Source: an uncultured Actinomycetes bacterium (lineage in GTDB: Bacteria; Actinomycetota; Actinomycetes; Nanopelagicales; Nanopelagicaceae). From it: DNA of 64,000 bases. Shown one piece after another: positions 1 to 64,000 of the stretch. Under the pieces are notes generated by a model. The model did not search any database and had not been told where the DNA came from. It saw only the letters and a program-made list of their open reading frames with translations. Made by a program: the position numbers and the translations under genes. How positions within the stretch are numbered: the first letter of the stretch is position 1; every line of letters begins with the position of its first letter. Where the stretch lies: positions 1 to 64,000 of the forward strand of contig CAIPAI010000028.1 in NCBI GenBank assembly GCA_903863015.1, read 5' to 3'.

Positions 1-308
1 GGCGCGGTTGGCTTATGAACGGTTACCACAACCGTCTGCACCAATTTACGCGTCAAAATTTTCGATGCGATGCGTTCAGCCAGCGCTTCGATGAGATTCA
101 CTGGATCGCCCACGATTTCAGCATGCACGTCATTGGCAACTTCGCCGTAATGAACGCTCTTTGTCAGGTCATCACTCAAACCCGCCGGCGCTGGTGCGAA
201 TTGCAGGGTTACATCGACGATGAATTCTTGGCCATTCTGACGCTCCGTTGGCAATACCCCGTGATACCCAAAACCCTTAATCCCAGTGATTGATATGGAG
301 TCGGTCAT
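1..308 (-). CDS. folB: Dihydroneopterin aldolase, 3'-truncated by window edge
   Basis: The reverse strand from an ATG at 308 encodes 102 codons that run off the left edge. FolB converts 7,8-dihydroneopterin to 6-hydroxymethyl-dihydropterin and glycolaldehyde in cytosolic folate synthesis. Family hallmarks are visible: GYHGVLPTERQ near residues 13-23 with QEF following, a middle NLIEALAERIA segment, and VTVHKPTAP near the cut end. The start codon overlaps the folP stop in an ATGA arrangement, so the two are translationally coupled. Most of the usual ~120 residues are present. Identification is secure; the C-terminus lies outside the window. Confidence 0.93.
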   Translation of the reverse strand, partial: MTDSISITGIKGFGYHGVLPTERQNGQEFIVDVTLQFAPAPAGLSDDLTKSVHYGEVANDVHAEIVGDPVNLIEALAERIASKILTRKLVQTVVVTVHKPTA

Positions 309-1150
309 TTCTTGCCCCAGCGCGTGACTACTTCGATGGCATCTCGGCTATCGCGCACGTTATGTACGCGAACTCCCCAAACTTTGCGCTCTGCCAACAT
401 GGTGGTGACTGCAATCGTGGCGGCTTCGCGCTCCTTCACATCGCGATCGCCTTCGCCATCGTTGAGAAGCGTTCCTAGGAAGCGTTTGCGGGACGCGCCA
501 ACAAGCAGTGGCCGCTTCAATTTCTCAAAGCTTTCAATGGCTTGCAGCACATCCCAATTATGGTCAGGCTCTTTGGCAAACCCAAGGCCTGGATCGAGAA
601 TTAATTGATCGATCTCCACCCCAGCCTTGGTAAGTTTTTCAATTCGCTCGGCCAATTCATGCCGTACTTCCTTTGCGGTGACTTCATAAACCGCGAGTTT
701 CTGCATGGAATCCGAGAATCCGCGCCAATGCATCACCACGTACGGCACTCGCACATCTGCAATGAGTCGAGGCATGTCGCTGTCGGCCAAACCACCACTT
801 ACATCGTTAACGATGGAGGCCCCCGCTGCGATTGCCTCCTCGGCAACTTCAGCACGCATCGTGTCGATACTGAGCACGGTGTCGTAATCCGAGAGAGCTC
901 GCAGCACTGGTAGTACCCGCGCCTTCTCTTCCTCGGCAGAAATACGAGGAGCTCCGGGGCGGGTGGATTCACCACCGATATCGATGATGTCCACACCTTC
1001 GCGAATCATTTGAATTCCGCGCATCACGGCGCTTTCCGTGGCGGCGTTTTCTCCGCCATCAGAGAAAGAATCGGGTGTGACGTTGATGATGCCCATCACC
1101 AACGTGCGCTTGGGTTTGTGGAGAAACTCTGGCAACCCAAGGACGCGCAT
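305..1150 (-). CDS. folP: Dihydropteroate synthase
   Basis: A 281-residue TIM-barrel enzyme that condenses 6-hydroxymethyl-dihydropterin diphosphate with p-aminobenzoate to give dihydropteroate; it is the sulfonamide target. Visible motifs are NVTPDSFSDGG at about 23-33, DIGGESTRPGA at 57-67, SIDTMRAEVA and NDVSGG in the middle, DPGLGFAK, and GASRKRFLG near the C-terminus. The length is normal. The ATG at 1150 lies 2 bases after the folE stop, and folP overlaps folB, so folE-folP-folB form one cotranscribed pterin/folate unit. No unusual residues are seen. Confidence 0.97.
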   Translation of the reverse strand: MRVLGLPEFLHKPKRTLVMGIINVTPDSFSDGGENAATESAVMRGIQMIREGVDIIDIGGESTRPGAPRISAEEEKARVLPVLRALSDYDTVLSIDTMRAEVAEEAIAAGASIVNDVSGGLADSDMPRLIADVRVPYVVMHWRGFSDSMQKLAVYEVTAKEVRHELAERIEKLTKAGVEIDQLILDPGLGFAKEPDHNWDVLQAIESFEKLKRPLLVGASRKRFLGTLLNDGEGDRDVKEREAATIAVTTMLAERKVWGVRVHNVRDSRDAIEVVTRWGKK

Positions 1151-1152
1151 GG

Positions 1153-1767
1153 TTACTTCCCGAGCGCCAATTGCATAGCCTCGGCACGGGTCGCAGGGTC
1201 GCGAAGCTGCCCACGCACCGCACTTGTTACGGTACGGGCTGTGGACTTACGTACTCCACGCATCGACATGCAGAGATGCTCACAATCAATAATCACAATG
1301 ACGCCAAGTGGTTCTAGTATGCGCACAAGCGCGTCAGCAATCTGACTAGTGAGACGCTCCTGGACTTGTGGACGCTTTGCATACACATCAACGAGACGAG
1401 CGAGTTTTGAAAGACCAGTAATGCGACCGCTCTCCCCTGGGATATAGCCAATGTGTGCTCTACCGTGGAAGGGAACTAAGTGATGCTCGCATTGCGAAAA
1501 GACTTCAATATCTTTCACGATAATCAGCTCGTGATGATTCATGTCGAAAGTAGTAGTGAGAACTTCATCCGGCGACATCCAGAGTCCCGCGTAACTCTCT
1601 TTCAGTGACCGAGCCACTCGTGCAGGCGTCTGCGCCAACCCGTCGCGATCAGGATCTTCACCAATGGCCAGCAACAACTCTCTCACGGCCTTCTCTGCAC
1701 GTGCTTCATCGAATGAGCCCGTTACTTGGCCATCATTAGGAATCGAAACTGGACCGATGTCACTCAC
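1153..1767 (-). CDS. folE: GTP cyclohydrolase I
   Basis: A 204-residue protein catalysing the first step of pterin synthesis, GTP to 7,8-dihydroneopterin triphosphate. The zinc-site motif [10 protein letters not shown] occupies residues 93-102 and the second cysteine motif [10 protein letters not shown] residues 162-171; C93, H96 and C166 are the expected zinc ligands. GYIP and SKLAR segments also match the family. A GTG start at 1767 overlaps the end of ftsH by 8 bases, implying coupled translation. Length and motifs are ordinary for type IA enzymes. Confidence 0.97.
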
Positions 1768-3715
1768 TTGCAGGAGTCTCCGGAGTTCCCTCTTCGACGG
1801 TGACTGCCGGCTTCACAAAATCGATGGCTGGTCGATCAGAGGGGATGCGGTTAGTAGACCCCGTCCATGCTGGTCGCGCAGCGCGCTTGGCAACAGGTGC
1901 AAAGATCTCTGCGATCTCTTCCTTGTCCAAGGTTTCGCGATCTAGCAGCGCCACTACCAAGGCATCGAGTACGTCGCGGTACTGGGTCAAAATGCCCCAC
2001 GCTTCTTGATGTGCACGTTCGATAAGAGCGCGCACCTCTTCGTCTACGACTGCGGCAACATCTTCGCTGTAATCGCGTTGATGTCCGTAGTCTCGACCCA
2101 TAAATGGCTCGCCTGCGGAGGTTCCCAACTTGATCGCACCGAGGCGCTCGGTCATGCCGTATTGGGTCACCATTGCACGAGCGAGAGCGGTTGCCTTCTC
2201 GATGTCGTTAGATGCGCCAGTAGTGGGATCGTGAAAGACCATCTCTTCAGCAGCGCGACCACCCAAGGCGTAGGCAAGTTGATCCAACATTTCGTTGCGA
2301 GTGGTGGAATATCGATCTTCATCAGGCAAGACCATTGTGTAACCGAGCGCACGTCCACGCGGCAAAATTGTCACCTTATGAACGGGATCAGTATTTGGTA
2401 GCGCATGGGCAACAAGCGCGTGACCACCTTCGTGATAAGCAGTTACTTTTCGCTCGTGCTCATTCATAAGTCGAGAACGTTTCTGAGGGCCAGCCATCAC
2501 ACGATCAATCGCTTCATCAAGTGATTCTTTATCGATCAACTTTTTGCCAGCGCGGGCAGTGAGAAGTGCAGCTTCATTGAGAACGTTTGCTAAATCGGCA
2601 CCTGTGAAACCGGGCGTCCGGCGCGCGAGGGTAACCAGATCGATATCTTCCTCGAGTGGCTTGCCTTTCGCGTGCACCTCAAGAATCTGTTGACGGCCCT
2701 TGAGATCTGGGCGCTCCACAGCAATCTGTCGATCGAAGCGACCAGGACGAAGAAGTGCAGGGTCCAAAATATCTGGGCGGTTAGTAGCCGCGATCAGAAT
2801 GACAGAACCGTTAGCTTCGAACCCATCCATCTCCACAAGTAATTGATTGAGTGTTTGTTCACGTTCATCGTGACCACCACCCATACCAGCTCCGCGATGG
2901 CGACCAACCGCATCGATTTCATCGACGAAGACGATGGCCGGTGCGTTTGCCTTAGCTTGTGTAAAGAGATCCCGAACGCGAGCAGCTCCAACGCCGACAA
3001 ACATTTCTACGAAATCAGAGCCAGAGATTGAGTAGAAAGGTACGTTTGCTTCGCCAGCAACTGCGCGAGCAAGCAGAGTCTTTCCAGTTCCGGGCGGACC
3101 ATATAGGAGAACACCCTTGGGAATCTTGGCGCCGATCGCCTGAAACTTTGCAGGCTCGGCCAGAAACTCTTTGATCTCTTGCAGTTCTTCTACCGCTTCG
3201 TCGACACCAGCGACATCGGCGAAGGTGGTCTTAGGCGTGTCTTTCGCCATCAGTTTGGCCTTCGAGCGTCCGAATTGCATGACGCGACCGCCGCCGCCTT
3301 GCATTTGATTCATAAAGAAGAGGAATACGAATGCGATCAAGATGATAGGTCCGACGGTCATGATGAAGGACATCAGTGCAGAAGTTCGTGGAACTTTTAC
3401 GTCCCATAATTGCGGAGGCTGGTGAGCTTTCAGCAAATCAATGACTTGAGTTTCTTGCCCAACGATATAACTCGCCTCTACGCGTGTGGCATCTGAAATC
3501 TTTACGCCGCTCTTCAAAGTAATTTGGATGAGCTGCTCGCGATCCACAACTACTGCGGACTTCACTTGCTCATCTGCGATTGCCTTCAGCACTACCGAAG
3601 TATCAACTTTCTTAAAAGTTGCATTGGCAGATGCGAATTGACCGTAGAGGAAGAAAGCCAAGACGGCGATCAAAATCCAAAAGGCAGGAGTTTTGTGTAA
3701 ACGACGCTTCTTCAT
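1760..3715 (-). CDS. ftsH: ATP-dependent zinc metalloprotease FtsH
   Basis: A 651-residue membrane AAA+ protease that degrades misfolded membrane and short-lived cytosolic proteins. An N-terminal membrane segment (about 10-28) and a second one (about 112-138) flank an extracytoplasmic domain. Then come Walker A GPPGTGKT (206-213), Walker B VDEIDAVG, an AAA SRH region ([16 protein letters not shown]) and the zinc protease motif HEGGH (428-432). The ATG at 3715 is chosen over an upstream in-frame TTG at 3721 because AAAGG sits 6 bases before it. The Gly-rich FtsH-typical linker [11 protein letters not shown] follows membrane segment two. It lies directly downstream of hpt, the usual actinobacterial order. 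Confidence 0.97.
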
Positions 3716-3724
3716 AACCAACCT

Positions 3725-4276
3725 TTAGGAGTAAACGTGGGGGGCTAAGGTGCCAATGATGCGAAGGTTGCGATAGCGCTCGGCGTAATCCAAGCCATAA
3801 CCCACAACAAACTCGTTAGGAATATCAAAGCCAACGTACTTAACGGCTACTTCAACTTGGGCAGCATCGGGCTTACGAAGCAAGACGAGCACTTCAACAC
3901 TTGCCGCTCCACGAGACATCAAGTTTGAAACGAGCCATGAGAGTGTGAGCCCGGAATCAACGATGTCTTCCACGATGAGAACGTGGCGACCAGTAATGTC
4001 TTGATCAAGATCTTTAAGAATGCGAACTACACCGCTCGACTTCGTACCCTTGCCGTATGAAGAGACTGCCATCCAATCCATGGTGGCGTGACGTGATAGC
4101 GAGCGCGAGAAATCTGACATCACCATGATCGCGCCCTTGAGGACACCTACCAAGAGAACTTCGCGCTCTGCATAGTCATGTTCGACTTCAGCGGCGAGTT
4201 CTTTCAGTCGATTTTGAATCTGCTCCTCGGTAAAGAGAACTTTCTCCAAGTCGCCTTCAATATCTCGGTGATCCAC
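3725..4276 (-). CDS. hpt: Hypoxanthine phosphoribosyltransferase
   Basis: A 183-residue cytosolic purine-salvage enzyme that transfers phosphoribose from PRPP to hypoxanthine or guanine. The PRPP-binding signature [14 protein letters not shown] lies near residues 98-111; a preceding LVGVLKGA loop and the C-terminal VGYGLDYAE motif match type I PRTases of the HGPRT family. The start is GTG at 4276 with AGAGG 6 bases upstream. It sits between tilS and ftsH in a conserved Gram-positive arrangement (tilS-hpt-ftsH). Confidence 0.96.
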
Positions 4277-4298
4277 GGTGACCTCTCATTAGTTGCGG

Positions 4299-5270
4299 TT
4301 ACGGCTTACCCTCGCCCTGGGGCGAGAGGATAAGTCTGCCCGACTTCCGGGCTAGCGAAAGACCACCGGGCAGGGCGATCTCCCCTTGCCCGCGCCAATC
4401 AACAAGAAGTTGATCACCCCGCTCCAGGTGCTCAAAGGTAAGCAGGCCGCCATCGAGTCCGGCTGAGAGGAGCGCCAGGCGGAGCACCCGGGTCCGGATC
4501 GCCTTGGGCAGGCAGGAGAGCGGGTCCACTTCTAATCCCGGATTGCCCGCAAAGTGCTCGCTCGCAAGGGTGTCTAAGGCGGCCAAATCATCCTGGATGA
4601 GGAGCGCGGTTCGAGCTAATGCCTCGGAGACTCCCCCGCCGAGAACTTCCTCCATGGCGGGAATGAGTTGGTTGCGTAGCTTCACCCGCAAGAAGTGCAG
4701 ATCTGCATTCATCGGGTCATCAAAGAAATGGCCGAGCGATTCCGCGACGGCTCGTAGGGCAGCACGACGAATACCTAGCGCCGGACGTCGGTAGATGCCG
4801 CTCGCTGCGGACATTCCTGCAATAGAGCGTGGACCAGATCCGCGAGCCAGACCTAGGAGCACGCTCTCTGCTTGATCATCAAGCGAGTGGGCTAGATAAA
4901 CGCCTACTGCACCCACACGGCGTGCATGCTCGGCGAGCGCGCCATATCGCGCATCTCTCGCCGCTGCTTCTAACCCGCCTTCTCTGCCGACTTCAACGCT
5001 GATGATTTCGGTGGGGATATTTAACGTTGCAAGAAATGCAGCGCACTCACGTGCCACTTCGGCCGAGCCATCTTGTAAACCGTGATCGATGGTGACGGCA
5101 GAGAGCGATAGCGCCATTTTTGGCGCCTCTAAAGAGAGTGCGTATGCGAGCGCAATGGAATCTGCTCCGCCTGAGCAAGCAATCACAATTCGATCGCCGG
5201 CTTCAAGAAGTGCGAGATCAGTGCGGACGGCAGCACGCAACTCCATCAGCTCTTCTGAATGTGCGACCAC
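4299..5270 (-). CDS. tilS: tRNA(Ile)-lysidine synthetase
   Basis: A 323-residue N-type ATP pyrophosphatase that converts C34 of the CAU-anticodon tRNA-Ile to lysidine, preventing misreading of AUG. The PP-loop SGGADS is at 33-38, followed by a VTIDHGLQDGS segment, HSLDDQAES and GLARGSG, all typical. Actinobacterial TilS proteins of this size lack the long C-terminal domain of E. coli. GTG at 5270 is the longest start; ATG at 5246 with a GAAGAG-like sequence in front is a fair alternative. It follows the dacB-type gene by 9 bases, as in other actinobacteria. Confidence 0.95.
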   Translation of the reverse strand: MVAHSEELMELRAAVRTDLALLEAGDRIVIACSGGADSIALAYALSLEAPKMALSLSAVTIDHGLQDGSAEVARECAAFLATLNIPTEIISVEVGREGGLEAAARDARYGALAEHARRVGAVGVYLAHSLDDQAESVLLGLARGSGPRSIAGMSAASGIYRRPALGIRRAALRAVAESLGHFFDDPMNADLHFLRVKLRNQLIPAMEEVLGGGVSEALARTALLIQDDLAALDTLASEHFAGNPGLEVDPLSCLPKAIRTRVLRLALLSAGLDGGLLTFEHLERGDQLLVDWRGQGEIALPGGLSLARKSGRLILSPQGEGKP

Positions 5271-5279
5271 TAGTAAAGG

Positions 5280-6128
5280 TTAGTTGGCGTTTACCAGTGC
5301 TGTCGCTATCTGGTCGATCGCCTTACGCGCCTTGTCGGTCCCGCCGGGCTCAATCGGTACCGCATCGGCCAAGATGGCAAATGCCACCGCCCTGCCTGCC
5401 GAGGTTTGGAAGATGCCGGCCAGCGCATTGACTCCACTGAGCGTGCCAGTTTTGGCAAGCAATGAACCCGGTTCGTTTGCTGCTCGCTTCTTCATCGTCC
5501 CGCTCTCCCCCGAGACCGGTAACCCAGCCACCAACGCGGCCAGTCGAGGGTTATTCCATGCCAATGCCAAGAGGGAGGCAAGGGCGCGAGGTGAGGTCTT
5601 ATTCTTTCGCGAAAGACCGGCAGGATCCTCTAACACAGTTTCACTGAGATCTAATTCCGGTAATTCAAAAATCAACATGTCAGTGGCCGGCTTAGGAAGA
5701 AGTTTGGCTAATGCCTTCGCACCTTCGTTATCACTCTCGGCAAGCACGCGTCCTAATTCCGTGCCGAGGTCTACCGACTTACCCTCTTTTGTGGTGACTG
5801 GTATGTGCGAATCGAATGTAAGCAAGAGAGCAGCGCCAGTAAATAACTTCGCAGTCGATGCAGGGATAAACGTGCCGCCGGTGTCGTAGAGCAGCTGACC
5901 AGTCGCCACATCCACTACAGCTAGACCCACTGACTTTCCAAGCTGTGGATTACTCAGCAATGGATCAATGATTTTTGAGAGTTGGTCAGGCGAGATTGCA
6001 GGTGGTGGAGGGGGCTCAACACTTGCCTTGACTTGCGGCAGGCTTTCAGTCGCCGAATCAGTAGCCGAGCAAGCAACTAACAGCAGCAGAGAAACAGCTG
6101 CGGCAATTGCCCGCTTAAACGCGTCCAC
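5280..6128 (-). CDS. dacB: Short PBP4-type D-alanyl-D-alanine carboxypeptidase lipoprotein
   Basis: A 282-residue predicted lipoprotein of peptidase family S13 that would trim or cleave peptidoglycan cross-links outside the membrane. The signal ends in a lipobox (LLVAC, Cys20). The three penicilloyl-serine signatures are present: STAK (91-94), SDN (132-134) and KTG (226-228). Only about 38 residues separate the first two, whereas classical PBP4/DacB proteins (400-500 residues) insert large domains there, so this is a minimal form. The GTG start overlaps the 3' end of the NlpC/P60 gene by 14 bases, so the two wall enzymes are coupled. Confidence 0.9.
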   Translation of the reverse strand: MDAFKRAIAAAVSLLLLVACSATDSATESLPQVKASVEPPPPPAISPDQLSKIIDPLLSNPQLGKSVGLAVVDVATGQLLYDTGGTFIPASTAKLFTGAALLLTFDSHIPVTTKEGKSVDLGTELGRVLAESDNEGAKALAKLLPKPATDMLIFELPELDLSETVLEDPAGLSRKNKTSPRALASLLALAWNNPRLAALVAGLPVSGESGTMKKRAANEPGSLLAKTGTLSGVNALAGIFQTSAGRAVAFAILADAVPIEPGGTDKARKAIDQIATALVNAN

Positions 6129-7332
6129 CGGAAGGCATTAACCCGTCCATGCCATAAATAGAGGAGTATTTGAGCCCTGCTCGCGTATTGCGTGCTTCCC
6201 AGACCATATTGTTTCCAGCATAAATGGCGATGTGGTGAATGGCTTGCACGGTTCCGTTATATGACCAGAAAACTAAATCGCCAGGTTGCAAATCTGCCAA
6301 CGGAACTCGCTTAGATGCCACAAAGAAGAGCGCGGCATTCAACCTGGACCATGATGGCGAAGTTAGACCGGCTTTTTTGTAGGCCGCGTAAACCAATCCA
6401 GAACAGTCATAACTGTTGGGTCCTTGAGCGCCCCATACATAAGGCTTACCCGACTTCACTTCTTTGATTGCAAAGTCGAGGGCAACTTGGCGTTGTTCAG
6501 CAGTAGTGCGAATTGTTTGACGCCCAGTGAAGCCACGATCAGGCCAGATACGTGCCTGCCCAGAAGTGCTTGCAGCGGTGTTTGATGATTGCTCTTCAAG
6601 AATGGCAAGTTGACGTTGTTGTTCTAGAGTAACCCGCACGTTGCGCGCACTTGCTAATTGCTTGGCCAATGCGTTCTGCATAGCCATTAACGAATCAACT
6701 TCCTTCTTTTGATTCGCCTTCACAACATCTGCCGCTACTTTGGCAACACGCACTTTCTCTGTTGCCGCGGCTTGTGCAGCGCGCGCAGCATCAGCCTCGG
6801 CTTTTGCCTTAGTTGCTGCATCGCGTGCACTCTCTAGCCGAGCAAGTGCCAAATTAGTGTTATTAGAAACCACCCCAAGGGTGTTAAGGCGATCAATCAA
6901 ATCTGCCGGACCGTCAGATTGCAGGAGCGAATTCAGTGAAGTAAAGCCGCCACCCATTTTGTATGCGCCGGCAGCTATCGAACCAATTTGTTGTTTTGCG
7001 CCTTCGACTTGAGCTAGTGCCAGGTTGGCTTTCCTCGCAGCAATCGTAGAGATCGCTGTCGCCGCACTCAGTTCTGACTTCTCGCGATCTAATATGGCCT
7101 TTGCAGCAGCAGCTTTTGCAGCCAAGATTTTCAATCGCGCTGCAGCGGCATCTAATTTTGCTTTGGCTACCGAAGCAGCTTTTGCTTTGGTCACCTCTTT
7201 CGCCTTTGCGGCCGCAATCTCTTGCAGAGTGGGTTTTCGAGTCTTGGCTTCAGCCCCATCGGTGATCAGCACCGGGGCAAGGACCACCGAGAGCGCAAGG
7301 AAGACGCGGAAAATCGGCAATTTAGCAGACAC
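6115..7332 (-). CDS. Secreted NlpC/P60 peptidoglycan endopeptidase with coiled coil
   Basis: A 405-residue exported wall hydrolase. A signal peptide (about 1-29, ending AEA) is followed by a very Ala/Lys-rich coiled coil (about 33-250) and a C-terminal NlpC/P60 domain (about 280-395). The catalytic cysteine is C310 in YDCSGLVYAAY, and the HHIAIYAG motif near 366 supplies the histidine. Such RipA-like proteins cleave D-Glu-diaminopimelate bonds in stem peptides; the coiled coil may regulate access, as in divisome-controlled hydrolases. The start is GTG at 7332 with AGGAG upstream. It is cotranscribed with the PBP4-like gene. The exact cleavage site and partners are not visible. Confidence 0.92.
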   Translation of the reverse strand: MSAKLPIFRVFLALSVVLAPVLITDGAEAKTRKPTLQEIAAAKAKEVTKAKAASVAKAKLDAAAARLKILAAKAAAAKAILDREKSELSAATAISTIAARKANLALAQVEGAKQQIGSIAAGAYKMGGGFTSLNSLLQSDGPADLIDRLNTLGVVSNNTNLALARLESARDAATKAKAEADAARAAQAAATEKVRVAKVAADVVKANQKKEVDSLMAMQNALAKQLASARNVRVTLEQQRQLAILEEQSSNTAASTSGQARIWPDRGFTGRQTIRTTAEQRQVALDFAIKEVKSGKPYVWGAQGPNSYDCSGLVYAAYKKAGLTSPSWSRLNAALFFVASKRVPLADLQPGDLVFWSYNGTVQAIHHIAIYAGNNMVWEARNTRAGLKYSSIYGMDGLMPSGGRV

Positions 7333-7355
7333 CTAAACAACTCCTGAGGGGAAGA

Positions 7356-7384
7356 GAGAACCCCTTAAGGATAAAGGGGTTCTC
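7356..7384. terminator. Perfect 11-bp inverted repeat, probable terminator
   Basis: Arms GAGAACCCCTT (7356-7366) and its exact complement (7374-7384) enclose a 7-base loop. The repeat lies in the 91-base gap after the ABC permease stop (7424) and before the NlpC/P60 start (7332), where a terminator for the ABC exporter operon would be expected. No long T run follows on either strand, so termination is inferred from position and stem strength only. Confidence 0.6.
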
Positions 7385-7423
7385 GCCTACACCCTTGGAT
7401 TTACTCGCCAGGTTGCCTGTGAA

Positions 7424-8221
7424 TTAGGAGGAGACGTCTCGCTTCTTGAAGAGGAAGGCCGCGAGGGCTCCCGCAGCTATCAAAATTAAGAGAGAGGTGG
7501 TCAACGCCCATTTATAGGTGATCGTGGTCGATCCACCGCTGCCCACTGCCGTCAGCAGCAACCCTGGCAGGTACTTCTGTGTGCTCTCCCAGACGGCCCC
7601 AACGATTCCTTCAACGATCATGACCCAAGAGATACCGATCGCGATCGAAGAAATAGGCGAGCGAAGGATCAAGCCCAGGAGCATTCCAATAATTCCAAAG
7701 CCAACGGTTGCTAGTGAGACATTTGCCAAGGTGGTGAAGAGATTAGAAATGCCTTCGCCACCAACTCCGCCGGCGGTCCAAGCATCGGTAGAAATATCTT
7801 TCGAATTCGCCCAGAAGAAGCTGGTAACCACCGAAATCAGAGATGTTTCTACGACGATTAAGAGGCCAAAGAGCGCCATTGCAAGCGCCTTACCGCCGAG
7901 TAGAACCATACGACGCGGCTGACGCACTAAGAGATTGCGAAGCGTTCCGTGCGAATACTCTTGGGCAGTTTGTGATGCAAAAACCGAAAGCGCAACAATG
8001 CCGAGCAAGGTAGATGCAAAGGCCAAGCCAAGTGAGAGGCCCGTATAACTCTCAATCGAGGCGCGAGTGAAACCAGGTTCACGGCCTCGGCGTGGAGTAT
8101 CCATTGCAATATAGGGAATGGAAGCGGTGAGTACAGCGATTGCTCCAACTGCACCCAAGGTTCCAAAGAAGAGTGTGGGGCGACGGAGTTTGCGCCACTC
8201 GGCGCGAATTACGCGGATCAC
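7424..8221 (-). CDS. ABC-2 type transporter permease
   Basis: A 265-residue polytopic membrane protein with about six hydrophobic segments and the layout of ABC-2/NatB-like permeases: a short cytoplasmic start (IRAEWRKLRRPT), a first helix, an extracytoplasmic loop, then segments around LLGIVALSVFAS, LLIVVETSLIS and IGMLLGLILRS. The motif QEYSHGTLRNLLVRQPRR is typical of this family's cytoplasmic loop. Its GTG start overlaps the ATPase stop by 4 bases (GTGA), so the two form one exporter. The substrate cannot be read from sequence; antibiotic, peptide or sodium export are possibilities for this class. Confidence 0.85.
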   Translation of the reverse strand: MIRVIRAEWRKLRRPTLFFGTLGAVGAIAVLTASIPYIAMDTPRRGREPGFTRASIESYTGLSLGLAFASTLLGIVALSVFASQTAQEYSHGTLRNLLVRQPRRMVLLGGKALAMALFGLLIVVETSLISVVTSFFWANSKDISTDAWTAGGVGGEGISNLFTTLANVSLATVGFGIIGMLLGLILRSPISSIAIGISWVMIVEGIVGAVWESTQKYLPGLLLTAVGSGGSTTITYKWALTTSLLILIAAGALAAFLFKKRDVSS

Positions 8222-9129
8222 TTGGTATCTCCTGTCATTTCAAAGAAAGTCTCTTCGAGCGTGGGACGTACTGCAGCAAGCGAAGCAAGTGTGAGGCCGG
8301 CCGCAAAAGCAAGTTTGTTGAATTCACTAGCCCAATCATCATTCGCAATGACATGAACAGACCCGTCAAGAATGATTCCTTCGTGACCAGCCGATTTTGC
8401 AATTGCAATGAGCTTGGGAAGATCCGCCTCTTCGAGCGTACGTGCAATAACTGTGGGCTGCTGAGCCGCAAGCAGAGACTCGGTGGATCCGCTGAAAATC
8501 ATTTTGCCTTCACGAAGCATTACTAAGTGATCACTGATCTGTTCGAGTTCACTCAACAGGTGGCTAGATACGAAAACTGTGATGCCGCCGTCGGCAAGCG
8601 AACGCAACAACGTACGTACTTCATGAATACCGGCTGGATCTAAACCGTTCGTTGGCTCATCGAGGATGAGAAGTTCCGGTTGGGGAAGAAGAGCCGCAGC
8701 AATACCGAGCCGTTGCTTCATACCGAGCGAGTACTGCTTGTACTTGGATTTGGCGCGATCGCTGAGACCCACCAATTCCAGCAACTCCCCCACGCGTTCG
8801 TGCGGGAAACCGCCGAGGGTGGCAAGCATCTTGAGATTCTCGGCACCAGAGAGCCCGGGATAGAAAGCGGGGCCCTCGATCATGGCGCCCACGCGCTTGA
8901 GGTACCTCTCTGGATGAGTGATCTTTTCGCCGAGCACAGTGCCACTGCCGTCAGTGGGAGTGATGAGCGAAAGGAGCATGCGAATAGTGGTGGTTTTGCC
9001 GGAGCCGTTGGGGCCTACGAAGCCGCAGACGCTTCCCATGGGAACATCGAAGGTGGCGTGATCGAGCGCAAGACGCTCGCCGTAACGCTTGGTCAGTCCG
9101 GTGACTGATATTGCAGAAGAAGTTGACAT
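8218..9129 (-). CDS. ABC transporter ATP-binding protein (exporter, NatA/BcrA type)
   Basis: A 303-residue ATPase energising the permease encoded downstream. Walker A GPNGSGKTT lies at 39-47, the signature region reads YSLGMKQRLGIA, Walker B is LLILDEPTNGLDP and the switch histidine is in SSHLLSE. A C-terminal extension of about 80 residues is usual for this exporter class. ATG at 9129 is preferred over an in-frame upstream start at 9177 because AAGGTG precedes it and the earlier 16 residues do not resemble the family. Confidence 0.92.
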   Translation of the reverse strand: MSTSSAISVTGLTKRYGERLALDHATFDVPMGSVCGFVGPNGSGKTTTIRMLLSLITPTDGSGTVLGEKITHPERYLKRVGAMIEGPAFYPGLSGAENLKMLATLGGFPHERVGELLELVGLSDRAKSKYKQYSLGMKQRLGIAAALLPQPELLILDEPTNGLDPAGIHEVRTLLRSLADGGITVFVSSHLLSELEQISDHLVMLREGKMIFSGSTESLLAAQQPTVIARTLEEADLPKLIAIAKSAGHEGIILDGSVHVIANDDWASEFNKLAFAAGLTLASLAAVRPTLEETFFEMTGDTK

Positions 9130-9206
9130 GAGGACACCTTGCCATGAAAAGCCGGGTGGCTTATCCGAGTTACCCACAGATGTAGCGAGAGTTTGCTGTG
9201 AATACG

Positions 9207-11057
9207 TTAAAGACCGAGGAGGCGCGCTTGATGGTCAAAGTCCGGAACTTGCGCACGCACTTCATCAAAAGTACCCATCGCGAGTGCGCGGCCTTGGTCG
9301 AGGTACACCACTAAGTCGGCAGTTCGCACCGTGGCCAATCGGTGCGCAATCATCACCACCGTGGTGCTTCCACGGAGCGCCTGAATCGCAGCGGCTACAT
9401 TTGCTTCAGTCTCCGCATCGAGTGCACTCGTTGCTTCATCGAGCACGAGGAGTTTTGGTTTCGTAAAGAGCGCGCGTGCGATACCAAGACGTTGCCTTTG
9501 ACCGCCGCTCACTCGTGCGCCACGTTCGCCCACTTCGGTATCGATACCCTTTTCTAATTCGCGTACAAAATCATCGAGATGAGCAACGCGCAGTGTCTCC
9601 CAAATAGATTCATCGGTAGCGAAGGCACGTGGGAAACCAAGAGCAATGTTCTCTCGGAATGTTCCGCTGGCAATCGCGACATCTTGCGGTACATATGCAA
9701 CCGCGCCCGGCCACGTAGTGATTGCTTCCATAGGAGGCAGACCAGAAATCTTCACACTGCCTTGTGCGGGCGGCAGAATTCCTAACAAAATATCGACGAT
9801 GGTGGTTTTCCCGGCTCCTGATGGTCCAACGAAAGCCACGAAAGCGCCATTTGCTATCTCAAGTGAAACATCGCGTACTGCGGGTTCTTCTTTGCCGGGA
9901 TACGTAAAAGTGGCATCAGACAAAGTGATAGTGGCGTTGAATCCATGATGCTGTGTCTCAAGCGAATCTTCCTTGGCTAACTTCGGGGCTTCGATATGTT
10001 GCAGACTCTCTGCAAGATCAAGAGTGACTTTCGAAGCACCTGCGCTGGAACGAATCGCCAACATTCCCTGTTGGACACGCAAGATTGCCGGAGCAATACG
10101 AGTGCCGGCGGCCATGAAGATCGCGAGTGTTCCAACTGCGTGTCCAGCATCTTGCAAAAGGAATTGCGCAGCCGATAGCAGTAGTGCGCCAAGGACTACC
10201 GATGTTTCGAGCACGTACTTAGATACGTTCGGCATAAAAGATATTTCGGCTTGGGCATGAGCTAACTTATATCGAAGCTCGCCAATTTCTTTTGCATAGT
10301 AAGCCCGACGATTGCGGACGAGTGACTCGCGGTAGGAACTCAAAACCTCAACGATCTTTTCATTGCTCATGATGCTCAACTCAGATTGCTCCATGCCAAG
10401 ACGTTGTGCTTTTCCACTGAGCAAACGCTGTAAGAGGAATCCAATGAGAGCAAAGAAGATAAAACTTGAAAGTGCAACGGTGGGATCGACCACTACGAGA
10501 CCAACGGCCATCACCGCAAGGAGCGATGCATCAGAAGCCATAGTTACTACCGTGCCGAGCAAACCGAGCGTGACGCTACTTACTCCAGAGGTGAGTGCAT
10601 AGAGCGTCTCTTGCGAAGTGCGCTCCTGCACGGCGAGTAATGATTGCGAGAGTACGCGCGAGGTGAGATCGGCCGAGATGGCCGCGCCACGACGGCCTAA
10701 GAAGAAGAGCGCCTTCCGTGTGAAGAAGACCGAGAGAACGGTTCTACCCACCAGGATCACACCAGCGGCTAACCCGAGAAGTGCAGTCTGGGTCTGAAAG
10801 TCAAAGCTTGAAAGTCCTACAAAGTTCAAGACCGAACTGACCCGATCGCCAGGAACGCGAGATTGCACACCTGAAACTGCGAGCGCGCCGACGATACCGA
10901 TAAGAGCTACACCTAAAAGATCTAGAGCTCCTAGAAAAACTTGAATCACAATAACGATGAAGACTTTGCGACGATCGCTCTTGGAAAGTAAACGAGCTGC
11001 TCGACCAATGATGGTGTTGCGATACTTCGCGTTAAAGGCTCGTTTCACCATATTCAC
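9207..11057 (-). CDS. ABC exporter, fused membrane and ATPase domains (MsbA-like)
   Basis: A 616-residue half-transporter: about six membrane helices (roughly 30-340), then an ATPase with Walker A GPSGAGKTT, signature VSGGQRQRLGIARAL, Walker B LLVLDEATSALD and an H-loop IAHRLATV. It probably dimerises and exports lipids, lipid-linked sugars or peptides; the substrate is unknown. The first 30 residues are basic (FNAKYRNTIIGRAARLLSKSDRRK), as in PglK-type flippases and related exporters for surface glycans, so a lipid-linked oligosaccharide role is plausible but unproven. The start is GTG 11057 or ATG 11051. A lipoprotein gene lies 33 bases upstream on the same strand. Confidence 0.9.
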   Translation of the reverse strand: MNMVKRAFNAKYRNTIIGRAARLLSKSDRRKVFIVIVIQVFLGALDLLGVALIGIVGALAVSGVQSRVPGDRVSSVLNFVGLSSFDFQTQTALLGLAAGVILVGRTVLSVFFTRKALFFLGRRGAAISADLTSRVLSQSLLAVQERTSQETLYALTSGVSSVTLGLLGTVVTMASDASLLAVMAVGLVVVDPTVALSSFIFFALIGFLLQRLLSGKAQRLGMEQSELSIMSNEKIVEVLSSYRESLVRNRRAYYAKEIGELRYKLAHAQAEISFMPNVSKYVLETSVVLGALLLSAAQFLLQDAGHAVGTLAIFMAAGTRIAPAILRVQQGMLAIRSSAGASKVTLDLAESLQHIEAPKLAKEDSLETQHHGFNATITLSDATFTYPGKEEPAVRDVSLEIANGAFVAFVGPSGAGKTTIVDILLGILPPAQGSVKISGLPPMEAITTWPGAVAYVPQDVAIASGTFRENIALGFPRAFATDESIWETLRVAHLDDFVRELEKGIDTEVGERGARVSGGQRQRLGIARALFTKPKLLVLDEATSALDAETEANVAAAIQALRGSTTVVMIAHRLATVRTADLVVYLDQGRALAMGTFDEVRAQVPDFDHQARLLGL

Positions 11058-11090
11058 CTGCTCAGCCTAAGACCAGAATGTGAAAGACCA

Positions 11091-11531
11091 CTATTGAGTG
11101 ACGGTAATCGTGAAGATGATTTTCTGCATTCCGTCAGATGCCGTGACTTTGGCAACTCCAGGCTTGAGTGGTTTCGCAGATGGATTAGTGGTGTACGTGC
11201 CTTGATCCCCACCGGGAGTGAATTCCAAGAGATCTCCAGGTTCCGCAGCGAAGCTCCACGCTCCCGGGTTCGTAAGGTTGAAGACCAGAGTATTTGTCAT
11301 CGGAAGTGAGGCCGTAGTGCTGACCTCATCGACCATGATCGGCGGTAGCGCTTGAGTTGAACCAGCCTGATCTGCCTTAGGAGCATTCGGCGTGAGTGGT
11401 GCGCTCGGTACCCCATCATCATCGCCACCGCCGCTCTCTTCGCCACCCTCAAAGCCTTCGCCACATGCCGCCAGGGTCAATGAGGTCAAAAGCGCGGCTA
11501 GCACGAGAATGGACTTTCGCGATCGACTCAT
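11091..11531 (-). CDS. Hypothetical lipoprotein with Gly/Asp-rich linker
   Basis: A 146-residue predicted lipoprotein of unknown function. The signal ends in LTLAAC, lipidated Cys at 23. An acidic glycine-rich linker (about 24-45) and a Pro/Ala stretch follow, then a compact beta-rich C-terminal part (about 75-146) ending in TVTASDGMQKIIFTITVTQ, which looks like an Ig-like beta sandwich strand pattern. ATG at 11531 has AAGGAG just upstream. It diverges from the plus-strand methyltransferase operon. No enzymatic motif is visible. Confidence 0.8.
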   Translation of the reverse strand: MSRSRKSILVLAALLTSLTLAACGEGFEGGEESGGGDDDGVPSAPLTPNAPKADQAGSTQALPPIMVDEVSTTASLPMTNTLVFNLTNPGAWSFAAEPGDLLEFTPGGDQGTYTTNPSAKPLKPGVAKVTASDGMQKIIFTITVTQ

Positions 11532-11545
11532 TGCTCTCCTTCAAC

Positions 11546-11573
11546 TTGATGGAACCTGACTTCTTGCTAGGGT
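11546..11573 (+). promoter_or_regulatory. Leaderless-type promoter for the 11580 operon
   Basis: TTGATG (11546-11551), a 16-base spacer and TAGGGT (11568-11573) form a good sigma-70-like promoter. TAGGGT is preceded by TGC, an extended -10. Only 6 bases separate the -10 box from the ATG at 11580, so transcription would begin at or next to the start codon, giving a leaderless mRNA. Confidence 0.6.
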
Positions 11574-11579
11574 CGCCGT

Positions 11580-11888
11580 ATGGCTAGCCAAATGTCTGAG
11601 TACCAAATTACCCGATGGCGCGAGATCCCATCGATGGTTGTCGCCCGAAGCGGCGAAGAAGTTTCTAAGATTTCTTTACCCAACAGATTCCAAGAGGCGA
11701 TCGACGAAGCAGCCATGCGCCTCGGGGAGATCGATGCCGACGCTTATATGAATGGCTGGAACCGCGACCCTTGGATTGAAAGGGCTGGCGCTCCAGCAGA
11801 AGTAGCGGAGGCTATTGCCACCGAATTAGAAAGTGAATTTAGCGAAGAAAACATCACGACCATCCTCGATCAACTAGGAGCTCACTAA
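11580..11888 (+). CDS. Small 'virulence factor' domain protein
   Basis: A 102-residue cytosolic protein resembling the short family named 'virulence factor' (Pfam PF13769, recalled from memory); no biochemical role is established. The conserved look comes from ITRWREIPSMVVAR (about 8-21), the RFQEAIDEAAMRL helix and YMNGWNRDPWIERAGAP (about 59-75). The ATG at 11580 sits 6 bases after a -10 box; an internal ATG at 11595 is an alternative. The stop overlaps the start of the homocysteine methyltransferase by one base, which suggests both act together in one-carbon or methyl transfer; this is inference from adjacency. Confidence 0.72.
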   Translation: MASQMSEYQITRWREIPSMVVARSGEEVSKISLPNRFQEAIDEAAMRLGEIDADAYMNGWNRDPWIERAGAPAEVAEAIATELESEFSEENITTILDQLGAH

Positions 11889-12766
11889 TGTCTGCGATCT
11901 ACGACGCCCTTGCCTTAGGAACTTTGGTTTCTGATGGAGCCATGGGAACCATGCTTCAAGAGAGCGGACTCGACGATGGAGGTGCGCCCGAACTCTGGAA
12001 TGTCGAACATCCTGATCGTATCGAGGCAGTACTCGAGGCTTATGCGTCAGCTGGTGCAAACCTCATCACCACTAATACTTTTGGTGGCACCGCAGGACGT
12101 TTAGCCATGCACGATTTAGAAGATCGCCTCTATGAATTGAATAAGGCGGGCGCCGAGGTTGCACGCAAAGTGGCTGATCGCCATCCAGGTTGTTTTGTAA
12201 TGGGTGATGTCGGACCATCAGGAGAACTGATGGAACCGATGGGAACGCTCACACTCGAGAGTGCCAAAGAAATTTTCGCTGCACAAATTAAGGCGCTTGC
12301 AGATGGTGGCGTAGATGCGATTCTGATTGAAACCATGAGTGATCTAGCCGAGGTAGAGGCTGCGGTTAACGCTGCTAAGGAAGTCGCTCCCCACCTTCCG
12401 ATCATTGCCACGATGAGTTTCGATACGAATTTGCGAACAATGATGGGCGTCAAGCCAACTCTTGCAGTTACTTATCTCGCCTCACTCGGCGTAAAAATCA
12501 TCGGCGCAAATTGCGGTCGTGGGATTGATGAAATGCGTCTCATCGCCAAAGAATTAATTGACGCCCGCCCAGAAGGTGTCTTCATCATTACGCAATCCAA
12601 CTCTGGCCTTCCTAAACTTGTTGGTGACACCTTCATTTACGAAGGCACACCCGATGAAATGGCTAAGTACGCCATTGAGATGAAGGCAATCGGCGTCAAC
12701 ATAATAGGTTCCTGCTGCGGTTCTACTCCAGCTCATACCGCCGCTATCGCTGCTGCCGTTAAGTAA
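11888..12766 (+). CDS. Zinc-dependent homocysteine S-methyltransferase (BHMT-like)
   Basis: A 292-residue TIM-barrel methyltransferase domain related to betaine-homocysteine methyltransferase and the N-terminal part of MetH. It would transfer a methyl group to homocysteine, forming methionine. Zinc ligands are C209 in GANCGRG and C276/C277 in GSCCGSTPAH; the N-terminal DGAMGTMLQ (16-24) and TNTFGGT (63-69) motifs are also conserved. No cobalamin or folate domain is attached, so the donor is likely betaine, another methylated amine or sulfonium, or a partner corrinoid protein. The start overlaps the preceding stop (TAATG). Confidence 0.88.
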   Translation: MSAIYDALALGTLVSDGAMGTMLQESGLDDGGAPELWNVEHPDRIEAVLEAYASAGANLITTNTFGGTAGRLAMHDLEDRLYELNKAGAEVARKVADRHPGCFVMGDVGPSGELMEPMGTLTLESAKEIFAAQIKALADGGVDAILIETMSDLAEVEAAVNAAKEVAPHLPIIATMSFDTNLRTMMGVKPTLAVTYLASLGVKIIGANCGRGIDEMRLIAKELIDARPEGVFIITQSNSGLPKLVGDTFIYEGTPDEMAKYAIEMKAIGVNIIGSCCGSTPAHTAAIAAAVK

Positions 12767-12768
12767 AT

Positions 12769-13419
12769 ATGGACTCCCGCAACAATGATGCAATAGGACC
12801 AGGCGAATTCTTTCCCGTAGTTGGCGTAGGCCCGCACGCGGAACCTTGGCCGATAGGTGATCAATACGATCCCGAATTATTGGCAAACGGTGATCGACGC
12901 AATGTCCTTGATAAATATAGGTATTGGACGGTTTCTGCCATCGTGGCGGAATTAGATACCCGCCGCCACGCATTACACATTGCGATCGAGAATTGGCAAC
13001 ACGACTTAAATATTGGCTCCATCGTGAGAACAGCAAATGCATTTAACGTTGCCGGGATTCACATTGTCGGAAAGCGCGATTGGAATCGACGCGGGGCTAT
13101 GGTCACCGATAAATATCTCACCGTGCACCATCATCCAACGGTGGCAGACTTTAAGACGTGGTGTGATGAACATGCGATTCCCATCATCGGCATCGACAAT
13201 GTTCCAGGATCAACTTCACTCGAAGTTGCTGCACTTCCAAAATCTTGCGTGATGTTCTTTGGACAAGAAGGTAGTGGAATGTCGGATGAAGGTATTGCGG
13301 CTTGCGAAAAGATCTATGAGATTTCCCAATTTGGTTCTACTCGTTCAATGAACGCCTCGGCTGCAGGGGCGATTGCGATGTACGCGTGGGGAATGCAACA
13401 CATTCCACATAATTCTTAA
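12769..13419 (+). CDS. SpoU/TrmH-family RNA 2'-O-methyltransferase
   Basis: A 216-residue SPOUT-fold methyltransferase acting on tRNA or rRNA ribose with S-adenosylmethionine. Motif 1 is IENWQHDLNIGSIVRTANAF (about 73-92), motif 2 FFGQEGSGMSDEG (about 162-174) and motif 3 SMNASAAGAIAMYAW (about 193-207); the trefoil-knot cofactor residues are present. The specific target is not evident. ATG at 12769 lies 2 bases after the methyltransferase stop, so it is in the same operon and might share the methyl-cycle theme. It converges on the small membrane gene with 3 bases between stops. Confidence 0.88.
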   Translation: MDSRNNDAIGPGEFFPVVGVGPHAEPWPIGDQYDPELLANGDRRNVLDKYRYWTVSAIVAELDTRRHALHIAIENWQHDLNIGSIVRTANAFNVAGIHIVGKRDWNRRGAMVTDKYLTVHHHPTVADFKTWCDEHAIPIIGIDNVPGSTSLEVAALPKSCVMFFGQEGSGMSDEGIAACEKIYEISQFGSTRSMNASAAGAIAMYAWGMQHIPHNS

Positions 13420-13422
13420 CGT

Positions 13423-13692
13423 TTACTCTTCTTCTGACTCTTCTATTCCATCGAAGTTAGTCGGATGCGTTAATTTCCAATACATGTAGCCGATGAAGAT
13501 CGCAAAGAATGGCCATTCAAAGACATACACCCAGCTCCGTCGATTACCAGAGAATGCACGGCCAAGTTCAACAATTGCAAGCACGATACAAAGAGGTATT
13601 CCAAGCAAGAGCCACTTACGTTTGGGATCGTTTTTCAAACTTGTTCGAGGAGCACGTTCGGGTTCATCTGAAATCCATAACTCGTCAGCCAT
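13423..13692 (-). CDS. Small two-helix membrane protein next to ctaG
   Basis: An 89-residue protein with two hydrophobic segments (about 28-46 and 57-73), an N-terminal soluble stretch with charged residues and an acidic tail (EESEEE). Function is unknown. Its start overlaps the ctaG stop by one base, so it is translated with the oxidase assembly factor and may assist oxidase assembly; that is inference from position alone. Confidence 0.72.
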   Translation of the reverse strand: MADELWISDEPERAPRTSLKNDPKRKWLLLGIPLCIVLAIVELGRAFSGNRRSWVYVFEWPFFAIFIGYMYWKLTHPTNFDGIEESEEE

Positions 13693-14486
13693 TACTCCTC
13701 CTCTTCAGAATCGCGTTCGTGTACAAACCAATCTCTTGCGGTTAGCGCTAGCCAACCGGCATCGATGAGCATTCCCATGCTCCACATTAATGATCCACCA
13801 ATGCGCTGATCGTTGAGCGCGCTCGCGCTATGCGCCATGTTCATTCCTGCCATCGCCGGTACATCGTGCAAAAGACGACTGCTGGAATATAAGAAGAAGC
13901 CAGTCATGGTCTCAGGCACCATCATGCCGAAGAGCGAGGCAAGCCGGATCGGATGTGCAACGTAGAACGGCATCGGGTTACCGCTCATGAGTGGGTAGTA
14001 GTAGATCAAACCAGCTACAAGAAAGATTATTAATTCCAGGGAGTGAACGTTTCCGTTCTTCATGCCTGCGTTAGCCAGAGGCGAGAAGTGGGTAGCAAAG
14101 AGCGCCACCGAGAAGATCCCGAAGCCAATCTGCGGCTTGATGATTAAGCGCACCAGCCAAGAACGGTAAGCGCCCCTCAAGAAATCTTTACTGCGAGATG
14201 CGGGTGCGCTCGCCGCTACCGCCATGGGTGCACCCAAGATGATCATCGGAGAGATCAGCATCATTAAGGAGATGTGCTGCACCATGTGCACCCAGAAAAT
14301 GCGGATCGCGTAATGCGGCACTGGGCCTACCAAGACAATGAAGGCAAATGAGAGGCCGGAGTAGAAGAGCGCCTGGCGCCAGCGCGGGATTTCCGAGGTG
14401 ACCGTGCGGTGGTACCAAAATCCAGCGGCGAGAATGGGGAGCCCAAAGAGGAGATCCCAGGCGATATTTAATGACATATCCGACAT
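13692..14486 (-). CDS. ctaG: Cytochrome c oxidase assembly protein, CtaG (caa3 type)
   Basis: A 264-residue polytopic membrane protein with about seven helices of the caa3_CtaG family, implicated in copper delivery to the oxidase. Typical elements are HYAIRIFWVHMVQHISLMM with its histidines (about 58-76), IILGAP, ATHFSPLAN, and a C-terminal DQRIGGSLMWSMGMLIDAGW region. It diverges from the cupredoxin-ctaCDE operon across a 153-base gap. ATG 14486 is used; ATG 14477 is also possible, with a G-rich sequence in front of both. The family match is strong; the precise biochemical step is not known from sequence. Confidence 0.88.
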   Translation of the reverse strand: MSDMSLNIAWDLLFGLPILAAGFWYHRTVTSEIPRWRQALFYSGLSFAFIVLVGPVPHYAIRIFWVHMVQHISLMMLISPMIILGAPMAVAASAPASRSKDFLRGAYRSWLVRLIIKPQIGFGIFSVALFATHFSPLANAGMKNGNVHSLELIIFLVAGLIYYYPLMSGNPMPFYVAHPIRLASLFGMMVPETMTGFFLYSSSRLLHDVPAMAGMNMAHSASALNDQRIGGSLMWSMGMLIDAGWLALTARDWFVHERDSEEEE

Positions 14487-14598
14487 ATCCCCCCCATCTA
14501 TAACTTAATTATCGTAATCCACCGGAAAAACCGGCCTCTAACCGTTCTCAAAGGTATCTCTCATCCGTACCCTAGTGACATTCGTCTCAAGAATTGAA

Positions 14599-14628
14599 CT
14601 CGAATTAATCGGGCTCGAATTAATCGGG
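14599..14628 (+). repeat. 15-bp tandem duplication in the oxidase leader
   Basis: CTCGAATTAATCGGG occurs twice with no gap (14599-14613, 14614-14628), ending 11 bases before the GTG start at 14640. It lies in the probable 5' leader of the oxidase operon; a TACCCT -10-like box is near 14569. The copy nearest the gene is followed by AAGGTGGAA, the likely ribosome site. Confidence 0.9.
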
Positions 14629-14639
14629 AAGGTGGAACT

Positions 14640-15371
14640 GTGACCACAACTACCACTGGAGCCAGTACTGGCGCCAAGAAGTTGTTTGGGGGTGTCCTCT
14701 TCGTCCTTGTAAGTGTCGCCGCTGTCGCAGGTGTCGGTCTCTTCCTCCACAGTGCCAGCGCTGACCCGCAACCCATTTTGGTGGCAACTCCCATGGGAAG
14801 TGTTGATTCTCCGCAAGGCAAGATGAATGGCGCTGCGATTGAACTCTCGGTCTTTGCAGATAGCGAGAGCTCGAACAACATTCAAAATAAAGAGGGTAGT
14901 CGCCCGGGTTACGTGACATACGGTCCCTCCACCCACCTTCAACTTCCAGCCCACTCCTTGATCACCATGACGATCAAGGGTTATGACGGTGGCGAGAAAT
15001 TGAACAACACCTTCTTCAGCCGCGTTGTCGGCACAGTCGACGGCACGATGACAGTCGACGGTAAGCAAGTGAAATCTCTCGGTGAAGATCAAGTTCAGCA
15101 CACCTTCACGATTCACAGCTTGCCCACAAGTACGCAACCGAATCTCTTCGTCAATATTCCAGTTCACATTCAATCCGAAGAGACCATGGGTAAGTTTGAT
15201 GAGGATGGCGTACTTCCTACTCCCATCATCACCACCTTCCAGTTCTACACACAGGGCCCAGGCGAATACGTCTGGAATTGTGAATACCCCTGCGGTGACG
15301 GCACCTACGCGAAGTTCGGCGCCGCGATGAGCCGCTACGGATTCATGTCCGGAAAGGTGAGTGTCAAGTGA
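14640..15371 (+). CDS. Membrane-anchored cupredoxin-like protein, oxidase-associated
   Basis: A 243-residue protein with one N-terminal membrane anchor (about 15-37) and an extracytoplasmic beta-rich domain resembling cytochrome oxidase subunit II. Near the C-terminus EYVWNCEYPCGDG places C214 and C218 with the same spacing as the two CuA cysteines, followed by M230 and M236, but the histidine expected four residues after the second cysteine is absent. H154 and H159 in QHTFTIHS may supply an N-terminal ligand. The start is GTG 14640 with GGAAGGTGGAA upstream; the stop overlaps ctaC (GTGA). It could be an electron-transfer cupredoxin, an extra oxidase subunit, or a copper chaperone. Confidence 0.75.
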   Translation: MTTTTTGASTGAKKLFGGVLFVLVSVAAVAGVGLFLHSASADPQPILVATPMGSVDSPQGKMNGAAIELSVFADSESSNNIQNKEGSRPGYVTYGPSTHLQLPAHSLITMTIKGYDGGEKLNNTFFSRVVGTVDGTMTVDGKQVKSLGEDQVQHTFTIHSLPTSTQPNLFVNIPVHIQSEETMGKFDEDGVLPTPIITTFQFYTQGPGEYVWNCEYPCGDGTYAKFGAAMSRYGFMSGKVSVK

Positions 15372-16162
15372 GCGATCAACACGACGTCACTGAGCTCGAG
15401 CCAACTCCGGGTGAGCGATTCAGAAAAGCAATCAACTCGCGCGATGTAAAGATCACCATGGTTTTCGGCGTGATCATTACCGCGGTTTTCGTAATTATCG
15501 GTCTCTGGTTCTACCCGAAGTACATGCCGGAGATTATGAGCGAAAATATGAAGCGCGGCAAAGATGTCATCGTTTACTTCACGGTGATTTCGGCTCCGAT
15601 TGCAGGTCTAGTGATCGCGGTTGCGCTGTACACCCTCCTGGATCGTCACCATGGTGAAAATCCACCAGAGGAAGCGGCTTCATTTCGTACTCATACACCG
15701 ATTGTCTTTGCTTGGACCGTGGTTTCGGCAATCTTTTGTATCGTGGCCATCGTTTGGGGCCTCACCGAAATGAACGTCAACAGTGAAGATGCCACCGAGA
15801 ATGCCAAATCCGCGCTCGTCGTCGAAGTAACTGGCTCGCAATGGGTCTGGACCTTCAACTACCCAGAACTCGGCGTGCAGTCGGAGCAACTCAATCTCCC
15901 ACTTGATCGACCCGTGGAATTCCGAGTGCACTCTGTCGATGTAAACCACTCTTTCTGGCCCGTGCAATTGGGCGTGAAGGTGGATGCCAACGATCGTGTC
16001 ACCACGCTGGCACACACCACTCCCGACGTATTGGGAACTATCGATATCAAGTGCGCTGAACTCTGCGGGCTCTACCACGCCTACATGGAGACTCAGGGCA
16101 AAGTCATGAAAGAGGCCGACTTCAATAGTTGGGTCACCGCACAAGGAGGACACGCCGCATGA
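15368..16162 (+). CDS. ctaC: Cytochrome c oxidase subunit II
   Basis: A 264-residue subunit carrying the binuclear CuA centre that accepts electrons from cytochrome c. Ligands are all present: H194 (VNHSFW), C229, E231, C233, H237 and M240 in CAELCGLYHAYM. Aromatic residues GSQWVWTFNYP (157-166) form the electron entry patch. Three hydrophobic segments are seen (about 30-48, 68-90 and 111-131) instead of the usual two. The GTG start overlaps the upstream cupredoxin stop and the stop overlaps ctaD (ATGA), so all subunits are translationally coupled. Confidence 0.95.
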   Translation: MSDQHDVTELEPTPGERFRKAINSRDVKITMVFGVIITAVFVIIGLWFYPKYMPEIMSENMKRGKDVIVYFTVISAPIAGLVIAVALYTLLDRHHGENPPEEAASFRTHTPIVFAWTVVSAIFCIVAIVWGLTEMNVNSEDATENAKSALVVEVTGSQWVWTFNYPELGVQSEQLNLPLDRPVEFRVHSVDVNHSFWPVQLGVKVDANDRVTTLAHTTPDVLGTIDIKCAELCGLYHAYMETQGKVMKEADFNSWVTAQGGHAA

Positions 16163-18021
16163 CAACTCTCGATCACGCAAAAGTTTCTGAGTCGCGTCCA
16201 AACCCACCGAAGAGCCTCATCACAAAGCTGAACATGGGTACCGGCATGATTGTCGGCATCGTCTTCGCGGAAGCGATGTACTTCTGGGGCAAGAGCATGT
16301 GGGATCGCCAAGAAGCGGTTATGGAGAATCGAATTCTGACTCTCTCCATGTTCGCTTGGTGTATCGGTTTCCTCATTGGAATCGGCGCCTTTATCGGACC
16401 ATTCCGCTGGCTTATTGGAAAAGACCTTACGGATGAAGAACAACTCTTCCTTGCAGGTAAAGGCCAAGGCGTCTCGCGCTACTTCCGCTACTGCACTGAT
16501 CACAAAGTCGTAGGTATCCAATACCTCGTCGGCGTGATGGTGATGCTTGGTGCCGGTGGAACTATGGCAATGATGATTCGCACAAACCTCATCACTCCAG
16601 GTTCCAAGTGGGTCAACGCCGAGATTTACAACTCTCTCGTCGGACTTCACGGCATCACGATGATCGTTGCGATGATCATTGTGTCCACGGGTCCATTCGG
16701 TAACTTCATTCTTCCGATCATGATCGGTGCGCGCGATATGGCGTTCCCTCGCCTTAACGCGCTCAGCTGGTGGTTGCTCTTTACCGCAATCCCAGTGCTT
16801 TGCTCGGCTTGGTTCTTCGGTGGTATCCCTACCGGCTGGACTGCATACGCTCCTTTGAGCGTTCAGGCGGGCGCAGGCATGAATGCCTTCATCGTCACCA
16901 TCATCATCTTTGCAATCTCCTCTGCGATCGCCGGTGCGAATATCACCACGACCGTTGTAGCGATGCGCGCAAAGGGTATGAAGTGGAATCGAGTTCCTAT
17001 CTTCGTTATCGGAGCAACGATGAGCGTGGCGCTGGCAATCCCAGCTTTCCCTTCGTTCATGGCTTCGCAAATGATGGCCGGCTTCGATCGTACGATCGGA
17101 ACACATTTCTACGATGCAGAGTTCGGTGGCAGCGGTTGGCTCTACGCGCACCTCTTCTGGATCATGGGCCACCCAGAGGTATACGTCATCTTGATTCCAG
17201 GCGTTGCCATCCTGATGGAAATCGCACCGGTCTTTGCTCGCTCACCACTCTTCTCGTACACCACCGCAGTGGTGGGCTTCGCGGGAATCGTGGGACTCAG
17301 CGTGCTGGTCTGGGCGCACCATATGTACATCTCAGGATGGATGCCTAGCTTGAACGGTCCATTCATGGTGACTACCGAAATGATTTCGATACCGACAGGT
17401 CTGCTCTTCCTAGTCTTACTGGGCACCATCTGGCGAGGTAGACCGTGGATGAAACTTCCGATGCTTGGCGTTTACGCCCTCATCTGGAACTTCCTCATCG
17501 GTGGCATCACCGGTATCTACCTTTCAGATGTGCCAGCTGACGATTACTTGCACGGTTCTATGTTCGTGACGGCACACTTCCATTACACGTTGATGGGTGC
17601 TGCACTTACCGGAGCTATCGCCGGTCTTGCTTACTGGTTCCCGAAGATGACCGGTCGCATGCTCGATGAGCGTTCTGGCTACATCTCCTTCTGGACGGTG
17701 CAGATTGGTTTCCAAGTGCTCTTCCTCGGCATGTTCGCCGCGGGTTCACAAGGACAACCTCGTCGCGTAGCTGATTACGAGCAAGCCTTCGCTACCTCGG
17801 ATCTCATTAGCACCATTGGTGCGTACTTAGTGGGAATCGGCATGATCGTGCTTCTCTACTCTGTGGTTCATTCATGGCGTAAGGGCAAGATTGCTCCGAT
17901 GAATCCATGGGGTGCAAAGACGCTCGAATGGACGGTCCCTTATCCGATCTACTTGGAAAACTTCCATGAGGCACCTGTCGTCACAAGCGATCCATACGGC
18001 TACGGAAGGAGTGAGAAATGA
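16159..18021 (+). CDS. ctaD: Cytochrome c oxidase subunit I
   Basis: A 620-residue catalytic subunit reducing O2 and pumping protons. TDHK (113-116) begins the canonical fold. Metal ligands are H164 (GLHGIT), H338 and Tyr342 in GHPEVY, H387/H388 in WAHHMY and H473/H475 in AHFHYT. About 110 residues with two extra hydrophobic segments (about 21-46 and 59-87) precede the canonical start. The ATG at 16159 has AGGAGG at 16144-16149 and overlaps the ctaC stop; a longer in-frame start 30 bases upstream is less likely. Confidence 0.95.
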   Translation: MTTLDHAKVSESRPNPPKSLITKLNMGTGMIVGIVFAEAMYFWGKSMWDRQEAVMENRILTLSMFAWCIGFLIGIGAFIGPFRWLIGKDLTDEEQLFLAGKGQGVSRYFRYCTDHKVVGIQYLVGVMVMLGAGGTMAMMIRTNLITPGSKWVNAEIYNSLVGLHGITMIVAMIIVSTGPFGNFILPIMIGARDMAFPRLNALSWWLLFTAIPVLCSAWFFGGIPTGWTAYAPLSVQAGAGMNAFIVTIIIFAISSAIAGANITTTVVAMRAKGMKWNRVPIFVIGATMSVALAIPAFPSFMASQMMAGFDRTIGTHFYDAEFGGSGWLYAHLFWIMGHPEVYVILIPGVAILMEIAPVFARSPLFSYTTAVVGFAGIVGLSVLVWAHHMYISGWMPSLNGPFMVTTEMISIPTGLLFLVLLGTIWRGRPWMKLPMLGVYALIWNFLIGGITGIYLSDVPADDYLHGSMFVTAHFHYTLMGAALTGAIAGLAYWFPKMTGRMLDERSGYISFWTVQIGFQVLFLGMFAAGSQGQPRRVADYEQAFATSDLISTIGAYLVGIGMIVLLYSVVHSWRKGKIAPMNPWGAKTLEWTVPYPIYLENFHEAPVVTSDPYGYGRSEK

Positions 18022-18620
18022 GCACATCAACCGAACACGTAATGCATCATGATGCACCTGAAGTTGTAGGTCGTCGCGAGCGCCTTGGCGTTCGTCTGAT
18101 TATCCTGGCAGACGGTGCCTTCGTCTTCTCGATGATCTTCTCCTACTTCTACCTACGTAACTTGAACGTGAACAATGGATGGCTTCCTGCCGATGGCCAC
18201 ACGTTCACTGTTTCATCTGGTTGGTTGTTGGCATTGCCATTTATCATCGCGGCCATCACTCATAACCTCGGGCAGAAGCGACGCGAGAGCATGGGGATTC
18301 TTTCCATCATCTCTTTCGTGGTTCTAGCAATTGGCCTTGTGATGCAATGGAATCAACTTTCCCATATGCCATTCATGCTCGCTGAGGAAGGTGGCTTTGA
18401 AGGTGCATACGCATCGATGGCCTTCTTCCTGGGCGGCGCCAACCTGCTCCACTACGTGCTCGGTACTTTCGTAGCTCTCGGTATCGCGATCCGCACAAAG
18501 CGCGGATCTTCTACCGGCATTCACGAGACCTGGCGTTTACGTACCGCAGGTTCATGGTTTACCTGGCTGGCGATTTCGGCGGTTGCTTGTGCAATCACCA
18601 CTTCATTCGCTGCTGTATAA
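18018..18620 (+). CDS. ctaE: Cytochrome c oxidase subunit III
   Basis: A 200-residue membrane protein of five hydrophobic segments, the size of actinobacterial CtaE. The first segment reads RLGVRLIILADGAFVFSMIF and resembles the family's W/R-LGMW-FLLSE motif; a GGANLLHYVLGTFVALGIA helix holds the conserved His near residue 155. It stabilises subunit I and its proton uptake. The start overlaps the ctaD stop (ATGA), and a strong terminator follows 10 bases after its stop, ending the operon. Confidence 0.92.
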   Translation: MSTSTEHVMHHDAPEVVGRRERLGVRLIILADGAFVFSMIFSYFYLRNLNVNNGWLPADGHTFTVSSGWLLALPFIIAAITHNLGQKRRESMGILSIISFVVLAIGLVMQWNQLSHMPFMLAEEGGFEGAYASMAFFLGGANLLHYVLGTFVALGIAIRTKRGSSTGIHETWRLRTAGSWFTWLAISAVACAITTSFAAV

Positions 18621-18629
18621 ATCTAAAAG

Positions 18630-18668
18630 AAAAAGAGAGGGCGCCCCTGAAGCGCCCTCTCTTTTTTT
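18630..18668 (+). terminator. Rho-independent terminator of the oxidase operon
   Basis: A perfect 15-bp stem (18630-18644 with 18652-18666), GC-rich at its core (GAGAGGGCGC), with a 7-base loop and a run of seven T residues ending at 18668. It sits just after the ctaE stop. The A-run on the other side means it could also act on minus-strand transcription from the small ORF. Confidence 0.95.
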
Positions 18669-18707
18669 GTTCCGGATGTATGTGCCGGATGTATGTTCCG
18701 GATGTAT
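18669..18707 (+). repeat. 13-bp tandem repeat, three copies
   Basis: GTTCCGGATGTAT, GTGCCGGATGTAT and GTTCCGGATGTAT follow one another without gaps (18669-18681, 18682-18694, 18695-18707), with one base different in the middle copy. The array begins immediately after the terminator's T run and ends on the last base of the small ORF stop codon. Confidence 0.95.
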
Positions 18708-18826
18708 TAAGCCGCTAATTCGTAAGAATCTGGACGCTTAGCCAGTCGGTGAATGCCTGCGTAAAGCACGGTAGAGAGGATGGCAACCGGAACGATCGCG
18801 ATTGCTGCGGCTTGAAGAATGCTCAT
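18707..18826 (-). CDS. 39-residue single-span membrane protein
   Basis: On the reverse strand an ATG at 18826, preceded by AAGGAG 5-6 bases upstream, opens a 39-codon frame. Its product has one hydrophobic helix (about residues 3-25: ILQAAAIAIVPVAILSTVLY) and a basic then polar tail (HRLAKRPDSYELAA). The ribosome site, membrane-protein composition and position between oxidase genes support a real gene. It could be a tiny oxidase-associated subunit, or an unrelated small membrane peptide. No family is recognised. Confidence 0.68.
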   Translation of the reverse strand: MSILQAAAIAIVPVAILSTVLYAGIHRLAKRPDSYELAA

Positions 18827-18943
18827 GGTTGCTCCTTTGATAGGAAACCCTGTCGGTTTCTCTGTTGGTTGATATGCCTTAAGGAAAACATCCCAAACTC
18901 TGAGAACTATGAGCAGACTCTGTCTTGTCGCTCAGGGCACCCT

Positions 18944-18978
18944 GTGAACTTTCGCAGAGTGAACTTTCGCAGAGTGAA
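18944..18978 (+). repeat. 15-bp tandem duplication near the Sco1 gene end
   Basis: GTGAACTTTCGCAGA is repeated head to tail (18944-18958, 18959-18973), followed by a third partial copy, GTGAA (18974-18978). It lies just beyond the 3' end of the Sco1-like gene. Confidence 0.9.
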
Positions 18979-18990
18979 ATCTCTAAAAAA

Positions 18991-19851
18991 CTACTTAACT
19001 GGGTTCAGGGTGAGTTGTGTAATGGCGGCGAGTACCGCTCCTACACTCCAGGTGGGCTCTTCGGGAGCTGCCAGGTTCTTCTGCCCATCCTCAGTTAAAT
19101 ACGCCTTGAGGGCCGCCGGGATATCACCCTGGGACGTCTTTGGAGATCCAAGATCGAGCCAACGCCACGTGGAATCTGGACCGAGGATGATGACCAGATC
19201 TGAGTGCATCATGTCGTAGGTATCACTCTTGCCGGTCTGCCAATCCTTCGGCAGTGTTGCCATGTCTGCTGCGCTAAATACTTCTTTCTTGGCTGGTGCA
19301 CCAAAGTACTTCCACAGCGCTGCTAACGATTGGGTGCTCCCGCCGGCCATAATCCAACTCTTCTCATTGAAGAGCGCTTGGTAAGCCGCAAGACGGGGGG
19401 CGGTGTCGCGCTCGCCATCTACGGATACTTCCATCACCGCAACTTTGCTGGCGAGACCAACGGCAGATAGGGCGCGGGCAATATCGCGCATATTGACCGT
19501 AGTCATCGGACAAATCTCGTGGCACGAGGTGAGGAAATTGGTAATCACCACATACTTTCCAGCGAAGTCAGCCAATGTGAATGCTTCACCAGTGGAATCA
19601 AAGAGCGGGAGGGCGAGCACATCAGCCGGCAACTTCTCATTGAGAAAAGAACCGCCACCAGGGGCCGCCGTTGCCATCCCCGGCGCCAACGAAGGGGCTG
19701 GCATGCTGCTGTGATCCATCTTGGGATCCATACTGGAATCCATACTGGAGCCAACAGCCGCGCTATCGGTGCTCGAAGAAGTTGAGGATGAGCAACCAGC
19801 GAGCAGAGCGAGCGAGGTTATTACGGCGATTGTGAGACGAGTTCTTTTCAT
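18991..19851 (-). CDS. SCO1/SenC-family copper chaperone lipoprotein
   Basis: A 286-residue exported lipoprotein: lipobox LLAGC with Cys20, then a Ser-rich and Met/His-rich linker (MDSSMDPKMDHSSM, about 37-50) that may bind copper, then a thioredoxin-like domain. The copper-binding CxxxC motif is C110-HEI-C114 followed by Pro, and a distal His (MMHSDLVI, about residue 226) completes the usual site. It would metallate CuA of the oxidase encoded nearby. There is no ribosome site before ATG 19851; a TAAAAT box lies exactly 6 bases upstream, suggesting a leaderless mRNA. Confidence 0.9.
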   Translation of the reverse strand: MKRTRLTIAVITSLALLAGCSSSTSSSTDSAAVGSSMDSSMDPKMDHSSMPAPSLAPGMATAAPGGGSFLNEKLPADVLALPLFDSTGEAFTLADFAGKYVVITNFLTSCHEICPMTTVNMRDIARALSAVGLASKVAVMEVSVDGERDTAPRLAAYQALFNEKSWIMAGGSTQSLAALWKYFGAPAKKEVFSAADMATLPKDWQTGKSDTYDMMHSDLVIILGPDSTWRWLDLGSPKTSQGDIPAALKAYLTEDGQKNLAAPEEPTWSVGAVLAAITQLTLNPVK

Positions 19852-19857
19852 GCTGGA

Positions 19858-19863
19858 ATTTTA
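19858..19863 (-). promoter_or_regulatory. Leaderless-type -10 box for the Sco1 gene
   Basis: On the minus strand TAAAAT is followed by 6 bases and the ATG at 19851. No ribosome-binding sequence lies between, so transcription would begin at or next to the start codon. No clear -35 box is seen. Confidence 0.5.
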
Positions 19864-19920
19864 GGTGCATGGGTGCCAATTCCCTAGGCAATCGAGGCGT
19901 TAATCCGACATGATGACCGA

Positions 19921-21804
19921 ATGAAGAATTCAGCCATTCCAGGAGCTTGGAACTCACCGCTCTCTGCCGCCATGCTCGCCGGAGCCGCCACCAGTATTGG
20001 ATACACGCAAGTCGCTGATGGGGAGCTTTATTGGGATGAAATAAGGCCACATGAGGGTGGGCGACGAGTTGTAGTCAGTCGCAAGGGAGATTTTCTACCC
20101 GCACCGTGGGATGCCAAGACTTCTATTCTGGAATACGGCGGTTTGAGTTGGCTCGTGATCGAAAGAGGCGGCTCTCCTGCATTGGTCTTCTGCAATAAGA
20201 GCGACCAGCGGCTCTACGTTTTAGAAGCTGGCAGCGATCCCATCGCTCTCACGCCAGAACCAAAGGAAGCTCGTTCGCATCGTTACGCCGGGATGCTTCA
20301 AGTGGGGAATGAAATTTGGTGCATTCGCGAAATTGTTGAAGGACATGATTGTCGGCGGGATCTAGTCGCCATCAATTTCTACGGAAAACTCCGGGTAATT
20401 GAATCGTCATCACACTTTTACATGCATCCACGACTCTCACCTGACGGTAAGCACCTCTCGTGGATGGCATGGGAACACCCACAAATGCCTTGGGACGGAA
20501 CCGAATTTCGCATTGGCGACATCACGAATGGCGAATTAACCAATGTGCGAACTCTTACTGGTTCTACCGAGGAATCGATTCTGACTCCCGAGTGGGTAAG
20601 TAACAACGAGCTCTATTACATTTCAGATTCTTCAGGTTGGTGGAATCTCTGGAAGATCTCACTCGACGGTACGAAGGAACACATCGTTTCGGAGAGTGCC
20701 GAGTGGGGTATGCCCATGTGGCAAATCGGCCAACGCTTCATCTCGCTACTAGATGACGGCCGCGTGCTCTCCATTCATGGAACTCCAGATAACCAACGCG
20801 TGGTGATCGTGGATCCAAAGAGCAAGTCGTGCGCCGACATAGTTTCGTCATTCACAGCCTTCACTGCAACGCAATCAATTAATGGAGATCGCGCATACGT
20901 CATCGCCGGCGGCGCCAAGTCGCCTACAGCATTGGTTGAAATCGATCTTGCAACCGCAAAGGTGGTCGACACCATTTGGGAGACCACACTCCCTGTTTCA
21001 GCCGATTACCTCACCACCCCGCGCGCAATCACTGTGCCGGGCAAGCACGGTCGTTCGGTACATGCGATCTTGCATCCACCGCAAAATCCCGATTACACAG
21101 CTAGCGGTCCCGTTCCACTACTTGTTACCGCGCATGGTGGACCTACTGCGCAAGTTTCGGCGACCGCGAAATTGAGTTTCGCTTATTACACCTCTCGCGG
21201 AATCGCAGTGGTAGATGTGAACTACGGTGGATCGACTGGTTATGGACGTGAGTATCGCAATGCGTTGCGCGGTCAGTGGGGCATCATGGATTACGAAGAT
21301 GTCCTTTCAGTCGTCGATGCGCTGGTAGCCGATGGCACTGCAGATAAATCAAAAGTAGTGATCAAGGGTGGCAGCGCTGGTGGTTTCACCGTGCTCAATG
21401 CTCTTGTGATGGGCGATGTCTTTGCGGCGGGAGCCTCGTATTACGGTGTCGCAGATTGCGAAACGCTCGCTACCGATACCCACGACTTTGAATCGCGTTA
21501 CCTCGATTCGATGATTGGGCCGTATCCCGAGCGAAAAGATCTCTACGTAGAACGTTCACCGATCACTCATGCAGAGAATCTCTCTGCGCCACTGATCATC
21601 TTCCAAGGACTCGATGACAAAGTAGTGCCGCCGGCGCAATCAGAAGCCTTCCGCGATGTCTGCGTCCGAAAAGGAATCAAGCATCGCTATATCGCTTACG
21701 AGGGAGAAGGCCACGGATTCATCAAGGCCACTTCGATTATCGATAGCCTGGAGAGCGAACTCACCTTCTTTGGCGAAGTGCTCGGTTTTACTCCAGCTCT
21801 TTAA
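19921..21804 (+). CDS. S9-family prolyl oligopeptidase-like serine peptidase
   Basis: A 627-residue cytoplasmic peptidase: an N-terminal beta-propeller (about 20-370; repeated motifs such as SPDGKHLSWMAWEHP and WVSNNELYYISDSSGWWNLW) and a C-terminal alpha/beta hydrolase. The catalytic serine is S485 in GGSAGG, the acid is D565 or D566 in GLDDKVVPP and the histidine H598 in GEGHGF. Such dipeptidyl-peptidase or acylaminoacyl-peptidase relatives hydrolyse short peptides. There is no signal peptide. A CATGAT box sits 6 bases before ATG 19921, again a leaderless layout. It diverges from the Sco1 gene across a 69-base gap. Confidence 0.9.
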   Translation: MKNSAIPGAWNSPLSAAMLAGAATSIGYTQVADGELYWDEIRPHEGGRRVVVSRKGDFLPAPWDAKTSILEYGGLSWLVIERGGSPALVFCNKSDQRLYVLEAGSDPIALTPEPKEARSHRYAGMLQVGNEIWCIREIVEGHDCRRDLVAINFYGKLRVIESSSHFYMHPRLSPDGKHLSWMAWEHPQMPWDGTEFRIGDITNGELTNVRTLTGSTEESILTPEWVSNNELYYISDSSGWWNLWKISLDGTKEHIVSESAEWGMPMWQIGQRFISLLDDGRVLSIHGTPDNQRVVIVDPKSKSCADIVSSFTAFTATQSINGDRAYVIAGGAKSPTALVEIDLATAKVVDTIWETTLPVSADYLTTPRAITVPGKHGRSVHAILHPPQNPDYTASGPVPLLVTAHGGPTAQVSATAKLSFAYYTSRGIAVVDVNYGGSTGYGREYRNALRGQWGIMDYEDVLSVVDALVADGTADKSKVVIKGGSAGGFTVLNALVMGDVFAAGASYYGVADCETLATDTHDFESRYLDSMIGPYPERKDLYVERSPITHAENLSAPLIIFQGLDDKVVPPAQSEAFRDVCVRKGIKHRYIAYEGEGHGFIKATSIIDSLESELTFFGEVLGFTPAL

Positions 21805-22115
21805 TCTGGTCGCTCCCAGTGGTACTCGCGCTCCACGCGGGTAACTCTCGTGCGATATTCGCTATAGAACTTTTCACGGCCAAGATTCTGGGCTTGTTGA
21901 TGCTCACTCACCTCGCGCCACATCTTCACGGCTTCGTCGTCTTCGAAATAGGAGATCGTGACGCCTTCCCTACTCTCGGGGTCGCGGAAAGAATCTGAGC
22001 CGAGAAAACCTGGAACCTCGCGCACCATTTCCGACATGAGATGGCTCCACTTTGCGTACTCCTCGTGATCACTATCCCGACGGGTAGAAGTGAAGATGAC
22101 TGCTATATAACTCAT
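21801..22115 (-). CDS. Antibiotic biosynthesis monooxygenase (ABM) domain protein
   Basis: A 104-residue single-domain protein with the dimeric alpha+beta ABM fold: an N-terminal strand YIAVIFTSTR, helix EEYAKWSHLMSEMVREVPGFLG, the GVTISYFEDDEAVKMWREVSEHQQAQ core and a C-terminal FYSEYRTRVTRVEREY segment. The family includes small cofactor-free monooxygenases, heme-degrading proteins and many of unknown function; the HQQAQ motif is common in general members. It overlaps the S9 peptidase stop by 4 bases convergently and lies 14 bases after the DapB-like gene, so it is probably cotranscribed with that gene. Confidence 0.82.
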   Translation of the reverse strand: MSYIAVIFTSTRRDSDHEEYAKWSHLMSEMVREVPGFLGSDSFRDPESREGVTISYFEDDEAVKMWREVSEHQQAQNLGREKFYSEYRTRVTRVEREYHWERPD

Positions 22116-22129
22116 CTCGAAGTGAACCC

Positions 22130-22924
22130 TTACTGGAGCAGGAGAGTATCTAAGCCGCGGATAAGGCCCTTTTGCTTGATGACCGCACGTGCTGCAAGGA
22201 GAGTGCCATCCACATATGGTGCCGGCGAACTACCTGCGTCAAAGCGGATAGAAAGTCGTTGCTCTGGTAGCCCGAAGATCACTTCGGTAGAGACTACGAA
22301 ACTTGGTTGGCGAATCGAGTGGACTCGAGTGCCATCGATATCTGCACCGCGGGCTTCCTTTGGTCCAGCGATATCAGCAACTTCGACGCCGATTGCTGGG
22401 CGATGCACTGCGCTGAGTTTCTCTGCGAGCTCGCGCGCGGTGCCGCTGGGAACATCTGGCTTGGTGAAACTTGCGTAGTCGATGACCTCCCATTGCGGAA
22501 GATGTTTAGCCACCATCACGGCGGCGGCTTGTGCAAGTGCGGCCGTGATTGCAAAGTTTCCAGAGCCAACAACGCCAACTCCAGCTTTCTTTGCTGCTGC
22601 ATCAACTTCATCGTAATCTGCACCGGTAAGTCCTGAAGAACCCACAATCACGTGCACACCGTGAGCAATAGCAGCCAACGTATTTGCTTTAACAGTTGCA
22701 TGGCTGGTGTATTCGATCATTACATCGACGCCCGCGAGCGCATCATTTATGTCAGCAAAGACCGGAACTCCCCACTTTCCAGCACCGAGTGCTTCACCTA
22801 AATCTCCACCTGCACTTTTGCGAGCAACGGCGGAAACGAGTTTGAGATCGGAACTTTCGTGAATAGCGTGGGCCAGGGCCACTCCGGTCCAACCGGTAGC
22901 TCCTGCAAGGCAGATGTTGATCAT
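22130..22924 (-). CDS. DapB-like dihydrodipicolinate reductase, divergent active site
   Basis: A 264-residue protein with the DapB layout: Rossmann N-terminus INICLAGATGWTG (2-14), VIEYTSHATV, GSSGL and the C-terminal PSGTA loop. True DapB reduces 4-hydroxy-tetrahydrodipicolinate in lysine and diaminopimelate synthesis. Here the lysine and aspartate of the catalytic segment are kept (TKPDVPSGTA), but the paired histidines that normally precede the lysine by three and four residues are Ala and Ser in DYASFTK. It may be a paralogue with another substrate or an active variant. ATG 22924 is chosen because the family begins there; an upstream start at 23026 adds 34 unrelated residues. Confidence 0.78.
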   Translation of the reverse strand: MINICLAGATGWTGVALAHAIHESSDLKLVSAVARKSAGGDLGEALGAGKWGVPVFADINDALAGVDVMIEYTSHATVKANTLAAIAHGVHVIVGSSGLTGADYDEVDAAAKKAGVGVVGSGNFAITAALAQAAAVMVAKHLPQWEVIDYASFTKPDVPSGTARELAEKLSAVHRPAIGVEVADIAGPKEARGADIDGTRVHSIRQPSFVVSTEVIFGLPEQRLSIRFDAGSSPAPYVDGTLLAARAVIKQKGLIRGLDTLLLQ

Positions 22925-23135
22925 GCGGGCAGTCTGCCATGAGCGTAAATCGAGCGCGGAGAACACGCTGGTAAGAACGGGGGCAAAGCCACGGTAGACT
23001 TGGGTCAGTTGGAGCAACCGCTTCAAAAGAACTTCCCTGAACGCTTCGTGCGTTTACTTGCGAGTCTTGGCAACATCTTGGTCGAAGTTGGGCCATTTCG
23101 GGACGCGCTTGTCGTCCCGTTAGGTGTATTTGTCC

Positions 23136-24482
23136 ATGTCATTCTTTAAACTCGGTGTTAATCCTGCGCTCGTAAAGGTCCTCAAGGCCGGCGGGATCCT
23201 CGAACCGTTCCCTATTCAAACCGCCACCCTTCCCGATGCTATCGCTGGCCGGGACGTCTTGGGCCGCGGTCAGACCGGTTCCGGTAAGACCCTCGCCTTC
23301 GGCCTAGCAATGCTCACCCGCCTCGCTGGACGCCAAGCTAAGGCACACCAACCACTCGCGCTGATCCTGGCTCCTACTCGCGAACTCGCGATGCAGATCA
23401 ACGACACCTTGCGCCCACTCAACCAATCACTTGGTCTTGATTCACGCCTCATCGCTGGCGGCATGCCTTACGGACAACAAATCCAGGCGCTGCGTAAAGC
23501 GGTCCCGATTCTGGTTGCCACCCCTGGTCGTCTCATGGACTTGATCAAGCAACGCGAAGTACGTCTTTCAGATGTTGAAATCGTGATTCTTGATGAAGCC
23601 GATCAGATGGTCGATATGGGCTTCCTTCCAGTCGTGAAGGAAATCCTTGATCAAACGAAGCCAAACGGCCAACGTCTTCTCTTCAGTGCAACTCTTGATG
23701 GTCCGGTTGAACAACTTGTTCGCAAGTACCTTCGAAACCCAGTCGTGCACTCAGTAGATTCCGATAAGGCATCCGTTGACACCATGGATCACCATGTTCT
23801 TGTTATCGATCCGCTCGACAAAGACAAGATCACGACTCAACTTGCTGCGCGCGATGGTCGCACCATTCTTTTCGTACGTACCCAACACGGTGCTGACAAG
23901 CTTGCGAAGAAACTTGCAGATCGCGGTGTACCCGTCGGCTCACTTCACGGTGGTAAGTCACAAGCAGTACGTACTCGTACTCTTGCGGCCTTCAAGTCCG
24001 GGGAAACAAATGCACTTGTTGCAACAGACGTAGCCGCTCGTGGTATTCACGTTGATGGCATTTCACTTGTAGTGCACGTTGATGCACCTACCGATCCCAA
24101 GGATTACTTGCACCGTGCCGGTCGTACCGCACGTGCAGGTGAGTCCGGAACAGTAGTAACGCTTACGACTTCGAATCAACAGAAAACGATTCGTGGGCTC
24201 ACCACTCGTGCGGGCGTTAACGCAGCATTCGTTCGCGTGAAGCCACATGCACCTGAGCTCAACTCACTCTTCGGTGCACAAGAGCCAAGTGGCACCCCAT
24301 GGGTGGCTCCGGTCTTTGCAGATAAGAGCGAAGGACGCCGTTCAGGTGGCGCTCGCCCCGCTGGTCGTTCGAATTCAAGTGGTCGTCCCGGTGCTTCTGG
24401 TGGTCGTCCCGGCGGACGCCCTGGTCAATCCAGCGGTAAGTCACGCCCACGTCCCGAGAGCCGTCGCCAGCGCCCTCGCTAG
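23136..24482 (+). CDS. DEAD-box RNA helicase
   Basis: A 448-residue ATP-dependent RNA helicase for ribosome assembly or cold-induced RNA unwinding. Q motif GILEPFPIQ, Walker A GQTGSGKT, PTRELA, TPGR, DEAD (in VILDEADQM), SAT and HRAGRTARAG are all present. The C-terminal 70 residues are Gly/Arg/Ser/Pro-rich with RPGG-type repeats, an RNA-binding tail. ATG 23136 has AGGTG about 9 bases upstream; an in-frame GTG at 23124 overlaps that sequence and is less likely. The stop converges on the amidase stop. Confidence 0.94.
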   Translation: MSFFKLGVNPALVKVLKAGGILEPFPIQTATLPDAIAGRDVLGRGQTGSGKTLAFGLAMLTRLAGRQAKAHQPLALILAPTRELAMQINDTLRPLNQSLGLDSRLIAGGMPYGQQIQALRKAVPILVATPGRLMDLIKQREVRLSDVEIVILDEADQMVDMGFLPVVKEILDQTKPNGQRLLFSATLDGPVEQLVRKYLRNPVVHSVDSDKASVDTMDHHVLVIDPLDKDKITTQLAARDGRTILFVRTQHGADKLAKKLADRGVPVGSLHGGKSQAVRTRTLAAFKSGETNALVATDVAARGIHVDGISLVVHVDAPTDPKDYLHRAGRTARAGESGTVVTLTTSNQQKTIRGLTTRAGVNAAFVRVKPHAPELNSLFGAQEPSGTPWVAPVFADKSEGRRSGGARPAGRSNSSGRPGASGGRPGGRPGQSSGKSRPRPESRRQRPR

Positions 24483-24484
24483 AT

Positions 24485-26044
24485 CTAAGCCTCTTTCGGA
24501 GCTGCAACTTTTGCGGCATCTACAAACATTTTGGCAGCTCGCAAGAGCGTCATCTCATCAAAGTGTTTGGCTGCAAACATTGCGCCGACCGGTAAGCCAT
24601 CAATCGTTCCGGCAGGTACCGAAATCGAAGGATGACCAGTGAGATCGGTAACGCAACAATTTTGATAAAAAGAAAAAGTTTCGCGTCCAATATTCTTCGA
24701 ATCTCCAGACATCTCCAATGCAATGCCCGCAGGTGCCGTTGTAGGGCAGAGTAAGACGTCATAATTTTCAAAAACTTTGTTGTACGCGTCAGAGATTTGC
24801 TTCCGCAGGATATTTGCCAGGCGATAGAAATCTCCGTGCGTCTCCTTGAAGAAGATATTCCCCATAATTGCGATTAATTTCGTGAGTGGAGATGCGGCAC
24901 TTCCATTACTCGAAAGTCCGCGGACGATTTCGCTCTCTACATCGCCTGTAGCACTATAGCCCTGCCCAAAGAGCGTCGATTTCAAAGAGGTCAGTGAGAG
25001 AGCACCACCTTCTAGCAAAATAGGAAGGTAAACATGTTCAGCAAACCGATGCTCTGGAATCGAAATCAGATCAACGGTTGCACCCAGCCCGATCAATTTC
25101 TGCGCCTGCATCATGACGAGATCCGCAGATGCAGCTGAACCAGGAAATTCTCCCTCTCCCTCGCTCGTCAGTTCAAAGCCTTCACTAATCAATGCAACTC
25201 TTAAATTAGCGAGAGGCGTGAGCTGGGTTTCACTGAGTACCTTCTTTAGCCCTTGAATCTCGTTTACGAATGGACGCTGGCGGGGATCACTCTCCTGGAA
25301 TGTCACCAACGCTTGCAGAGATTGGTGAATGGTCTCAATGTCCCGAGCGATAGGGCCGACATGATCAATCGAAGGCTCAAGTCCAAGAACTCCTGTATAG
25401 GGAATCGCTCCAAAAGTAGCCTTCAATCCGATGACTCCGCAGAGTGATGCAGGGATACGAATTGAACCCCCTTGATCCGCCCCTAATGCGAGATCTACCT
25501 CCCCAGTGGCGACCAGAACAGCGCTCCCTGAAGAGGATCCGCCGGCGGAGTAATTCCTTCTTACTGGGTTATGCACCGGGAAGGGTTGTGCGGTGATTGA
25601 ACCGCCACTGATACAGAGATCCTCGCATTGAGATTTGCCGACAATCTCAGCGCCATTTTCAAGTAGTGATGTCACCACGGTTGCGTCGCTTTCAGCAAGC
25701 CAGCCGTCGGTGACATTTGATCCCGCGCGCATGGGGAGACCAGCTACTGCAATGTTGTCTTTGACGGCCACTTTGATTCCGTCGAGAACACCTTTTGAGG
25801 TGGGAGGAATTGAACACTTCCACGTCCAGGCATGATGCGGATTCTCGATGGGTGGCATTCCAGTCTGAGCTCTCACCGGACTCGAAGTCGACGCAGCGTG
25901 CTGTAGAGAGATCTCTTCATAGGAATTGATCAGGCCGGGAATTAGGCCGATAACTATCTCTACTTCCTCCTCCGAAAGTGGCATTCCAAGTTCGAGACCC
26001 ACTTGGAGGATGGAATCTTTAGAAGGCATCCGGGGAGGCATCAT
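24485..26044 (-). CDS. Amidase-signature hydrolase
   Basis: A 519-residue cytoplasmic amidase. The Ser-cisSer-Lys triad is complete: K95 in VAVKDN, S171 in GGSSSGSA and S194 in QGGSIRIP. It hydrolyses a carboxamide to acid and ammonia, but the substrate is not evident; wide-spectrum, indoleacetamide-type and nitrile-associated amidases share this layout. An N-terminal helical region (about 8-55) resembles that of larger stand-alone amidases, so it is not GatA. No nitrile hydratase or gatCB genes are adjacent. Start ATG 26044; alternatives within six codons. Confidence 0.88.
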   Translation of the reverse strand: MMPPRMPSKDSILQVGLELGMPLSEEEVEIVIGLIPGLINSYEEISLQHAASTSSPVRAQTGMPPIENPHHAWTWKCSIPPTSKGVLDGIKVAVKDNIAVAGLPMRAGSNVTDGWLAESDATVVTSLLENGAEIVGKSQCEDLCISGGSITAQPFPVHNPVRRNYSAGGSSSGSAVLVATGEVDLALGADQGGSIRIPASLCGVIGLKATFGAIPYTGVLGLEPSIDHVGPIARDIETIHQSLQALVTFQESDPRQRPFVNEIQGLKKVLSETQLTPLANLRVALISEGFELTSEGEGEFPGSAASADLVMMQAQKLIGLGATVDLISIPEHRFAEHVYLPILLEGGALSLTSLKSTLFGQGYSATGDVESEIVRGLSSNGSAASPLTKLIAIMGNIFFKETHGDFYRLANILRKQISDAYNKVFENYDVLLCPTTAPAGIALEMSGDSKNIGRETFSFYQNCCVTDLTGHPSISVPAGTIDGLPVGAMFAAKHFDEMTLLRAAKMFVDAAKVAAPKEA

Positions 26045-26125
26045 CGCCTCAGCGTACAGTTCTGTTCTCCAGCGCCTTGCCCCGATAGGCTCTAGTAAGT
26101 AAATGTCGTGACGAAGGAGCGCAGC

Positions 26126-26611
26126 GTGCTGGAGGCCAGTGAATTTCTCTACTTCGCTGATCGCGCCTTCGACGGAATGGCTGCAATCGTAGGAAGTCTC
26201 GGGGACGATCTCGCAAACCGTGTGCCTTCGTTACCGGGTGCCAACTCCCCCTACGCACTCCTGACTCACTGCATCGGCGTCAGCGACTTCTGGGGTGGGT
26301 ACCTCGTCAATGGTCGCAAGATCGAGCGAGATCGAGCGGCCGAATTCACCTCTACCGGCCCCGTAGCGCCGCTTCTCCAGCGCGTCATCGACGCCAAAGC
26401 TCGGTTGGCTGAATATGTAGCCGGCGCCGACCCGCGCGCTCCCCTCCGCGACGAACCGCCCGCGGCTTTCCAGGGGCCAGATCAAGCTCTCACTCAGGCC
26501 GGCGCACTCCAACATATTTATGAAGAGCTGACCCAGCATCATGGCCAGATGGAAATTTTGCGAGATGTCATTCTCGCCGAAGCAAACGGATCACTGGAGG
26601 CGAAAAGATAA
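26126..26611 (+). CDS. DinB/DUF664-like four-helix protein
   Basis: A 161-residue protein of the DinB-like superfamily, which in actinobacteria includes mycothiol-dependent S-transferases and isomerases. The three-His metal site pattern is suggested by LLTHCIG (H near 52) and ELTQHHGQMEIL near the C-terminus. GTG 26126 is preferred over GTG 26108 because AAGGAG lies 6 bases before it. The stop overlaps the PatB-like gene by one base (TAATG), so the two are coupled; a thiol-related role is suggested by that partner but is inference. Confidence 0.78.
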   Translation: MLEASEFLYFADRAFDGMAAIVGSLGDDLANRVPSLPGANSPYALLTHCIGVSDFWGGYLVNGRKIERDRAAEFTSTGPVAPLLQRVIDAKARLAEYVAGADPRAPLRDEPPAAFQGPDQALTQAGALQHIYEELTQHHGQMEILRDVILAEANGSLEAKR

Positions 26612-27792
26612 TGGGAAAGTTCGCTGCGCAATTTAAATCGATCAATCTCGGTTCACTACGCAAACCTCGTCGTACCAAGTGGGGAAATAACGACGATGAG
26701 ACTCTCTGTTCGTGGGTTGCCGATATGGATTTCGGTATTGCTCCCGCCATCAAAAGTGCTATGGAAGAAATGATTCGCGACGAAGAATTCGGCTATCCCT
26801 TCTGGGATCTTGATCCAGTTATTGTGGCTTTTGAGAGTCGCATGGAGCGCCTATACAACTGGACACCGATTCCCGAGCGCACAAAAGTTTTAAGCGACCT
26901 CATTCAAGTATTGCAAATTGTGTTGCATCACTCCACGAAGCCCGGTGACGGCATTGCCATTCATGTTCCGGCATATAACAACTTCTTAGTAAATATTGAA
27001 GAAATGAATCGACGTATCGTGCCACTTCAGATGGAATTTACTGAAGAGGGCTGGAAATGCGACAACACTAATCTTGCGGCTCGCCTTAAGGCCGAGCGCG
27101 TAACAATGATCATCGTCATTAACCCTCAGAACCCAACAGGTCGGGCATTTACGCATGTTGAATTGACGGAACTTGCTGAAGCAGCAAAAGAACTAGATAT
27201 TCCTGTTCTCTCCGATGAGATCCACTCAGACTTGCTCTTTGATGACCACGTCCATATTCCTTTTGCTTCGTTGAGCGATGACGCCGCGCGCCGCACTATC
27301 ACAACCACTTCGGCCACCAAGGGTTTCAATATTGCCGGTACGCGTACTGCAATCATGCACGTCGGTCCGGACGCATTATGGAACGAAATTTCATCCCTAC
27401 CCATCGACTACTTTGGCGCCCCCAATACTCTCGGAAAAGTGGCGACTGCGGTGGCGTGGAGTGAATGCGAGGATTGGCTAGGTGAGCTCAATGAGCAACT
27501 CGCTAAGAACCGAGCGATCATCGATGAGTGGGTGGCCACTTTTGATGGCAAAGTGAAGTACCACGCCCCCGAAGCTACATATCTTGCTTGGCTCGATCTT
27601 TCGCGCACGAAAGCCGGTGCAGCACCCGAGGCCACGGAATATATTTTGGAAAACGCAAAGGTACGCCTAGCCACAGGCTCGGATTACACGCTACATACTG
27701 AGATAGATACGCACTCATGGGCGCGATTGAACTTCGCTACTAACGAAGAGAATCTGCGAGAAATTTTGAAGCGCGTAGGAGAAGTTCTTTAA
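26611..27792 (+). CDS. PatB/MalY-type C-S lyase (cystathionine beta-lyase)
   Basis: A 393-residue PLP enzyme of aminotransferase fold I. SWVADMDF (about 34-41), NPQNPTGR, SDEIHSDL and the PLP-lysine K237 in TTSATKGFNIAG are classic for MalY/PatB. It would cleave cystathionine or cysteine conjugates to pyruvate, ammonia and a thiol, feeding methionine synthesis or detoxification. True aminotransferase activity is less likely given the WVADMDF motif. It is translationally coupled to the DinB-like gene. Confidence 0.88.
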   Translation: MGKFAAQFKSINLGSLRKPRRTKWGNNDDETLCSWVADMDFGIAPAIKSAMEEMIRDEEFGYPFWDLDPVIVAFESRMERLYNWTPIPERTKVLSDLIQVLQIVLHHSTKPGDGIAIHVPAYNNFLVNIEEMNRRIVPLQMEFTEEGWKCDNTNLAARLKAERVTMIIVINPQNPTGRAFTHVELTELAEAAKELDIPVLSDEIHSDLLFDDHVHIPFASLSDDAARRTITTTSATKGFNIAGTRTAIMHVGPDALWNEISSLPIDYFGAPNTLGKVATAVAWSECEDWLGELNEQLAKNRAIIDEWVATFDGKVKYHAPEATYLAWLDLSRTKAGAAPEATEYILENAKVRLATGSDYTLHTEIDTHSWARLNFATNEENLREILKRVGEVL

Positions 27793-29273
27793 CTAACGGA
27801 TACCCGAATTGGATAGACCACTGTCACAGGTTTGCTATTCGATACGTACACCCAATGAACTTCGTACAAGAAGCTTTGCGGTATAAGCGTGTTCGAAGAA
27901 ATCATTGATCCGATGGTGATCCAAAGTGGTTTAGAGGCATCAGGACACATGGATGGTGAATCCAATCCGGAATCTTTGGCAACTTGAATCAAGGTGCCCG
28001 ATATATATAGCGACCACGCGCCGCTTGTGCTTCGAGGAGCACAGAAACTCAAACCCCAGAATGGATAGGAATCTGTTTGGCATCCAGTTTCAAAAGGCAC
28101 TCCCGCGCCGGCTGAAATACACACTTGAGTGAGGCGCCGGGAACCCGATGATGTCGTCGGCGCCGGAGTCGTTGGCGCGGGCGCACTCGCAGACGCAACA
28201 GAGGCAACAGCGGTCGCACTTCCTGACTTCGCGCAACTCACCGCGTAGATCAACGTCCCTGTCCGAGATCCGAGCGTCACAGAAGCTGAAATCCCCCCGC
28301 TTGAGGAAATGGTTACGGTTTGAGTTGAAGGCGTCTGCCCTGGAAAAGTGGTGGAGATATCACACGTATCTCCTGGTGTTGCTCGAAGTGTCCACGAGAA
28401 CTTCTCACCAGGCGCCATAGTTGTGGGAATTCCAGAGATGTTCGCCGAAACGGTCGCGTATGCAACCTGCGCACTCACACTCTTGCTTCCGGAGAGTTTG
28501 CAGATAACACCTACTTGCCAGAGACCAGTGGTATTCCCAATCGTGATGGTTGCTTCGATCGCTCCAGTTTTTCCTAATGTGATCGTTTTAGTCGTCTTCG
28601 CACTTCCAGGAAAAGTGTTCTCTTGGGTGCACTGATCATCCACTGTTCCAGTTATTTGATACTTCACAACCTGACCTGGCGTAGGAGCCGTTGGGAAGTT
28701 ATTAATACTCACCGTTTTAACAACGGTTTTAGGCGCTTCATAAACAGCAAGTGCCTCGCCAGACTTGGTGCACTTTGCCTGCACAGTTGCGCTTGTTCCC
28801 AGTCCATTCTTCGTTAAAGTGAATTGATACTTACCAAAATCATCGAGTGTTACTGCTTGCTTTACGCCACTTCCATTCGTTTGAGTAGTTGCTATCTGAC
28901 AGATGTCATTAGGTGTACCGACAACTGTGAAAAGTGGTTCTCCAAGAACGTTTTCTAGGTACGAGAGCTCCGCCGGAGTCTTAGGCGTTGTCGGGGCTTG
29001 CGTTTCAATGGCAATTGGCGTGGGTGTAACCACGGGAGTTGGGTCTGGAATCGCAACAGGGGCTGCAGGTTTAGCCACTGCTGGCGTCGAAATTAATATC
29101 CAAGCAAGTTTCGCGCCTTTCTTGGCGCACACAAGACTCTTGCCAGCACTCTTCTGGATCAAACCAGCTTTAGTGCAGGCGCCTCCGACTTTGATCACCG
29201 TCGCAGCTTCAGCGGCATCAGTGCCGCTGAAGAGTACGAGCAGCGCAACTATAAAGGCGAGGTGTCGGCGCAT
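27789..29273 (-). CDS. Secreted protein with three Cys-paired Ig-like repeats
   Basis: A 494-residue exported protein of unknown function. After a signal peptide (about 1-23) comes a small two-cysteine module (C33, C49; KSAGKSLVCAKKGAKLAWI) and a Pro/Thr linker (about 65-100). Three tandem modules of about 90 residues follow, each with a cysteine pair 43 residues apart: C125/C168, C215/C258 and C304/C347. A Ser/Pro linker leads to a distinct C-terminal domain (about 381-494) with several cysteines. The protein is probably surface-exposed or released and disulfide-stabilised. A TAAAAT box sits 6 bases before ATG 29273. Confidence 0.8.
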   Translation of the reverse strand: MRRHLAFIVALLVLFSGTDAAEAATVIKVGGACTKAGLIQKSAGKSLVCAKKGAKLAWILISTPAVAKPAAPVAIPDPTPVVTPTPIAIETQAPTTPKTPAELSYLENVLGEPLFTVVGTPNDICQIATTQTNGSGVKQAVTLDDFGKYQFTLTKNGLGTSATVQAKCTKSGEALAVYEAPKTVVKTVSINNFPTAPTPGQVVKYQITGTVDDQCTQENTFPGSAKTTKTITLGKTGAIEATITIGNTTGLWQVGVICKLSGSKSVSAQVAYATVSANISGIPTTMAPGEKFSWTLRATPGDTCDISTTFPGQTPSTQTVTISSSGGISASVTLGSRTGTLIYAVSCAKSGSATAVASVASASAPAPTTPAPTTSSGSRRLTQVCISAGAGVPFETGCQTDSYPFWGLSFCAPRSTSGAWSLYISGTLIQVAKDSGLDSPSMCPDASKPLWITIGSMISSNTLIPQSFLYEVHWVYVSNSKPVTVVYPIRVSVS

Positions 29274-29279
29274 TGACCC

Positions 29280-29285
29280 ATTTTA
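29280..29285 (-). promoter_or_regulatory. Extended -10 box, leaderless, for the secreted repeat protein
   Basis: The minus strand reads TGC-TAAAAT, then 6 bases and ATG (29273). The TGN extension strengthens it as a promoter element. No ribosome site is present between it and the start. Confidence 0.55.
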
Positions 29286-29369
29286 GCAAAGGTGTCGGGA
29301 CCTCGCCTGCCAATCGGCTAGGGGACCCATTCCCCGCTAAATCCCTTCTCCAAAGGACTCAATTCACCA

Positions 29370-29375
29370 TAGAAT
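29370..29375 (+). promoter_or_regulatory. -10 box of leaderless type before the lactate dehydrogenase gene
   Basis: TAGAAT is followed by exactly 6 bases and the GTG start at 29382, with no ribosome-binding sequence between. A convincing -35 box is not seen. Confidence 0.45.
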
Positions 29376-29381
29376 GGCGAT

Positions 29382-30599
29382 GTGCAAAGGAATTTCCCCA
29401 CCATTAACCACTTTCGAAGTTTTTTGCACCTACCCAAGATCTCATTTAATCGGCGTGCTAAACGTCTCAAGAAAGCGCTCACTATTTGGGATTTGAGATC
29501 TCTAGCTAAAAGGCGGACTCCTAGGGGCCCGTTTGATTATGTAGACGGCTCAGCAGAGAGCGAGGCTTCGCTCTCGCGTGCGCGTTATGGTTTTTCAAGT
29601 ATCGAATTCCATCCATCAGTCCTTCGCGATGTGTCAACCGCCTCCACCGTGACTACTTCATTGGACCATACTTTCGATCTGCCATTCGGCTTTGCACCTA
29701 CTGGGTTCACGCGAATGATGCATTCAGCCGGAGAGGTTGCAGTCGCCCAAGTAGCTGCCCAATTCAATATTCCTTACGTACTTTCAACACTGGGAACTAC
29801 GTCGATCGAGGACGTAGTCTCTGGAGCCCCAAAGGGGACTAACTGGTTTCAGCTTTATATGCTCAAAGATATGGCGAGAAATCTCGAGACAATTGACCGG
29901 GCTAAGGCTGTCGGAGTCGATACTTTGGTGTTAACCGTTGATGTACCCGTCTCTGGACTTCGCTTACGAGATGCTCGCAACGGGCTAACCATTCCTCCCT
30001 CATTAACATTCCGCTCACTAATCGATTTCGCCAAGAAGCCGAGATGGTTGGCCGACTATTTGACTACCCCTCCGCTTGAGTTCGCCGCTATGTCTTCTTG
30101 GAATGGCACTGTTGCCGAGATGCTCGATACGCTCTTTAATCCTTCAGTCACGTTTGAAGATCTTGAGTGGATTCGCGAGCGTTGGGGCGGCTCACTTGTC
30201 ATCAAGGGAATACAGAATGCCCAAGATGCACGACGATGTGTAGATCAAGGTGTTGACGCTGTCATCCTCTCTAACCACGGTGGACGGCAGTTGGATAGAG
30301 CAGTCACCCCATTAAGCCAACTTCGATCCGTCGTGGAAGAGATCGATGGAAAAGCCGAGGTGCATATCGACACCGGCATTACCCACGGCGGAGATATAGC
30401 GGCTGCGCTGGCTCTCGGGGCCGACTTCGTCTGGGTGGGTCGCTCGTACCTCTATGGCCTCATGGCTGGTGGCCAAGATGGAGTAACCCGGGCGGTCGAG
30501 ATTCTCACTCAAGAATTAGTACGCACCATGAAGCTCTTAGGCGTCACTTCGATTGCCGAGTTGGATACTCGACATATCAAAATGCTCCACTCTGATTAA
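29382..30599 (+). CDS. lldD: FMN-dependent L-2-hydroxyacid dehydrogenase (LldD-like)
   Basis: A 405-residue member of the L-lactate dehydrogenase/glycolate oxidase/mandelate dehydrogenase family. It oxidises an L-2-hydroxyacid, most often L-lactate to pyruvate, passing electrons to quinone or cytochrome. Visible motifs include FDYVDGSAESE (about 50-60), FAPTGF, TLGTTSIED, WFQLYML, VDVPVSGLRLRD, and the active-site segment SNHGGRQLD with H299. An N-terminal basic extension of some 30 residues precedes the barrel. The start is GTG 29382, 6 bases after TAGAAT. It borders the sugar-acid operon, where L-lactate could arise. Confidence 0.88.
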   Translation: MQRNFPTINHFRSFLHLPKISFNRRAKRLKKALTIWDLRSLAKRRTPRGPFDYVDGSAESEASLSRARYGFSSIEFHPSVLRDVSTASTVTTSLDHTFDLPFGFAPTGFTRMMHSAGEVAVAQVAAQFNIPYVLSTLGTTSIEDVVSGAPKGTNWFQLYMLKDMARNLETIDRAKAVGVDTLVLTVDVPVSGLRLRDARNGLTIPPSLTFRSLIDFAKKPRWLADYLTTPPLEFAAMSSWNGTVAEMLDTLFNPSVTFEDLEWIRERWGGSLVIKGIQNAQDARRCVDQGVDAVILSNHGGRQLDRAVTPLSQLRSVVEEIDGKAEVHIDTGITHGGDIAAALALGADFVWVGRSYLYGLMAGGQDGVTRAVEILTQELVRTMKLLGVTSIAELDTRHIKMLHSD

Positions 30600-30628
30600 T
30601 CTAAGCTGATTAATCTAAGCTGATTAAG
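30592..30628 (+). repeat. 14-bp tandem repeat, 2.6 copies, at the lldD gene end
   Basis: CTGATTAATCTAAG repeats at 30592-30605 and 30606-30619 with a partial third copy to 30628. The first copy covers the lldD stop codon. Each unit contains the palindrome GATTAATC, so the array could fold into small hairpins between the converging genes. Confidence 0.9.
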
Positions 30629-30640
30629 TCGTAGTTCTAA

Positions 30641-31657
30641 TTAACTAAAACGAACAAGAACCTTACTCACATCTAATTCTTGGCGAGCCAATGCAGTGAA
30701 TATCCCAGGTGCTTCTTCCGGGGTAGAAATCTGGTCGATGAGCGCATCGCCGATCTCCGGATTCTCTGCGATCCACTTTGCGGTACTTGAGAAATCATCT
30801 TTGTTGTAGCAGAAACTGCCCACTAGCGTTCTTTCGGCTACCGAGAATTCGTAAGACTTGATAGACATCACGGGCTCGGCCATACCGAGGAAAACAATGG
30901 TGCTGCCGCGCTTACTCACTTCGTGCGAGGAAGCGATTGTGGCTTCAGAGCCCACTGCATCAATAACAGTGTCTGCCTTGCGCCCGAAGGTAGATTCAAC
31001 TTCTGTTAAGAGATCCTTCGGATGCACAACCGTAAAACCAAGGCGCATCAAAAGGGCACTTCGAGTTGGGCTGATCTCACTGACAATTACGTTGTTAACG
31101 CCGATGCGACGGCAAGCAATCGTCACAGCTTGTCCGATTGGCCCGCCTCCGATAACGACAACGTTCTGATCAGCGGACACATGACCACGACGCAGTGCGT
31201 GGTAGCCAACTGCCAACGGCTCAATCAAGGCACCGTGTACAGGATTCATATTGGGGTCTAGCGGAATGATGTTCTCGCTCGGCACCGTGACGAATTCCGC
31301 AAAGGCGGCATCAATTTCAGGTACTACACCCAGAACGCGCAAGCGATCACAGAGCTCGTGGTCGTTCTTCTTACAGTTACTGCACTCTCCGCAAGTCATA
31401 GCCGGATTGATGGAGACCAAATCCCCCACTTTGAGACCGGAAACCTTACTTCCCAACAGATCGATTCTGCCGACCGTCTCGTGACCCATGACCTGGTTGG
31501 GATGGCGACGGCCCGTATGCCCGGCAAACCCGTGGATATCAGAACCACAGATTCCAGTAGCAATCACCGCTACACGTACTTCATGATCGGAAGGATCGCG
31601 AGGTGCACGATCTTCTACGGTCATTTCCCAAGGACCTTGAAATACAAGTGCTTTCAT
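30641..31657 (-). CDS. Zinc-dependent sugar/polyol dehydrogenase (MDR family)
   Basis: A 338-residue medium-chain dehydrogenase. It has the catalytic zinc motif GHETVG (about 59-64), the structural zinc cysteines CGECSNCKKNDHELC (about 88-102) and the NAD(P) Rossmann motif GGGPIGQAV. Relatives include sorbitol, threonine and L-fucose/galactonate dehydrogenases. As the last gene of the ABC sugar operon it probably oxidises the sugar or a deoxy-keto acid intermediate. A 10-base gap separates it from the aminotransferase. Exact substrate unknown. Confidence 0.86.
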   Translation of the reverse strand: MKALVFQGPWEMTVEDRAPRDPSDHEVRVAVIATGICGSDIHGFAGHTGRRHPNQVMGHETVGRIDLLGSKVSGLKVGDLVSINPAMTCGECSNCKKNDHELCDRLRVLGVVPEIDAAFAEFVTVPSENIIPLDPNMNPVHGALIEPLAVGYHALRRGHVSADQNVVVIGGGPIGQAVTIACRRIGVNNVIVSEISPTRSALLMRLGFTVVHPKDLLTEVESTFGRKADTVIDAVGSEATIASSHEVSKRGSTIVFLGMAEPVMSIKSYEFSVAERTLVGSFCYNKDDFSSTAKWIAENPEIGDALIDQISTPEEAPGIFTALARQELDVSKVLVRFS

Positions 31658-31667
31658 AGCTACTCCG

Positions 31668-32831
31668 TTAGTTGTGTTGGATAAGTTGAGCGTGTTGGTT
31701 TGCGATGGCGGTGACGCCCTTCAAGATGCTTTCTTTAGTGTTTGCCAGAGAGACGCGCACGTAACCCTCGCCGAAGTTTCCGAAGGCTGATCCGTGTGCC
31801 GTAGCTATTGCATGCTCACGTACTAACTTAAGAACAAAATCTAGCGATGGCATTTTGGTCTCTTTGATGCCCAGCCAGAAATAGAAAGCTCCAGCTGGCA
31901 TGATGAAGTCCAGATTTGCGGCTTTAGCAACCTCTGCTGCTGCATCGCGTCGCTCTCTATATGCATCTCTCATCTCCTGAATGCACTCCTGCGGACCTTG
32001 CAGGGCAGCGAGCGCCGCAAACTGCGCTGGCGAACTAACGCATGAGATCAGCGGCTCTTGCAATTTCGCGATGTCGCCTGAAATTCTCTTGGGAGTGATC
32101 GCATACCCCACGCGCCAGCCAGTCATGGCATAGCTCTTTGAGAAGCTATAGGTACTAATAACTCGTTCTTCCGGATCATTTGCACCGATGCTTGCCATTG
32201 GTTGCTCGAAAGTGATCTGGTCATAGCACTCATCTGAAACGATCCAAAGATTGTGCTTTGAGGCCATCTCGTAAATCTCTTGAAGTACTTTTGCAGGGAT
32301 TACTGTTCCCAATGGATTTGAAGGAGTATTGATCAAGATTGCCTTCGTGCGCGGAGTCACAAGCGAAGCGATTTCCTTGGCGTCAGGTAGAAAACCGTTC
32401 TCAGCGCGCAGTGGGTAATAGATCGGCGTTGCCGAAAGGAGCGTGGCCATCATGCGGAAATTGGGCCAACCAGGATCGGGTAGCAAGATCTCATCGCCAG
32501 GAGCCATGAAGGAAATCATGGCCGCATAAATTGCCTGTACTGCCCCCGCTGAAACAGTTACCTGATCTGGATGGGCATTGATGCCATTAATGCGATGGAC
32601 CTTGTCGGCCAGTGCCTCCCGCAGTGGGGCAACACCCGCGTTCGGCGTATAACGAGTCTCCCCAGCGCGAATAGCTTTGGCGGCCGCCTCGCAAATGTGT
32701 TCTGGCGTAGAGAAATTTGGCTCACCAACTTCGAGATGGATGACGTTGGGAGTTGCCCAGGCAATATCCATCACCTGACGGATACCAGATCGTTCCATAG
32801 CGACGACGTCAGGCCTTATCTCTGGTTTCAT
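31668..32831 (-). CDS. PLP-dependent class I aminotransferase
   Basis: A 387-residue aspartate-aminotransferase-like enzyme: NTPSNPLGT, the SDECYDQITF segment, the PLP-lysine in SFSKSYAMTGWRVGY and a C-terminal RVSLANT arginine that binds the substrate carboxylate. It overlaps the amidohydrolase stop by 4 bases and so belongs to the sugar operon, where a transaminase is unexpected for neutral sugars. It may handle an amino sugar acid or interconvert pyruvate and alanine formed by the aldolase. Confidence 0.88.
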   Translation of the reverse strand: MKPEIRPDVVAMERSGIRQVMDIAWATPNVIHLEVGEPNFSTPEHICEAAAKAIRAGETRYTPNAGVAPLREALADKVHRINGINAHPDQVTVSAGAVQAIYAAMISFMAPGDEILLPDPGWPNFRMMATLLSATPIYYPLRAENGFLPDAKEIASLVTPRTKAILINTPSNPLGTVIPAKVLQEIYEMASKHNLWIVSDECYDQITFEQPMASIGANDPEERVISTYSFSKSYAMTGWRVGYAITPKRISGDIAKLQEPLISCVSSPAQFAALAALQGPQECIQEMRDAYRERRDAAAEVAKAANLDFIMPAGAFYFWLGIKETKMPSLDFVLKLVREHAIATAHGSAFGNFGEGYVRVSLANTKESILKGVTAIANQHAQLIQHN

Positions 32832-33715
32832 AGTGCTTTCCCATCTCTCGCTTTAACATTTTTTAGTGAAAATATTCGTGCTGCGTTCTCCCCCATAATC
32901 TTTTGTAGATCCTCAGAAGTCATATTAGGAAAGTGCAGAGCCGGAAGTTCTGAGAGAGACTTATATCCGGGTCGCTGATCTATCCATGGCCAATCCGAAG
33001 CCCACATGAGCCGCTCAACCCCATACCACTCAAGAAGATCTGCTGACATTCCCCTCATATCTTGATAGGGGAACTCATCATTACTAAACGCGTACTGCCC
33101 AGAGAAGAGCACGGAAACGTTGGGAGAAGCAGCCAGATCCTTCACATACTTCCAAGAGGGGGGTGGGATTGGTGTTTCGATACGTGGACGCCCCCAGGCA
33201 TCGACATCCCAACCGCTCTGACAGAATCCAAGATGATTCAAAACAACTTTTAAGTCAGGAAGTTCTTGTAAAACTTTAGGTAAAAGTTCTTGTTGCTCTG
33301 ATGTGGAGTAAAACCATGCAATCACTCCGGCTTCGCTCATGGACTTCAGCATCTCGAAGCTCTTTAGTTTCCGAATGGGGCTCGTTAGATCTCCTAGCTC
33401 CCATACACGGAAACCAAGATAATTACTCTTTTCATTTCTACTCTCAAAATCCTTAGCCAGGTCATGAGCATCGCTATTCATCACGCCGACCAAGGAGAAG
33501 CGTTCTGGAAACTCTTCTCGCGCGGCCGCTGCATAATCGTCATGATCGTCTAAAGAGACGAGAACGGCGTGATCTATGGAATTCTCATCCATCACTGTGA
33601 TGAAGTTACCGATAAGGGCTTCACGTTCCTCGGGATAAAGGGGATGAACTCCACGACGATACTCACTCTTGGTACTGGCAAAGAGGTGTAGGTGCGAATC
33701 AATTCTGATGGTCAC
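32828..33715 (-). CDS. Amidohydrolase-2 family, probable sugar-lactone hydrolase
   Basis: A 295-residue TIM-barrel hydrolase. IDSHLHLF (5-12) holds the HxH metal site; VLNHLGF (about 159-165) and WASDWPW (about 239-245) supply the later His and Asp. This layout matches L-fucono-/L-rhamnono-lactonases and related lactone hydrolases (COG3618), though decarboxylases share the fold. In an operon with sugar transporter, kinase and keto-deoxy-acid aldolase, opening an aldonolactone is the most likely step. Start ATG 33715 overlaps the aldolase stop (ATGA). Confidence 0.82.
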   Translation of the reverse strand: MTIRIDSHLHLFASTKSEYRRGVHPLYPEEREALIGNFITVMDENSIDHAVLVSLDDHDDYAAAAREEFPERFSLVGVMNSDAHDLAKDFESRNEKSNYLGFRVWELGDLTSPIRKLKSFEMLKSMSEAGVIAWFYSTSEQQELLPKVLQELPDLKVVLNHLGFCQSGWDVDAWGRPRIETPIPPPSWKYVKDLAASPNVSVLFSGQYAFSNDEFPYQDMRGMSADLLEWYGVERLMWASDWPWIDQRPGYKSLSELPALHFPNMTSEDLQKIMGENAARIFSLKNVKARDGKAL

Positions 33716-34347
33716 TGGGCAGCCTTTGAAGGGCTCGCAATGTGTGACTTCAGCGCCGCAACTCTCGCTCTAATTTCTTCCGTACTGCCACGTGTCAGAT
33801 CGCTACCTAGGCCTACGGCAGTTGCTCCCGCCTTCAACCACTCCCCTGCCTGTTCGGTTGAGATTCCTCCGGTCGGCACAAATTTCACAGTATTAAGTGG
33901 GCCAAGCAAAGCTTTGAGATAATTGATCCCAAGTTGGCCGGCGGGAAATATCTTGATGAATTCAGCCCCGGCCTCAACGCCAAGCAATACCTCGGTGGGG
34001 GTAAGGGCGCCCGGGAAGGGCAGCATTCCGAGTTCGAGAGAACGCTTAATTACTTCTTCTCGAGTTCCAGGAGAAACAGTAAAAATCGCTCCCGCTTCGT
34101 GAGCTTCATTTACATGTGCAATCGTATTTACGGTACCCACACCCATACTTACTTGAGATGAATATTCACGAACGATTTTCTGCCATGCGGTGGAGTTCGT
34201 AGTGACTTCGAGAGCGAGTACCCCAGCTTCGATGAGCGTTTCCACCTTGCTGCGCACCACTTCTTCAGGTCCACTTTCGCGAACGATGGCAATAATTGGA
34301 AATTCTTTGAGGGCGACAATGAGCTTCGCGGTTTGAGCACTCATCAT
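33712..34347 (-). CDS. 2-keto-3-deoxy-6-phosphosugar-acid aldolase (KDPG/KDPGal type)
   Basis: A 211-residue class I aldolase. The Schiff-base lysine is in EFIKIFPAGQLG (about 133-144), the catalytic Glu in LEVTTNS (about 45-51) and the phosphate-binding glycine turn in VPTGGIS. It splits a 2-keto-3-deoxy-6-phosphoaldonate into pyruvate and glyceraldehyde 3-phosphate. The substrate stereochemistry (gluconate or galactonate type) is not readable. It directly follows the matching kinase with no gap, reconstituting the lower Entner-Doudoroff-type branch. Confidence 0.93.
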   Translation of the reverse strand: MMSAQTAKLIVALKEFPIIAIVRESGPEEVVRSKVETLIEAGVLALEVTTNSTAWQKIVREYSSQVSMGVGTVNTIAHVNEAHEAGAIFTVSPGTREEVIKRSLELGMLPFPGALTPTEVLLGVEAGAEFIKIFPAGQLGINYLKALLGPLNTVKFVPTGGISTEQAGEWLKAGATAVGLGSDLTRGSTEEIRARVAALKSHIASPSKAAQ

Positions 34348-35313
34348 TTACCGCTTAACCCTGTAGATGCCAGCTTCGCTTAACTCATGCCGTGAAAATT
34401 GTGCAGCATCGCCATAATGTGTCTGCTTAAAGGCCGATGCGTGTACTGATGCTTCCGTAGCCAGAGCAACATCTCCGGTAACCAGATATTCCCCAAGGAA
34501 GGCACCGGTTCCAGCATCGCCAGCACCAATCGGGTCAAGAACAAAACCGTCTGCTGAAGATTCGCACTTCGATCCAGAAGAGTAAGTGATTGCTGAGTTG
34601 GTCCCTACCTCACCAATATTCCCCGTTCTTGAAGGTACTGAAATGAGTTTCACGCCCAACTCGTCCATGAGGTGTTGAGTTGCTTCATGAACGGACTTAC
34701 CCAAGTGCAGAAGGTCAGTGAGATCCTGAGGCGAGGCGAAAAGCACATCCACTTTTCCTAAAACTCGCTTGATAGCTGCAGCAGCACTCTCTCTATCCCA
34801 GAGTTTACTTCGGTAATTCACTTCAAAGCAGCGAAGTGCGCCTGGTGATGAGTCGAGAAAATCTTCAACTAACTCCGGAGAATCCTTTCCAACAGCCATC
34901 GATATGCCAGAGGAAAAGAGCGCTGCGGGCGAACCAACATGGTGAGAGAAATCAACTTCTGTTTTTGAAAGCTCTGCAAATGCCGATCCCGCACGATCGT
35001 AATGAACCGTGCTACCGCGAGGCGCTGGGCCAAGTTCTGCAAAATATAGTCCGACTCTCGCTCGAGACGGGATGATGCTCGGTTTTACTTCAAATTCACG
35101 ACAGTGGCGCAGGATACGCGCGCCGTGTTCATCATCTGGAAGGGAAGAAATCCAAGTTGAATCAATGCCCATCGCCTTGGCAGAGATGGCTACGTTCAGT
35201 TCAGCACCACCGATAGACACATTAAATGAATCGGTGCGAGAAGTTCGTTCGCCCATCGGAGGTGAAAAACGAATCATGGCCTCGCCGAAGGTGGTGAGCG
35301 AGGGCTTGCTCAT
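34348..35313 (-). CDS. PfkB-family 2-keto-3-deoxy sugar-acid kinase
   Basis: A 321-residue ribokinase-fold kinase. The N-terminal GGAELNVAISAKAMG (about 31-45) and the C-terminal DPIGAGDAGTGAFLGEY motif with catalytic Asp are diagnostic. Paired with the adjacent KDPG-type aldolase it most likely phosphorylates 2-keto-3-deoxygluconate or the galactonate epimer at C6. The start overlaps the permease stop by 4 bases. Other PfkB substrates cannot be excluded from sequence alone. Confidence 0.9.
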   Translation of the reverse strand: MSKPSLTTFGEAMIRFSPPMGERTSRTDSFNVSIGGAELNVAISAKAMGIDSTWISSLPDDEHGARILRHCREFEVKPSIIPSRARVGLYFAELGPAPRGSTVHYDRAGSAFAELSKTEVDFSHHVGSPAALFSSGISMAVGKDSPELVEDFLDSSPGALRCFEVNYRSKLWDRESAAAAIKRVLGKVDVLFASPQDLTDLLHLGKSVHEATQHLMDELGVKLISVPSRTGNIGEVGTNSAITYSSGSKCESSADGFVLDPIGAGDAGTGAFLGEYLVTGDVALATEASVHASAFKQTHYGDAAQFSRHELSEAGIYRVKR

Positions 35314-36263
35314 GTCGACTGCTGGCGTTTGGAGACGAAGACCGCGATGGCGGCAACAATGACTGCTCCTCGGAGTAAACCTTGGCTGTACTGAGAGACG
35401 CCGATCATGTTGAGGGAGTTATCGATCAGAGTTATTAGGATTGCTCCACCGATAGCGCCCACTAGCCGACCACGACCACCCATAAGCGAGACACCGCCCA
35501 GAACAACAGCGGTGATTGCAGCGAGTTCCAATCCATTTCCGGTCGTGGGGGTACCCACGCCGGCACGACATACCTGAATGATGCCTGCCGAAACCGCAAA
35601 GAGCGAGCAGAGCACCATCGACGCGGTAATCACTGGTCCACTTGCTACTCCAGACCTTCTCGCTACCTCAGGGTCGCCGCCGACAGCAAAGAGTCGAAGT
35701 GCCAATCTAGATTTCTTAAGCCAAAGTCCGAGTAATGCCAAAATAACAATTACGACAATGAAGGAGACCGGGAAGGGCCCGACGCCGTCGTAGAACTTCA
35801 CAATTACGTTGCCGGGGATACTGCCAATTCCTCTATTTGTATAGGCAAGTACTAATCCTTCGAGAATCGAGTACGTTCCCAAGGTTGCAACGAATGCGGG
35901 AACTTTAAGTTTGACAATAAGGAATGAATTAAAGAGGCCAACCCCAATACCAATGGCATAACAGAGCAGCACTGCTAACCAAAACTTATTTTCATCTCCA
36001 TTGCCGATTCCAGAGACTAAGACGGACGTTATTTTCGCTAATGCGGCTATCGAGAGATCGATTTGCCCTGCAATAACTGCAAGGAACATGCCACAAGTAC
36101 CCATGATAAGAAATGGCGTCTGACCCAAATAGTTGTTGACGTTGCCTAATGTAGCGAAGTCTTTAGAAGTCAAAGAAGCAGTAATGGTGAGCAGCGCGAT
36201 GATGATCCATACCGCAAGACCATTCGAAAAAGACTTAATGATTTTCGTTTTTAGATCATTCAT
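35310..36263 (-). CDS. Sugar ABC transporter permease (RbsC family), second copy
   Basis: A 317-residue polytopic protein of about eight to ten helices with the RbsC/XylH signature: AGQIDLSIAALAKITSV (about 65-81), VATLGTYSILEGL and the EAA-like region RRSGVASGPV followed by a glycine-rich SLMGGRGR loop. It would form the channel with the other permease at 39076-40062. Its start overlaps the ATPase stop by 8 bases. Two different permeases suggest a heterodimeric channel. Confidence 0.9.
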   Translation of the reverse strand: MNDLKTKIIKSFSNGLAVWIIIALLTITASLTSKDFATLGNVNNYLGQTPFLIMGTCGMFLAVIAGQIDLSIAALAKITSVLVSGIGNGDENKFWLAVLLCYAIGIGVGLFNSFLIVKLKVPAFVATLGTYSILEGLVLAYTNRGIGSIPGNVIVKFYDGVGPFPVSFIVVIVILALLGLWLKKSRLALRLFAVGGDPEVARRSGVASGPVITASMVLCSLFAVSAGIIQVCRAGVGTPTTGNGLELAAITAVVLGGVSLMGGRGRLVGAIGGAILITLIDNSLNMIGVSQYSQGLLRGAVIVAAIAVFVSKRQQST

Positions 36264-37824
36264 GTGTCACGCCTACAGTCGCACGGAGGACTTCAGCCTC
36301 GTTGGCGTGATCCCCAGTAAGTTCTTGTGTCATTTCTCCATCGCGCATCACAAATAGGCGGTCGGTAAGGGCCAAAATGTCTTCAATTTCCGAGCTCACA
36401 ACGATGACTGCCGTTCCGTTCCGCGCAATCTCGGAAACAATCTCAACAATTTCAGATTTCGCACCGATATCTACTCCTCGTAAAGGCTCATCAAGTAAGA
36501 GGAGTCGGGGCTTGGTTGTGAGGCATCGACCAATGACTACTTTCTGTTGATTACCTCCGGAGAGAAAGCGAACTATCTGACTAGGACCCGTAGATTTCAC
36601 ACTCAGGCGCTGAAGCATGTCATTAGAGAGCTTCTTCACCACGCTGTCGGGAATCCAAGTGATTCGGCTCAACCTGGTGACAATTGATAACACAATGTTC
36701 GATCCAATCGGCTGATCAAGCACCAAGCCCATCCGCTTACGGTCTTCAGGCACAAGAACAATTCCAGCGGCGATGGAGGTGCGAGGATTTTTAATCCGAA
36801 GTGGTTTCCCATCGATACTTACTTGCCCCGAGGTTGGAAACGCTAAACCAGCAAGGGTACGAAGAAGCCTTGAGCGACCCGAGCCAGTCATTCCCACTAA
36901 GCCCAGAATTTCACCAGGGAATAAATCGAAATCCATTGCCTTACCCTTCATGCCAGGCAAAATTAGATTCGAAACTTTTAAGATCGGCTCTCCGCTCACT
37001 GGACGATTCTCATTAATCCATTTAGGGGCAGACTTAGTTGCGATCTTTCGGCCAACAAGGGCCTCGATCATGCTCTCAGTATCCAGATTTGCCCGATCAG
37101 TGGTAATCACTTTACGACCATCACGCATGATCGTTACCTCATCAGCAATTTGCATTACTTCGTCTAAACGGTGAGTGATGTAGACGATTGCGATTCCAGT
37201 CGCCTTTAGTTTGGCTATGAGGTTGTAAAGAAGTTCAAGTTCGTCGTCACCGAGAACCGCACTTGGTTCATCAAGGATAAGGACTTTGGCATTTCGAATT
37301 AATGCTTTGGCTATCTCGACAATCTGCTGTGATGTGAGTGAAAGCGTTCCAACCAACGCGTTCGGATCGATACCCTCTGCGCCAAGGCTTCGAAGCATCT
37401 CGGTCGATTGGTCAGACATAGATTTACGATCGAGAACTGAGAGTTTGCCTGGTTCGATTCCAAGGAAGAGGTTTTCTGAAACGGTCATATGTGGAAGGAG
37501 GCTTAACTCTTGATACACAGCAACAATCCCTGCATCAAGAGCCTCACGCGGGGTTGAAAAATTGCGCGACTCTCCGCTCAGCACAATTTCTCCCGAGTCG
37601 GCTTGAAGTACACCGGAAAGAATTGAAATGAGCGTCGATTTTCCTGCGCCGTTCTGCCCTAAAAGTGCGTGGACTCTACCTGGGTACAGGTCAAAGTCGA
37701 CGTCAATGAGAGCCGGAACACCGGAGAATGATTTGCTAACACCCCTAGTGCTGAGGAGAGGAGATGAACTCCCCTCCTCAGCACCTACCGGGTGATTAGC
37801 AGAGCTTGAGCTTCTTGAGGACAT
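36256..37824 (-). CDS. Sugar ABC transporter ATPase, duplicated domains (RbsA/MglA)
   Basis: A 522-residue protein with two ATPase domains. Domain one has Walker A GQNGAGKST, signature LSLTSQQIVEIAKAL and LILDEPSAVL; domain two has a degenerate GMTGSGRSRLL loop but a good signature LSGGNQQKVVIG and LLLLDEPLRGVD. This is standard for ribose/galactose-type importers. ATG 37824 overlaps the end of the binding-protein gene by 29 bases; longer starts lie wholly inside that gene. The first codons carry a 16-bp inverted repeat, so initiation may be structure-controlled. Confidence 0.88.
   Translation of the reverse strand: MSSRSSSSANHPVGAEEGSSSPLLSTRGVSKSFSGVPALIDVDFDLYPGRVHALLGQNGAGKSTLISILSGVLQADSGEIVLSGESRNFSTPREALDAGIVAVYQELSLLPHMTVSENLFLGIEPGKLSVLDRKSMSDQSTEMLRSLGAEGIDPNALVGTLSLTSQQIVEIAKALIRNAKVLILDEPSAVLGDDELELLYNLIAKLKATGIAIVYITHRLDEVMQIADEVTIMRDGRKVITTDRANLDTESMIEALVGRKIATKSAPKWINENRPVSGEPILKVSNLILPGMKGKAMDFDLFPGEILGLVGMTGSGRSRLLRTLAGLAFPTSGQVSIDGKPLRIKNPRTSIAAGIVLVPEDRKRMGLVLDQPIGSNIVLSIVTRLSRITWIPDSVVKKLSNDMLQRLSVKSTGPSQIVRFLSGGNQQKVVIGRCLTTKPRLLLLDEPLRGVDIGAKSEIVEIVSEIARNGTAVIVVSSEIEDILALTDRLFVMRDGEMTQELTGDHANEAEVLRATVGVTHE
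37748..37784 (-). repeat. 16-bp imperfect inverted repeat after the binding-protein stop
   Basis: Arms 37748-37763 and 37769-37784 pair at 15 of 16 positions around the 5-base loop ATGAA. In the mRNA it lies 11 bases after the binding-protein stop codon and within the early codons of the ATPase gene. Such stem-loops after binding-protein genes often protect the upstream message or reduce read-through. Confidence 0.8.
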
Positions 37825-38980
37825 CAGCAGGAATTCCATCCGCTGGTAGCCATAGATCGTCAGAACACGCTGGTTGTACCCACTTGTCAATATCCATGTT
37901 GGTAAACAGCGGAACTGCAACGTTCACGAAGCTAGTCACTGGCTCGCCCTTGAGAGCTGCAACTGCAGCATCAAGGCAGAAAGCCGAGTGGCTTGGTGGG
38001 TAACCAATTGCAGCGAATTCAACATTGTTAGCCTTAGCCAACTTGAGGAATGCGTTAACTGGTTCTCCGGTCATTGGAGGAATTGGAAGCTTGGCGGCCA
38101 AGAATGCTTGGATAACGCCAATATCTTGAATTCCACTATCAGACCAAACTGCTTGGATCTTCGATCCGAACTTGGTGATCATCTGCTCGGCAACCTTCTT
38201 GCCGTCAGTTGGTGACCAGTTTGCGTATTGGCTATCCAGGATCTTGATATCTGGGTACTTAGCAAATACTTCTTCAGCAGCAGTCTTACGAGTTTCGGCA
38301 GTTGGGACGCCTGCGATACCGCTAAGCATCACAATATTGCCCTTCTTGCCGATCTTTTCGGCGATCCACTCAGCAGAGAGAGCACCGTTAAGGCGGTTAT
38401 CGCGGTCAACAGTTGCGATTGGTGCTGTTGAATCAACAACGCCGGTGCAAATGATGACTGGAATGCCCATTGCTGCCGCGCGCTCAATTGGAGCCTTCAC
38501 AGAAGGTCCCATTGGAGTGACGATAAGAGCATCAGGCTTCTTGGCGAGCAAGTCGTTGATGTCAGCAACTTGCTTATCTTCCTTGCCCATGGCACCGGCA
38601 TAGCTGATGGTTACGCCAAGCTTGGTTGCCTCGCCCTTGAGGGCTTCATCGTAGATTGTTGCCCAAGAGTTGGTTGGTCCTTGCGATGCGAATGCAATCG
38701 TGTACGGGCCATCCTTCTTGTACTTCGCGGTATCAACGGTTGTGATTCCCTTATCCGTTGGGGTGATCCCAGGATTCGTAATTCCTAGCGTTGCCCAGTC
38801 ATCAGCCCAAGCAGTAGCAAGAGCATCTGGTGCGGCGTCAGCTGCAGCAGCTGCAGTCTCGGCTGGAGCAGCTGTTTCACTCGAGGTAGAACTCGAGCAA
38901 GCAGCCAATACGATCGAGAAAGTTGCAGCGGCTGCAAATTGCCAGGATCGCTTCATTTTCAACTTCGTAACTAATTGCAT
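37796..38980 (-). CDS. Sugar-binding lipoprotein (RbsB-like type 1)
   Basis: A 394-residue substrate-binding protein for the ABC sugar importer. The signal ends LAACSSS (lipidated Cys near 28), followed by an Ala/Glu-rich linker and a periplasmic-binding-protein type 1 domain (about 85-390), with IAFASQGPTNSWA, DALIVTPMGPSVKAPIERA and GIPVIICTGVVDSTAPIATVDRDN as ribose/galactose family features. ATG 38980 has AAGGAG about 5 bases upstream. The sugar is not identifiable. A stem-loop follows its stop. Confidence 0.92.
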   Translation of the reverse strand: MQLVTKLKMKRSWQFAAAATFSIVLAACSSSTSSETAAPAETAAAAADAAPDALATAWADDWATLGITNPGITPTDKGITTVDTAKYKKDGPYTIAFASQGPTNSWATIYDEALKGEATKLGVTISYAGAMGKEDKQVADINDLLAKKPDALIVTPMGPSVKAPIERAAAMGIPVIICTGVVDSTAPIATVDRDNRLNGALSAEWIAEKIGKKGNIVMLSGIAGVPTAETRKTAAEEVFAKYPDIKILDSQYANWSPTDGKKVAEQMITKFGSKIQAVWSDSGIQDIGVIQAFLAAKLPIPPMTGEPVNAFLKLAKANNVEFAAIGYPPSHSAFCLDAAVAALKGEPVTSFVNVAVPLFTNMDIDKWVQPACSDDLWLPADGIPADVLKKLKLC

Positions 38981-39075
38981 TTACTCTCCTTCATAGTGCG
39001 TTAGGTATACCTGTCCTGCACCTATCTTTTGAACTATCAGCTCAAGGGGCTGAGCCAACATCTGGGCAGACTTAC

Positions 39076-40062
39076 TTACCGGCGGCGCCTCCAATTCCAT
39101 CGGGCCGTCTGAATTGCAACCGCCAGAATGACTACGAACCCTTTGACGAAGAGTTGTAACCACTCGGATGCGCCTGCCAGAACTATCATGTTTAGCGCTG
39201 CAGTGATGATGAGTGAACCCACCAGTGTGCGCCAAACGCCTCCTTTGCCTCCGGCAAAAGATGTACCGCCAATAACTGCTGCAGCGATTGAATCTAAGTC
39301 GTAACCTGCACCTAGGTATGAATCCACGTACCCGGCATATCCGCCCAACAAAATTCCTCCAGCGAGTGCAAAAAGACTGCTCGCAATAAAACATCCTGCA
39401 ACTACTCGGGAAACAGGTACACCTGAAACGCGAGCGGCTTCCGGGTTGCCACCTGAGGCGTAAATCCAGCGCCCGATGTAGGTGTAACGAAGCACGAAAG
39501 CAGTGGCTGCGATAACAAGTAGGCCGACGATGCTTGGCACTGGAATTCCATGCAAGTTCCCGGAACCGAGGCGGGTCAAAGCCTTCGGAATACTTCCGCT
39601 AGGGACACCTTGCGTGTACGCAGTTTGCACTCCGCCAATCAAAACAGCAGTCGCCAGCGTGGCTACGAAGGGTGGAACACGTCTCACAACGACAAGAAAT
39701 GCATTTGCAGATCCTGCGATGAGCGCAACGATGAGCGCCACGATAAGTGCCATGAGAATTTTAGATTCATCTGTTTTACAAATCTTTGCGATCAAAACCA
39801 TGCTGAGTGTAATGACGGCACCAACCGAGAGATCGATACCGGCAACTAGCAAAACAAGAGTTTGACCAGCAGCAACTACGGCCAAAATTCCGGCTTGGCG
39901 AGTCAAGTTTCCTAAATTGTCAGCTTGAAAGAATTTCGGCGCAAAGATGGCGGCCAGTAAAGCAACAAGCGCAAGACCTAGAAGCGGAGTCAGTTGACTT
40001 AAATCTACTGATGAGCGCCGCTTACTCTCTTGGGCGTCTGGAGCTACAACGGACGTGCTCAT
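39076..40062 (-). CDS. Sugar ABC transporter permease (RbsC family), first copy
   Basis: A 328-residue membrane protein with about nine helices. AGIDLSVGAVITLSMV (about 73-88), VATLATAVLIGG and AARVSGVPVSRVV are family signatures; GGTSFAGGKGG is the conserved cytoplasmic loop. ATG 40062 overlaps the M20 peptidase stop (ATGA). The last residues are basic (RWNWRRRR). The 95 bases before the binding-protein gene carry no other gene. It pairs with the permease at 35310-36263. Confidence 0.9.
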   Translation of the reverse strand: MSTSVVAPDAQESKRRSSVDLSQLTPLLGLALVALLAAIFAPKFFQADNLGNLTRQAGILAVVAAGQTLVLLVAGIDLSVGAVITLSMVLIAKICKTDESKILMALIVALIVALIAGSANAFLVVVRRVPPFVATLATAVLIGGVQTAYTQGVPSGSIPKALTRLGSGNLHGIPVPSIVGLLVIAATAFVLRYTYIGRWIYASGGNPEAARVSGVPVSRVVAGCFIASSLFALAGGILLGGYAGYVDSYLGAGYDLDSIAAAVIGGTSFAGGKGGVWRTLVGSLIITAALNMIVLAGASEWLQLFVKGFVVILAVAIQTARWNWRRRR

Positions 40063-41252
40063 GCGACCTCGCAAAAATCACGAATCAGGGCTTCATAAAT
40101 ATCCACGCTCTGCTCAAGTGCGCGAATCGAGATTCGTTCGTTGGCAGCGTGCGCGCGCTCGAGCATTCCTGGTCCGAAAGCTGGCAACGTAGGTATGCCA
40201 AGCATGCCCTGGAGCCAGCAGGCATCGGTGGTTCCTGGAAATGCGCTGAGCGGACTCTCTTCACCACGGACCTGTAGTAAGGCTTTCTGGCACGAAGCCA
40301 CAACTGGGTGCGTACTATCCACTGCCGTCGGTGGCAACCAATCCCTTGGCGCTTCTTCAAACCGGTAAGCGGCGCGCAGCCTTGGGTTTTGCTCCATCTC
40401 TTTCGCTAAGAATTTAGTTAAATCTGATTCAAAATCTGCTCGTTCCATTCCGGGAGTCAATCGGATATCAGAAGCGAATGTGGCCAGGCCTGGCACCACA
40501 CCAAAGCCGACTCCACCCGATATCAACACACCAGCATTCACCGTTGGCGATACCCCAAGATCATTCTTTGGAAAGCTGGGAGTGAATGAGTTTGCAAAGG
40601 CGAGAAGCAACTTAGACATTTCCTGCGTCGCACTCACATTTCCACGTACTTGAGACAAACTTGAATGTCCCTGATCTCCCTCGACATCGAAGAACAAATT
40701 TGCGATTCCGCGACTGACGATGTTGAGTTGATCCCAATCAGTACGCACACCCCCTGGTTCACCGATCACAATTGCATCGGCCTGCACGAGTTTCTCTTCA
40801 GCAAGGTAACGAGAACCAAACCGACTCCCGTACTCCTCATCAGCAGTAAAGACCAAAGTGAGTCGACCATTTTTCAACCCTGCGGATGCAACTCGCGAAG
40901 CGGCAATCAACATTGCGGCGACGGCGCCTTTCATGTCGCAGGTTCCAAGCCCGTACATGAAATCGCCGTCGATGGTTGCAACAAATGGATCCGTGTCCCA
41001 GCGCGCATCCCCAACTGGCTTCGTATCGAGATGGCCGCTCAAGGCCAGATGGCGACCTCCGCCGCCAAAATCAAGATCGATGAGGACGTTTGGCCTGGTA
41101 TCGAGTGCACCGACAACGATTCCGCCACCAATGCCAAGTGATTGACCAATTCCCTGGACTGCGCTGGCCATCGCTCGTTCATCTCCGGGCAAGTTGGGAC
41201 TTGGAATGGCGATGAATTCCTTGGTCATTTCGACCACGTTCAGTGCGCTCAT
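40059..41252 (-). CDS. M20-family metallohydrolase (ArgE/DapE/CPG2 type)
   Basis: A 397-residue two-domain zinc amidohydrolase that leads the sugar operon. LSGHLDTKPV holds the first metal His and Asp; GTCDMKGAVA the bridging Asp; TADEEYGSR the catalytic Glu pair; and IGEPGG the third ligand. A dimerisation domain lies between about 180 and 290. It deacylates or cleaves an N-acyl amino compound. ATG 41252 follows a GGGA-rich stretch; ATG 41264 and GTG 41276 are alternatives. Its presence suggests the imported compound may be N-acylated, an inference only. Confidence 0.87.
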   Translation of the reverse strand: MSALNVVEMTKEFIAIPSPNLPGDERAMASAVQGIGQSLGIGGGIVVGALDTRPNVLIDLDFGGGGRHLALSGHLDTKPVGDARWDTDPFVATIDGDFMYGLGTCDMKGAVAAMLIAASRVASAGLKNGRLTLVFTADEEYGSRFGSRYLAEEKLVQADAIVIGEPGGVRTDWDQLNIVSRGIANLFFDVEGDQGHSSLSQVRGNVSATQEMSKLLLAFANSFTPSFPKNDLGVSPTVNAGVLISGGVGFGVVPGLATFASDIRLTPGMERADFESDLTKFLAKEMEQNPRLRAAYRFEEAPRDWLPPTAVDSTHPVVASCQKALLQVRGEESPLSAFPGTTDACWLQGMLGIPTLPAFGPGMLERAHAANERISIRALEQSVDIYEALIRDFCEVA

Positions 41253-41268
41253 TGATCGTCCCATCCCT

Positions 41269-41283
41269 TGGAACACGGTTCCA
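41269..41283 (-). promoter_or_regulatory. 15-bp palindrome resembling an IclR operator
   Basis: TGGAACACGGTTCCA is a perfect palindrome around three central bases. Its TGGAA...TTCCA arms and 15-base length match the IclR box known from E. coli. It spans about +3 to +17 of the transcript predicted from the promoter at 41293-41321, a place where a repressor would block the sugar operon. An IclR-family gene lies at 41880-42701. Confidence 0.6.
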
Positions 41284-41292
41284 TTTCAAACA

Positions 41293-41321
41293 AATTTATT
41301 GGGATAGGGAGCGATCGTCAA
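41293..41321 (-). promoter_or_regulatory. Sigma-70-type promoter of the sugar catabolic operon
   Basis: On the minus strand TTGACG (41321-41316), a 17-base spacer and TAAATT (41298-41293) form a near-consensus promoter, about 35 bases upstream of the first gene's start at 41252. Start of transcription would be near 41286. Confidence 0.7.
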
Positions 41322-41368
41322 TGGTTTACACCCTTGGCTTTTCTACGTTCCAAGTGGTGGGACAGAAA

Positions 41369-41839
41369 TTACTCTTTGTACTGCTTTGCCCAATCAACGC
41401 CCTGCCATGACCAGAGACGAATGGGTGTCAGTTTGAAGAGCCATCGCTTCTTATCGAGAGTTGGTTCCAAGTACTTTGGTCCGTTCGGTCCTAAGTATCT
41501 AACCGACATGCGCTCTGCGATTTCGACCCACTTGCCACCAAGGTTGGGGCGTTCAACTAATTCGACTTCGCATTGCGCGATAACTTTTCGGAGTGCACCT
41601 TCTTCATCGATGGTGATCGCACAACGAGGATCATTAGCTAGGTATTCAGCCCAGGCAGATTTCATGCGAGGAACAACCCAAAAGGCATCGCCATCCCACT
41701 CGTGCCAGCAAGGAACAACGTAAGGAAACCCTTCAAGATCGTTGCAGGCTAATCGAGCAATCTTTCCTTCAGCGAGGAAACCCTCAAACTCTTCGCGCTC
41801 TAAACCGCCAATCTTGCCGCGCCAACCTTCTTCGCTCAC
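41369..41839 (-). CDS. Pyridoxamine 5'-phosphate oxidase-like FMN-binding protein
   Basis: A 156-residue split-barrel flavoprotein. The pattern FLAEGKIARLACND-EGFPYVVPCWHEWDGDAFWV (about 21-57) and DPRCAITIDEEG are typical of the PPOX-like family, which includes F420- and FMN-dependent reductases. The role is unknown; it need not be PLP synthesis. GTG 41839 has AAGGAG 5 bases upstream. It lies between the IclR regulator and the sugar operon promoter on the same strand. Confidence 0.82.
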   Translation of the reverse strand: MSEEGWRGKIGGLEREEFEGFLAEGKIARLACNDLEGFPYVVPCWHEWDGDAFWVVPRMKSAWAEYLANDPRCAITIDEEGALRKVIAQCEVELVERPNLGGKWVEIAERMSVRYLGPNGPKYLEPTLDKKRWLFKLTPIRLWSWQGVDWAKQYKE

Positions 41840-41879
41840 TTTTGCTCCTTCAATTCATGGGTGTTTATCTATCTTGCTA

Positions 41880-42701
41880 CTAATGGGGGTGAGATGTGAA
41901 GCCCAATTGCCGAGAAATCTTTCTGGCCACTGATTTAACCTCTGTTGCAAGTTCCAACGTCCGCTCTGGCGTCATGCGCGTATCCGGTCCGGCGATTGAG
42001 ATAGCGGCAATAGCCGTACCTTCATGGCCAAGAATGGGTGCGCCGACGCATCTGATGCCTAATTCGTTCTCAACATCGTCTATTGCGAAGCCTTGTTCTC
42101 TAATCTTCGACAATTCAATTCTTAAAGCTTTCTCGGTGGTAATCGTGTTCTTAGTGGCCCGCGGAAGCGGACCGGTTGCAATCCGCTCAATATGGTCGGC
42201 ACTGCTAAAAGCAAGTAATGCTTTCCCTAATCCCGTGCAGTGCAAAGGGTTCATCGCGCCAACTTGGCTATGCATACGAACAGGGAGCGGGCTCTCCACC
42301 TTGTCGACATAGACGACCCAGGGAAATTGCAAGACACCCAGGTGCGAAGTTTCCTGAGTGCTCGCGGTCAATCCCTGCATCGCAGGTAACGCAAGGCTTC
42401 GCACATCAGCTTGGCGCAGGAAATTCATTCCCATTGCAAGCAGGAGGGGGCTTGGGCCATATCGCGCTTCGGAGTCGACGCGAAGGAAGCCCGCTTCGCA
42501 AAGCACACCTAGCAATCGATGAACTGTGGACTTGGGTAACGAGCTCAATCGTATGATTTCTGCCAACTTCAATGGTTCTTTTCCATGCAGAGCAACCACG
42601 GTTAGTAATTGGAGCGAGCGGTTTACCGCACGCGAGGGAATTACCTCGTCCACTCCAGACTTAGCAATTAAATCCTTTTTCGCTTTCGGCTTTGCAGGCA
42701 T
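41880..42701 (-). CDS. IclR-family transcriptional regulator
   Basis: A 273-residue regulator. An N-terminal winged helix-turn-helix (about 22-85: LKLAEIIRLSSLPKSTVHRLLGVLCEAGFL) is followed by the IclR effector domain (about 100-270) with THLGVLQFPWVVYVDKVES, HCTGLGKALLAF and the ELGIRCVGAPIL motif. It probably senses a sugar acid or keto acid and controls the neighbouring catabolic genes; the palindrome at 41269-41283 is a good candidate site. It overlaps the SDR gene stop by one base. Confidence 0.92.
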   Translation of the reverse strand: MPAKPKAKKDLIAKSGVDEVIPSRAVNRSLQLLTVVALHGKEPLKLAEIIRLSSLPKSTVHRLLGVLCEAGFLRVDSEARYGPSPLLLAMGMNFLRQADVRSLALPAMQGLTASTQETSHLGVLQFPWVVYVDKVESPLPVRMHSQVGAMNPLHCTGLGKALLAFSSADHIERIATGPLPRATKNTITTEKALRIELSKIREQGFAIDDVENELGIRCVGAPILGHEGTAIAAISIAGPDTRMTPERTLELATEVKSVARKISRQLGFTSHPH

Positions 42702-43447
42702 TAGCGACCTGCAGCGAGATTGTGCATGCCGCCATCAACATCTAGGACAACCCCGGTTGTGGAATCAGCACGCGGATCAGCCAAATAACAGATTGCAAGC
42801 GCGATTTCATCGGCACTAATCAGTCTGCCGATCGGCTGACGAGCCTCGAGGGCAACCTTGGCAGCCACCGGATCATCAGCTTTAGCCAACAAGCGCGCAA
42901 CCCAAGGAGTATCTGCGGTACCTGGAGCGACTGCGTTTACCCGGATGTGCTCTTTGAGGAAATCTGCTGCCATGGCTAGTGTCATAGCCGAAACGGCACC
43001 TTTAGTGGCGCTATAGAGCACCCGGTCAATAATCCCCTTATGGCTTGCGATAGACGCGACGTTCACAATGACGGGGCAATCACTGTTGCGCAGGTGGGGT
43101 AGCGCATTGCGGACTACACGCGCAATGCCTGTGACGTTTACATTGAATGATTGCGCCCATTCCTCGTCAGAATTTTTGCTTACATCTCCCCCGCTCGAAA
43201 TAGCGGCGCAGTTAACGACTAGATCAATCCCACCGTGCAATTCAATAAAGCCAGCCACGGCGCCGCTCACCGATTCCTGCGCAGAGACATCGCACTTAAA
43301 AAACGGAATACCTGGGTCAGCAGGTGGGTTCAAATCAAAACTCGCCGCGACATATCCTCGTGCGCTTAACATTTGAATGGTCGCTAAACCAATTCCGGAG
43401 GAGCCCCCAGTAACTATCGCACCAAGTGCGATGCGCTCATCTACCAT
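42701..43447 (-). CDS. Short-chain dehydrogenase/reductase, sugar type
   Basis: A 248-residue classical SDR: cofactor motif TGGSSGIG (14-21), NCAA, catalytic Ser in NVASIASHKG, YSATK with the Tyr-Lys pair, and a typical APGTADTPWV loop after it. SDRs of this size oxidise L-fucose, L-rhamnose, other aldoses or 2-keto-3-deoxy acids in related clusters. ATG 43447 is preceded by GAGAGG. It is coupled to the IclR gene and diverges from the FAH-family gene at 43547. Confidence 0.88.
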   Translation of the reverse strand: MVDERIALGAIVTGGSSGIGLATIQMLSARGYVAASFDLNPPADPGIPFFKCDVSAQESVSGAVAGFIELHGGIDLVVNCAAISSGGDVSKNSDEEWAQSFNVNVTGIARVVRNALPHLRNSDCPVIVNVASIASHKGIIDRVLYSATKGAVSAMTLAMAADFLKEHIRVNAVAPGTADTPWVARLLAKADDPVAAKVALEARQPIGRLISADEIALAICYLADPRADSTTGVVLDVDGGMHNLAAGR

Positions 43448-43546
43448 GGCCCTCTCCCGTCATCGATTTGATCACACGATAGTCAAAACGATTCGAGGAG
43501 TCTATTGTTCACTTTATCTGCCCACAAAATCCAACCAGAGGCTCGA

Positions 43547-44389
43547 ATGAAGATCGGCACAATTTCAACTCAATCAAATCCTTATTCACTGACCTTTGAA
43601 GACGAGAGTGGAAGATTTCAACTCTCTCAGTTTCCAACTCTTGCAGAATTTTTGGCAACATCACTGAGTGAACTGCGAGAATCTATAAATTCTGCCGAGC
43701 GCATCGCCATCGGTACCCAAGCATGGGGAGCGCCAATTGCAGCGGGGACGGAGATCTGGGGTGCAGGAGTCACTTACCTTCGATCCCGCGATGCCCGTAT
43801 CGATGAAAGCTCGACTCCAGATGTGTACGCAAAAGTTTATGATGCCGAACGGCCAGAACTCTTTCTCAAGGGAACGGCAAGCCGCACAGTCGGCACGCTC
43901 GGTTCGATTGGTATCCGGTTTGATGCAGCATCTTCGATTCCTGAACCAGAACTTGCCCTCGTTATCAACTCGCATGGCGAGTGTGTGGGCCTGACGATTT
44001 GCAACGACGTCACGGCGCGGAGCATCGAAGGTGAGAACCCTCTTTATCTTTCTCAGGCAAAGATTTATCGAGGATCTACGGCATTGGGTCCCTACATCAC
44101 GCCGATTTGGGAGATCGAAGACCATTCAAAGATTCAAATAGATGCCCGCATTGAGCGAGGCAAGGAAAATATTTGGGAAGCATCGACGAGCTTCGGGCAA
44201 CTTCGCCGTACCTTTGATGAGTTGATAGGATTTCTCTTCCGTTGCCAAGATTTCCCAGAGGGAGTAATTCTCTCCACAGGTACTGGCATCATTCCGCCAG
44301 ACCATGTTCACCTGCAGCAAGGTGATGTCGTCACCATGTCAGCAACTCACCTCGGAACGTTGGAAAACCGGGTTCAGTTGATGAAATAA
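43547..44389 (+). CDS. FAH-family enzyme, 2-keto-3-deoxypentonate dehydratase-like
   Basis: A 280-residue fumarylacetoacetase-fold protein. GAGVTYLRSRDAR (about 68-80), FLKGTASRTVG, PEPELALVIN with Glu metal ligands, and DVTARSIEGENPLYLSQAKIYRGSTALGP resemble enzymes dehydrating 2-keto-3-deoxy-arabinonate to 2,5-dioxopentanoate. Related folds hydrolyse or hydrate other keto acids, so the reaction is tentative. ATG 43547 with AGAGG upstream is chosen over a TTG at 43505. It is divergent from the SDR/IclR pair and convergent with the second FAH gene. Confidence 0.8.
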   Translation: MKIGTISTQSNPYSLTFEDESGRFQLSQFPTLAEFLATSLSELRESINSAERIAIGTQAWGAPIAAGTEIWGAGVTYLRSRDARIDESSTPDVYAKVYDAERPELFLKGTASRTVGTLGSIGIRFDAASSIPEPELALVINSHGECVGLTICNDVTARSIEGENPLYLSQAKIYRGSTALGPYITPIWEIEDHSKIQIDARIERGKENIWEASTSFGQLRRTFDELIGFLFRCQDFPEGVILSTGTGIIPPDHVHLQQGDVVTMSATHLGTLENRVQLMK

Positions 44390-44400
44390 GCTCGTCCGAG

Positions 44401-45252
44401 CTAGAGAGTAGTTTTACGAGTCATCGACTTGATAGTGCCGATTCCTTCGATACCCGAAGCGACTTCCTGATCTGCAACCAAATATTTGGGGGGCTTGAAT
44501 CCAAGTCCGACGCCTTCAGGAGTTCCAGTGTTGATAATGTCGCCTGGCTGAAGTTCCATTACTTGGCTCACGTACCAAATCACATATGGAATATCGAAAA
44601 TAAAGTCGCTACTGCGAGAGTCTTGGCGCATCTCTCCATCGATCGTCGTCCACACGTGCAAATCAGAGGCGTCTAGCGAATCAGCGGTGACGATGCAAGG
44701 GCCCATCGGGTTGAAAGTAGGAAAGGACTTTCCCTTCACCCATTGCCCACCGCGCTCCATCTGCCAATAACGCTCGCTCACATCCTGGCTTACGGAATAC
44801 CCAAAGACGTGGTCAAGAGAATCCTCAGGGGACTTTAGGTACAACGCCCGCTTGCCAATAATCACTGCAAGTTCAACCTCGTAATCGGTTTTCTCGCTAT
44901 TGGGTGGGATCAAAATGTCATCGTGTGGACCGACCAAGGTGTCGGGCGCTTTCATAAAGATCACTGGCTCAGATGGTGGTTCCATCCCACTCTCGCGAGC
45001 ATGGCGAGCATAGTTAAGTCCGATACAAACGATCTTGCCCGGGGTAGCGATAGGAGCGCCTACTCGGTAATCCGAAATATTTACTGGAGTACGGCCGGCT
45101 AGATCACTCTCACGAATTCCCGATATCTTGCCGGAGCTGATCGTTCCTCGATCGAAATCAGCAACCAGATCATCAACAAAGACAGCGGTTTTATCATCGA
45201 TCATAACGGCAGGCTTCTCTGCCCCTACGGGTCCAAGACGAACAATTTTCAT
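44401..45252 (-). CDS. FAH-family hydrolase, diketo-deoxy-sugar-acid type
   Basis: A 283-residue enzyme close to 2,4-diketo-3-deoxy-L-rhamnonate/L-fuconate hydrolases and the related 'ureidoglycolate lyase' group. CIGLNYARHARESG (about 75-88), FMKAPDTLVGP, DYEVELAVIIGKRA with the Glu ligands, VSQDVSERYWQMERGGQWVKGKSF and NTGTPEGVG are seen. Such hydrolases give pyruvate plus L-lactate. ATG 45252 is used; the 37 codons further upstream are not family-like. A TATGCT -10-like box lies about 25 bases upstream. Confidence 0.86.
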   Translation of the reverse strand: MKIVRLGPVGAEKPAVMIDDKTAVFVDDLVADFDRGTISSGKISGIRESDLAGRTPVNISDYRVGAPIATPGKIVCIGLNYARHARESGMEPPSEPVIFMKAPDTLVGPHDDILIPPNSEKTDYEVELAVIIGKRALYLKSPEDSLDHVFGYSVSQDVSERYWQMERGGQWVKGKSFPTFNPMGPCIVTADSLDASDLHVWTTIDGEMRQDSRSSDFIFDIPYVIWYVSQVMELQPGDIINTGTPEGVGLGFKPPKYLVADQEVASGIEGIGTIKSMTRKTTL

Positions 45253-45414
45253 GTCAGCTCTCTCTTTCTGCGACACTCTCAGCATAACCATGCTCACCCA
45301 CGAAAGCGCAAGTGACCTCAACTCTCCGCATCGAGGCCCGTAAGCGGAGACCCATTTCCTCACTTTTGGAACTCGTGGCGTACAGTTGCCCTACAGATTC
45401 CGGAGGAGTCAGAT

Positions 45415-46809
45415 TTGGAACTACGGCCACGAGTGGAGGTCACTCCATCTCAACAACAAGATATTGCCCGCCTCATTGCAGGCGAGACCTCCACTAACGA
45501 TTCCATTTTAGATCAGCATGGCCGCGATGAGTCAGCTTTCCCACCCGTGAAGCCCTCCTTGGTTGTCACACCTTATTCAACCGAAGATGTGTCGAAAGTG
45601 CTTGCGTACTGCAACACACATCACATACCGGTCGTAGCCTTCGGTGCGGGTTCATCTCTCGAGGGTCACGTTCTCCCTATTCACGGCGGAGTGAGTCTCG
45701 ACATGACTCATATGAACAAGATCCTCGAAGTGAGATCTGAAGATCTTTTAGTGAAAGTTCAACCTGGCGTACATCGGGTCGCACTCAACGAAAACCTCAA
45801 TAAAATTGGGCTTTTCTTCTCCGTAGACCCCGGTGCTGATGCCACTCTGGGAGGTATGGCAGCTACCGGTGCAGCTGGCACCACCACAGTTCGTTACGGA
45901 TCAATGAGAGAGAATGTTTTAGCACTCGAGGCCGTACTCGCAGACGGCACAATCATCCATGTCGGTCGAGAGACACGAAAGCTTTCCGCCGGATACGACC
46001 TCACTCGATTGATCGTGGGATCCGAGGGTACGTTAGCGGTCATCACAGAACTCACACTTCGAGTTCACGGAATTCCAGAGAAGATGGCAGCTGCCACCGT
46101 AATTTTTCCTAATCTTGCCGCGGGTGTTGAAGCGGCCACCACAATTGTGCGTTCAGGTGTGGCAATTGCCAGATGCGAATTCCTAGATGCTATTTGCATC
46201 AAGAATGTAAATGCGCGCGACGGCCTCAGCCTGTCCGAATCACCGACGCTCCTTTTTGAGTTTCACGGAAGCAAACAAGGTGTAGAAGAGGATGCACTTA
46301 TTGTTGGCGAGATAGTAAAAGAATTCGGTGGATCAGAATTTAGTTGGAGCACCGAAGAGGGAGCGCGACGCAAATTGTGGCAAGCCCGACACAATGCATA
46401 CTGGGCAAGCTTGGTAGCGCACCCAGGGCAGCGCATTGTCACAACAGATACCGCTGTTCCGTTATCTCGACTAGCAGAGGCAGTAGCCGTCGCTGAGGAA
46501 ATTTTTGGAGCCTCACGCTTTCCCTACTCGATATTGGGCCACGTTGCAGATGGAAACTTCCATTGTTTCGTGATGCTCGACCCTAACGACCCTAAACAGC
46601 ACGACGAGATTAGAGAACTGACGCATCAACTCACCAACCGTATTCTTGCCATGGGTGGTACGTGCACAGGTGAGCACGGAATCGGATTAGGAAAGATCGA
46701 TGACCTCGTAAATGAGACTGGCCGGGCCGGTGTTTCGGTAATGCGGAGCATTAAGTCCACTTTGGATCCAAATAATATTTTGAATCCAGGAAAAATTTTC
46801 CATAAATAA
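45415..46809 (+). CDS. FAD-linked oxidase, D-lactate dehydrogenase (cytochrome)/GlcD type
   Basis: A 464-residue flavoprotein with a PCMH-type FAD domain (PSLVVTPYSTEDV, GAGSSLEGHVLP, GGMAATGAAGTTTVRYG, IVGSEGTLAVITE) and a C-terminal FAD-oxidase domain with GHVADGNFHC and GEHGIGLGK. It oxidises D-lactate or glycolate-like acids into the respiratory chain. The start is TTG 45415, supported by GGAGGAG 6 bases upstream; no ATG or GTG fits. Together with the LldD-type enzyme the region can oxidise both lactate enantiomers. Confidence 0.88.
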   Translation: MELRPRVEVTPSQQQDIARLIAGETSTNDSILDQHGRDESAFPPVKPSLVVTPYSTEDVSKVLAYCNTHHIPVVAFGAGSSLEGHVLPIHGGVSLDMTHMNKILEVRSEDLLVKVQPGVHRVALNENLNKIGLFFSVDPGADATLGGMAATGAAGTTTVRYGSMRENVLALEAVLADGTIIHVGRETRKLSAGYDLTRLIVGSEGTLAVITELTLRVHGIPEKMAAATVIFPNLAAGVEAATTIVRSGVAIARCEFLDAICIKNVNARDGLSLSESPTLLFEFHGSKQGVEEDALIVGEIVKEFGGSEFSWSTEEGARRKLWQARHNAYWASLVAHPGQRIVTTDTAVPLSRLAEAVAVAEEIFGASRFPYSILGHVADGNFHCFVMLDPNDPKQHDEIRELTHQLTNRILAMGGTCTGEHGIGLGKIDDLVNETGRAGVSVMRSIKSTLDPNNILNPGKIFHK

Positions 46810-46817
46810 TCAACGTT

Positions 46818-47597
46818 TTATAGGGTATTGCTAATCCATTCCCCATAAACATTCACGGCATCACCGATGCCAAAACCCGCATCCCAAAGTCGATCGATAT
46901 CGGCGTGCAACATACGCACGCATCCATGTGAAGCGGGATAAGGGAGTACCAGAGCGTCAGTGGCTGATCCATGGATCGCCATGCCACGGTGAAAGAACTT
47001 AGGGCGGTACATCATCGCTTCTGGATAGAGAATCGATTCGTACCAACGAGGGACCTGCCACTCCACCTTCCAGAGACCCACACTCGTCGAGAGATAACCC
47101 GGTTGGCCGCTGGATACTGGAAAGACGCCGATAACTACGTGCGCAGCGCTTACCCACGTTGCGGTTTGGCAGGCGATATTTACGTTGAGGCCCACTACTT
47201 GATTTGCTGCAGGAGCGAGTGCCTTCGTAGAGACAATCTGCATGGCTTCAAGATCGCTCGGTAAGGCGCGTGTGGGTTCACCGTAGGTAAGTTCGCGCCA
47301 CGCACATAATGCGCGCTGGGTCTTCACGTCATAATCGCCATCTACTTTGCCCACCGGTAATCCCAAACCACTGAGTACATCCTCAACATACATTTTGCTA
47401 GGGAGCGGATTCGAAAGTGGGTATGAAATCTTCGGGTGCGAAGCCATGGATGACGTTGGCGTTGCGATTACCTTCGACGGAGAAACTTCGGTCGATCGTG
47501 CCGAAAAGAAGACGAGAGCAGCGCCAACAATGGCGATCACGAGTGTCGCTCCCGCCATCAGGGCTAACCCGACGTAAATTCTGCGAAGTGGTGTCAT
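46818..47597 (-). CDS. L,D-transpeptidase with peptidoglycan-binding domain
   Basis: A 259-residue membrane-anchored wall enzyme. An N-terminal helix (about 8-31) anchors it; a peptidoglycan-binding-like domain (about 67-110: VEDVLSGLGLPVGKVDGDYD) precedes a YkuD domain with H209 and the catalytic motif SHGCVRM (C226). It forms 3-3 cross-links or attaches proteins to peptidoglycan. ATG 47597 overlaps the dehydrogenase stop (TGATG), coupling it to an apparently unrelated gene. Four bases earlier a TTG could also start. Confidence 0.9.
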   Translation of the reverse strand: MTPLRRIYVGLALMAGATLVIAIVGAALVFFSARSTEVSPSKVIATPTSSMASHPKISYPLSNPLPSKMYVEDVLSGLGLPVGKVDGDYDVKTQRALCAWRELTYGEPTRALPSDLEAMQIVSTKALAPAANQVVGLNVNIACQTATWVSAAHVVIGVFPVSSGQPGYLSTSVGLWKVEWQVPRWYESILYPEAMMYRPKFFHRGMAIHGSATDALVLPYPASHGCVRMLHADIDRLWDAGFGIGDAVNVYGEWISNTL

Positions 47598-48580
47598 CAA
47601 GAATGCATTAATACAGTGCGATAAACATCGAGTGGGCTGCGATTTGTTTCAATGATCACTTCTTCAAGATCGGCGATCGGGCGACGGTGAGAAACCAATT
47701 CACCGACTGGAAGCACGCCTGAAGCTACTAATTCCACCGCTTCAACATAACGACCACCACCACCGTGAATGCCGATAAGCGATTGGTCTTTAAGTAGAAG
47801 ATCTGCGACACGAAGCGAAAGTGATGAAGCGCCAATTGACGCAAAAACACCGCCGAAGCCCATCCATTCAATCGCTAGTTGCGCACCGGGAATCGAAGAT
47901 GATGTTTCCACCGCTACGGCTCGAGCGCCAGTCGGTGAAGTTGAGGGTGTGATTTCTTCCGGCGAGATACAAGTAATTCCCCAAGAGCGAACTTTTTGGC
48001 GACGCGAATCAACCGTCTCCACGACAGTGACGTTATAACCCTCGAGTTGAAGCACCCGAGCAGCCACGATCCCGATCGGACCGCCACCCACCACGAGCAC
48101 GGGTGAATCATGCTTGACAACACTCTTGAGCCGCTCTTTTAAATGAAGCGCTACGCAGACTGGCTCAAGAACGGTTCCGGCCTCATCGCTGAGTTCGTCC
48201 GGAATCGGGATGGCATTTACTTTCGGAATGGTGAGAAATGAAGCAAAAGTACCCGGAGCCGTCATCCCGAGAAATCTATATTCGGGGCACGCATTTCGTC
48301 TTCCTGCTAAACAGTAGGCACATCTACGGCAACTGATTGCCGGATCGAGCACCACGCGTTGACCACTGCCCACGATCTCGCCAACCGCATCATGCCCCAG
48401 AACTACCGGCATGAAGCCCCAGTCCGATTCGTAGAGGTGAAGGTCGGTGCCACAGACACCAGTCGCTCGCAATTTAATGAGGTACTGATCGCTTGCCGGG
48501 GTGGGGAGGGCAAGTTCAGTGATTTCAATCCGCCGGATAGCAGTAAGGGTCGGTATCTTCCCGCCTGCCACTACTTCCAT
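47597..48580 (-). CDS. Zinc-dependent alcohol/polyol dehydrogenase (MDR family)
   Basis: A 327-residue dehydrogenase: catalytic zinc region CGTDLHLYE and GHDAVGEIVG, structural cysteines CRRCAYCLAGRRNAC, Rossmann motif GGGPIGIVAA. It differs from the dehydrogenase at 30641-31657 by a shorter N-terminus and sequence throughout, so it is a separate activity. The substrate is unknown; sugar or polyol oxidation fits the neighbourhood. A TAGACT box lies 6 bases before ATG 48580. Confidence 0.84.
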   Translation of the reverse strand: MEVVAGGKIPTLTAIRRIEITELALPTPASDQYLIKLRATGVCGTDLHLYESDWGFMPVVLGHDAVGEIVGSGQRVVLDPAISCRRCAYCLAGRRNACPEYRFLGMTAPGTFASFLTIPKVNAIPIPDELSDEAGTVLEPVCVALHLKERLKSVVKHDSPVLVVGGGPIGIVAARVLQLEGYNVTVVETVDSRRQKVRSWGITCISPEEITPSTSPTGARAVAVETSSSIPGAQLAIEWMGFGGVFASIGASSLSLRVADLLLKDQSLIGIHGGGGRYVEAVELVASGVLPVGELVSHRRPIADLEEVIIETNRSPLDVYRTVLMHS

Positions 48581-48586
48581 ACGGTG

Positions 48587-48592
48587 AGTCTA
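48587..48592 (-). promoter_or_regulatory. -10 box of leaderless type for the 48580 dehydrogenase
   Basis: TAGACT on the minus strand, 6 bases before the ATG. It lies 4 bases beyond the desaturase stop codon, so any -35 element would be inside the desaturase gene. Confidence 0.45.
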
Positions 48593-48596
48593 CGGG

Positions 48597-49685
48597 TTAG
48601 TAGATGGGCCTGAGTTGCGCCACCATCGGGCAAACGAAGGGATCCGAATTCTTACTGAGCCCGACCTCATTGAGGTAACGCATCACGACCATGTAGCTGG
48701 AAATCAAGTTCATCTCCACCAAGGGTACGCCTCGCTCGGCGCAGAACTCCACCACGATCTTATGAGCTTTAGCCAGGTTGGGACGCGCCATCGATGGGAA
48801 GAGATGATGCTCCACCTGGCGATTTAATCCGCCCATGAGATTGTCAGTAAGCCAACTCCCACGGATATTGCGGCTAGTGAGTACCTGACGTTGGAAGAAA
48901 TCAATCTTCGAACCTCTTTCAATCAGCGGCATTCCTTTGTGATTCGGTGCAAAGGCAGCACCCATAAAGAAACCAAACATCATCATCATGAAAACCCACA
49001 ACGCCATTGCCCAGAGCCAACCAAACATCAGCGCCATCGCAATGTATGGGGCCGTTTGACGCACGAGCATCAGACCGAACTCGAGGAAACGAATGCCGAC
49101 CTTGCGATCCTTGCGGCCGAGGCTCACAAAACTATCGAGGAGTAGGTCGAATCCAGTGAAGAGTAATAACAGGGGAAAAAGATAGCCCTGGCGATCGCTG
49201 AGCCAACGCTCCACGCCCTTCTTTTCATTGCGTGATTCCACTGTGAAACTCAAGACCCGAATATTGATATCCGGATCCTCGCCGATGAAGTTTGGTTTCT
49301 GGTGATGCTTGTTGTGCTTGCGTTGCCAAAATCCGTAACTCAAACCGGCAAAGAGATTTGCAAGCACGAGGCCCACCCAGTCATTTGCCTTGTTATTTCG
49401 GAAGATTTGTCGGTGCGCGGCCTCGTGTGCGATAAACCCATATTGTGCGCTCAGCACGCCGAGTAACCCGGCGATGAGAAACCCTAAGAGAATCCAACTT
49501 CCGTGATGATTCGTGAGGATGCTTACGAATCCCCCAGCCACCCAGAGGGCAGATGCCACAACCGAGAAGATAATAATTCGAATAACGTAAAAGGACGGTT
49601 TTTTCTTAAGTAATCCAGCGTCCATGACACGCGACAAAATCTCGCTGAAAAGCGTTGTTGGTGTTCGGGTAGCGAGGATTGTCAT
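48597..49685 (-). CDS. Membrane fatty acid desaturase
   Basis: A 362-residue di-iron acyl desaturase. Three histidine boxes are present: HEAAH (87-91), HNKHH (124-128) and a C-terminal QVEHHLFP. Four to five hydrophobic segments carry it in the membrane. Box three with Gln-x-x-His-His is characteristic of front-end/linoleoyl-CoA or DesA3-like enzymes; it introduces double bases into acyl chains, adjusting membrane fluidity. TAGACT lies 6 bases before ATG 49685. No redox partner gene is adjacent. Confidence 0.92.
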   Translation of the reverse strand: MTILATRTPTTLFSEILSRVMDAGLLKKKPSFYVIRIIIFSVVASALWVAGGFVSILTNHHGSWILLGFLIAGLLGVLSAQYGFIAHEAAHRQIFRNNKANDWVGLVLANLFAGLSYGFWQRKHNKHHQKPNFIGEDPDINIRVLSFTVESRNEKKGVERWLSDRQGYLFPLLLLFTGFDLLLDSFVSLGRKDRKVGIRFLEFGLMLVRQTAPYIAMALMFGWLWAMALWVFMMMMFGFFMGAAFAPNHKGMPLIERGSKIDFFQRQVLTSRNIRGSWLTDNLMGGLNRQVEHHLFPSMARPNLAKAHKIVVEFCAERGVPLVEMNLISSYMVVMRYLNEVGLSKNSDPFVCPMVAQLRPIY

Positions 49686-49691
49686 TTCATC

Positions 49692-49697
49692 AGTCTA
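49692..49697 (-). promoter_or_regulatory. -10 box of leaderless type for the desaturase
   Basis: TAGACT on the minus strand, 6 bases before ATG 49685; the same hexamer and spacing precede the dehydrogenase at 48580. No ribosome site is seen. Confidence 0.5.
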
Positions 49698-49799
49698 TGT
49701 GGCATTCACAATGCTGCACCTTTTTAGCCCAGACGTTGAATTAATCTTTAGCCACTACTGATCTGTCAATTTGCTGAGAGTTGTCAAACACAGTGAGTG

Positions 49800-49848
49800 T
49801 GGGGCCGCCTCGGGGATTTGAACCCCAGACCTATGCATTACGAGTCCG
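49800..49848 (-). other. Truncated tRNA-Thr 3' half, probable attachment site remnant
   Basis: A 49-base segment matches the 3' part of the intact tRNA-Thr(CGT) gene at 61770-61844 at 46 positions. It runs from the anticodon stem through the variable loop, T arm and acceptor strand to the CCA end, in the same orientation. The 5' half is absent; the sequence diverges completely upstream. Mismatches fall in the anticodon stem (two) and the T stem (one). It cannot make a functional tRNA and has the form of the distal repeat left by integration into a tRNA 3' end. Confidence 0.8.
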
Positions 49849-49983
49849 ATCAAATCACGCTTAAGAAGGGTTGCTTTCTAGGATTTGAACTGCAGGGAGT
49901 CACTTTGATTGCCAGGTGGTAGGACCAGTTTTCAGGGATTTTGATCCCAAAAGTGTTCCCACTTTGAAATACCTTGAGAACCC

Positions 49984-50026
49984 GGTGGTGGTGTCAGAAA
50001 CCATGTCAACATCTGACACCACCACC
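49984..50026. terminator. Perfect 15-bp inverted repeat after the 5'-nucleotidase gene
   Basis: Arms GGTGGTGGTGTCAGA (49984-49998) and its complement (50012-50026) flank a 13-base loop, 67 bases beyond the end of the last operon gene. No T run follows, so it may be a rho-dependent or mRNA-stabilising hairpin, or a recombination-related repeat near the island end. Confidence 0.55.
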
Positions 50027-50092
50027 AGTTCGTACGATCACCTTATGTTGTCCCTGGCACAACTGGCGGTCGCATTTCCCCTGCTTAGAGGT

Positions 50093-52687
50093 TTATGGGT
50101 TCTTCTTGATACGACCGTCTATTGCAGGCACTGTGAGCGTTCCACGCGTCTGCAACTCGTCGGCGATCACCTGAGCGAGTAGATCACGAAGAGTCGATTT
50201 CAATGGATCAAATTGCGTGTATCCATCTCCACCCAAGATCATGTAATCAATCGTGGCCAAGGTATAGGTCTTCGATGTGTCATTGAGAATCGGCGTGCCA
50301 TCCGCCATCGACACACTGGTTACCCGCCGACCAAGTGGTGCACTTGCGGTGAACTCGAATTTGAGCCCAGATACCACTGGGAACCTGCCCGCTCCTGATT
50401 CGACTTGTGAGACACCGTTCTCTAGGAACGCCCAAACGGTCTTACCGGTGACCTTGGTCGTAGATACGTAATTTCCGAATGGGAAGACGGTGTACACGTC
50501 ACCAAGAGTGACATCGAATGTTCCGAGGTCTGTGGCCGTCTTTGGACGTCGGAGTGTCTTATCTTGTGGCGTGTATGTGAGCGCTGGAAGGTTAGCGCGA
50601 ATTCCACCCCCGTTGAGGAGAGCGAAATCCGTGTTGTATTTCTTGCGCACGATATCCGAGAAGTAATCACCGATTGCCGTCTCTCCTACGCGCTGAATCT
50701 GTGGAGATCCACCATGAGGGAAGACGTTCGTAATCGTGGCGATCTTGGTATCGAACTTTGCTGCCATCTGATCTTCGTATGTCTTGACCATGGCTGCAAC
50801 GTCGGCGTTTGGATCGACTTTGTTGCCATCTGGCACCACGAAGTCTTGCGAAGTTCCGATGAGAGCCTTTGTGACCTTGTCGAAGCAGATTTGAGTACGA
50901 CTGTAAAGGACTCCTGCATTGGGTACTTCTTGGACGAGTGTGCCATTCACTAGGCCAGCCCACTTGAGGTGAGTGTGTCCGCCGTAAACGAGATCAGCAC
51001 CCTTGAGAGCACCTGCAAAATCAATAAGGTCTCCGACCGCCTTATCGGCTGAATCATTCGAATAACCTATGTGATTGATACTGACAACAAAATCAGCCCC
51101 CGCCTTGCGGACATCATCGATTGCCTTCTGGGCTGCCGGTGCTGGATCGGTGATAGTCGCGCCAGCCAGGTTCACTGGAGGAGTGATCGCCATGGTCTCC
51201 AGGGTGGTCGTTCCAACGAAGCCGACCTTGACGCCACCTCTTTCGATGATGGTGTACGGCTTTAACTTCTTAAAGGCAGACGCATTTGAGTAATTCGAAC
51301 CGACCCACTCAAAAGTGGAGAGATCCATCATTTTGTTAAGGTGGACGGAATCACGATCGTGCTCATGATTACCTACAGCTGTGACGTCCAATCCCATCAT
51401 GTTCTCAGCCTTGACAGCTGGAATCTCTTCGAATTGAGACGAGATTGGGGGCGCAGCTCCAAAGTTATCTCCGCCAGCGGCAGTGATCACTGATGTTTGA
51501 GCCCTGTCGTTTCCAAAGTAAGTGGCAAGATTCGCTGCTCCGCCAATCTTGCTCGTCGGTACTTGAATCGCTCCGTGGAAATCGGAGAAATAGTCGACCG
51601 AAACGGACCCGGCTAAGTAATTAGGGACGGACGAGATAAGAACTCGTGCCTTCTTTCCCAAAGTCACGGATGTGACTTGTGGCGCATCCCCAAGTGCGGT
51701 GACCACACCGTCAGAATTTGCTACGTAAAGTCCAGCGTTCGAAGCATAGACGTTGAGGGCGACACCGTTTGCAACTTTGCCGGTGATTTGAGGCGCGCTA
51801 CCGAAGGTGGCAACCGAACCGGTTGAAGTAAGCGCCCAACCGCCATTGCCGAGACGAGAACCAGTTGCCGCAACGAACGTTCCCTTGAGTGAAGCAATCT
51901 TTGGCGCACCTGCGAGGGCCTCAATTGTTCCGTTTTGGTGGACGAGATAAAGACCAGTTGAGGCAGCAACACCCGCTACTACCGGAGAGGTGACTTTGCT
52001 AGCGGCACTCTTGAGAGTTGCACTGCCAAATGAAGTGACTTGACCCTTCTTGTTAATGAGTGTGAAACCCTTGTCATCTGTGGAGGGCAGGATGCTCACC
52101 GTGGTGGCATCAGATTGCGCATCAATATTTAGCGCGTTGCCTATTGGCAATACTCGACCACTCTTGAGAACAGCCCAGTACCCACGACCATCTTTTGTCG
52201 AGGCCGCAGCCAAAACTGTGCCAGAGCCAGAAGGAAGTTGGAGATCTGCACCTGCACCCCACACATGGTTACTTCCATCGGCATCGAAGAGGCGAACGCC
52301 GCTCTCTACCTTGGGTGCGGCGAGAATGGCGGTCGAGGTAACATCGCCTGCCCCTAGAGAATTGAAAGCAGTAACCGTGACATTTCCGGAGGATGAACCC
52401 TGTCCCGCAACCGAGGGAATGAACGCCTGCGTGACGTTACCCGCAACAGTCATACCGCAACCGCCAGCCCCTGTGCTCACTTCATAGCCAGTGATGGCTG
52501 GCGATGCTGCGGGAGCTTTCCACGACACAAGGAGTCCACCAACTTGTGGCGTAATTGTCAGGCCCGATGGTGCACCTGGCCGTGCGTAGGCAGTTTCTGC
52601 ATGTGACGGCTTAGCTAAGTTGAGTACTCCTGTGGCAGCGAGAGCTAATGCGAGCAGCGGTACAAGCCTCTTCTGAGTAATAGTCAT
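50093..52687 (-). CDS. Secreted 5'-nucleotidase with Fn3 and propeller-like repeats
   Basis: An 864-residue exported enzyme. A signal peptide (about 1-30, ending SHA) is followed by a fibronectin type III domain (about 36-123), then five repeats of 37-38 residues starting near 169, 207, 245, 282 and 319 with a G-(Y/F/W)-x-(hydrophobic)...G-x-(V/I)-x-x-(F/L)-G-(D/S)-A pattern, then a metallophosphatase (DFHG, GDNFG, VGNHEHD, GGHTH) and a 5'-nucleotidase C-terminal domain (NGGGIRANL, GGDGY). It would release phosphate from extracellular nucleotides. ATG 52687 is chosen for the signal peptide; no ribosome site is clear. Confidence 0.86.
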   Translation of the reverse strand: MTITQKRLVPLLALALAATGVLNLAKPSHAETAYARPGAPSGLTITPQVGGLLVSWKAPAASPAITGYEVSTGAGGCGMTVAGNVTQAFIPSVAGQGSSSGNVTVTAFNSLGAGDVTSTAILAAPKVESGVRLFDADGSNHVWGAGADLQLPSGSGTVLAAASTKDGRGYWAVLKSGRVLPIGNALNIDAQSDATTVSILPSTDDKGFTLINKKGQVTSFGSATLKSAASKVTSPVVAGVAASTGLYLVHQNGTIEALAGAPKIASLKGTFVAATGSRLGNGGWALTSTGSVATFGSAPQITGKVANGVALNVYASNAGLYVANSDGVVTALGDAPQVTSVTLGKKARVLISSVPNYLAGSVSVDYFSDFHGAIQVPTSKIGGAANLATYFGNDRAQTSVITAAGGDNFGAAPPISSQFEEIPAVKAENMMGLDVTAVGNHEHDRDSVHLNKMMDLSTFEWVGSNYSNASAFKKLKPYTIIERGGVKVGFVGTTTLETMAITPPVNLAGATITDPAPAAQKAIDDVRKAGADFVVSINHIGYSNDSADKAVGDLIDFAGALKGADLVYGGHTHLKWAGLVNGTLVQEVPNAGVLYSRTQICFDKVTKALIGTSQDFVVPDGNKVDPNADVAAMVKTYEDQMAAKFDTKIATITNVFPHGGSPQIQRVGETAIGDYFSDIVRKKYNTDFALLNGGGIRANLPALTYTPQDKTLRRPKTATDLGTFDVTLGDVYTVFPFGNYVSTTKVTGKTVWAFLENGVSQVESGAGRFPVVSGLKFEFTASAPLGRRVTSVSMADGTPILNDTSKTYTLATIDYMILGGDGYTQFDPLKSTLRDLLAQVIADELQTRGTLTVPAIDGRIKKNP

Positions 52688-52789
52688 GGGGACATATATG
52701 AGCATCTGAGAGAACTCAGTGTTGAAAAGAGGTTTCATAATACGAAACAGAAAGTGAACTCTGAGCAACTTCGTTAAAAGCGAAATTTG

Positions 52790-54370
52790 TTAAAGCGAGA
52801 GAAATCTGTTCCTATCCTCCGGAGCGCCAGCAGAGCGCAATAGATCAAACTCACCAGAGCGCCGTTGCCAATGGTTGGCTGAGAGCAAGCGTGAAATCCC
52901 GGCAAGATTTACAGTGCGCTTTAGATCTTCTGAGTCCAAGGATGGCTCAACGGGACCCAGATGGTCAAAGACTGAGGTAGCGATAACTAGCCGCTCTTCC
53001 TCCTCAAAGATCTCAACGAGACGTCCCTGCTGAGGCCAATCGATATTGGAGGAGGTCTGTACGTGCCAAAAACCACGCGCTCCATCGGTATTCCCCACGA
53101 GGTCCGCTTGGTGTTGATGATTATGTCCGGCAAGCCAGAGAATCACCGATGAATGCTTCGCGAGTAAGGAGACCAATTCATCCTCCCCGACTCGAGGCTC
53201 CATGCCATCGGGTGCGTAGAGGTTGAAGAGTGTCGGAGCTGGATGGTGGGAGAGAACCACCACATACTTCGGATCAAGTCCGTTCTCATTTTCTACAAGC
53301 ATCGACTCCAGCCATCGGAGTTGTGCGCGATCAATTGATCCCTGCCATCCACCGTGAATATTTACAGTGTCGAGAGATACAAGTCGAATTTGTCCAACAT
53401 CTCGAACCCAATACTTCTCTCCAGAAACGAGATTCTCCGCCCCGAGGCCGTGGTCATGATCGCACTTTGTATGAAGCTTTGCCCAGGTGAATTCATCATT
53501 AAAGGCCCTGGCAGCGTCTGGCTCTTGATCGATAAAGGTTCCGTTACTGAGGTCAGGGCTCACGATGGGGCCAACTGTGGCAGGAGTGCCGAAGGCCTCC
53601 ATTAAGTCGAGATCCTTTGGTAACTCAACAAGTCTCTTACCCCCGATAGCGTAATTATTGAGCGTCTCTGAGGGTGGCACGCTTCCTTGGATCAGCGCGT
53701 CATGATTTCCATGAGTGGAGAACCAATGGTGACGCAGACCCGGGGCGGTAAATGATTGGCGGACGGCTTTGGTCAGGCCTGGAATTGTTGGGAAGCCATA
53801 AAGTGAGCGAGGGAAATCGTCTTCCTCCCCCGCAGGAGTACCTTCGGGATTCCAGTAACTCCTGTCGTAACGTTCGCCTTCTACCGCTGCAACGCCTTCC
53901 CATGTTGATTGGTCTCCAGATTCAGGGTGCAAGGTTCCACCATGGAGAAGCGTGAGATACCAATCAAGTTCGTTGCCCTGTGCGTTGTCGGTAACATCCC
54001 CAGTAATGACAACAGCATCAATTGGTCTTTTGCTGAAAGCAGAATTAAATAGATTAATTTTGCGAACCATTGCATCGACTGTTTGAGTAGAGAGAATCTC
54101 TTGTGCCCTGTACGCGCCCACTAACTTAACAAGAGCCGAAAATGGATGGTGTGGATCCGCAAAACGATCTAATAATTCCATTCTTGCAGGTGATTGCGCA
54201 TCGCAGATATGAAGATCTGAGATGTGAACTAGGGAAACAAGTGACTTGGCTTTTGATGTAGGTGAACTCCCGATCATCGCCTCTCCCGGAGCCAAGGTCA
54301 GTTCTCTCCAACCCTTTTCATTTGCCGCACCGACTGACATACGGAGGTGTTGTGTATCAAATTCATGCAT
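52790..54370 (-). CDS. Calcineurin-like metallophosphoesterase (PPA1498-like)
   Basis: A 526-residue metallophosphoesterase. All five family motifs occur: HISDLHI (49-55, D52 and H54), ITGDVTDNA, HGNHDAL, VVLSHHPAP and LAGHNHQHQ. It resembles the actinobacterial group typified by the Cutibacterium protein PPA1498 (recalled from memory). There is no evident signal peptide. The start overlaps the ABC ATPase stop by 8 bases, so it is part of the phosphonate transporter operon and probably frees phosphate from an organic ester. Confidence 0.84.
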   Translation of the reverse strand: MHEFDTQHLRMSVGAANEKGWRELTLAPGEAMIGSSPTSKAKSLVSLVHISDLHICDAQSPARMELLDRFADPHHPFSALVKLVGAYRAQEILSTQTVDAMVRKINLFNSAFSKRPIDAVVITGDVTDNAQGNELDWYLTLLHGGTLHPESGDQSTWEGVAAVEGERYDRSYWNPEGTPAGEEDDFPRSLYGFPTIPGLTKAVRQSFTAPGLRHHWFSTHGNHDALIQGSVPPSETLNNYAIGGKRLVELPKDLDLMEAFGTPATVGPIVSPDLSNGTFIDQEPDAARAFNDEFTWAKLHTKCDHDHGLGAENLVSGEKYWVRDVGQIRLVSLDTVNIHGGWQGSIDRAQLRWLESMLVENENGLDPKYVVVLSHHPAPTLFNLYAPDGMEPRVGEDELVSLLAKHSSVILWLAGHNHQHQADLVGNTDGARGFWHVQTSSNIDWPQQGRLVEIFEEEERLVIATSVFDHLGPVEPSLDSEDLKRTVNLAGISRLLSANHWQRRSGEFDLLRSAGAPEDRNRFLSL

Positions 54371-55439
54371 GCTCAGCCATCACCTCAGACGCTGCTACTT
54401 TGAAGGAGATGTGTTGCCCAATTTCGAGGTGTTTTACATCTGAGCTTGAGATATTGATGTGGATAAGTGGCGAGCCCTCGACGGCGATACCAAGTTTCGT
54501 CAATGGACCGAGGAAAGATTTAAGAGCAATAAGACCACGTGTCGCATCCGGGTCATTCTCCGACGTCAAGATCAAAGTTTCTGGACGAATAATTGCCGTG
54601 ATCTTCGTACCCGGAGCAAAGGTAGATACCGCGCGGGAAAGTGAAATAGATTGATTGAGAATCCTTACCCCACCAGCAGCAGTGACCTCCCCTGGAATCC
54701 TGTTCGCTAGACCGACAAAGGAGGCAACAAAAGGTGAGGAAGGGTTTGTGTAGAGCTCAATTGGCGTATCGATTTGCTCTAGTTTTCCATGATTCATCAC
54801 ACCAACACGGTCAGCAATAGACATCGCCTCCTCCTGATCGTGCGTCACAAATAACGTTGTGATACCCAGTTCAATTTGGATTCGTCTGATCTCCTCCCGA
54901 ATCTGGCTACGCACTTGAGCGTCTAGGGCCGAAAGTGGTTCATCGAGCAAGAGCACATTCGGCTCGATTGCAAGCGCGCGAGCAAGAGCGACACGTTGTT
55001 GCTGACCCCCAGAGAGCTGATGTGGAAAAGCTTTCGCTTTGCTGCCAAGTTCGACGAGGGCGAGCATCTCACTTACCCGCTTACTACGATCACGGGCAGG
55101 AATTTTCCGTGCGCGTAATCCGTACTCAATATTCTCGGTCACATCAAGGTTTGGAAAGAGGGAGTAAGACTGAAAGACCATGCCCATATCTCGCTGATGT
55201 GCTGGGGTCTCGTTATAACGCACACCATTAACCGTTAGATTCCCCGCGCTCGCGTGCTCCAACCCAGCGACAATGCGAAGTGCAGTGGTCTTGCCGCAAC
55301 CGGAAGGACCCAAGAGTGCAACCAATTCACCAGGATTCACCTTGAGATCTAAACCGTCCAGGGCTCTCACTTGTCCGAAGAATCGACTCACTCCGCTCAG
55401 TTCTAGCGTGCTGCTCACGCGCCGAGTTATGCCTGTCAT
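54363..55439 (-). CDS. ABC transporter ATPase, PotA/PhnT-like
   Basis: A 358-residue importer ATPase: Walker A GPSGCGKTTALR, Q-loop GMVFQSYSLFP, signature LSGGQQQRVALARAL, Walker B VLLLDEPLSALD, H-loop FVTHDQEE, and a C-terminal TOBE region (about 240-358). Such ATPases serve spermidine, iron and 2-aminoethylphosphonate importers. Its neighbours favour an organophosphonate. ATG 55439 overlaps the permease stop (ATGA). Confidence 0.9.
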   Translation of the reverse strand: MTGITRRVSSTLELSGVSRFFGQVRALDGLDLKVNPGELVALLGPSGCGKTTALRIVAGLEHASAGNLTVNGVRYNETPAHQRDMGMVFQSYSLFPNLDVTENIEYGLRARKIPARDRSKRVSEMLALVELGSKAKAFPHQLSGGQQQRVALARALAIEPNVLLLDEPLSALDAQVRSQIREEIRRIQIELGITTLFVTHDQEEAMSIADRVGVMNHGKLEQIDTPIELYTNPSSPFVASFVGLANRIPGEVTAAGGVRILNQSISLSRAVSTFAPGTKITAIIRPETLILTSENDPDATRGLIALKSFLGPLTKLGIAVEGSPLIHINISSSDVKHLEIGQHISFKVAASEVMAEHA

Positions 55440-56236
55440 GAAAGGGCTCCTTCGTTTTCGCTCTCTAGTGATTCGCGCTTCGTACCTCTACGGGAAAGCA
55501 ATGAAATGAGGGTGAGTAGTGCAATAGCACCAATAAAACTAAATACTGAGATAGCAATCGCCCCAAGAATGTTCTGTTGGGCGGCAACTACAGTCCACGT
55601 GGGGAATGTTTCCCAATGTAGGAGTGAGGTAATGGTGTATTCACCAATCCCAAGCGCGAACGCTAGAAATAGCGCGCCTAGGATTCCGCTACGAATCGCA
55701 GGAACTATTACACGTAGAATCGTCGCGAACCAGGACGCTCCCAAACTGCGGGAAGCTTCAACGAGAGTTTTAAGTTGAACAGTCTGCAAAGAAGTATCAA
55801 TAGCTCGGTACGTGTAAGGAAGCGCGATGATTACAAAGAAAAAGACTAATTCATACTCAGAATTCTGAATTACCTCAGGCATAGCTACTTGCGCACCAAT
55901 TGCTAAGGAAACTACTGGAATGATAAGCGGGAGTATGCAGAGAAAATCGATGAGTGGTTTGAACCGTTGAGCTTTCAAGTTTAAAAAGACCATCGTAGGA
56001 ACCATAAGTAACAAAGTCAATATGCCAGCGATGGCAGCTAACTTGAGCGAGGCGAAGAGGTTCGGATAGAAACCATCTTGCTCAAGAAGCCAGCGATAAT
56101 TTGCTAGAGAGCGACCTTTTCCAGCTTCTCCGCGAAAACTGTATGTGGCAGCGGCAAAGAGTGGAAAGACAAATATAAGTAGAGATAGAAAAGCGGAGGC
56201 GCCGATGAATATCCATTTGAATGGAGAGACCTTCAT
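55436..56236 (-). CDS. ABC transporter permease (second), PotC/PhnV-like
   Basis: A 266-residue inner-membrane permease with six helices and the BPD-type EAA motif EASRSLGASWFATILRVIVPAIRSGILGA (near 165-193) that contacts the ATPase. ATG 56236 overlaps the stop of the first permease gene (ATGA) and is preferred to ATG 56248 inside that gene. It forms a heterodimeric channel with the first permease. Confidence 0.88.
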   Translation of the reverse strand: MKVSPFKWIFIGASAFLSLLIFVFPLFAAATYSFRGEAGKGRSLANYRWLLEQDGFYPNLFASLKLAAIAGILTLLLMVPTMVFLNLKAQRFKPLIDFLCILPLIIPVVSLAIGAQVAMPEVIQNSEYELVFFFVIIALPYTYRAIDTSLQTVQLKTLVEASRSLGASWFATILRVIVPAIRSGILGALFLAFALGIGEYTITSLLHWETFPTWTVVAAQQNILGAIAISVFSFIGAIALLTLISLLSRRGTKRESLESENEGALS

Positions 56237-57120
56237 GATTGCCGCCATTTAGCAGCACTCTTTTGCGCCCAAACATAACCAATCATGGCGACTCCAGCCA
56301 CGATGATCATTCCGACCGCGAGTGCATCACCTAGATTTTGTTGGTCTGAAACAACGTTTCCATCAACTAGCGTGCCGATGATGATCGGGACGAGCGGAAC
56401 CGTGCCAACGGTTAGAGCGCGCGCCGTCGCGTATGCAGAAAATCCGCCTGCAAAGAGAAGAAAGAAGGCGCCAAAAAAGGATGGCAACAACATCGGAATG
56501 GCAACACGACGCCAATAAGTCACTTGCGTAGCACCAAGATTGGTACTTGCCTCCAGCCACTCTTTGCGTAGCCCGGAGATGGCTGGTTTAAATACTAGGA
56601 ACATGAGAGGAATTTGAAAGAACGAGTAGACCATCACTACACCAGTAAAGGAGAATATGGTGAAGTGGCCGGCGTAAATATCCCAGCCCAAAGTTTTGAG
56701 AACTCTAGTTACTAATCCTTCAGTACCAAATGCAGCGATGAACATAAAGGCCAAAGGAACGCCACCCGAGTTAGCAAAAACTGCAGAGATGGAATCTAGA
56801 ACAGCGCTGAATTTTCCAGACGCGTACCGTACAACAACGTAAGCAAAGAGCGCTCCTAATAATGAGCCAATGATCGAAGTGATGAGCGAGAGCTTGATGC
56901 TGGTGGTGAATGCATGAAGATACGAACCGTGGAGTAGGGGGGTGTAATTGGAGAAGGTCCATTCACCTTCGTTACCTCTGAGGGATCTCAGAGTTACCGC
57001 AAGAACTGGCCAAATTAAGAAGTAGCCGGTGAAAGCAAAGAAAGGGAGTAGCGGAAACACCTGAGAACCAAGTCGACCGCCTTGAGTCTTTCGAGGTGTT
57101 TCCACTACTCCACTTTTCAT
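56233..57120 (-). CDS. ABC transporter permease (first), PotB/PhnU-like
   Basis: A 295-residue permease with about six helices and an EAA loop EASTNLGATQVTYWRRVAIPMLLPSF (near 188-213). ATG 57120 begins 13 bases after the binding-protein stop; the longer frame reaches into that gene and is not used. The length, arrangement and EAA loop match permeases of the iron/spermidine/phosphonate superfamily. Confidence 0.88.
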   Translation of the reverse strand: MKSGVVETPRKTQGGRLGSQVFPLLPFFAFTGYFLIWPVLAVTLRSLRGNEGEWTFSNYTPLLHGSYLHAFTTSIKLSLITSIIGSLLGALFAYVVVRYASGKFSAVLDSISAVFANSGGVPLAFMFIAAFGTEGLVTRVLKTLGWDIYAGHFTIFSFTGVVMVYSFFQIPLMFLVFKPAISGLRKEWLEASTNLGATQVTYWRRVAIPMLLPSFFGAFFLLFAGGFSAYATARALTVGTVPLVPIIIGTLVDGNVVSDQQNLGDALAVGMIIVAGVAMIGYVWAQKSAAKWRQS

Positions 57121-57133
57121 ATGATTTTCGTTA

Positions 57134-58330
57134 TTAGTTGCCGGCGATTGCTGGCCACTGCGCCTTAAGCAGTGTCTTCGCAGCATCTTGCTGTGCAACG
57201 GTTGGAGTAATTACCTTGACACCCTTGGGAATGCCGTAGCCTTCGGGCGCCGTGACATTGGTCTTCTTAGCGACCATGGCATCAAACGTGATAGGGAGTG
57301 CACCACCGAGGATCCAGATGTTCTGTCCACCCATGATGGATGAGAAGATCTTGGAGCCGGTCATGCCCTTGGTTGAGCCAACCGTCATTGAAGTCTTGCC
57401 ATTGTTTTGTGAGTACAAGAACTCAGTCCAGAGACGAGCAGCCGCTGGGTGTGGTGCGTTGAATGGAATCGCCATCACGTACGGCGTTCCCTTGATGACT
57501 GCATCAGTAGGAATGATGTATTTTACGGTCTTTCCAGCCTTTGCAGCAGTGGCAACCGCTCCTGGACCGTTGAAGGACCAAGAGAACGAAACCTTGTATG
57601 CGCCGGCGAGGAAGTTTTGTCCGTTAGCCAATGCAGTCACGAAGTTGCCTGAAGTCTTGAGGGACTTGAAGTAGTCGATGCCGGGTTGCACGCTGTCAGC
57701 AGTACCACCGGAAGCTACAGTCGCCGCGAAGACAGACATTAAAGCCTCTTGGGCACCTGATGGATCCCCACCGATGGCTAGCATATTTTTGTAGGCAGGA
57801 TCCTTGAGGTCAGAGAATGTCTTAGGCGCCTTAGGGATTGAGGTGTCATATGAGAGCGCCATGACGCCTGCATAGTCTCCAGCCCAGCGCCCGGATGGGT
57901 CTTTGTAGTCGGCAGTGATATCCGCCCAGTTCGCAACCTTGTAAGAAGTAAATAGGTTTGTGTTGTCAAGTGCATAGGTGATACCGACATCAACTGCGTC
58001 AGGAACCTTCGACGCCGGTGCGGTCTTCACTGTTTGAATTTCGTAGGCCGATGAACCGTCTGGGTTATCATCTGTAATCTTAATTCCGAATGCCTTGCTG
58101 AAAAGGTCCATTGCTTCACCGTAATTTGCCCAGTCGCGAGGAAGGGTGATCACGTTTAGCTTGCCTTCTTTTTGGGCAGCCTTCACGAGTGCGTCCATGC
58201 CACCGCACGCCTTAAGGTTTTGGCACTTTGAGAAGTCGGTGCCTGCTGCTGTAGAGACTGAAGATGTTGCCACCAATGAAGCGGCAGCCAGGGCGGCTGC
58301 AACAACTCCAATAATGAATTGCTTGCGCAT
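57134..58330 (-). CDS. ABC transporter substrate-binding protein, probable phosphonate
   Basis: A 398-residue exported binding protein of the type 2 periplasmic fold, similar to spermidine/iron/2-aminoethylphosphonate binders. A signal peptide (about 1-30, ending STA-AG) is followed by KLNVITLPRDWANYGE, DVGITYALDN and GVMALSYDT segments. The cluster context (FAD oxidase and phosphonatase-like genes) suggests aminoethylphosphonate or an N-methyl derivative. ATG 58330 has AAGGAGG about 5 bases upstream, a strong site. An 88-base gap separates it from the HAD gene. Confidence 0.84.
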   Translation of the reverse strand: MRKQFIIGVVAAALAAASLVATSSVSTAAGTDFSKCQNLKACGGMDALVKAAQKEGKLNVITLPRDWANYGEAMDLFSKAFGIKITDDNPDGSSAYEIQTVKTAPASKVPDAVDVGITYALDNTNLFTSYKVANWADITADYKDPSGRWAGDYAGVMALSYDTSIPKAPKTFSDLKDPAYKNMLAIGGDPSGAQEALMSVFAATVASGGTADSVQPGIDYFKSLKTSGNFVTALANGQNFLAGAYKVSFSWSFNGPGAVATAAKAGKTVKYIIPTDAVIKGTPYVMAIPFNAPHPAAARLWTEFLYSQNNGKTSMTVGSTKGMTGSKIFSSIMGGQNIWILGGALPITFDAMVAKKTNVTAPEGYGIPKGVKVITPTVAQQDAAKTLLKAQWPAIAGN

Positions 58331-58418
58331 ATATCCTCCTTGTGGATTTGTAATAGCAGTCAAGACCCCAGAGTTAGCGCGCCAGGGATAGTTTGGGTAC
58401 TTTTTAGTGAATGAAAAG

Positions 58419-59105
58419 TTAAAAGATGGTGCGAATAGACGTGGCAGAAGAAAGAACTTGCGTGGCTCCGGCACGTTCGAGTTGCTCCCGAGTGTGCTCA
58501 CCTGTGGTTACTCCGATGGCGTGACGGGCCCCAGCAGCTACCGCGCTACGCATATCTGATTCGGTATCGCCCACTACACATACCTGATCTGCTCGAATAA
58601 CAATATTTAGTGATTTTTCGGTAATTTCTATGCATCGCTTAATCATGTCTGGTGCTGGGCGACCTTCTGCCACCTCGGAGGCTGCTACAGAAATATCAAT
58701 TTTATCGCGCCACTGCAAGGCATCGATGATGGGGTCAAGAATCTCCCGTGGGAATCCAGTAGTAATCGCAACTAATATTCCATCGGAGCTGAGTGAAGCA
58801 AAGAGTTGGCTTATCCCAGAAAACTCCTCGAGCCTGCCTTCACCTATTAACTCAATGTAGGCGGATACGAAATCATCATGAGCTTGTGCAGCCTTCCCAG
58901 CGTTCCCATGAAAAAGGTGCATGAAAACGTCAATCTTTCGTTGGCCCATCGTGGCACGAACGTACTCAACTTTCTCACCTAGTTCAGCTTCGGAATAAGC
59001 TTCATCTCGAGACTTGATTGCTCGCTCAAAGGCTTCGACAACGAGACCTTCGTCTTTGGCCGTCGTTCCGGCCACATCAAATACGACAAGCGCTACTTGC
59101 TCCAT
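58419..59105 (-). CDS. Phosphonatase-like HAD hydrolase (PhnX-like)
   Basis: A 228-residue HAD enzyme. The nucleophile motif is D10-V-A-G-T-T, as in phosphonatases, not the DxDGT of ordinary phosphatases. MGQRKID (53-59) places K57 where phosphonoacetaldehyde hydrolase has its Schiff-base lysine in MGxxKID. GRPAPDMI and VGDTESDM supply the remaining HAD motifs. It most likely breaks the C-P bond of phosphonoacetaldehyde to acetaldehyde and phosphate. The start overlaps the FAD oxidase stop by 13 bases. Confidence 0.88.
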   Translation of the reverse strand: MEQVALVVFDVAGTTAKDEGLVVEAFERAIKSRDEAYSEAELGEKVEYVRATMGQRKIDVFMHLFHGNAGKAAQAHDDFVSAYIELIGEGRLEEFSGISQLFASLSSDGILVAITTGFPREILDPIIDALQWRDKIDISVAASEVAEGRPAPDMIKRCIEITEKSLNIVIRADQVCVVGDTESDMRSAVAAGARHAIGVTTGEHTREQLERAGATQVLSSATSIRTIF

Positions 59106-60226
59106 GACGCAATCGTCTCCTCGGCAATGCCTGGCGAAAGGGTATTTCCCCGACCCCCAGCGCCGGTGACGATAACAGCCCCAGGTGCAATTTCTTTCCT
59201 AAAGTAAATATCTGAGCTCGTCGATTGGCTATAGACACCGTCCCACCGCTTACCTAGAGGTGGGGCTTCACTTCCAAAAATTGAAGTGATAACTGATCTG
59301 AGATGATCATACGGAGCTTCGGAAAGTTCGTGATCGAATGGCTCGTCGTATTCATGCGTATCTCCGATTGTCATAGAGCCATCAGATCGCTGAACTAATA
59401 GCAGTTGCATATATCGCTCGGCCGCAATGCCGCTTTGTCGTGGGAGCGTGTCGATAGAAAGATTCTTAAATGCCGGGTAGTAACGAAGAGAATCACCATC
59501 TGCCAATGAATGGCTTAACTTCTCCTTCATCGGTACCGTTGCAGCCATCTGTAACCGCACCTTACGAACTGCGGCATCACTCATCTCTTCGCTTAAGAAG
59601 CCGCCGTGAGCTGCTCCAGCGCAGAATGCTACATAATCCGTTGAATAATCTTTTCCCGAAGTATCAACCACATGGTTTCCGGTTGAGTCGTGATAGAAAT
59701 CAGTAATCTCACATCCAGGTTTCCATGAGTAGGTTGAGAATGTGCTCAAATAGTTACGCAATCCACCGAGCAATATTGGCGGCTCAACAGCTGCATCTTC
59801 CGTACATTGGAGAGCACCTAAATAGTTGCCGGCCAGCATTGGTTCTAAATCTCTCGTCTCGGCAGCGGTCAGTACTCGAAACCCGCGCAAATGGGCATCA
59901 TCCATATTGGCGGCTTCGTATAGGACGTTCATTTCCGCTTCGTTAGATGCAATAGTGAGTGAGCCATTTGGTCGAAAACCGATTTCCGCTTTTCCGCCGA
60001 TGGCGCCCCAAAGGGCACGTGCACGTAGCGCGAGCCGAAGCTCTGGGCCGACATCTCTTCCGCTCACCCAAACGAGTCCAAAATTTCTGACTGAAGCAGA
60101 AGTTGGTTTTAGATCTCGTTCTAAATGTAGAACTTCAAATCCCGCCTCGCACGCAAGAAGTGCATGCATAGTGCCAATGATTCCGCCGCCAACTACGACT
60201 ACTCGCTCTTTCACATCACTATCCAA
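59093..60226 (-). CDS. FAD-dependent amine oxidoreductase of phosphonate clusters
   Basis: A 377-residue DAO/glycine-oxidase-like flavoprotein. VVVVGGGIIGTMHALLA (8-24) binds FAD; SASVRNFGLVWVSGRDVG (about 43-60) resembles the TIGR03364 group seen beside PhnX-like hydrolases (from memory); VTGAGGRGNTLSPGIAEE closes the fold. It probably oxidises aminoethylphosphonate or an N-methyl form to phosphonoacetaldehyde, making the substrate of the downstream hydrolase. TTG 60226 is the longest start; GTG 60214 is possible. It is the first gene of the operon. Confidence 0.82.
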   Translation of the reverse strand: MDSDVKERVVVVGGGIIGTMHALLACEAGFEVLHLERDLKPTSASVRNFGLVWVSGRDVGPELRLALRARALWGAIGGKAEIGFRPNGSLTIASNEAEMNVLYEAANMDDAHLRGFRVLTAAETRDLEPMLAGNYLGALQCTEDAAVEPPILLGGLRNYLSTFSTYSWKPGCEITDFYHDSTGNHVVDTSGKDYSTDYVAFCAGAAHGGFLSEEMSDAAVRKVRLQMAATVPMKEKLSHSLADGDSLRYYPAFKNLSIDTLPRQSGIAAERYMQLLLVQRSDGSMTIGDTHEYDEPFDHELSEAPYDHLRSVITSIFGSEAPPLGKRWDGVYSQSTSSDIYFRKEIAPGAVIVTGAGGRGNTLSPGIAEETIASWSK

Positions 60227-60429
60227 TCGCAGGTGATCACGTAAGCCTAGAATCAGTTGGTAGATTTCACGTGAATTCTTTAATGTGATCCACCCAAGCC
60301 ACTCTTTGACTTGACGGATACCGTGGCCAGGGTAATCTTCACCTGAATTATTTTTACTGACATTCCTTTTGACCGATGTTCATGCGAACCAATCAGCACC
60401 ACTCAAATGCCAAAGGAGTTCGACCGACG
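60227..60429. promoter_or_regulatory. Divergent control region of the phosphonate operon
   Basis: This 203-base gap separates the FAD oxidase gene from the AIM24-like gene, which are transcribed away from each other. It contains the palindrome TTCACGTGAA (60266-60275), a possible operator about 40 bases upstream of the oxidase start. No clear phosphate-regulon repeat was recognised. Confidence 0.4.
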
Positions 60430-61131
60430 ATGGCTACACCAATACTGCACCCAGATAACGTCAAAGATGGAGCTGGCCCTGGCTTGACATACAGGATTGA
60501 AGGCACTCTTGTCCCGTCGCTTCATATACATTTAGACGGTCAGATGGGCGTTTTCTTCGAGCACCATGTGATTCTGTGGAAGCAACCCTCAATCGATATC
60601 GACGTGATGAAGTTAGGTAAATCGTTTACTCGGGCAATCAGTGGCCTCAACGTATTCATGACTCGTGCCGAAGGAACCGGAGATATCGCATTTTCTAGAG
60701 ATACTCCCGGGCAGGTATTTGCACTACAACTCGCTCCAGGCGAAAAGACTTACGTCCGCGAACACCAATTTTTAGCAGCTACCGAAAATACCGAATATGG
60801 ATTTGAGAGAGTCAAAGGCGTTGCCTCGATGATGGTGGGCAATCAAGGCTTCTTCATTGACCACTTCACCGGAGGTGCAGAAGGGTCAATTGTTTGGTTA
60901 CACGCATACGGAAACGCCTATGACATTGTACTCGCCGATGGGGAAACGATCGATGTAGAGCCAGGTGCATGGATTTATCGTGACCCTACAGTGACTTACG
61001 AGCAGAAGCTCATCGGACTCAAGGCAGGAATCCTCGGCGGAGGCGGGAATCTTATATTCAATCGATTCCGTGGACCCGGCCGCGTTGGTTTACAGTCGGG
61101 CTTTTTTGCCGTGAGTGATGAGAAGAAATAG
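60430..61131 (+). CDS. AIM24-family protein
   Basis: A 233-residue protein of the AIM24/TerD-adjacent beta-barrel family (mitochondrial biogenesis AIM24-like): GQMGVFFEHHVILWKQ, RAEGTGDIAFS, PGQVFAL and a C-terminal LNFRGPGRV-like NRFRGPGRVGLQSG motif. Bacterial function is not established; it may interact with the membrane. ATG 60430 has AAGGAG 11 bases upstream; the 18 codons before it are not family-like. Divergent from the phosphonate operon. Confidence 0.82.
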   Translation: MATPILHPDNVKDGAGPGLTYRIEGTLVPSLHIHLDGQMGVFFEHHVILWKQPSIDIDVMKLGKSFTRAISGLNVFMTRAEGTGDIAFSRDTPGQVFALQLAPGEKTYVREHQFLAATENTEYGFERVKGVASMMVGNQGFFIDHFTGGAEGSIVWLHAYGNAYDIVLADGETIDVEPGAWIYRDPTVTYEQKLIGLKAGILGGGGNLIFNRFRGPGRVGLQSGFFAVSDEKK

Positions 61132-61192
61132 TTTCTGCCGACTCAGAATAAGACCTCAATTGACTTCTACTGTCAGTAGATAAGGATTCAAG

Positions 61193-61744
61193 ATGCCGTT
61201 TGGATTTAGATTCTCTCCGATCAATAGAGCGGGAAACTTCAGCAAAAGGCGGGGTCCACTATCGATAGTGGTTGGCGTGATCTTTATATCTGTGATCGCT
61301 GGGCTCATGCTCTATCGCTTTACCGCATTCGGAAGCCCCTGCTCAGTGCCCGGCCAATCCAATCTTCTTGGTTCCAAGCCTGCTTGCGCGTTAGTTCATG
61401 CCCAAGCATCGATAGATTCAAAGCCAATTACCAGTGAGCAAGGTGACCCTAACTATCCGTTGATCGCCAGTGGAATTCGTTTCAATTACTTAACAATTAC
61501 ACCGCAGGGCGGCTCGTGGTACCGCAAAGATCTGGCAGTGAGCATTACCAACACATCCAAAGAGAGCAAGTGGGTAGGAGTTAACCTCGTCTTCCTCGAC
61601 GCCGCTGGAAAAACAGAGAATAGTTCTCTTAATTGGACTCCCAGCTCCCTAGGAGCAGGGAAAACGCTAGTGCGAGTATTCAGAAATAGTTGGACACCAG
61701 CTGGAAAATTCAGTTACGCGTTTCAGGTGAAGTTCGCTATCTAA
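61193..61744 (+). CDS. Hypothetical single-span membrane-anchored protein
   Basis: A 183-residue protein with a basic N-terminus, one membrane helix (about 23-43) and an extracytoplasmic beta-rich domain (about 90-183) with SITNTSKESKWVGVNLVFLDAAGKT and a FxYAFQVKF ending, reminiscent of FxLYD/DUF4352-type Ig-like domains. Function unknown. ATG 61193 has AAGGA 6 bases upstream. It lies next to the island edge, 25 bases before the tRNA-Thr 3' end. Confidence 0.72.
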   Translation: MPFGFRFSPINRAGNFSKRRGPLSIVVGVIFISVIAGLMLYRFTAFGSPCSVPGQSNLLGSKPACALVHAQASIDSKPITSEQGDPNYPLIASGIRFNYLTITPQGGSWYRKDLAVSITNTSKESKWVGVNLVFLDAAGKTENSSLNWTPSSLGAGKTLVRVFRNSWTPAGKFSYAFQVKFAI

Positions 61745-61769
61745 CTTTTTATCTGTAGCAATCAAAATA

Positions 61770-61844
61770 TGGGGCCGCCTCGGGGATTTGAACCCCGGAC
61801 CTACGCATTACGAGTGCGTTGCTCTACCCCTGAGCTAAGGCGGC
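61770..61844 (-). tRNA. tRNA-Thr(CGT)
   Basis: A complete 75-base cloverleaf including the encoded CCA: 7-bp acceptor (GCCGCCT/AGGCGGC), D arm GCTC...GAGC, anticodon stem ACGCA/TGCGT with loop CTCGTAA (anticodon CGT, T33 and A37), a 5-base variable loop and T stem CGGGG/CCCCG with TTCAAAT. It reads ACG. Its 3' half is duplicated at 49800-49848. Confidence 0.95.
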
Positions 61845-61884
61845 ATGGAGAGGCTTGCCTCTCCGGATTAAAGTTTACTGGAGA

Positions 61885-62535
61885 TTAATCGAGACGAATG
61901 GTGCCGCGTTCGGTGCGCAGATGTACTGCTACCAAACCTGCTTCACCATCGTTATCGGCTGGATCAATCCAAATCACTTCAATGTCATCGAGGGGGTGAT
62001 CATCTGGTTCGCCGAGCCATGCGGAAATGACTGAAGGATCGCCAGCGATTTCCAACTTCTCAATAACTGGGTGTCCGTTTGCACCACTTGAAGGATGATG
62101 CGCTGCATCGGTGATCCATTGCACGAAGAAAGGAAGTTGTGGATCTTCCATCGTGGACTTCACACCGAGTTGCTTCCACTCCAAATCAAAACCATCTGGA
62201 CGACGACGGTGACCCGTAACAGGTTCGCGACCTACACGTGCTTGTACTGAAGAAATATCATCAACAGCAACGACCCAAGTAAGCCAACCGCCACCTTCGC
62301 GAGCGCGCTGCGATACAGCTTGGCCAAATGCCGCGCTGTCGGCAGCAGGGTGATCAAGAGGGCAGACCACTTCGAGGTAAGTACCACCATGAAGCGGAAG
62401 GATGAAGTTACGAGTTCCGAAACGAGGGTGAATTCCACCGTCTTGGAAAGCTGCACCGAGGCTGGAACCGATTCGCTGAACGACGTCGACGAGGTGGTCG
62501 TGATCAGCAACATAAGAGACATGGTCTAAACGCAC
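61885..62535 (-). CDS. Glyoxalase/VOC-like protein
   Basis: A 216-residue protein of the Glyoxalase_3 type, a paired beta-alpha-beta fold. The first half shows LDHVSYVADHDHLVDVVQRI and GTRNFILPLHGGTYLEVVCPLDHPAA; the second half QLPFFVQWI and VIEKLEIAGDPSVISAWLGEP. Histidine and Glu metal ligands are suggested by LDHVSY and YLEVV. Substrate unknown. Possible starts are TTG 62541 or GTG 62535; AGGA about 8 bases before the GTG favours the latter. It lies outside the island. Confidence 0.78.
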   Translation of the reverse strand: MRLDHVSYVADHDHLVDVVQRIGSSLGAAFQDGGIHPRFGTRNFILPLHGGTYLEVVCPLDHPAADSAAFGQAVSQRAREGGGWLTWVVAVDDISSVQARVGREPVTGHRRRPDGFDLEWKQLGVKSTMEDPQLPFFVQWITDAAHHPSSGANGHPVIEKLEIAGDPSVISAWLGEPDDHPLDDIEVIWIDPADNDGEAGLVAVHLRTERGTIRLD

Positions 62536-62607
62536 AACCAAATCCTGCCCTATCTGGAGGGGTGCTGATTACCACGTGTCTGGGCGCCCGTTCGGGGGGA
62601 TGTTCAG

Positions 62608-62621
62608 CCGCCTTTTGGCGG
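62608..62621 (-). terminator. Small hairpin after the TAP-like peptidase gene
   Basis: CCGCC and GGCGG flank a 4-base loop, 6 bases beyond the stop of the peptidase gene. The stem is short and lacks a T run, so termination is only a possibility. Confidence 0.3.
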
Positions 62622-62627
62622 ACTTAC

Positions 62628-64000
62628 CTACGAGCAGACCAACCCGGCTTTAGGGAGGGTTCCAGCCAGGAAATAGGCGTCAATGGCGTTATCCACGCAT
62701 GAACTTCCTCGGGTATAGGCGGTGTGGCCATCCCCGTCGAAGACCAAGAGGTGCCCAGTCTTGAGCTGGCTCGAAAGCCCCTTGGCCCACTGGAGGGGGG
62801 TGGCCGGGTCTCTTGTGGTTCCCACGACCAGAATCGGGGCTGAGCCGATGGCGGTCAGCGGGGTCGGGATGGGCTTAGAAGGCACCGGCCAGTAATTGCA
62901 GGGGAAGGAACTCCAGGCGAGATACCCGCCGAAGGTCGGTGAGGCTTTGGCAAGCGTGACCGCTTCCTTACGCACCTCTTCGATGGTGACGCGTTGATCC
63001 TTATCCATGCAATTTACTGCGTAACCGATTTCGTTGGAATTGATGAGGTACTTACCGTCGGGTCCACGATCAACGTAGTAATCAGCCAAGTTAAGTAGAT
63101 CAGTGCCATCACCTTGCACCGCAGTAGTAAGTGCGGCCGTGAGTGAAGTCCAACCACCATCGCTGTCGTAGAGCGAACTCAAAATTCCCAGAATGACTTC
63201 TGATTGCGTCACTGGTCGCTTTGATTTGCTCGGAAGCGGAGTGGTATCTGAGGTAGCGATCAATTCATCTATAGTGCCGTGCGCTTCGGCGCGTGTGACA
63301 CCGAAGGGGCACTCACCGGTCGATGCACAATCGGCCGCATAAGTATCAAGGTATGAATTAAGTGCACCTTCGAAAGCTTTCGCTTGCTCAATGTTCATCT
63401 CTTGCAGCGAAACTGTGGGATCTACCGCGCCATCGAGCACTAGGCGCCCTACATTCTGCGGGAAGAGGTGCGCATAATTTGCCCCAAGCAGAGTTCCGTA
63501 TGACTTGCCGAGCATGTTGAGTTTCTTATCCCCCAGCACGGCGCGTAACACATCGAGGTCTCGCGCAGCATCGATAGTTCCGATGAATGGCAGCAACGTG
63601 CCAGCACGCTCAACACATCGGCGGGCGAGCAATTTTGCTTGATCTACGAATTCGCGCTCTTGCGCGGGCGTCGTGGGAGAACCATCAACTGCAATAAACT
63701 TATCTGTCTCCGCACCATTCAAACACCAGAGTGGAGTAGATGCGCCCACCCCGCGGGGATCAAAGCCCACAATGTCGAACTTTTTCAACACTGCCGGCGT
63801 CACAATAAATTCTGCACTCTTGGCATACTCAACGCCGGAGCCACCCGGACCGCCCGGATTTACTAAGAGCGATCCCATGCGATGGGCTTTATCAGTTGCC
63901 TTATGACGGACAACTGAGAGTGTGATCGCTTTAGCGCCCGGATTTGCGTAATCAAGTGGTACGCGCACCATGGTGCACTCGAAACCAATGTCGCACTTCT
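62628..64000 (-). CDS. Secreted TAP-family alpha/beta hydrolase peptidase, 5'-truncated
   Basis: About 457 codons are present and the frame stays open to the right edge, so the start and signal peptide lie outside. The visible start region (KCDIGFECTMVRVPLDYANP) matches the usual beginning of mature tripeptidyl aminopeptidase-like proteins of actinobacteria. NPGGPGGSG forms the oxyanion region, DPRGVGASTP follows, the nucleophile is Ser in GKSYGTLLG, and the C-terminal TAP-like domain has VVGTTRDPATPLQWA with the Asp and DGDGHTAY with the His. It releases short peptides from protein N-termini outside the cell. Confidence 0.9.
   Translation of the reverse strand, partial: KCDIGFECTMVRVPLDYANPGAKAITLSVVRHKATDKAHRMGSLLVNPGGPGGSGVEYAKSAEFIVTPAVLKKFDIVGFDPRGVGASTPLWCLNGAETDKFIAVDGSPTTPAQEREFVDQAKLLARRCVERAGTLLPFIGTIDAARDLDVLRAVLGDKKLNMLGKSYGTLLGANYAHLFPQNVGRLVLDGAVDPTVSLQEMNIEQAKAFEGALNSYLDTYAADCASTGECPFGVTRAEAHGTIDELIATSDTTPLPSKSKRPVTQSEVILGILSSLYDSDGGWTSLTAALTTAVQGDGTDLLNLADYYVDRGPDGKYLINSNEIGYAVNCMDKDQRVTIEEVRKEAVTLAKASPTFGGYLAWSSFPCNYWPVPSKPIPTPLTAIGSAPILVVGTTRDPATPLQWAKGLSSQLKTGHLLVFDGDGHTAYTRGSSCVDNAIDAYFLAGTLPKAGLVCS

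Follow-up and report, generated by a model that had tools for sequence, protein, structure and literature searches.

Introduction

Oxidation of an aminophosphonate to phosphonoacetaldehyde by a flavoenzyme is a published chemistry, with the PbfC and PbfD enzymes converting N-methylated 2-aminoethylphosphonate (N-methyl-AEP) into phosphonoacetaldehyde and methylamine (Zangelmi et al. 2023, PMC10590968). In that study, PbfD1 of Acinetobacter baumannii and PbfD2 of Mariniblastus fucicola use O2 efficiently while PbfC carries out the same reaction as a dehydrogenase; in addition, PbfD2 oxidizes 2-aminoethylphosphonate (AEP) itself only about fourfold less efficiently and substitutes for a missing PhnW (PMC10590968). 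The pbf carriers named there are Proteobacteria, FCB and PVC bacteria, with homologues in Terrabacteria not being tied to phnWX or phnWYA clusters (PMC10590968). PbfD1 is annotated as TIGR03364 ('HpnW_proposed'), a family for which the curators proposed a substrate, possibly hydroxy-AEP (quoted in PMC10590968), and which they had already linked by synteny to the hydrolase family TIGR03351. Our literature search found no assay of the actinobacterial branch of these FAD and HAD enzymes, and a search on phosphonate use in the Nanopelagicales or acI bacteria found nothing about the operon described here. This operon lies in the window, the whole 64,000-nucleotide stretch of DNA that was analysed, from an uncultured member of the Nanopelagicaceae related to actinobacteria that are common in lakes. 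While the type of pathway is thus already published, the assignment of the window operon to a divergent actinobacterial branch of the PbfD/PhnX-like type is well supported.

Results

Operon and gene families

The operon comprises seven genes, listed here from the first to the last.

59093-60226, (-) strand: FAD-dependent amine oxidase-like protein (TIGR03364 / PbfD-type, DAO fold), 377 aa, TTG start; operon gene 1
58419-59105, (-) strand: PhnX-like HAD hydrolase, 228 aa, TIGR03351 at 182.9 bits, with DVAGTT (D10 nucleophile) and MGQRKID (K57, presumed Schiff-base lysine)
57134-58330, (-) strand: ABC substrate-binding protein (SBP_bac_6), PF13343 at 58.6 bits, weak match (33.6 bits) to the aminoethylphosphonate binding-protein model
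56233-57120, (-) strand: ABC permease 1, CysT/PotB/PhnU-type matches, every one below cut-off
55436-56248, (-) strand: ABC permease 2, top NCBIfam match TIGR03255 PhnV at 53.4 bits, far under cut-off
54363-55439, (-) strand: ABC ATP-binding protein, PhnT2-like, top NCBIfam match TIGR03265 PhnT2 at 396.6 bits (cut-off 457.7)
52790-54370, (-) strand: metallophosphoesterase (TIGR03767, 316.2 bits), no evident signal peptide; last operon gene

All of these genes reside on the (-) strand with ends that overlap or nearly abut, the overlap between the FAD and HAD reading frames being 13 bp. Judging from the sequence, the frame of the binding protein extends to 58501 with the likely start (MRKQF...) at 58330, followed by a signal peptide, and that of permease 1 extends to 57198 with an ATG at 57120 as the likely start. 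Apart from the ATPase, the importer components matched AEP transporter models weakly, and a promoter and terminator scan yielded nothing over shuffled expectation. Directly after the operon is a gene (50093-52768) whose large product is 5'-nucleotidase-like and extended at length at its N-terminus; we rejected this gene as an operon member, as it does not adjoin the operon in 20 extended loci from relatives.

In curated profile searches, the FAD protein matched TIGR03364 best, at 276.6 bits vs. a cut-off of 285.1 and over its full length (residues 8-370 on profile positions 2-365), with glycine oxidase ThiO as runner-up (78.7 bits) and 147.3 bits for PF01266 (DAO) in Pfam. The top profile for the HAD protein was TIGR03351 ('phosphonatase-like hydrolase'), at 182.9 bits vs. 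a cut-off of 218.9, with only 71.4 bits for TIGR01422 PhnX (cut-off 220), 54.3 bits for phosphoglycolate phosphatase and HAD_2 as its Pfam assignment. On these scores, TIGR03364 and TIGR03351 appear to be the right families, but the pair would belong to a divergent branch of them, falling short of the curated cut-offs by 3% (FAD protein) and 16% (HAD protein); likewise, the HAD protein is best regarded as a PhnX-like family member rather than PhnX proper. A sequence-only reading of this DNA had described a HAD enzyme with DxAGTT and MGxxKID motifs, and both (D10-V-A-G-T-T and M53-G-Q-R-K57-I-D) are indeed found in the hydrolase frame. That reading had also described an overlapping, glycine-oxidase-like FAD gene; the gene and its overlap stood.

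Active site and predicted structures

A multiple alignment of 79 hydrolase sequences revealed invariant D10, A12-G13-T14, M53-G54, K57, G148-R149-P150, D180 and D184. The cap lysine is put in the wrong place when the HAD protein is aligned pairwise to PhnX structures, and it is the multiple alignments that place K57. Two PhnX residues, His56 and Tyr128 in B. cereus numbering, presumably correspond to V60 and F118 of the window HAD protein; these same two positions align with His58 and Tyr130 of a plasmid-encoded Acinetobacter PhnX, and the PhnX-like proteins of Tsukamurella and Gloeocapsa likewise have a phenylalanine and a small residue there. The aligned residues suggest that the pocket of the HAD protein differs from that of PhnX at V60 and F118.

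The AlphaFold2 models had mean pLDDT values of 93.7 (HAD protein) and 93.0 (FAD protein). With Foldseek, the HAD model matched phosphonoacetaldehyde hydrolase structures among many other HADs, and the FAD model matched glycine oxidases, with 4ysh as the top PDB match; the folds alone are therefore indecisive, and function is decided by residues and context.

Conservation and distribution

In a survey of 251 genomes of the order Nanopelagicales, TIGR03364 was found in 37, TIGR03351 in 38 and both in 36, with the two genes adjacent in the loci retrieved; the FAD-HAD pairing far exceeds chance. Just one of the two genes occurs in G067 (a fragment of the oxidase), G023 and G133 (the hydrolase). 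The TIGR03364 cut-off is passed by orthologues in 11 of the 251 genomes (maximum 293.5 bits), while that of TIGR03351 (218.9) is reached in none of them; the TIGR01422 cut-off (220) is not reached in any of the 18 genomes searched, where the sole matches are the operon hydrolase at sub-threshold scores. Distribution is patchy, since neither gene was found in three further genomes from the genus to which the window belongs. The operon is also carried by a cultured acI-C1 strain, IMCC26077 (CP015606).

Oxidase, hydrolase and binding protein follow one another in a constant order wherever a retrieved locus contains the three of them. In the extended loci, the order from FAD gene through HAD gene and ABC transporter to metallophosphoesterase is complete in 17 of 20, the first permease having diverged too far in three of them to be matched clearly; the remaining three break the order, two by having no oxidase and one (L086) no phosphoesterase, leaving TIGR03767 present in 19 of 20. 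This metallophosphoesterase is the conserved operon end in the window's family and was undetected beside the pair in loci of soil actinobacteria. The two loci with no TIGR03364 oxidase are those of G023 (L071, hydrolase at 7383-8084) and G133 (L072, hydrolase at 8125-8790), which belong to one genus and have kept the hydrolase, transporter and phosphoesterase; here the hydrolase reads MGQSKIA, and each genome harbors several other DAO-family proteins.

Phosphonate context in other bacteria

Among 80 named FAD loci, the hydrolase was found in 77, including those of Amycolatopsis, Kitasatospora, Streptomyces, Gordonia, Mycolicibacterium and Williamsia. In Amycolatopsis decaplanina, the pair has a PhnF-like regulator before it and, after it, an AEP substrate-binding protein (471.6 bits vs. 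a cut-off of 310) with PhnT- and PhnV-like proteins; in Gordonia, genes of a PhnCDE-type transporter, for PhnD-like and PhnE (504 bits vs. 216.7) proteins, sit between the FAD and HAD genes. On plasmids of Tsukamurella and Gloeocapsa, TIGR03364 is grouped with genes for a PhnX-like hydrolase and an AEP transporter, and a plasmid of Acinetobacter carries an AEP transporter, TIGR03364, phnW and phnX consecutively. Two Acinetobacter enzymes fall within TIGR03364 (296.8 and 302.3 bits), one being from A. baumannii, the species of the validated PbfD1. As a side observation, the plasmid-collection records NZ_CP104448.1, NZ_CP077849.1 and NZ_CP064203.1, labelled "Acinetobacter baumannii" and ~3.7-4.1 Mb in size, look like mislabelled chromosomes.

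Compared with five distant members of TIGR03364, the window FAD protein shows 24-30% identity. Its clade shares 27 positions with all five, including RNFG (47-50), Q226-M227, Y250, G288-D289-x-H291 and W328-x-G-x-Y332, and many residues conserved inside the actinobacterial branch differ from the distant relatives. In our tree, a long branch separates the actinobacterial FAD group from the sequences of Acinetobacter, Gloeocapsa, Hymenobacter and Tsukamurella, with long-branch warnings and poorly placed outgroups.

Transaminase and C-P lyase genes

The sequence-only reading had reported neither a PhnW nor a C-P lyase gene in the window, and this absence extends to the whole genome (99.5% complete), in which PhnW, PhnJ of the C-P lyase and PhnA were all absent on genome-wide search. 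The best PhnW score was 51.5 bits vs. a cut-off of 400.8, contributed by other class V aminotransferases, and the best with the PhnW-AepZ profile was 52.5 bits vs. 360.8. Across the 39 genomes carrying either gene (that of the window and 38 relatives), phnW was absent in all at E 1e-25. We rejected a phnW hidden elsewhere in the genome on these scores and counts; the genome search, proposed beforehand as one that could refute the pathway, found none.

Discussion

We consider it likely that the operon serves the uptake and breakdown of an aminophosphonate by a pathway of the PbfD/PhnX-like type, of which we infer the substrate, products and electron acceptor. The ABC importer would take up an aminophosphonate, most likely AEP and/or N-methyl-AEP; the FAD enzyme would then oxidize its C-N bond to an imine, hydrolysis of which would give phosphonoacetaldehyde and ammonia or methylamine. 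In the PhnX-like HAD, K57 would form a Schiff base with the aldehyde and D10 would attack the phosphorus, releasing acetaldehyde and phosphate in a route that would run without PhnW. An aldehyde supply by the flavoenzyme in place of a transaminase had been proposed in the earlier reading, and it gains support from: 1) the families of the two enzymes; 2) the catalytic residues; 3) the lack of phnW, phnJ and phnA; and 4) the phosphonate transporters beside the pair elsewhere. A preference of the window enzyme for N-methylated substrates, in turn, would be by analogy only. As for the metallophosphoesterase, our guess is that it frees the aminophosphonate from an imported ester. Several features speak against the PbfD/PhnX-like route, namely the 24-27% identity of the FAD protein to the Acinetobacter enzymes, its long branch, the scores below cut-off, the V60/F118 pocket, the weak AEP-model matches of the importer outside its ATPase and the lack of catalase and KatG-type peroxidase hits described below. 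The two relatives (G023 and G133) that lack the oxidase and keep the rest of the operon also count against an oxidase-fed hydrolase.

Part of this evidence would also be in keeping with the same chemistry acting on another aminophosphonate, for example 1-hydroxy-2-aminoethylphosphonate or one that is longer or carries a substituent, with the HAD enzyme cleaving a substituted phosphonoacetaldehyde. Hydroxy-AEP is the possible substrate named by the TIGR03364 curators (quoted in PMC10590968), the branch is divergent with many branch-conserved residues that differ, and V60 and F118 are unlike PhnX; however, N-methyl-AEP and AEP are the substrates of PbfD1 and PbfD2, which belong to this broad family, and an AEP-type binding protein scoring above cut-off adjoins the Amycolatopsis relatives, so we hold a different substrate to be quite unlikely. 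It is highly improbable, in our opinion, that the FAD protein instead serves ordinary amine metabolism, as an enzyme resembling glycine or sarcosine oxidase, and that the HAD protein is an ordinary phosphatase of the phosphoglycolate type. By fold, the FAD protein does come closest to glycine oxidase (4ysh), and the HAD protein lies near a large number of generic HAD phosphatases, but these identities were rejected on profile scores (TIGR03364 276.6 vs. ThiO 78.7 bits; TIGR03351 182.9 vs. phosphoglycolate phosphatase 54.3 bits), and the MGxxK motif is invariant with phosphonate transporters adjoining the pair in other actinobacteria.

Within the preferred reading of PhnW-free aminophosphonate breakdown, the FAD enzyme may, instead of being an oxidase that uses O2, be a dehydrogenase that hands its electrons to a quinone or a carrier protein. 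Searches of the window's genome and three relatives detected their positive controls but neither a monofunctional heme catalase (PF00199) nor a KatG-type peroxidase (PF00141), and this absence sits awkwardly with the presumed production of H2O2. It can possibly be explained by low flux, protection by peroxiredoxins or an acceptor other than O2. PbfC, catalyzing the same reaction, is a dehydrogenase (PMC10590968), but the nearer characterized enzymes PbfD1 and PbfD2 use O2 efficiently (PMC10590968), and we regard a dehydrogenase as unlikely, albeit a serious contender. We also speculate, as an improbable combination of these ideas, that in the actinobacterial branch the metallophosphoesterase frees an imported phosphonate ester and the FAD-HAD pair degrades a different, possibly substituted, aminophosphonate, perhaps with an acceptor other than O2.

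If the oxidative route is correct, members of the freshwater acI family, including IMCC26077, and many soil actinobacteria would mine aminophosphonates oxidatively and free of PhnW, and a route shown in vitro for Acinetobacter and planctomycete enzymes would extend to a well-populated actinobacterial branch. Surveys keyed to PhnW or PhnX would miss this route because the HAD proteins score far under the PhnX cut-off.

Compared with known systems, the locus is closest in kind to those of PbfD1 and PbfD2, sharing the DAO family, clustering of the gene with a phosphonatase and, in the case of the Acinetobacter protein, membership in TIGR03364 like the window FAD protein; PbfD2, going by its published description, resembles it in standing in for an absent PhnW. 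On the other hand, the window FAD protein is only ~24-27% identical to the Acinetobacter sequences, and the plasmid copy in Acinetobacter is partnered by a TIGR01422 hydrolase and phnW whereas the partner in the window is TIGR03351. The PhnWX pathway differs in that the window's genome has no PhnW and a HAD that is PhnX-like, without the His and Tyr of PhnX (V60 and F118 instead), but the same aldehyde intermediate and the same HAD nucleophile and lysine chemistry would be expected. Among curated families, TIGR03364 and TIGR03351 are the best for the window pair, which also displays the synteny already known for these two.
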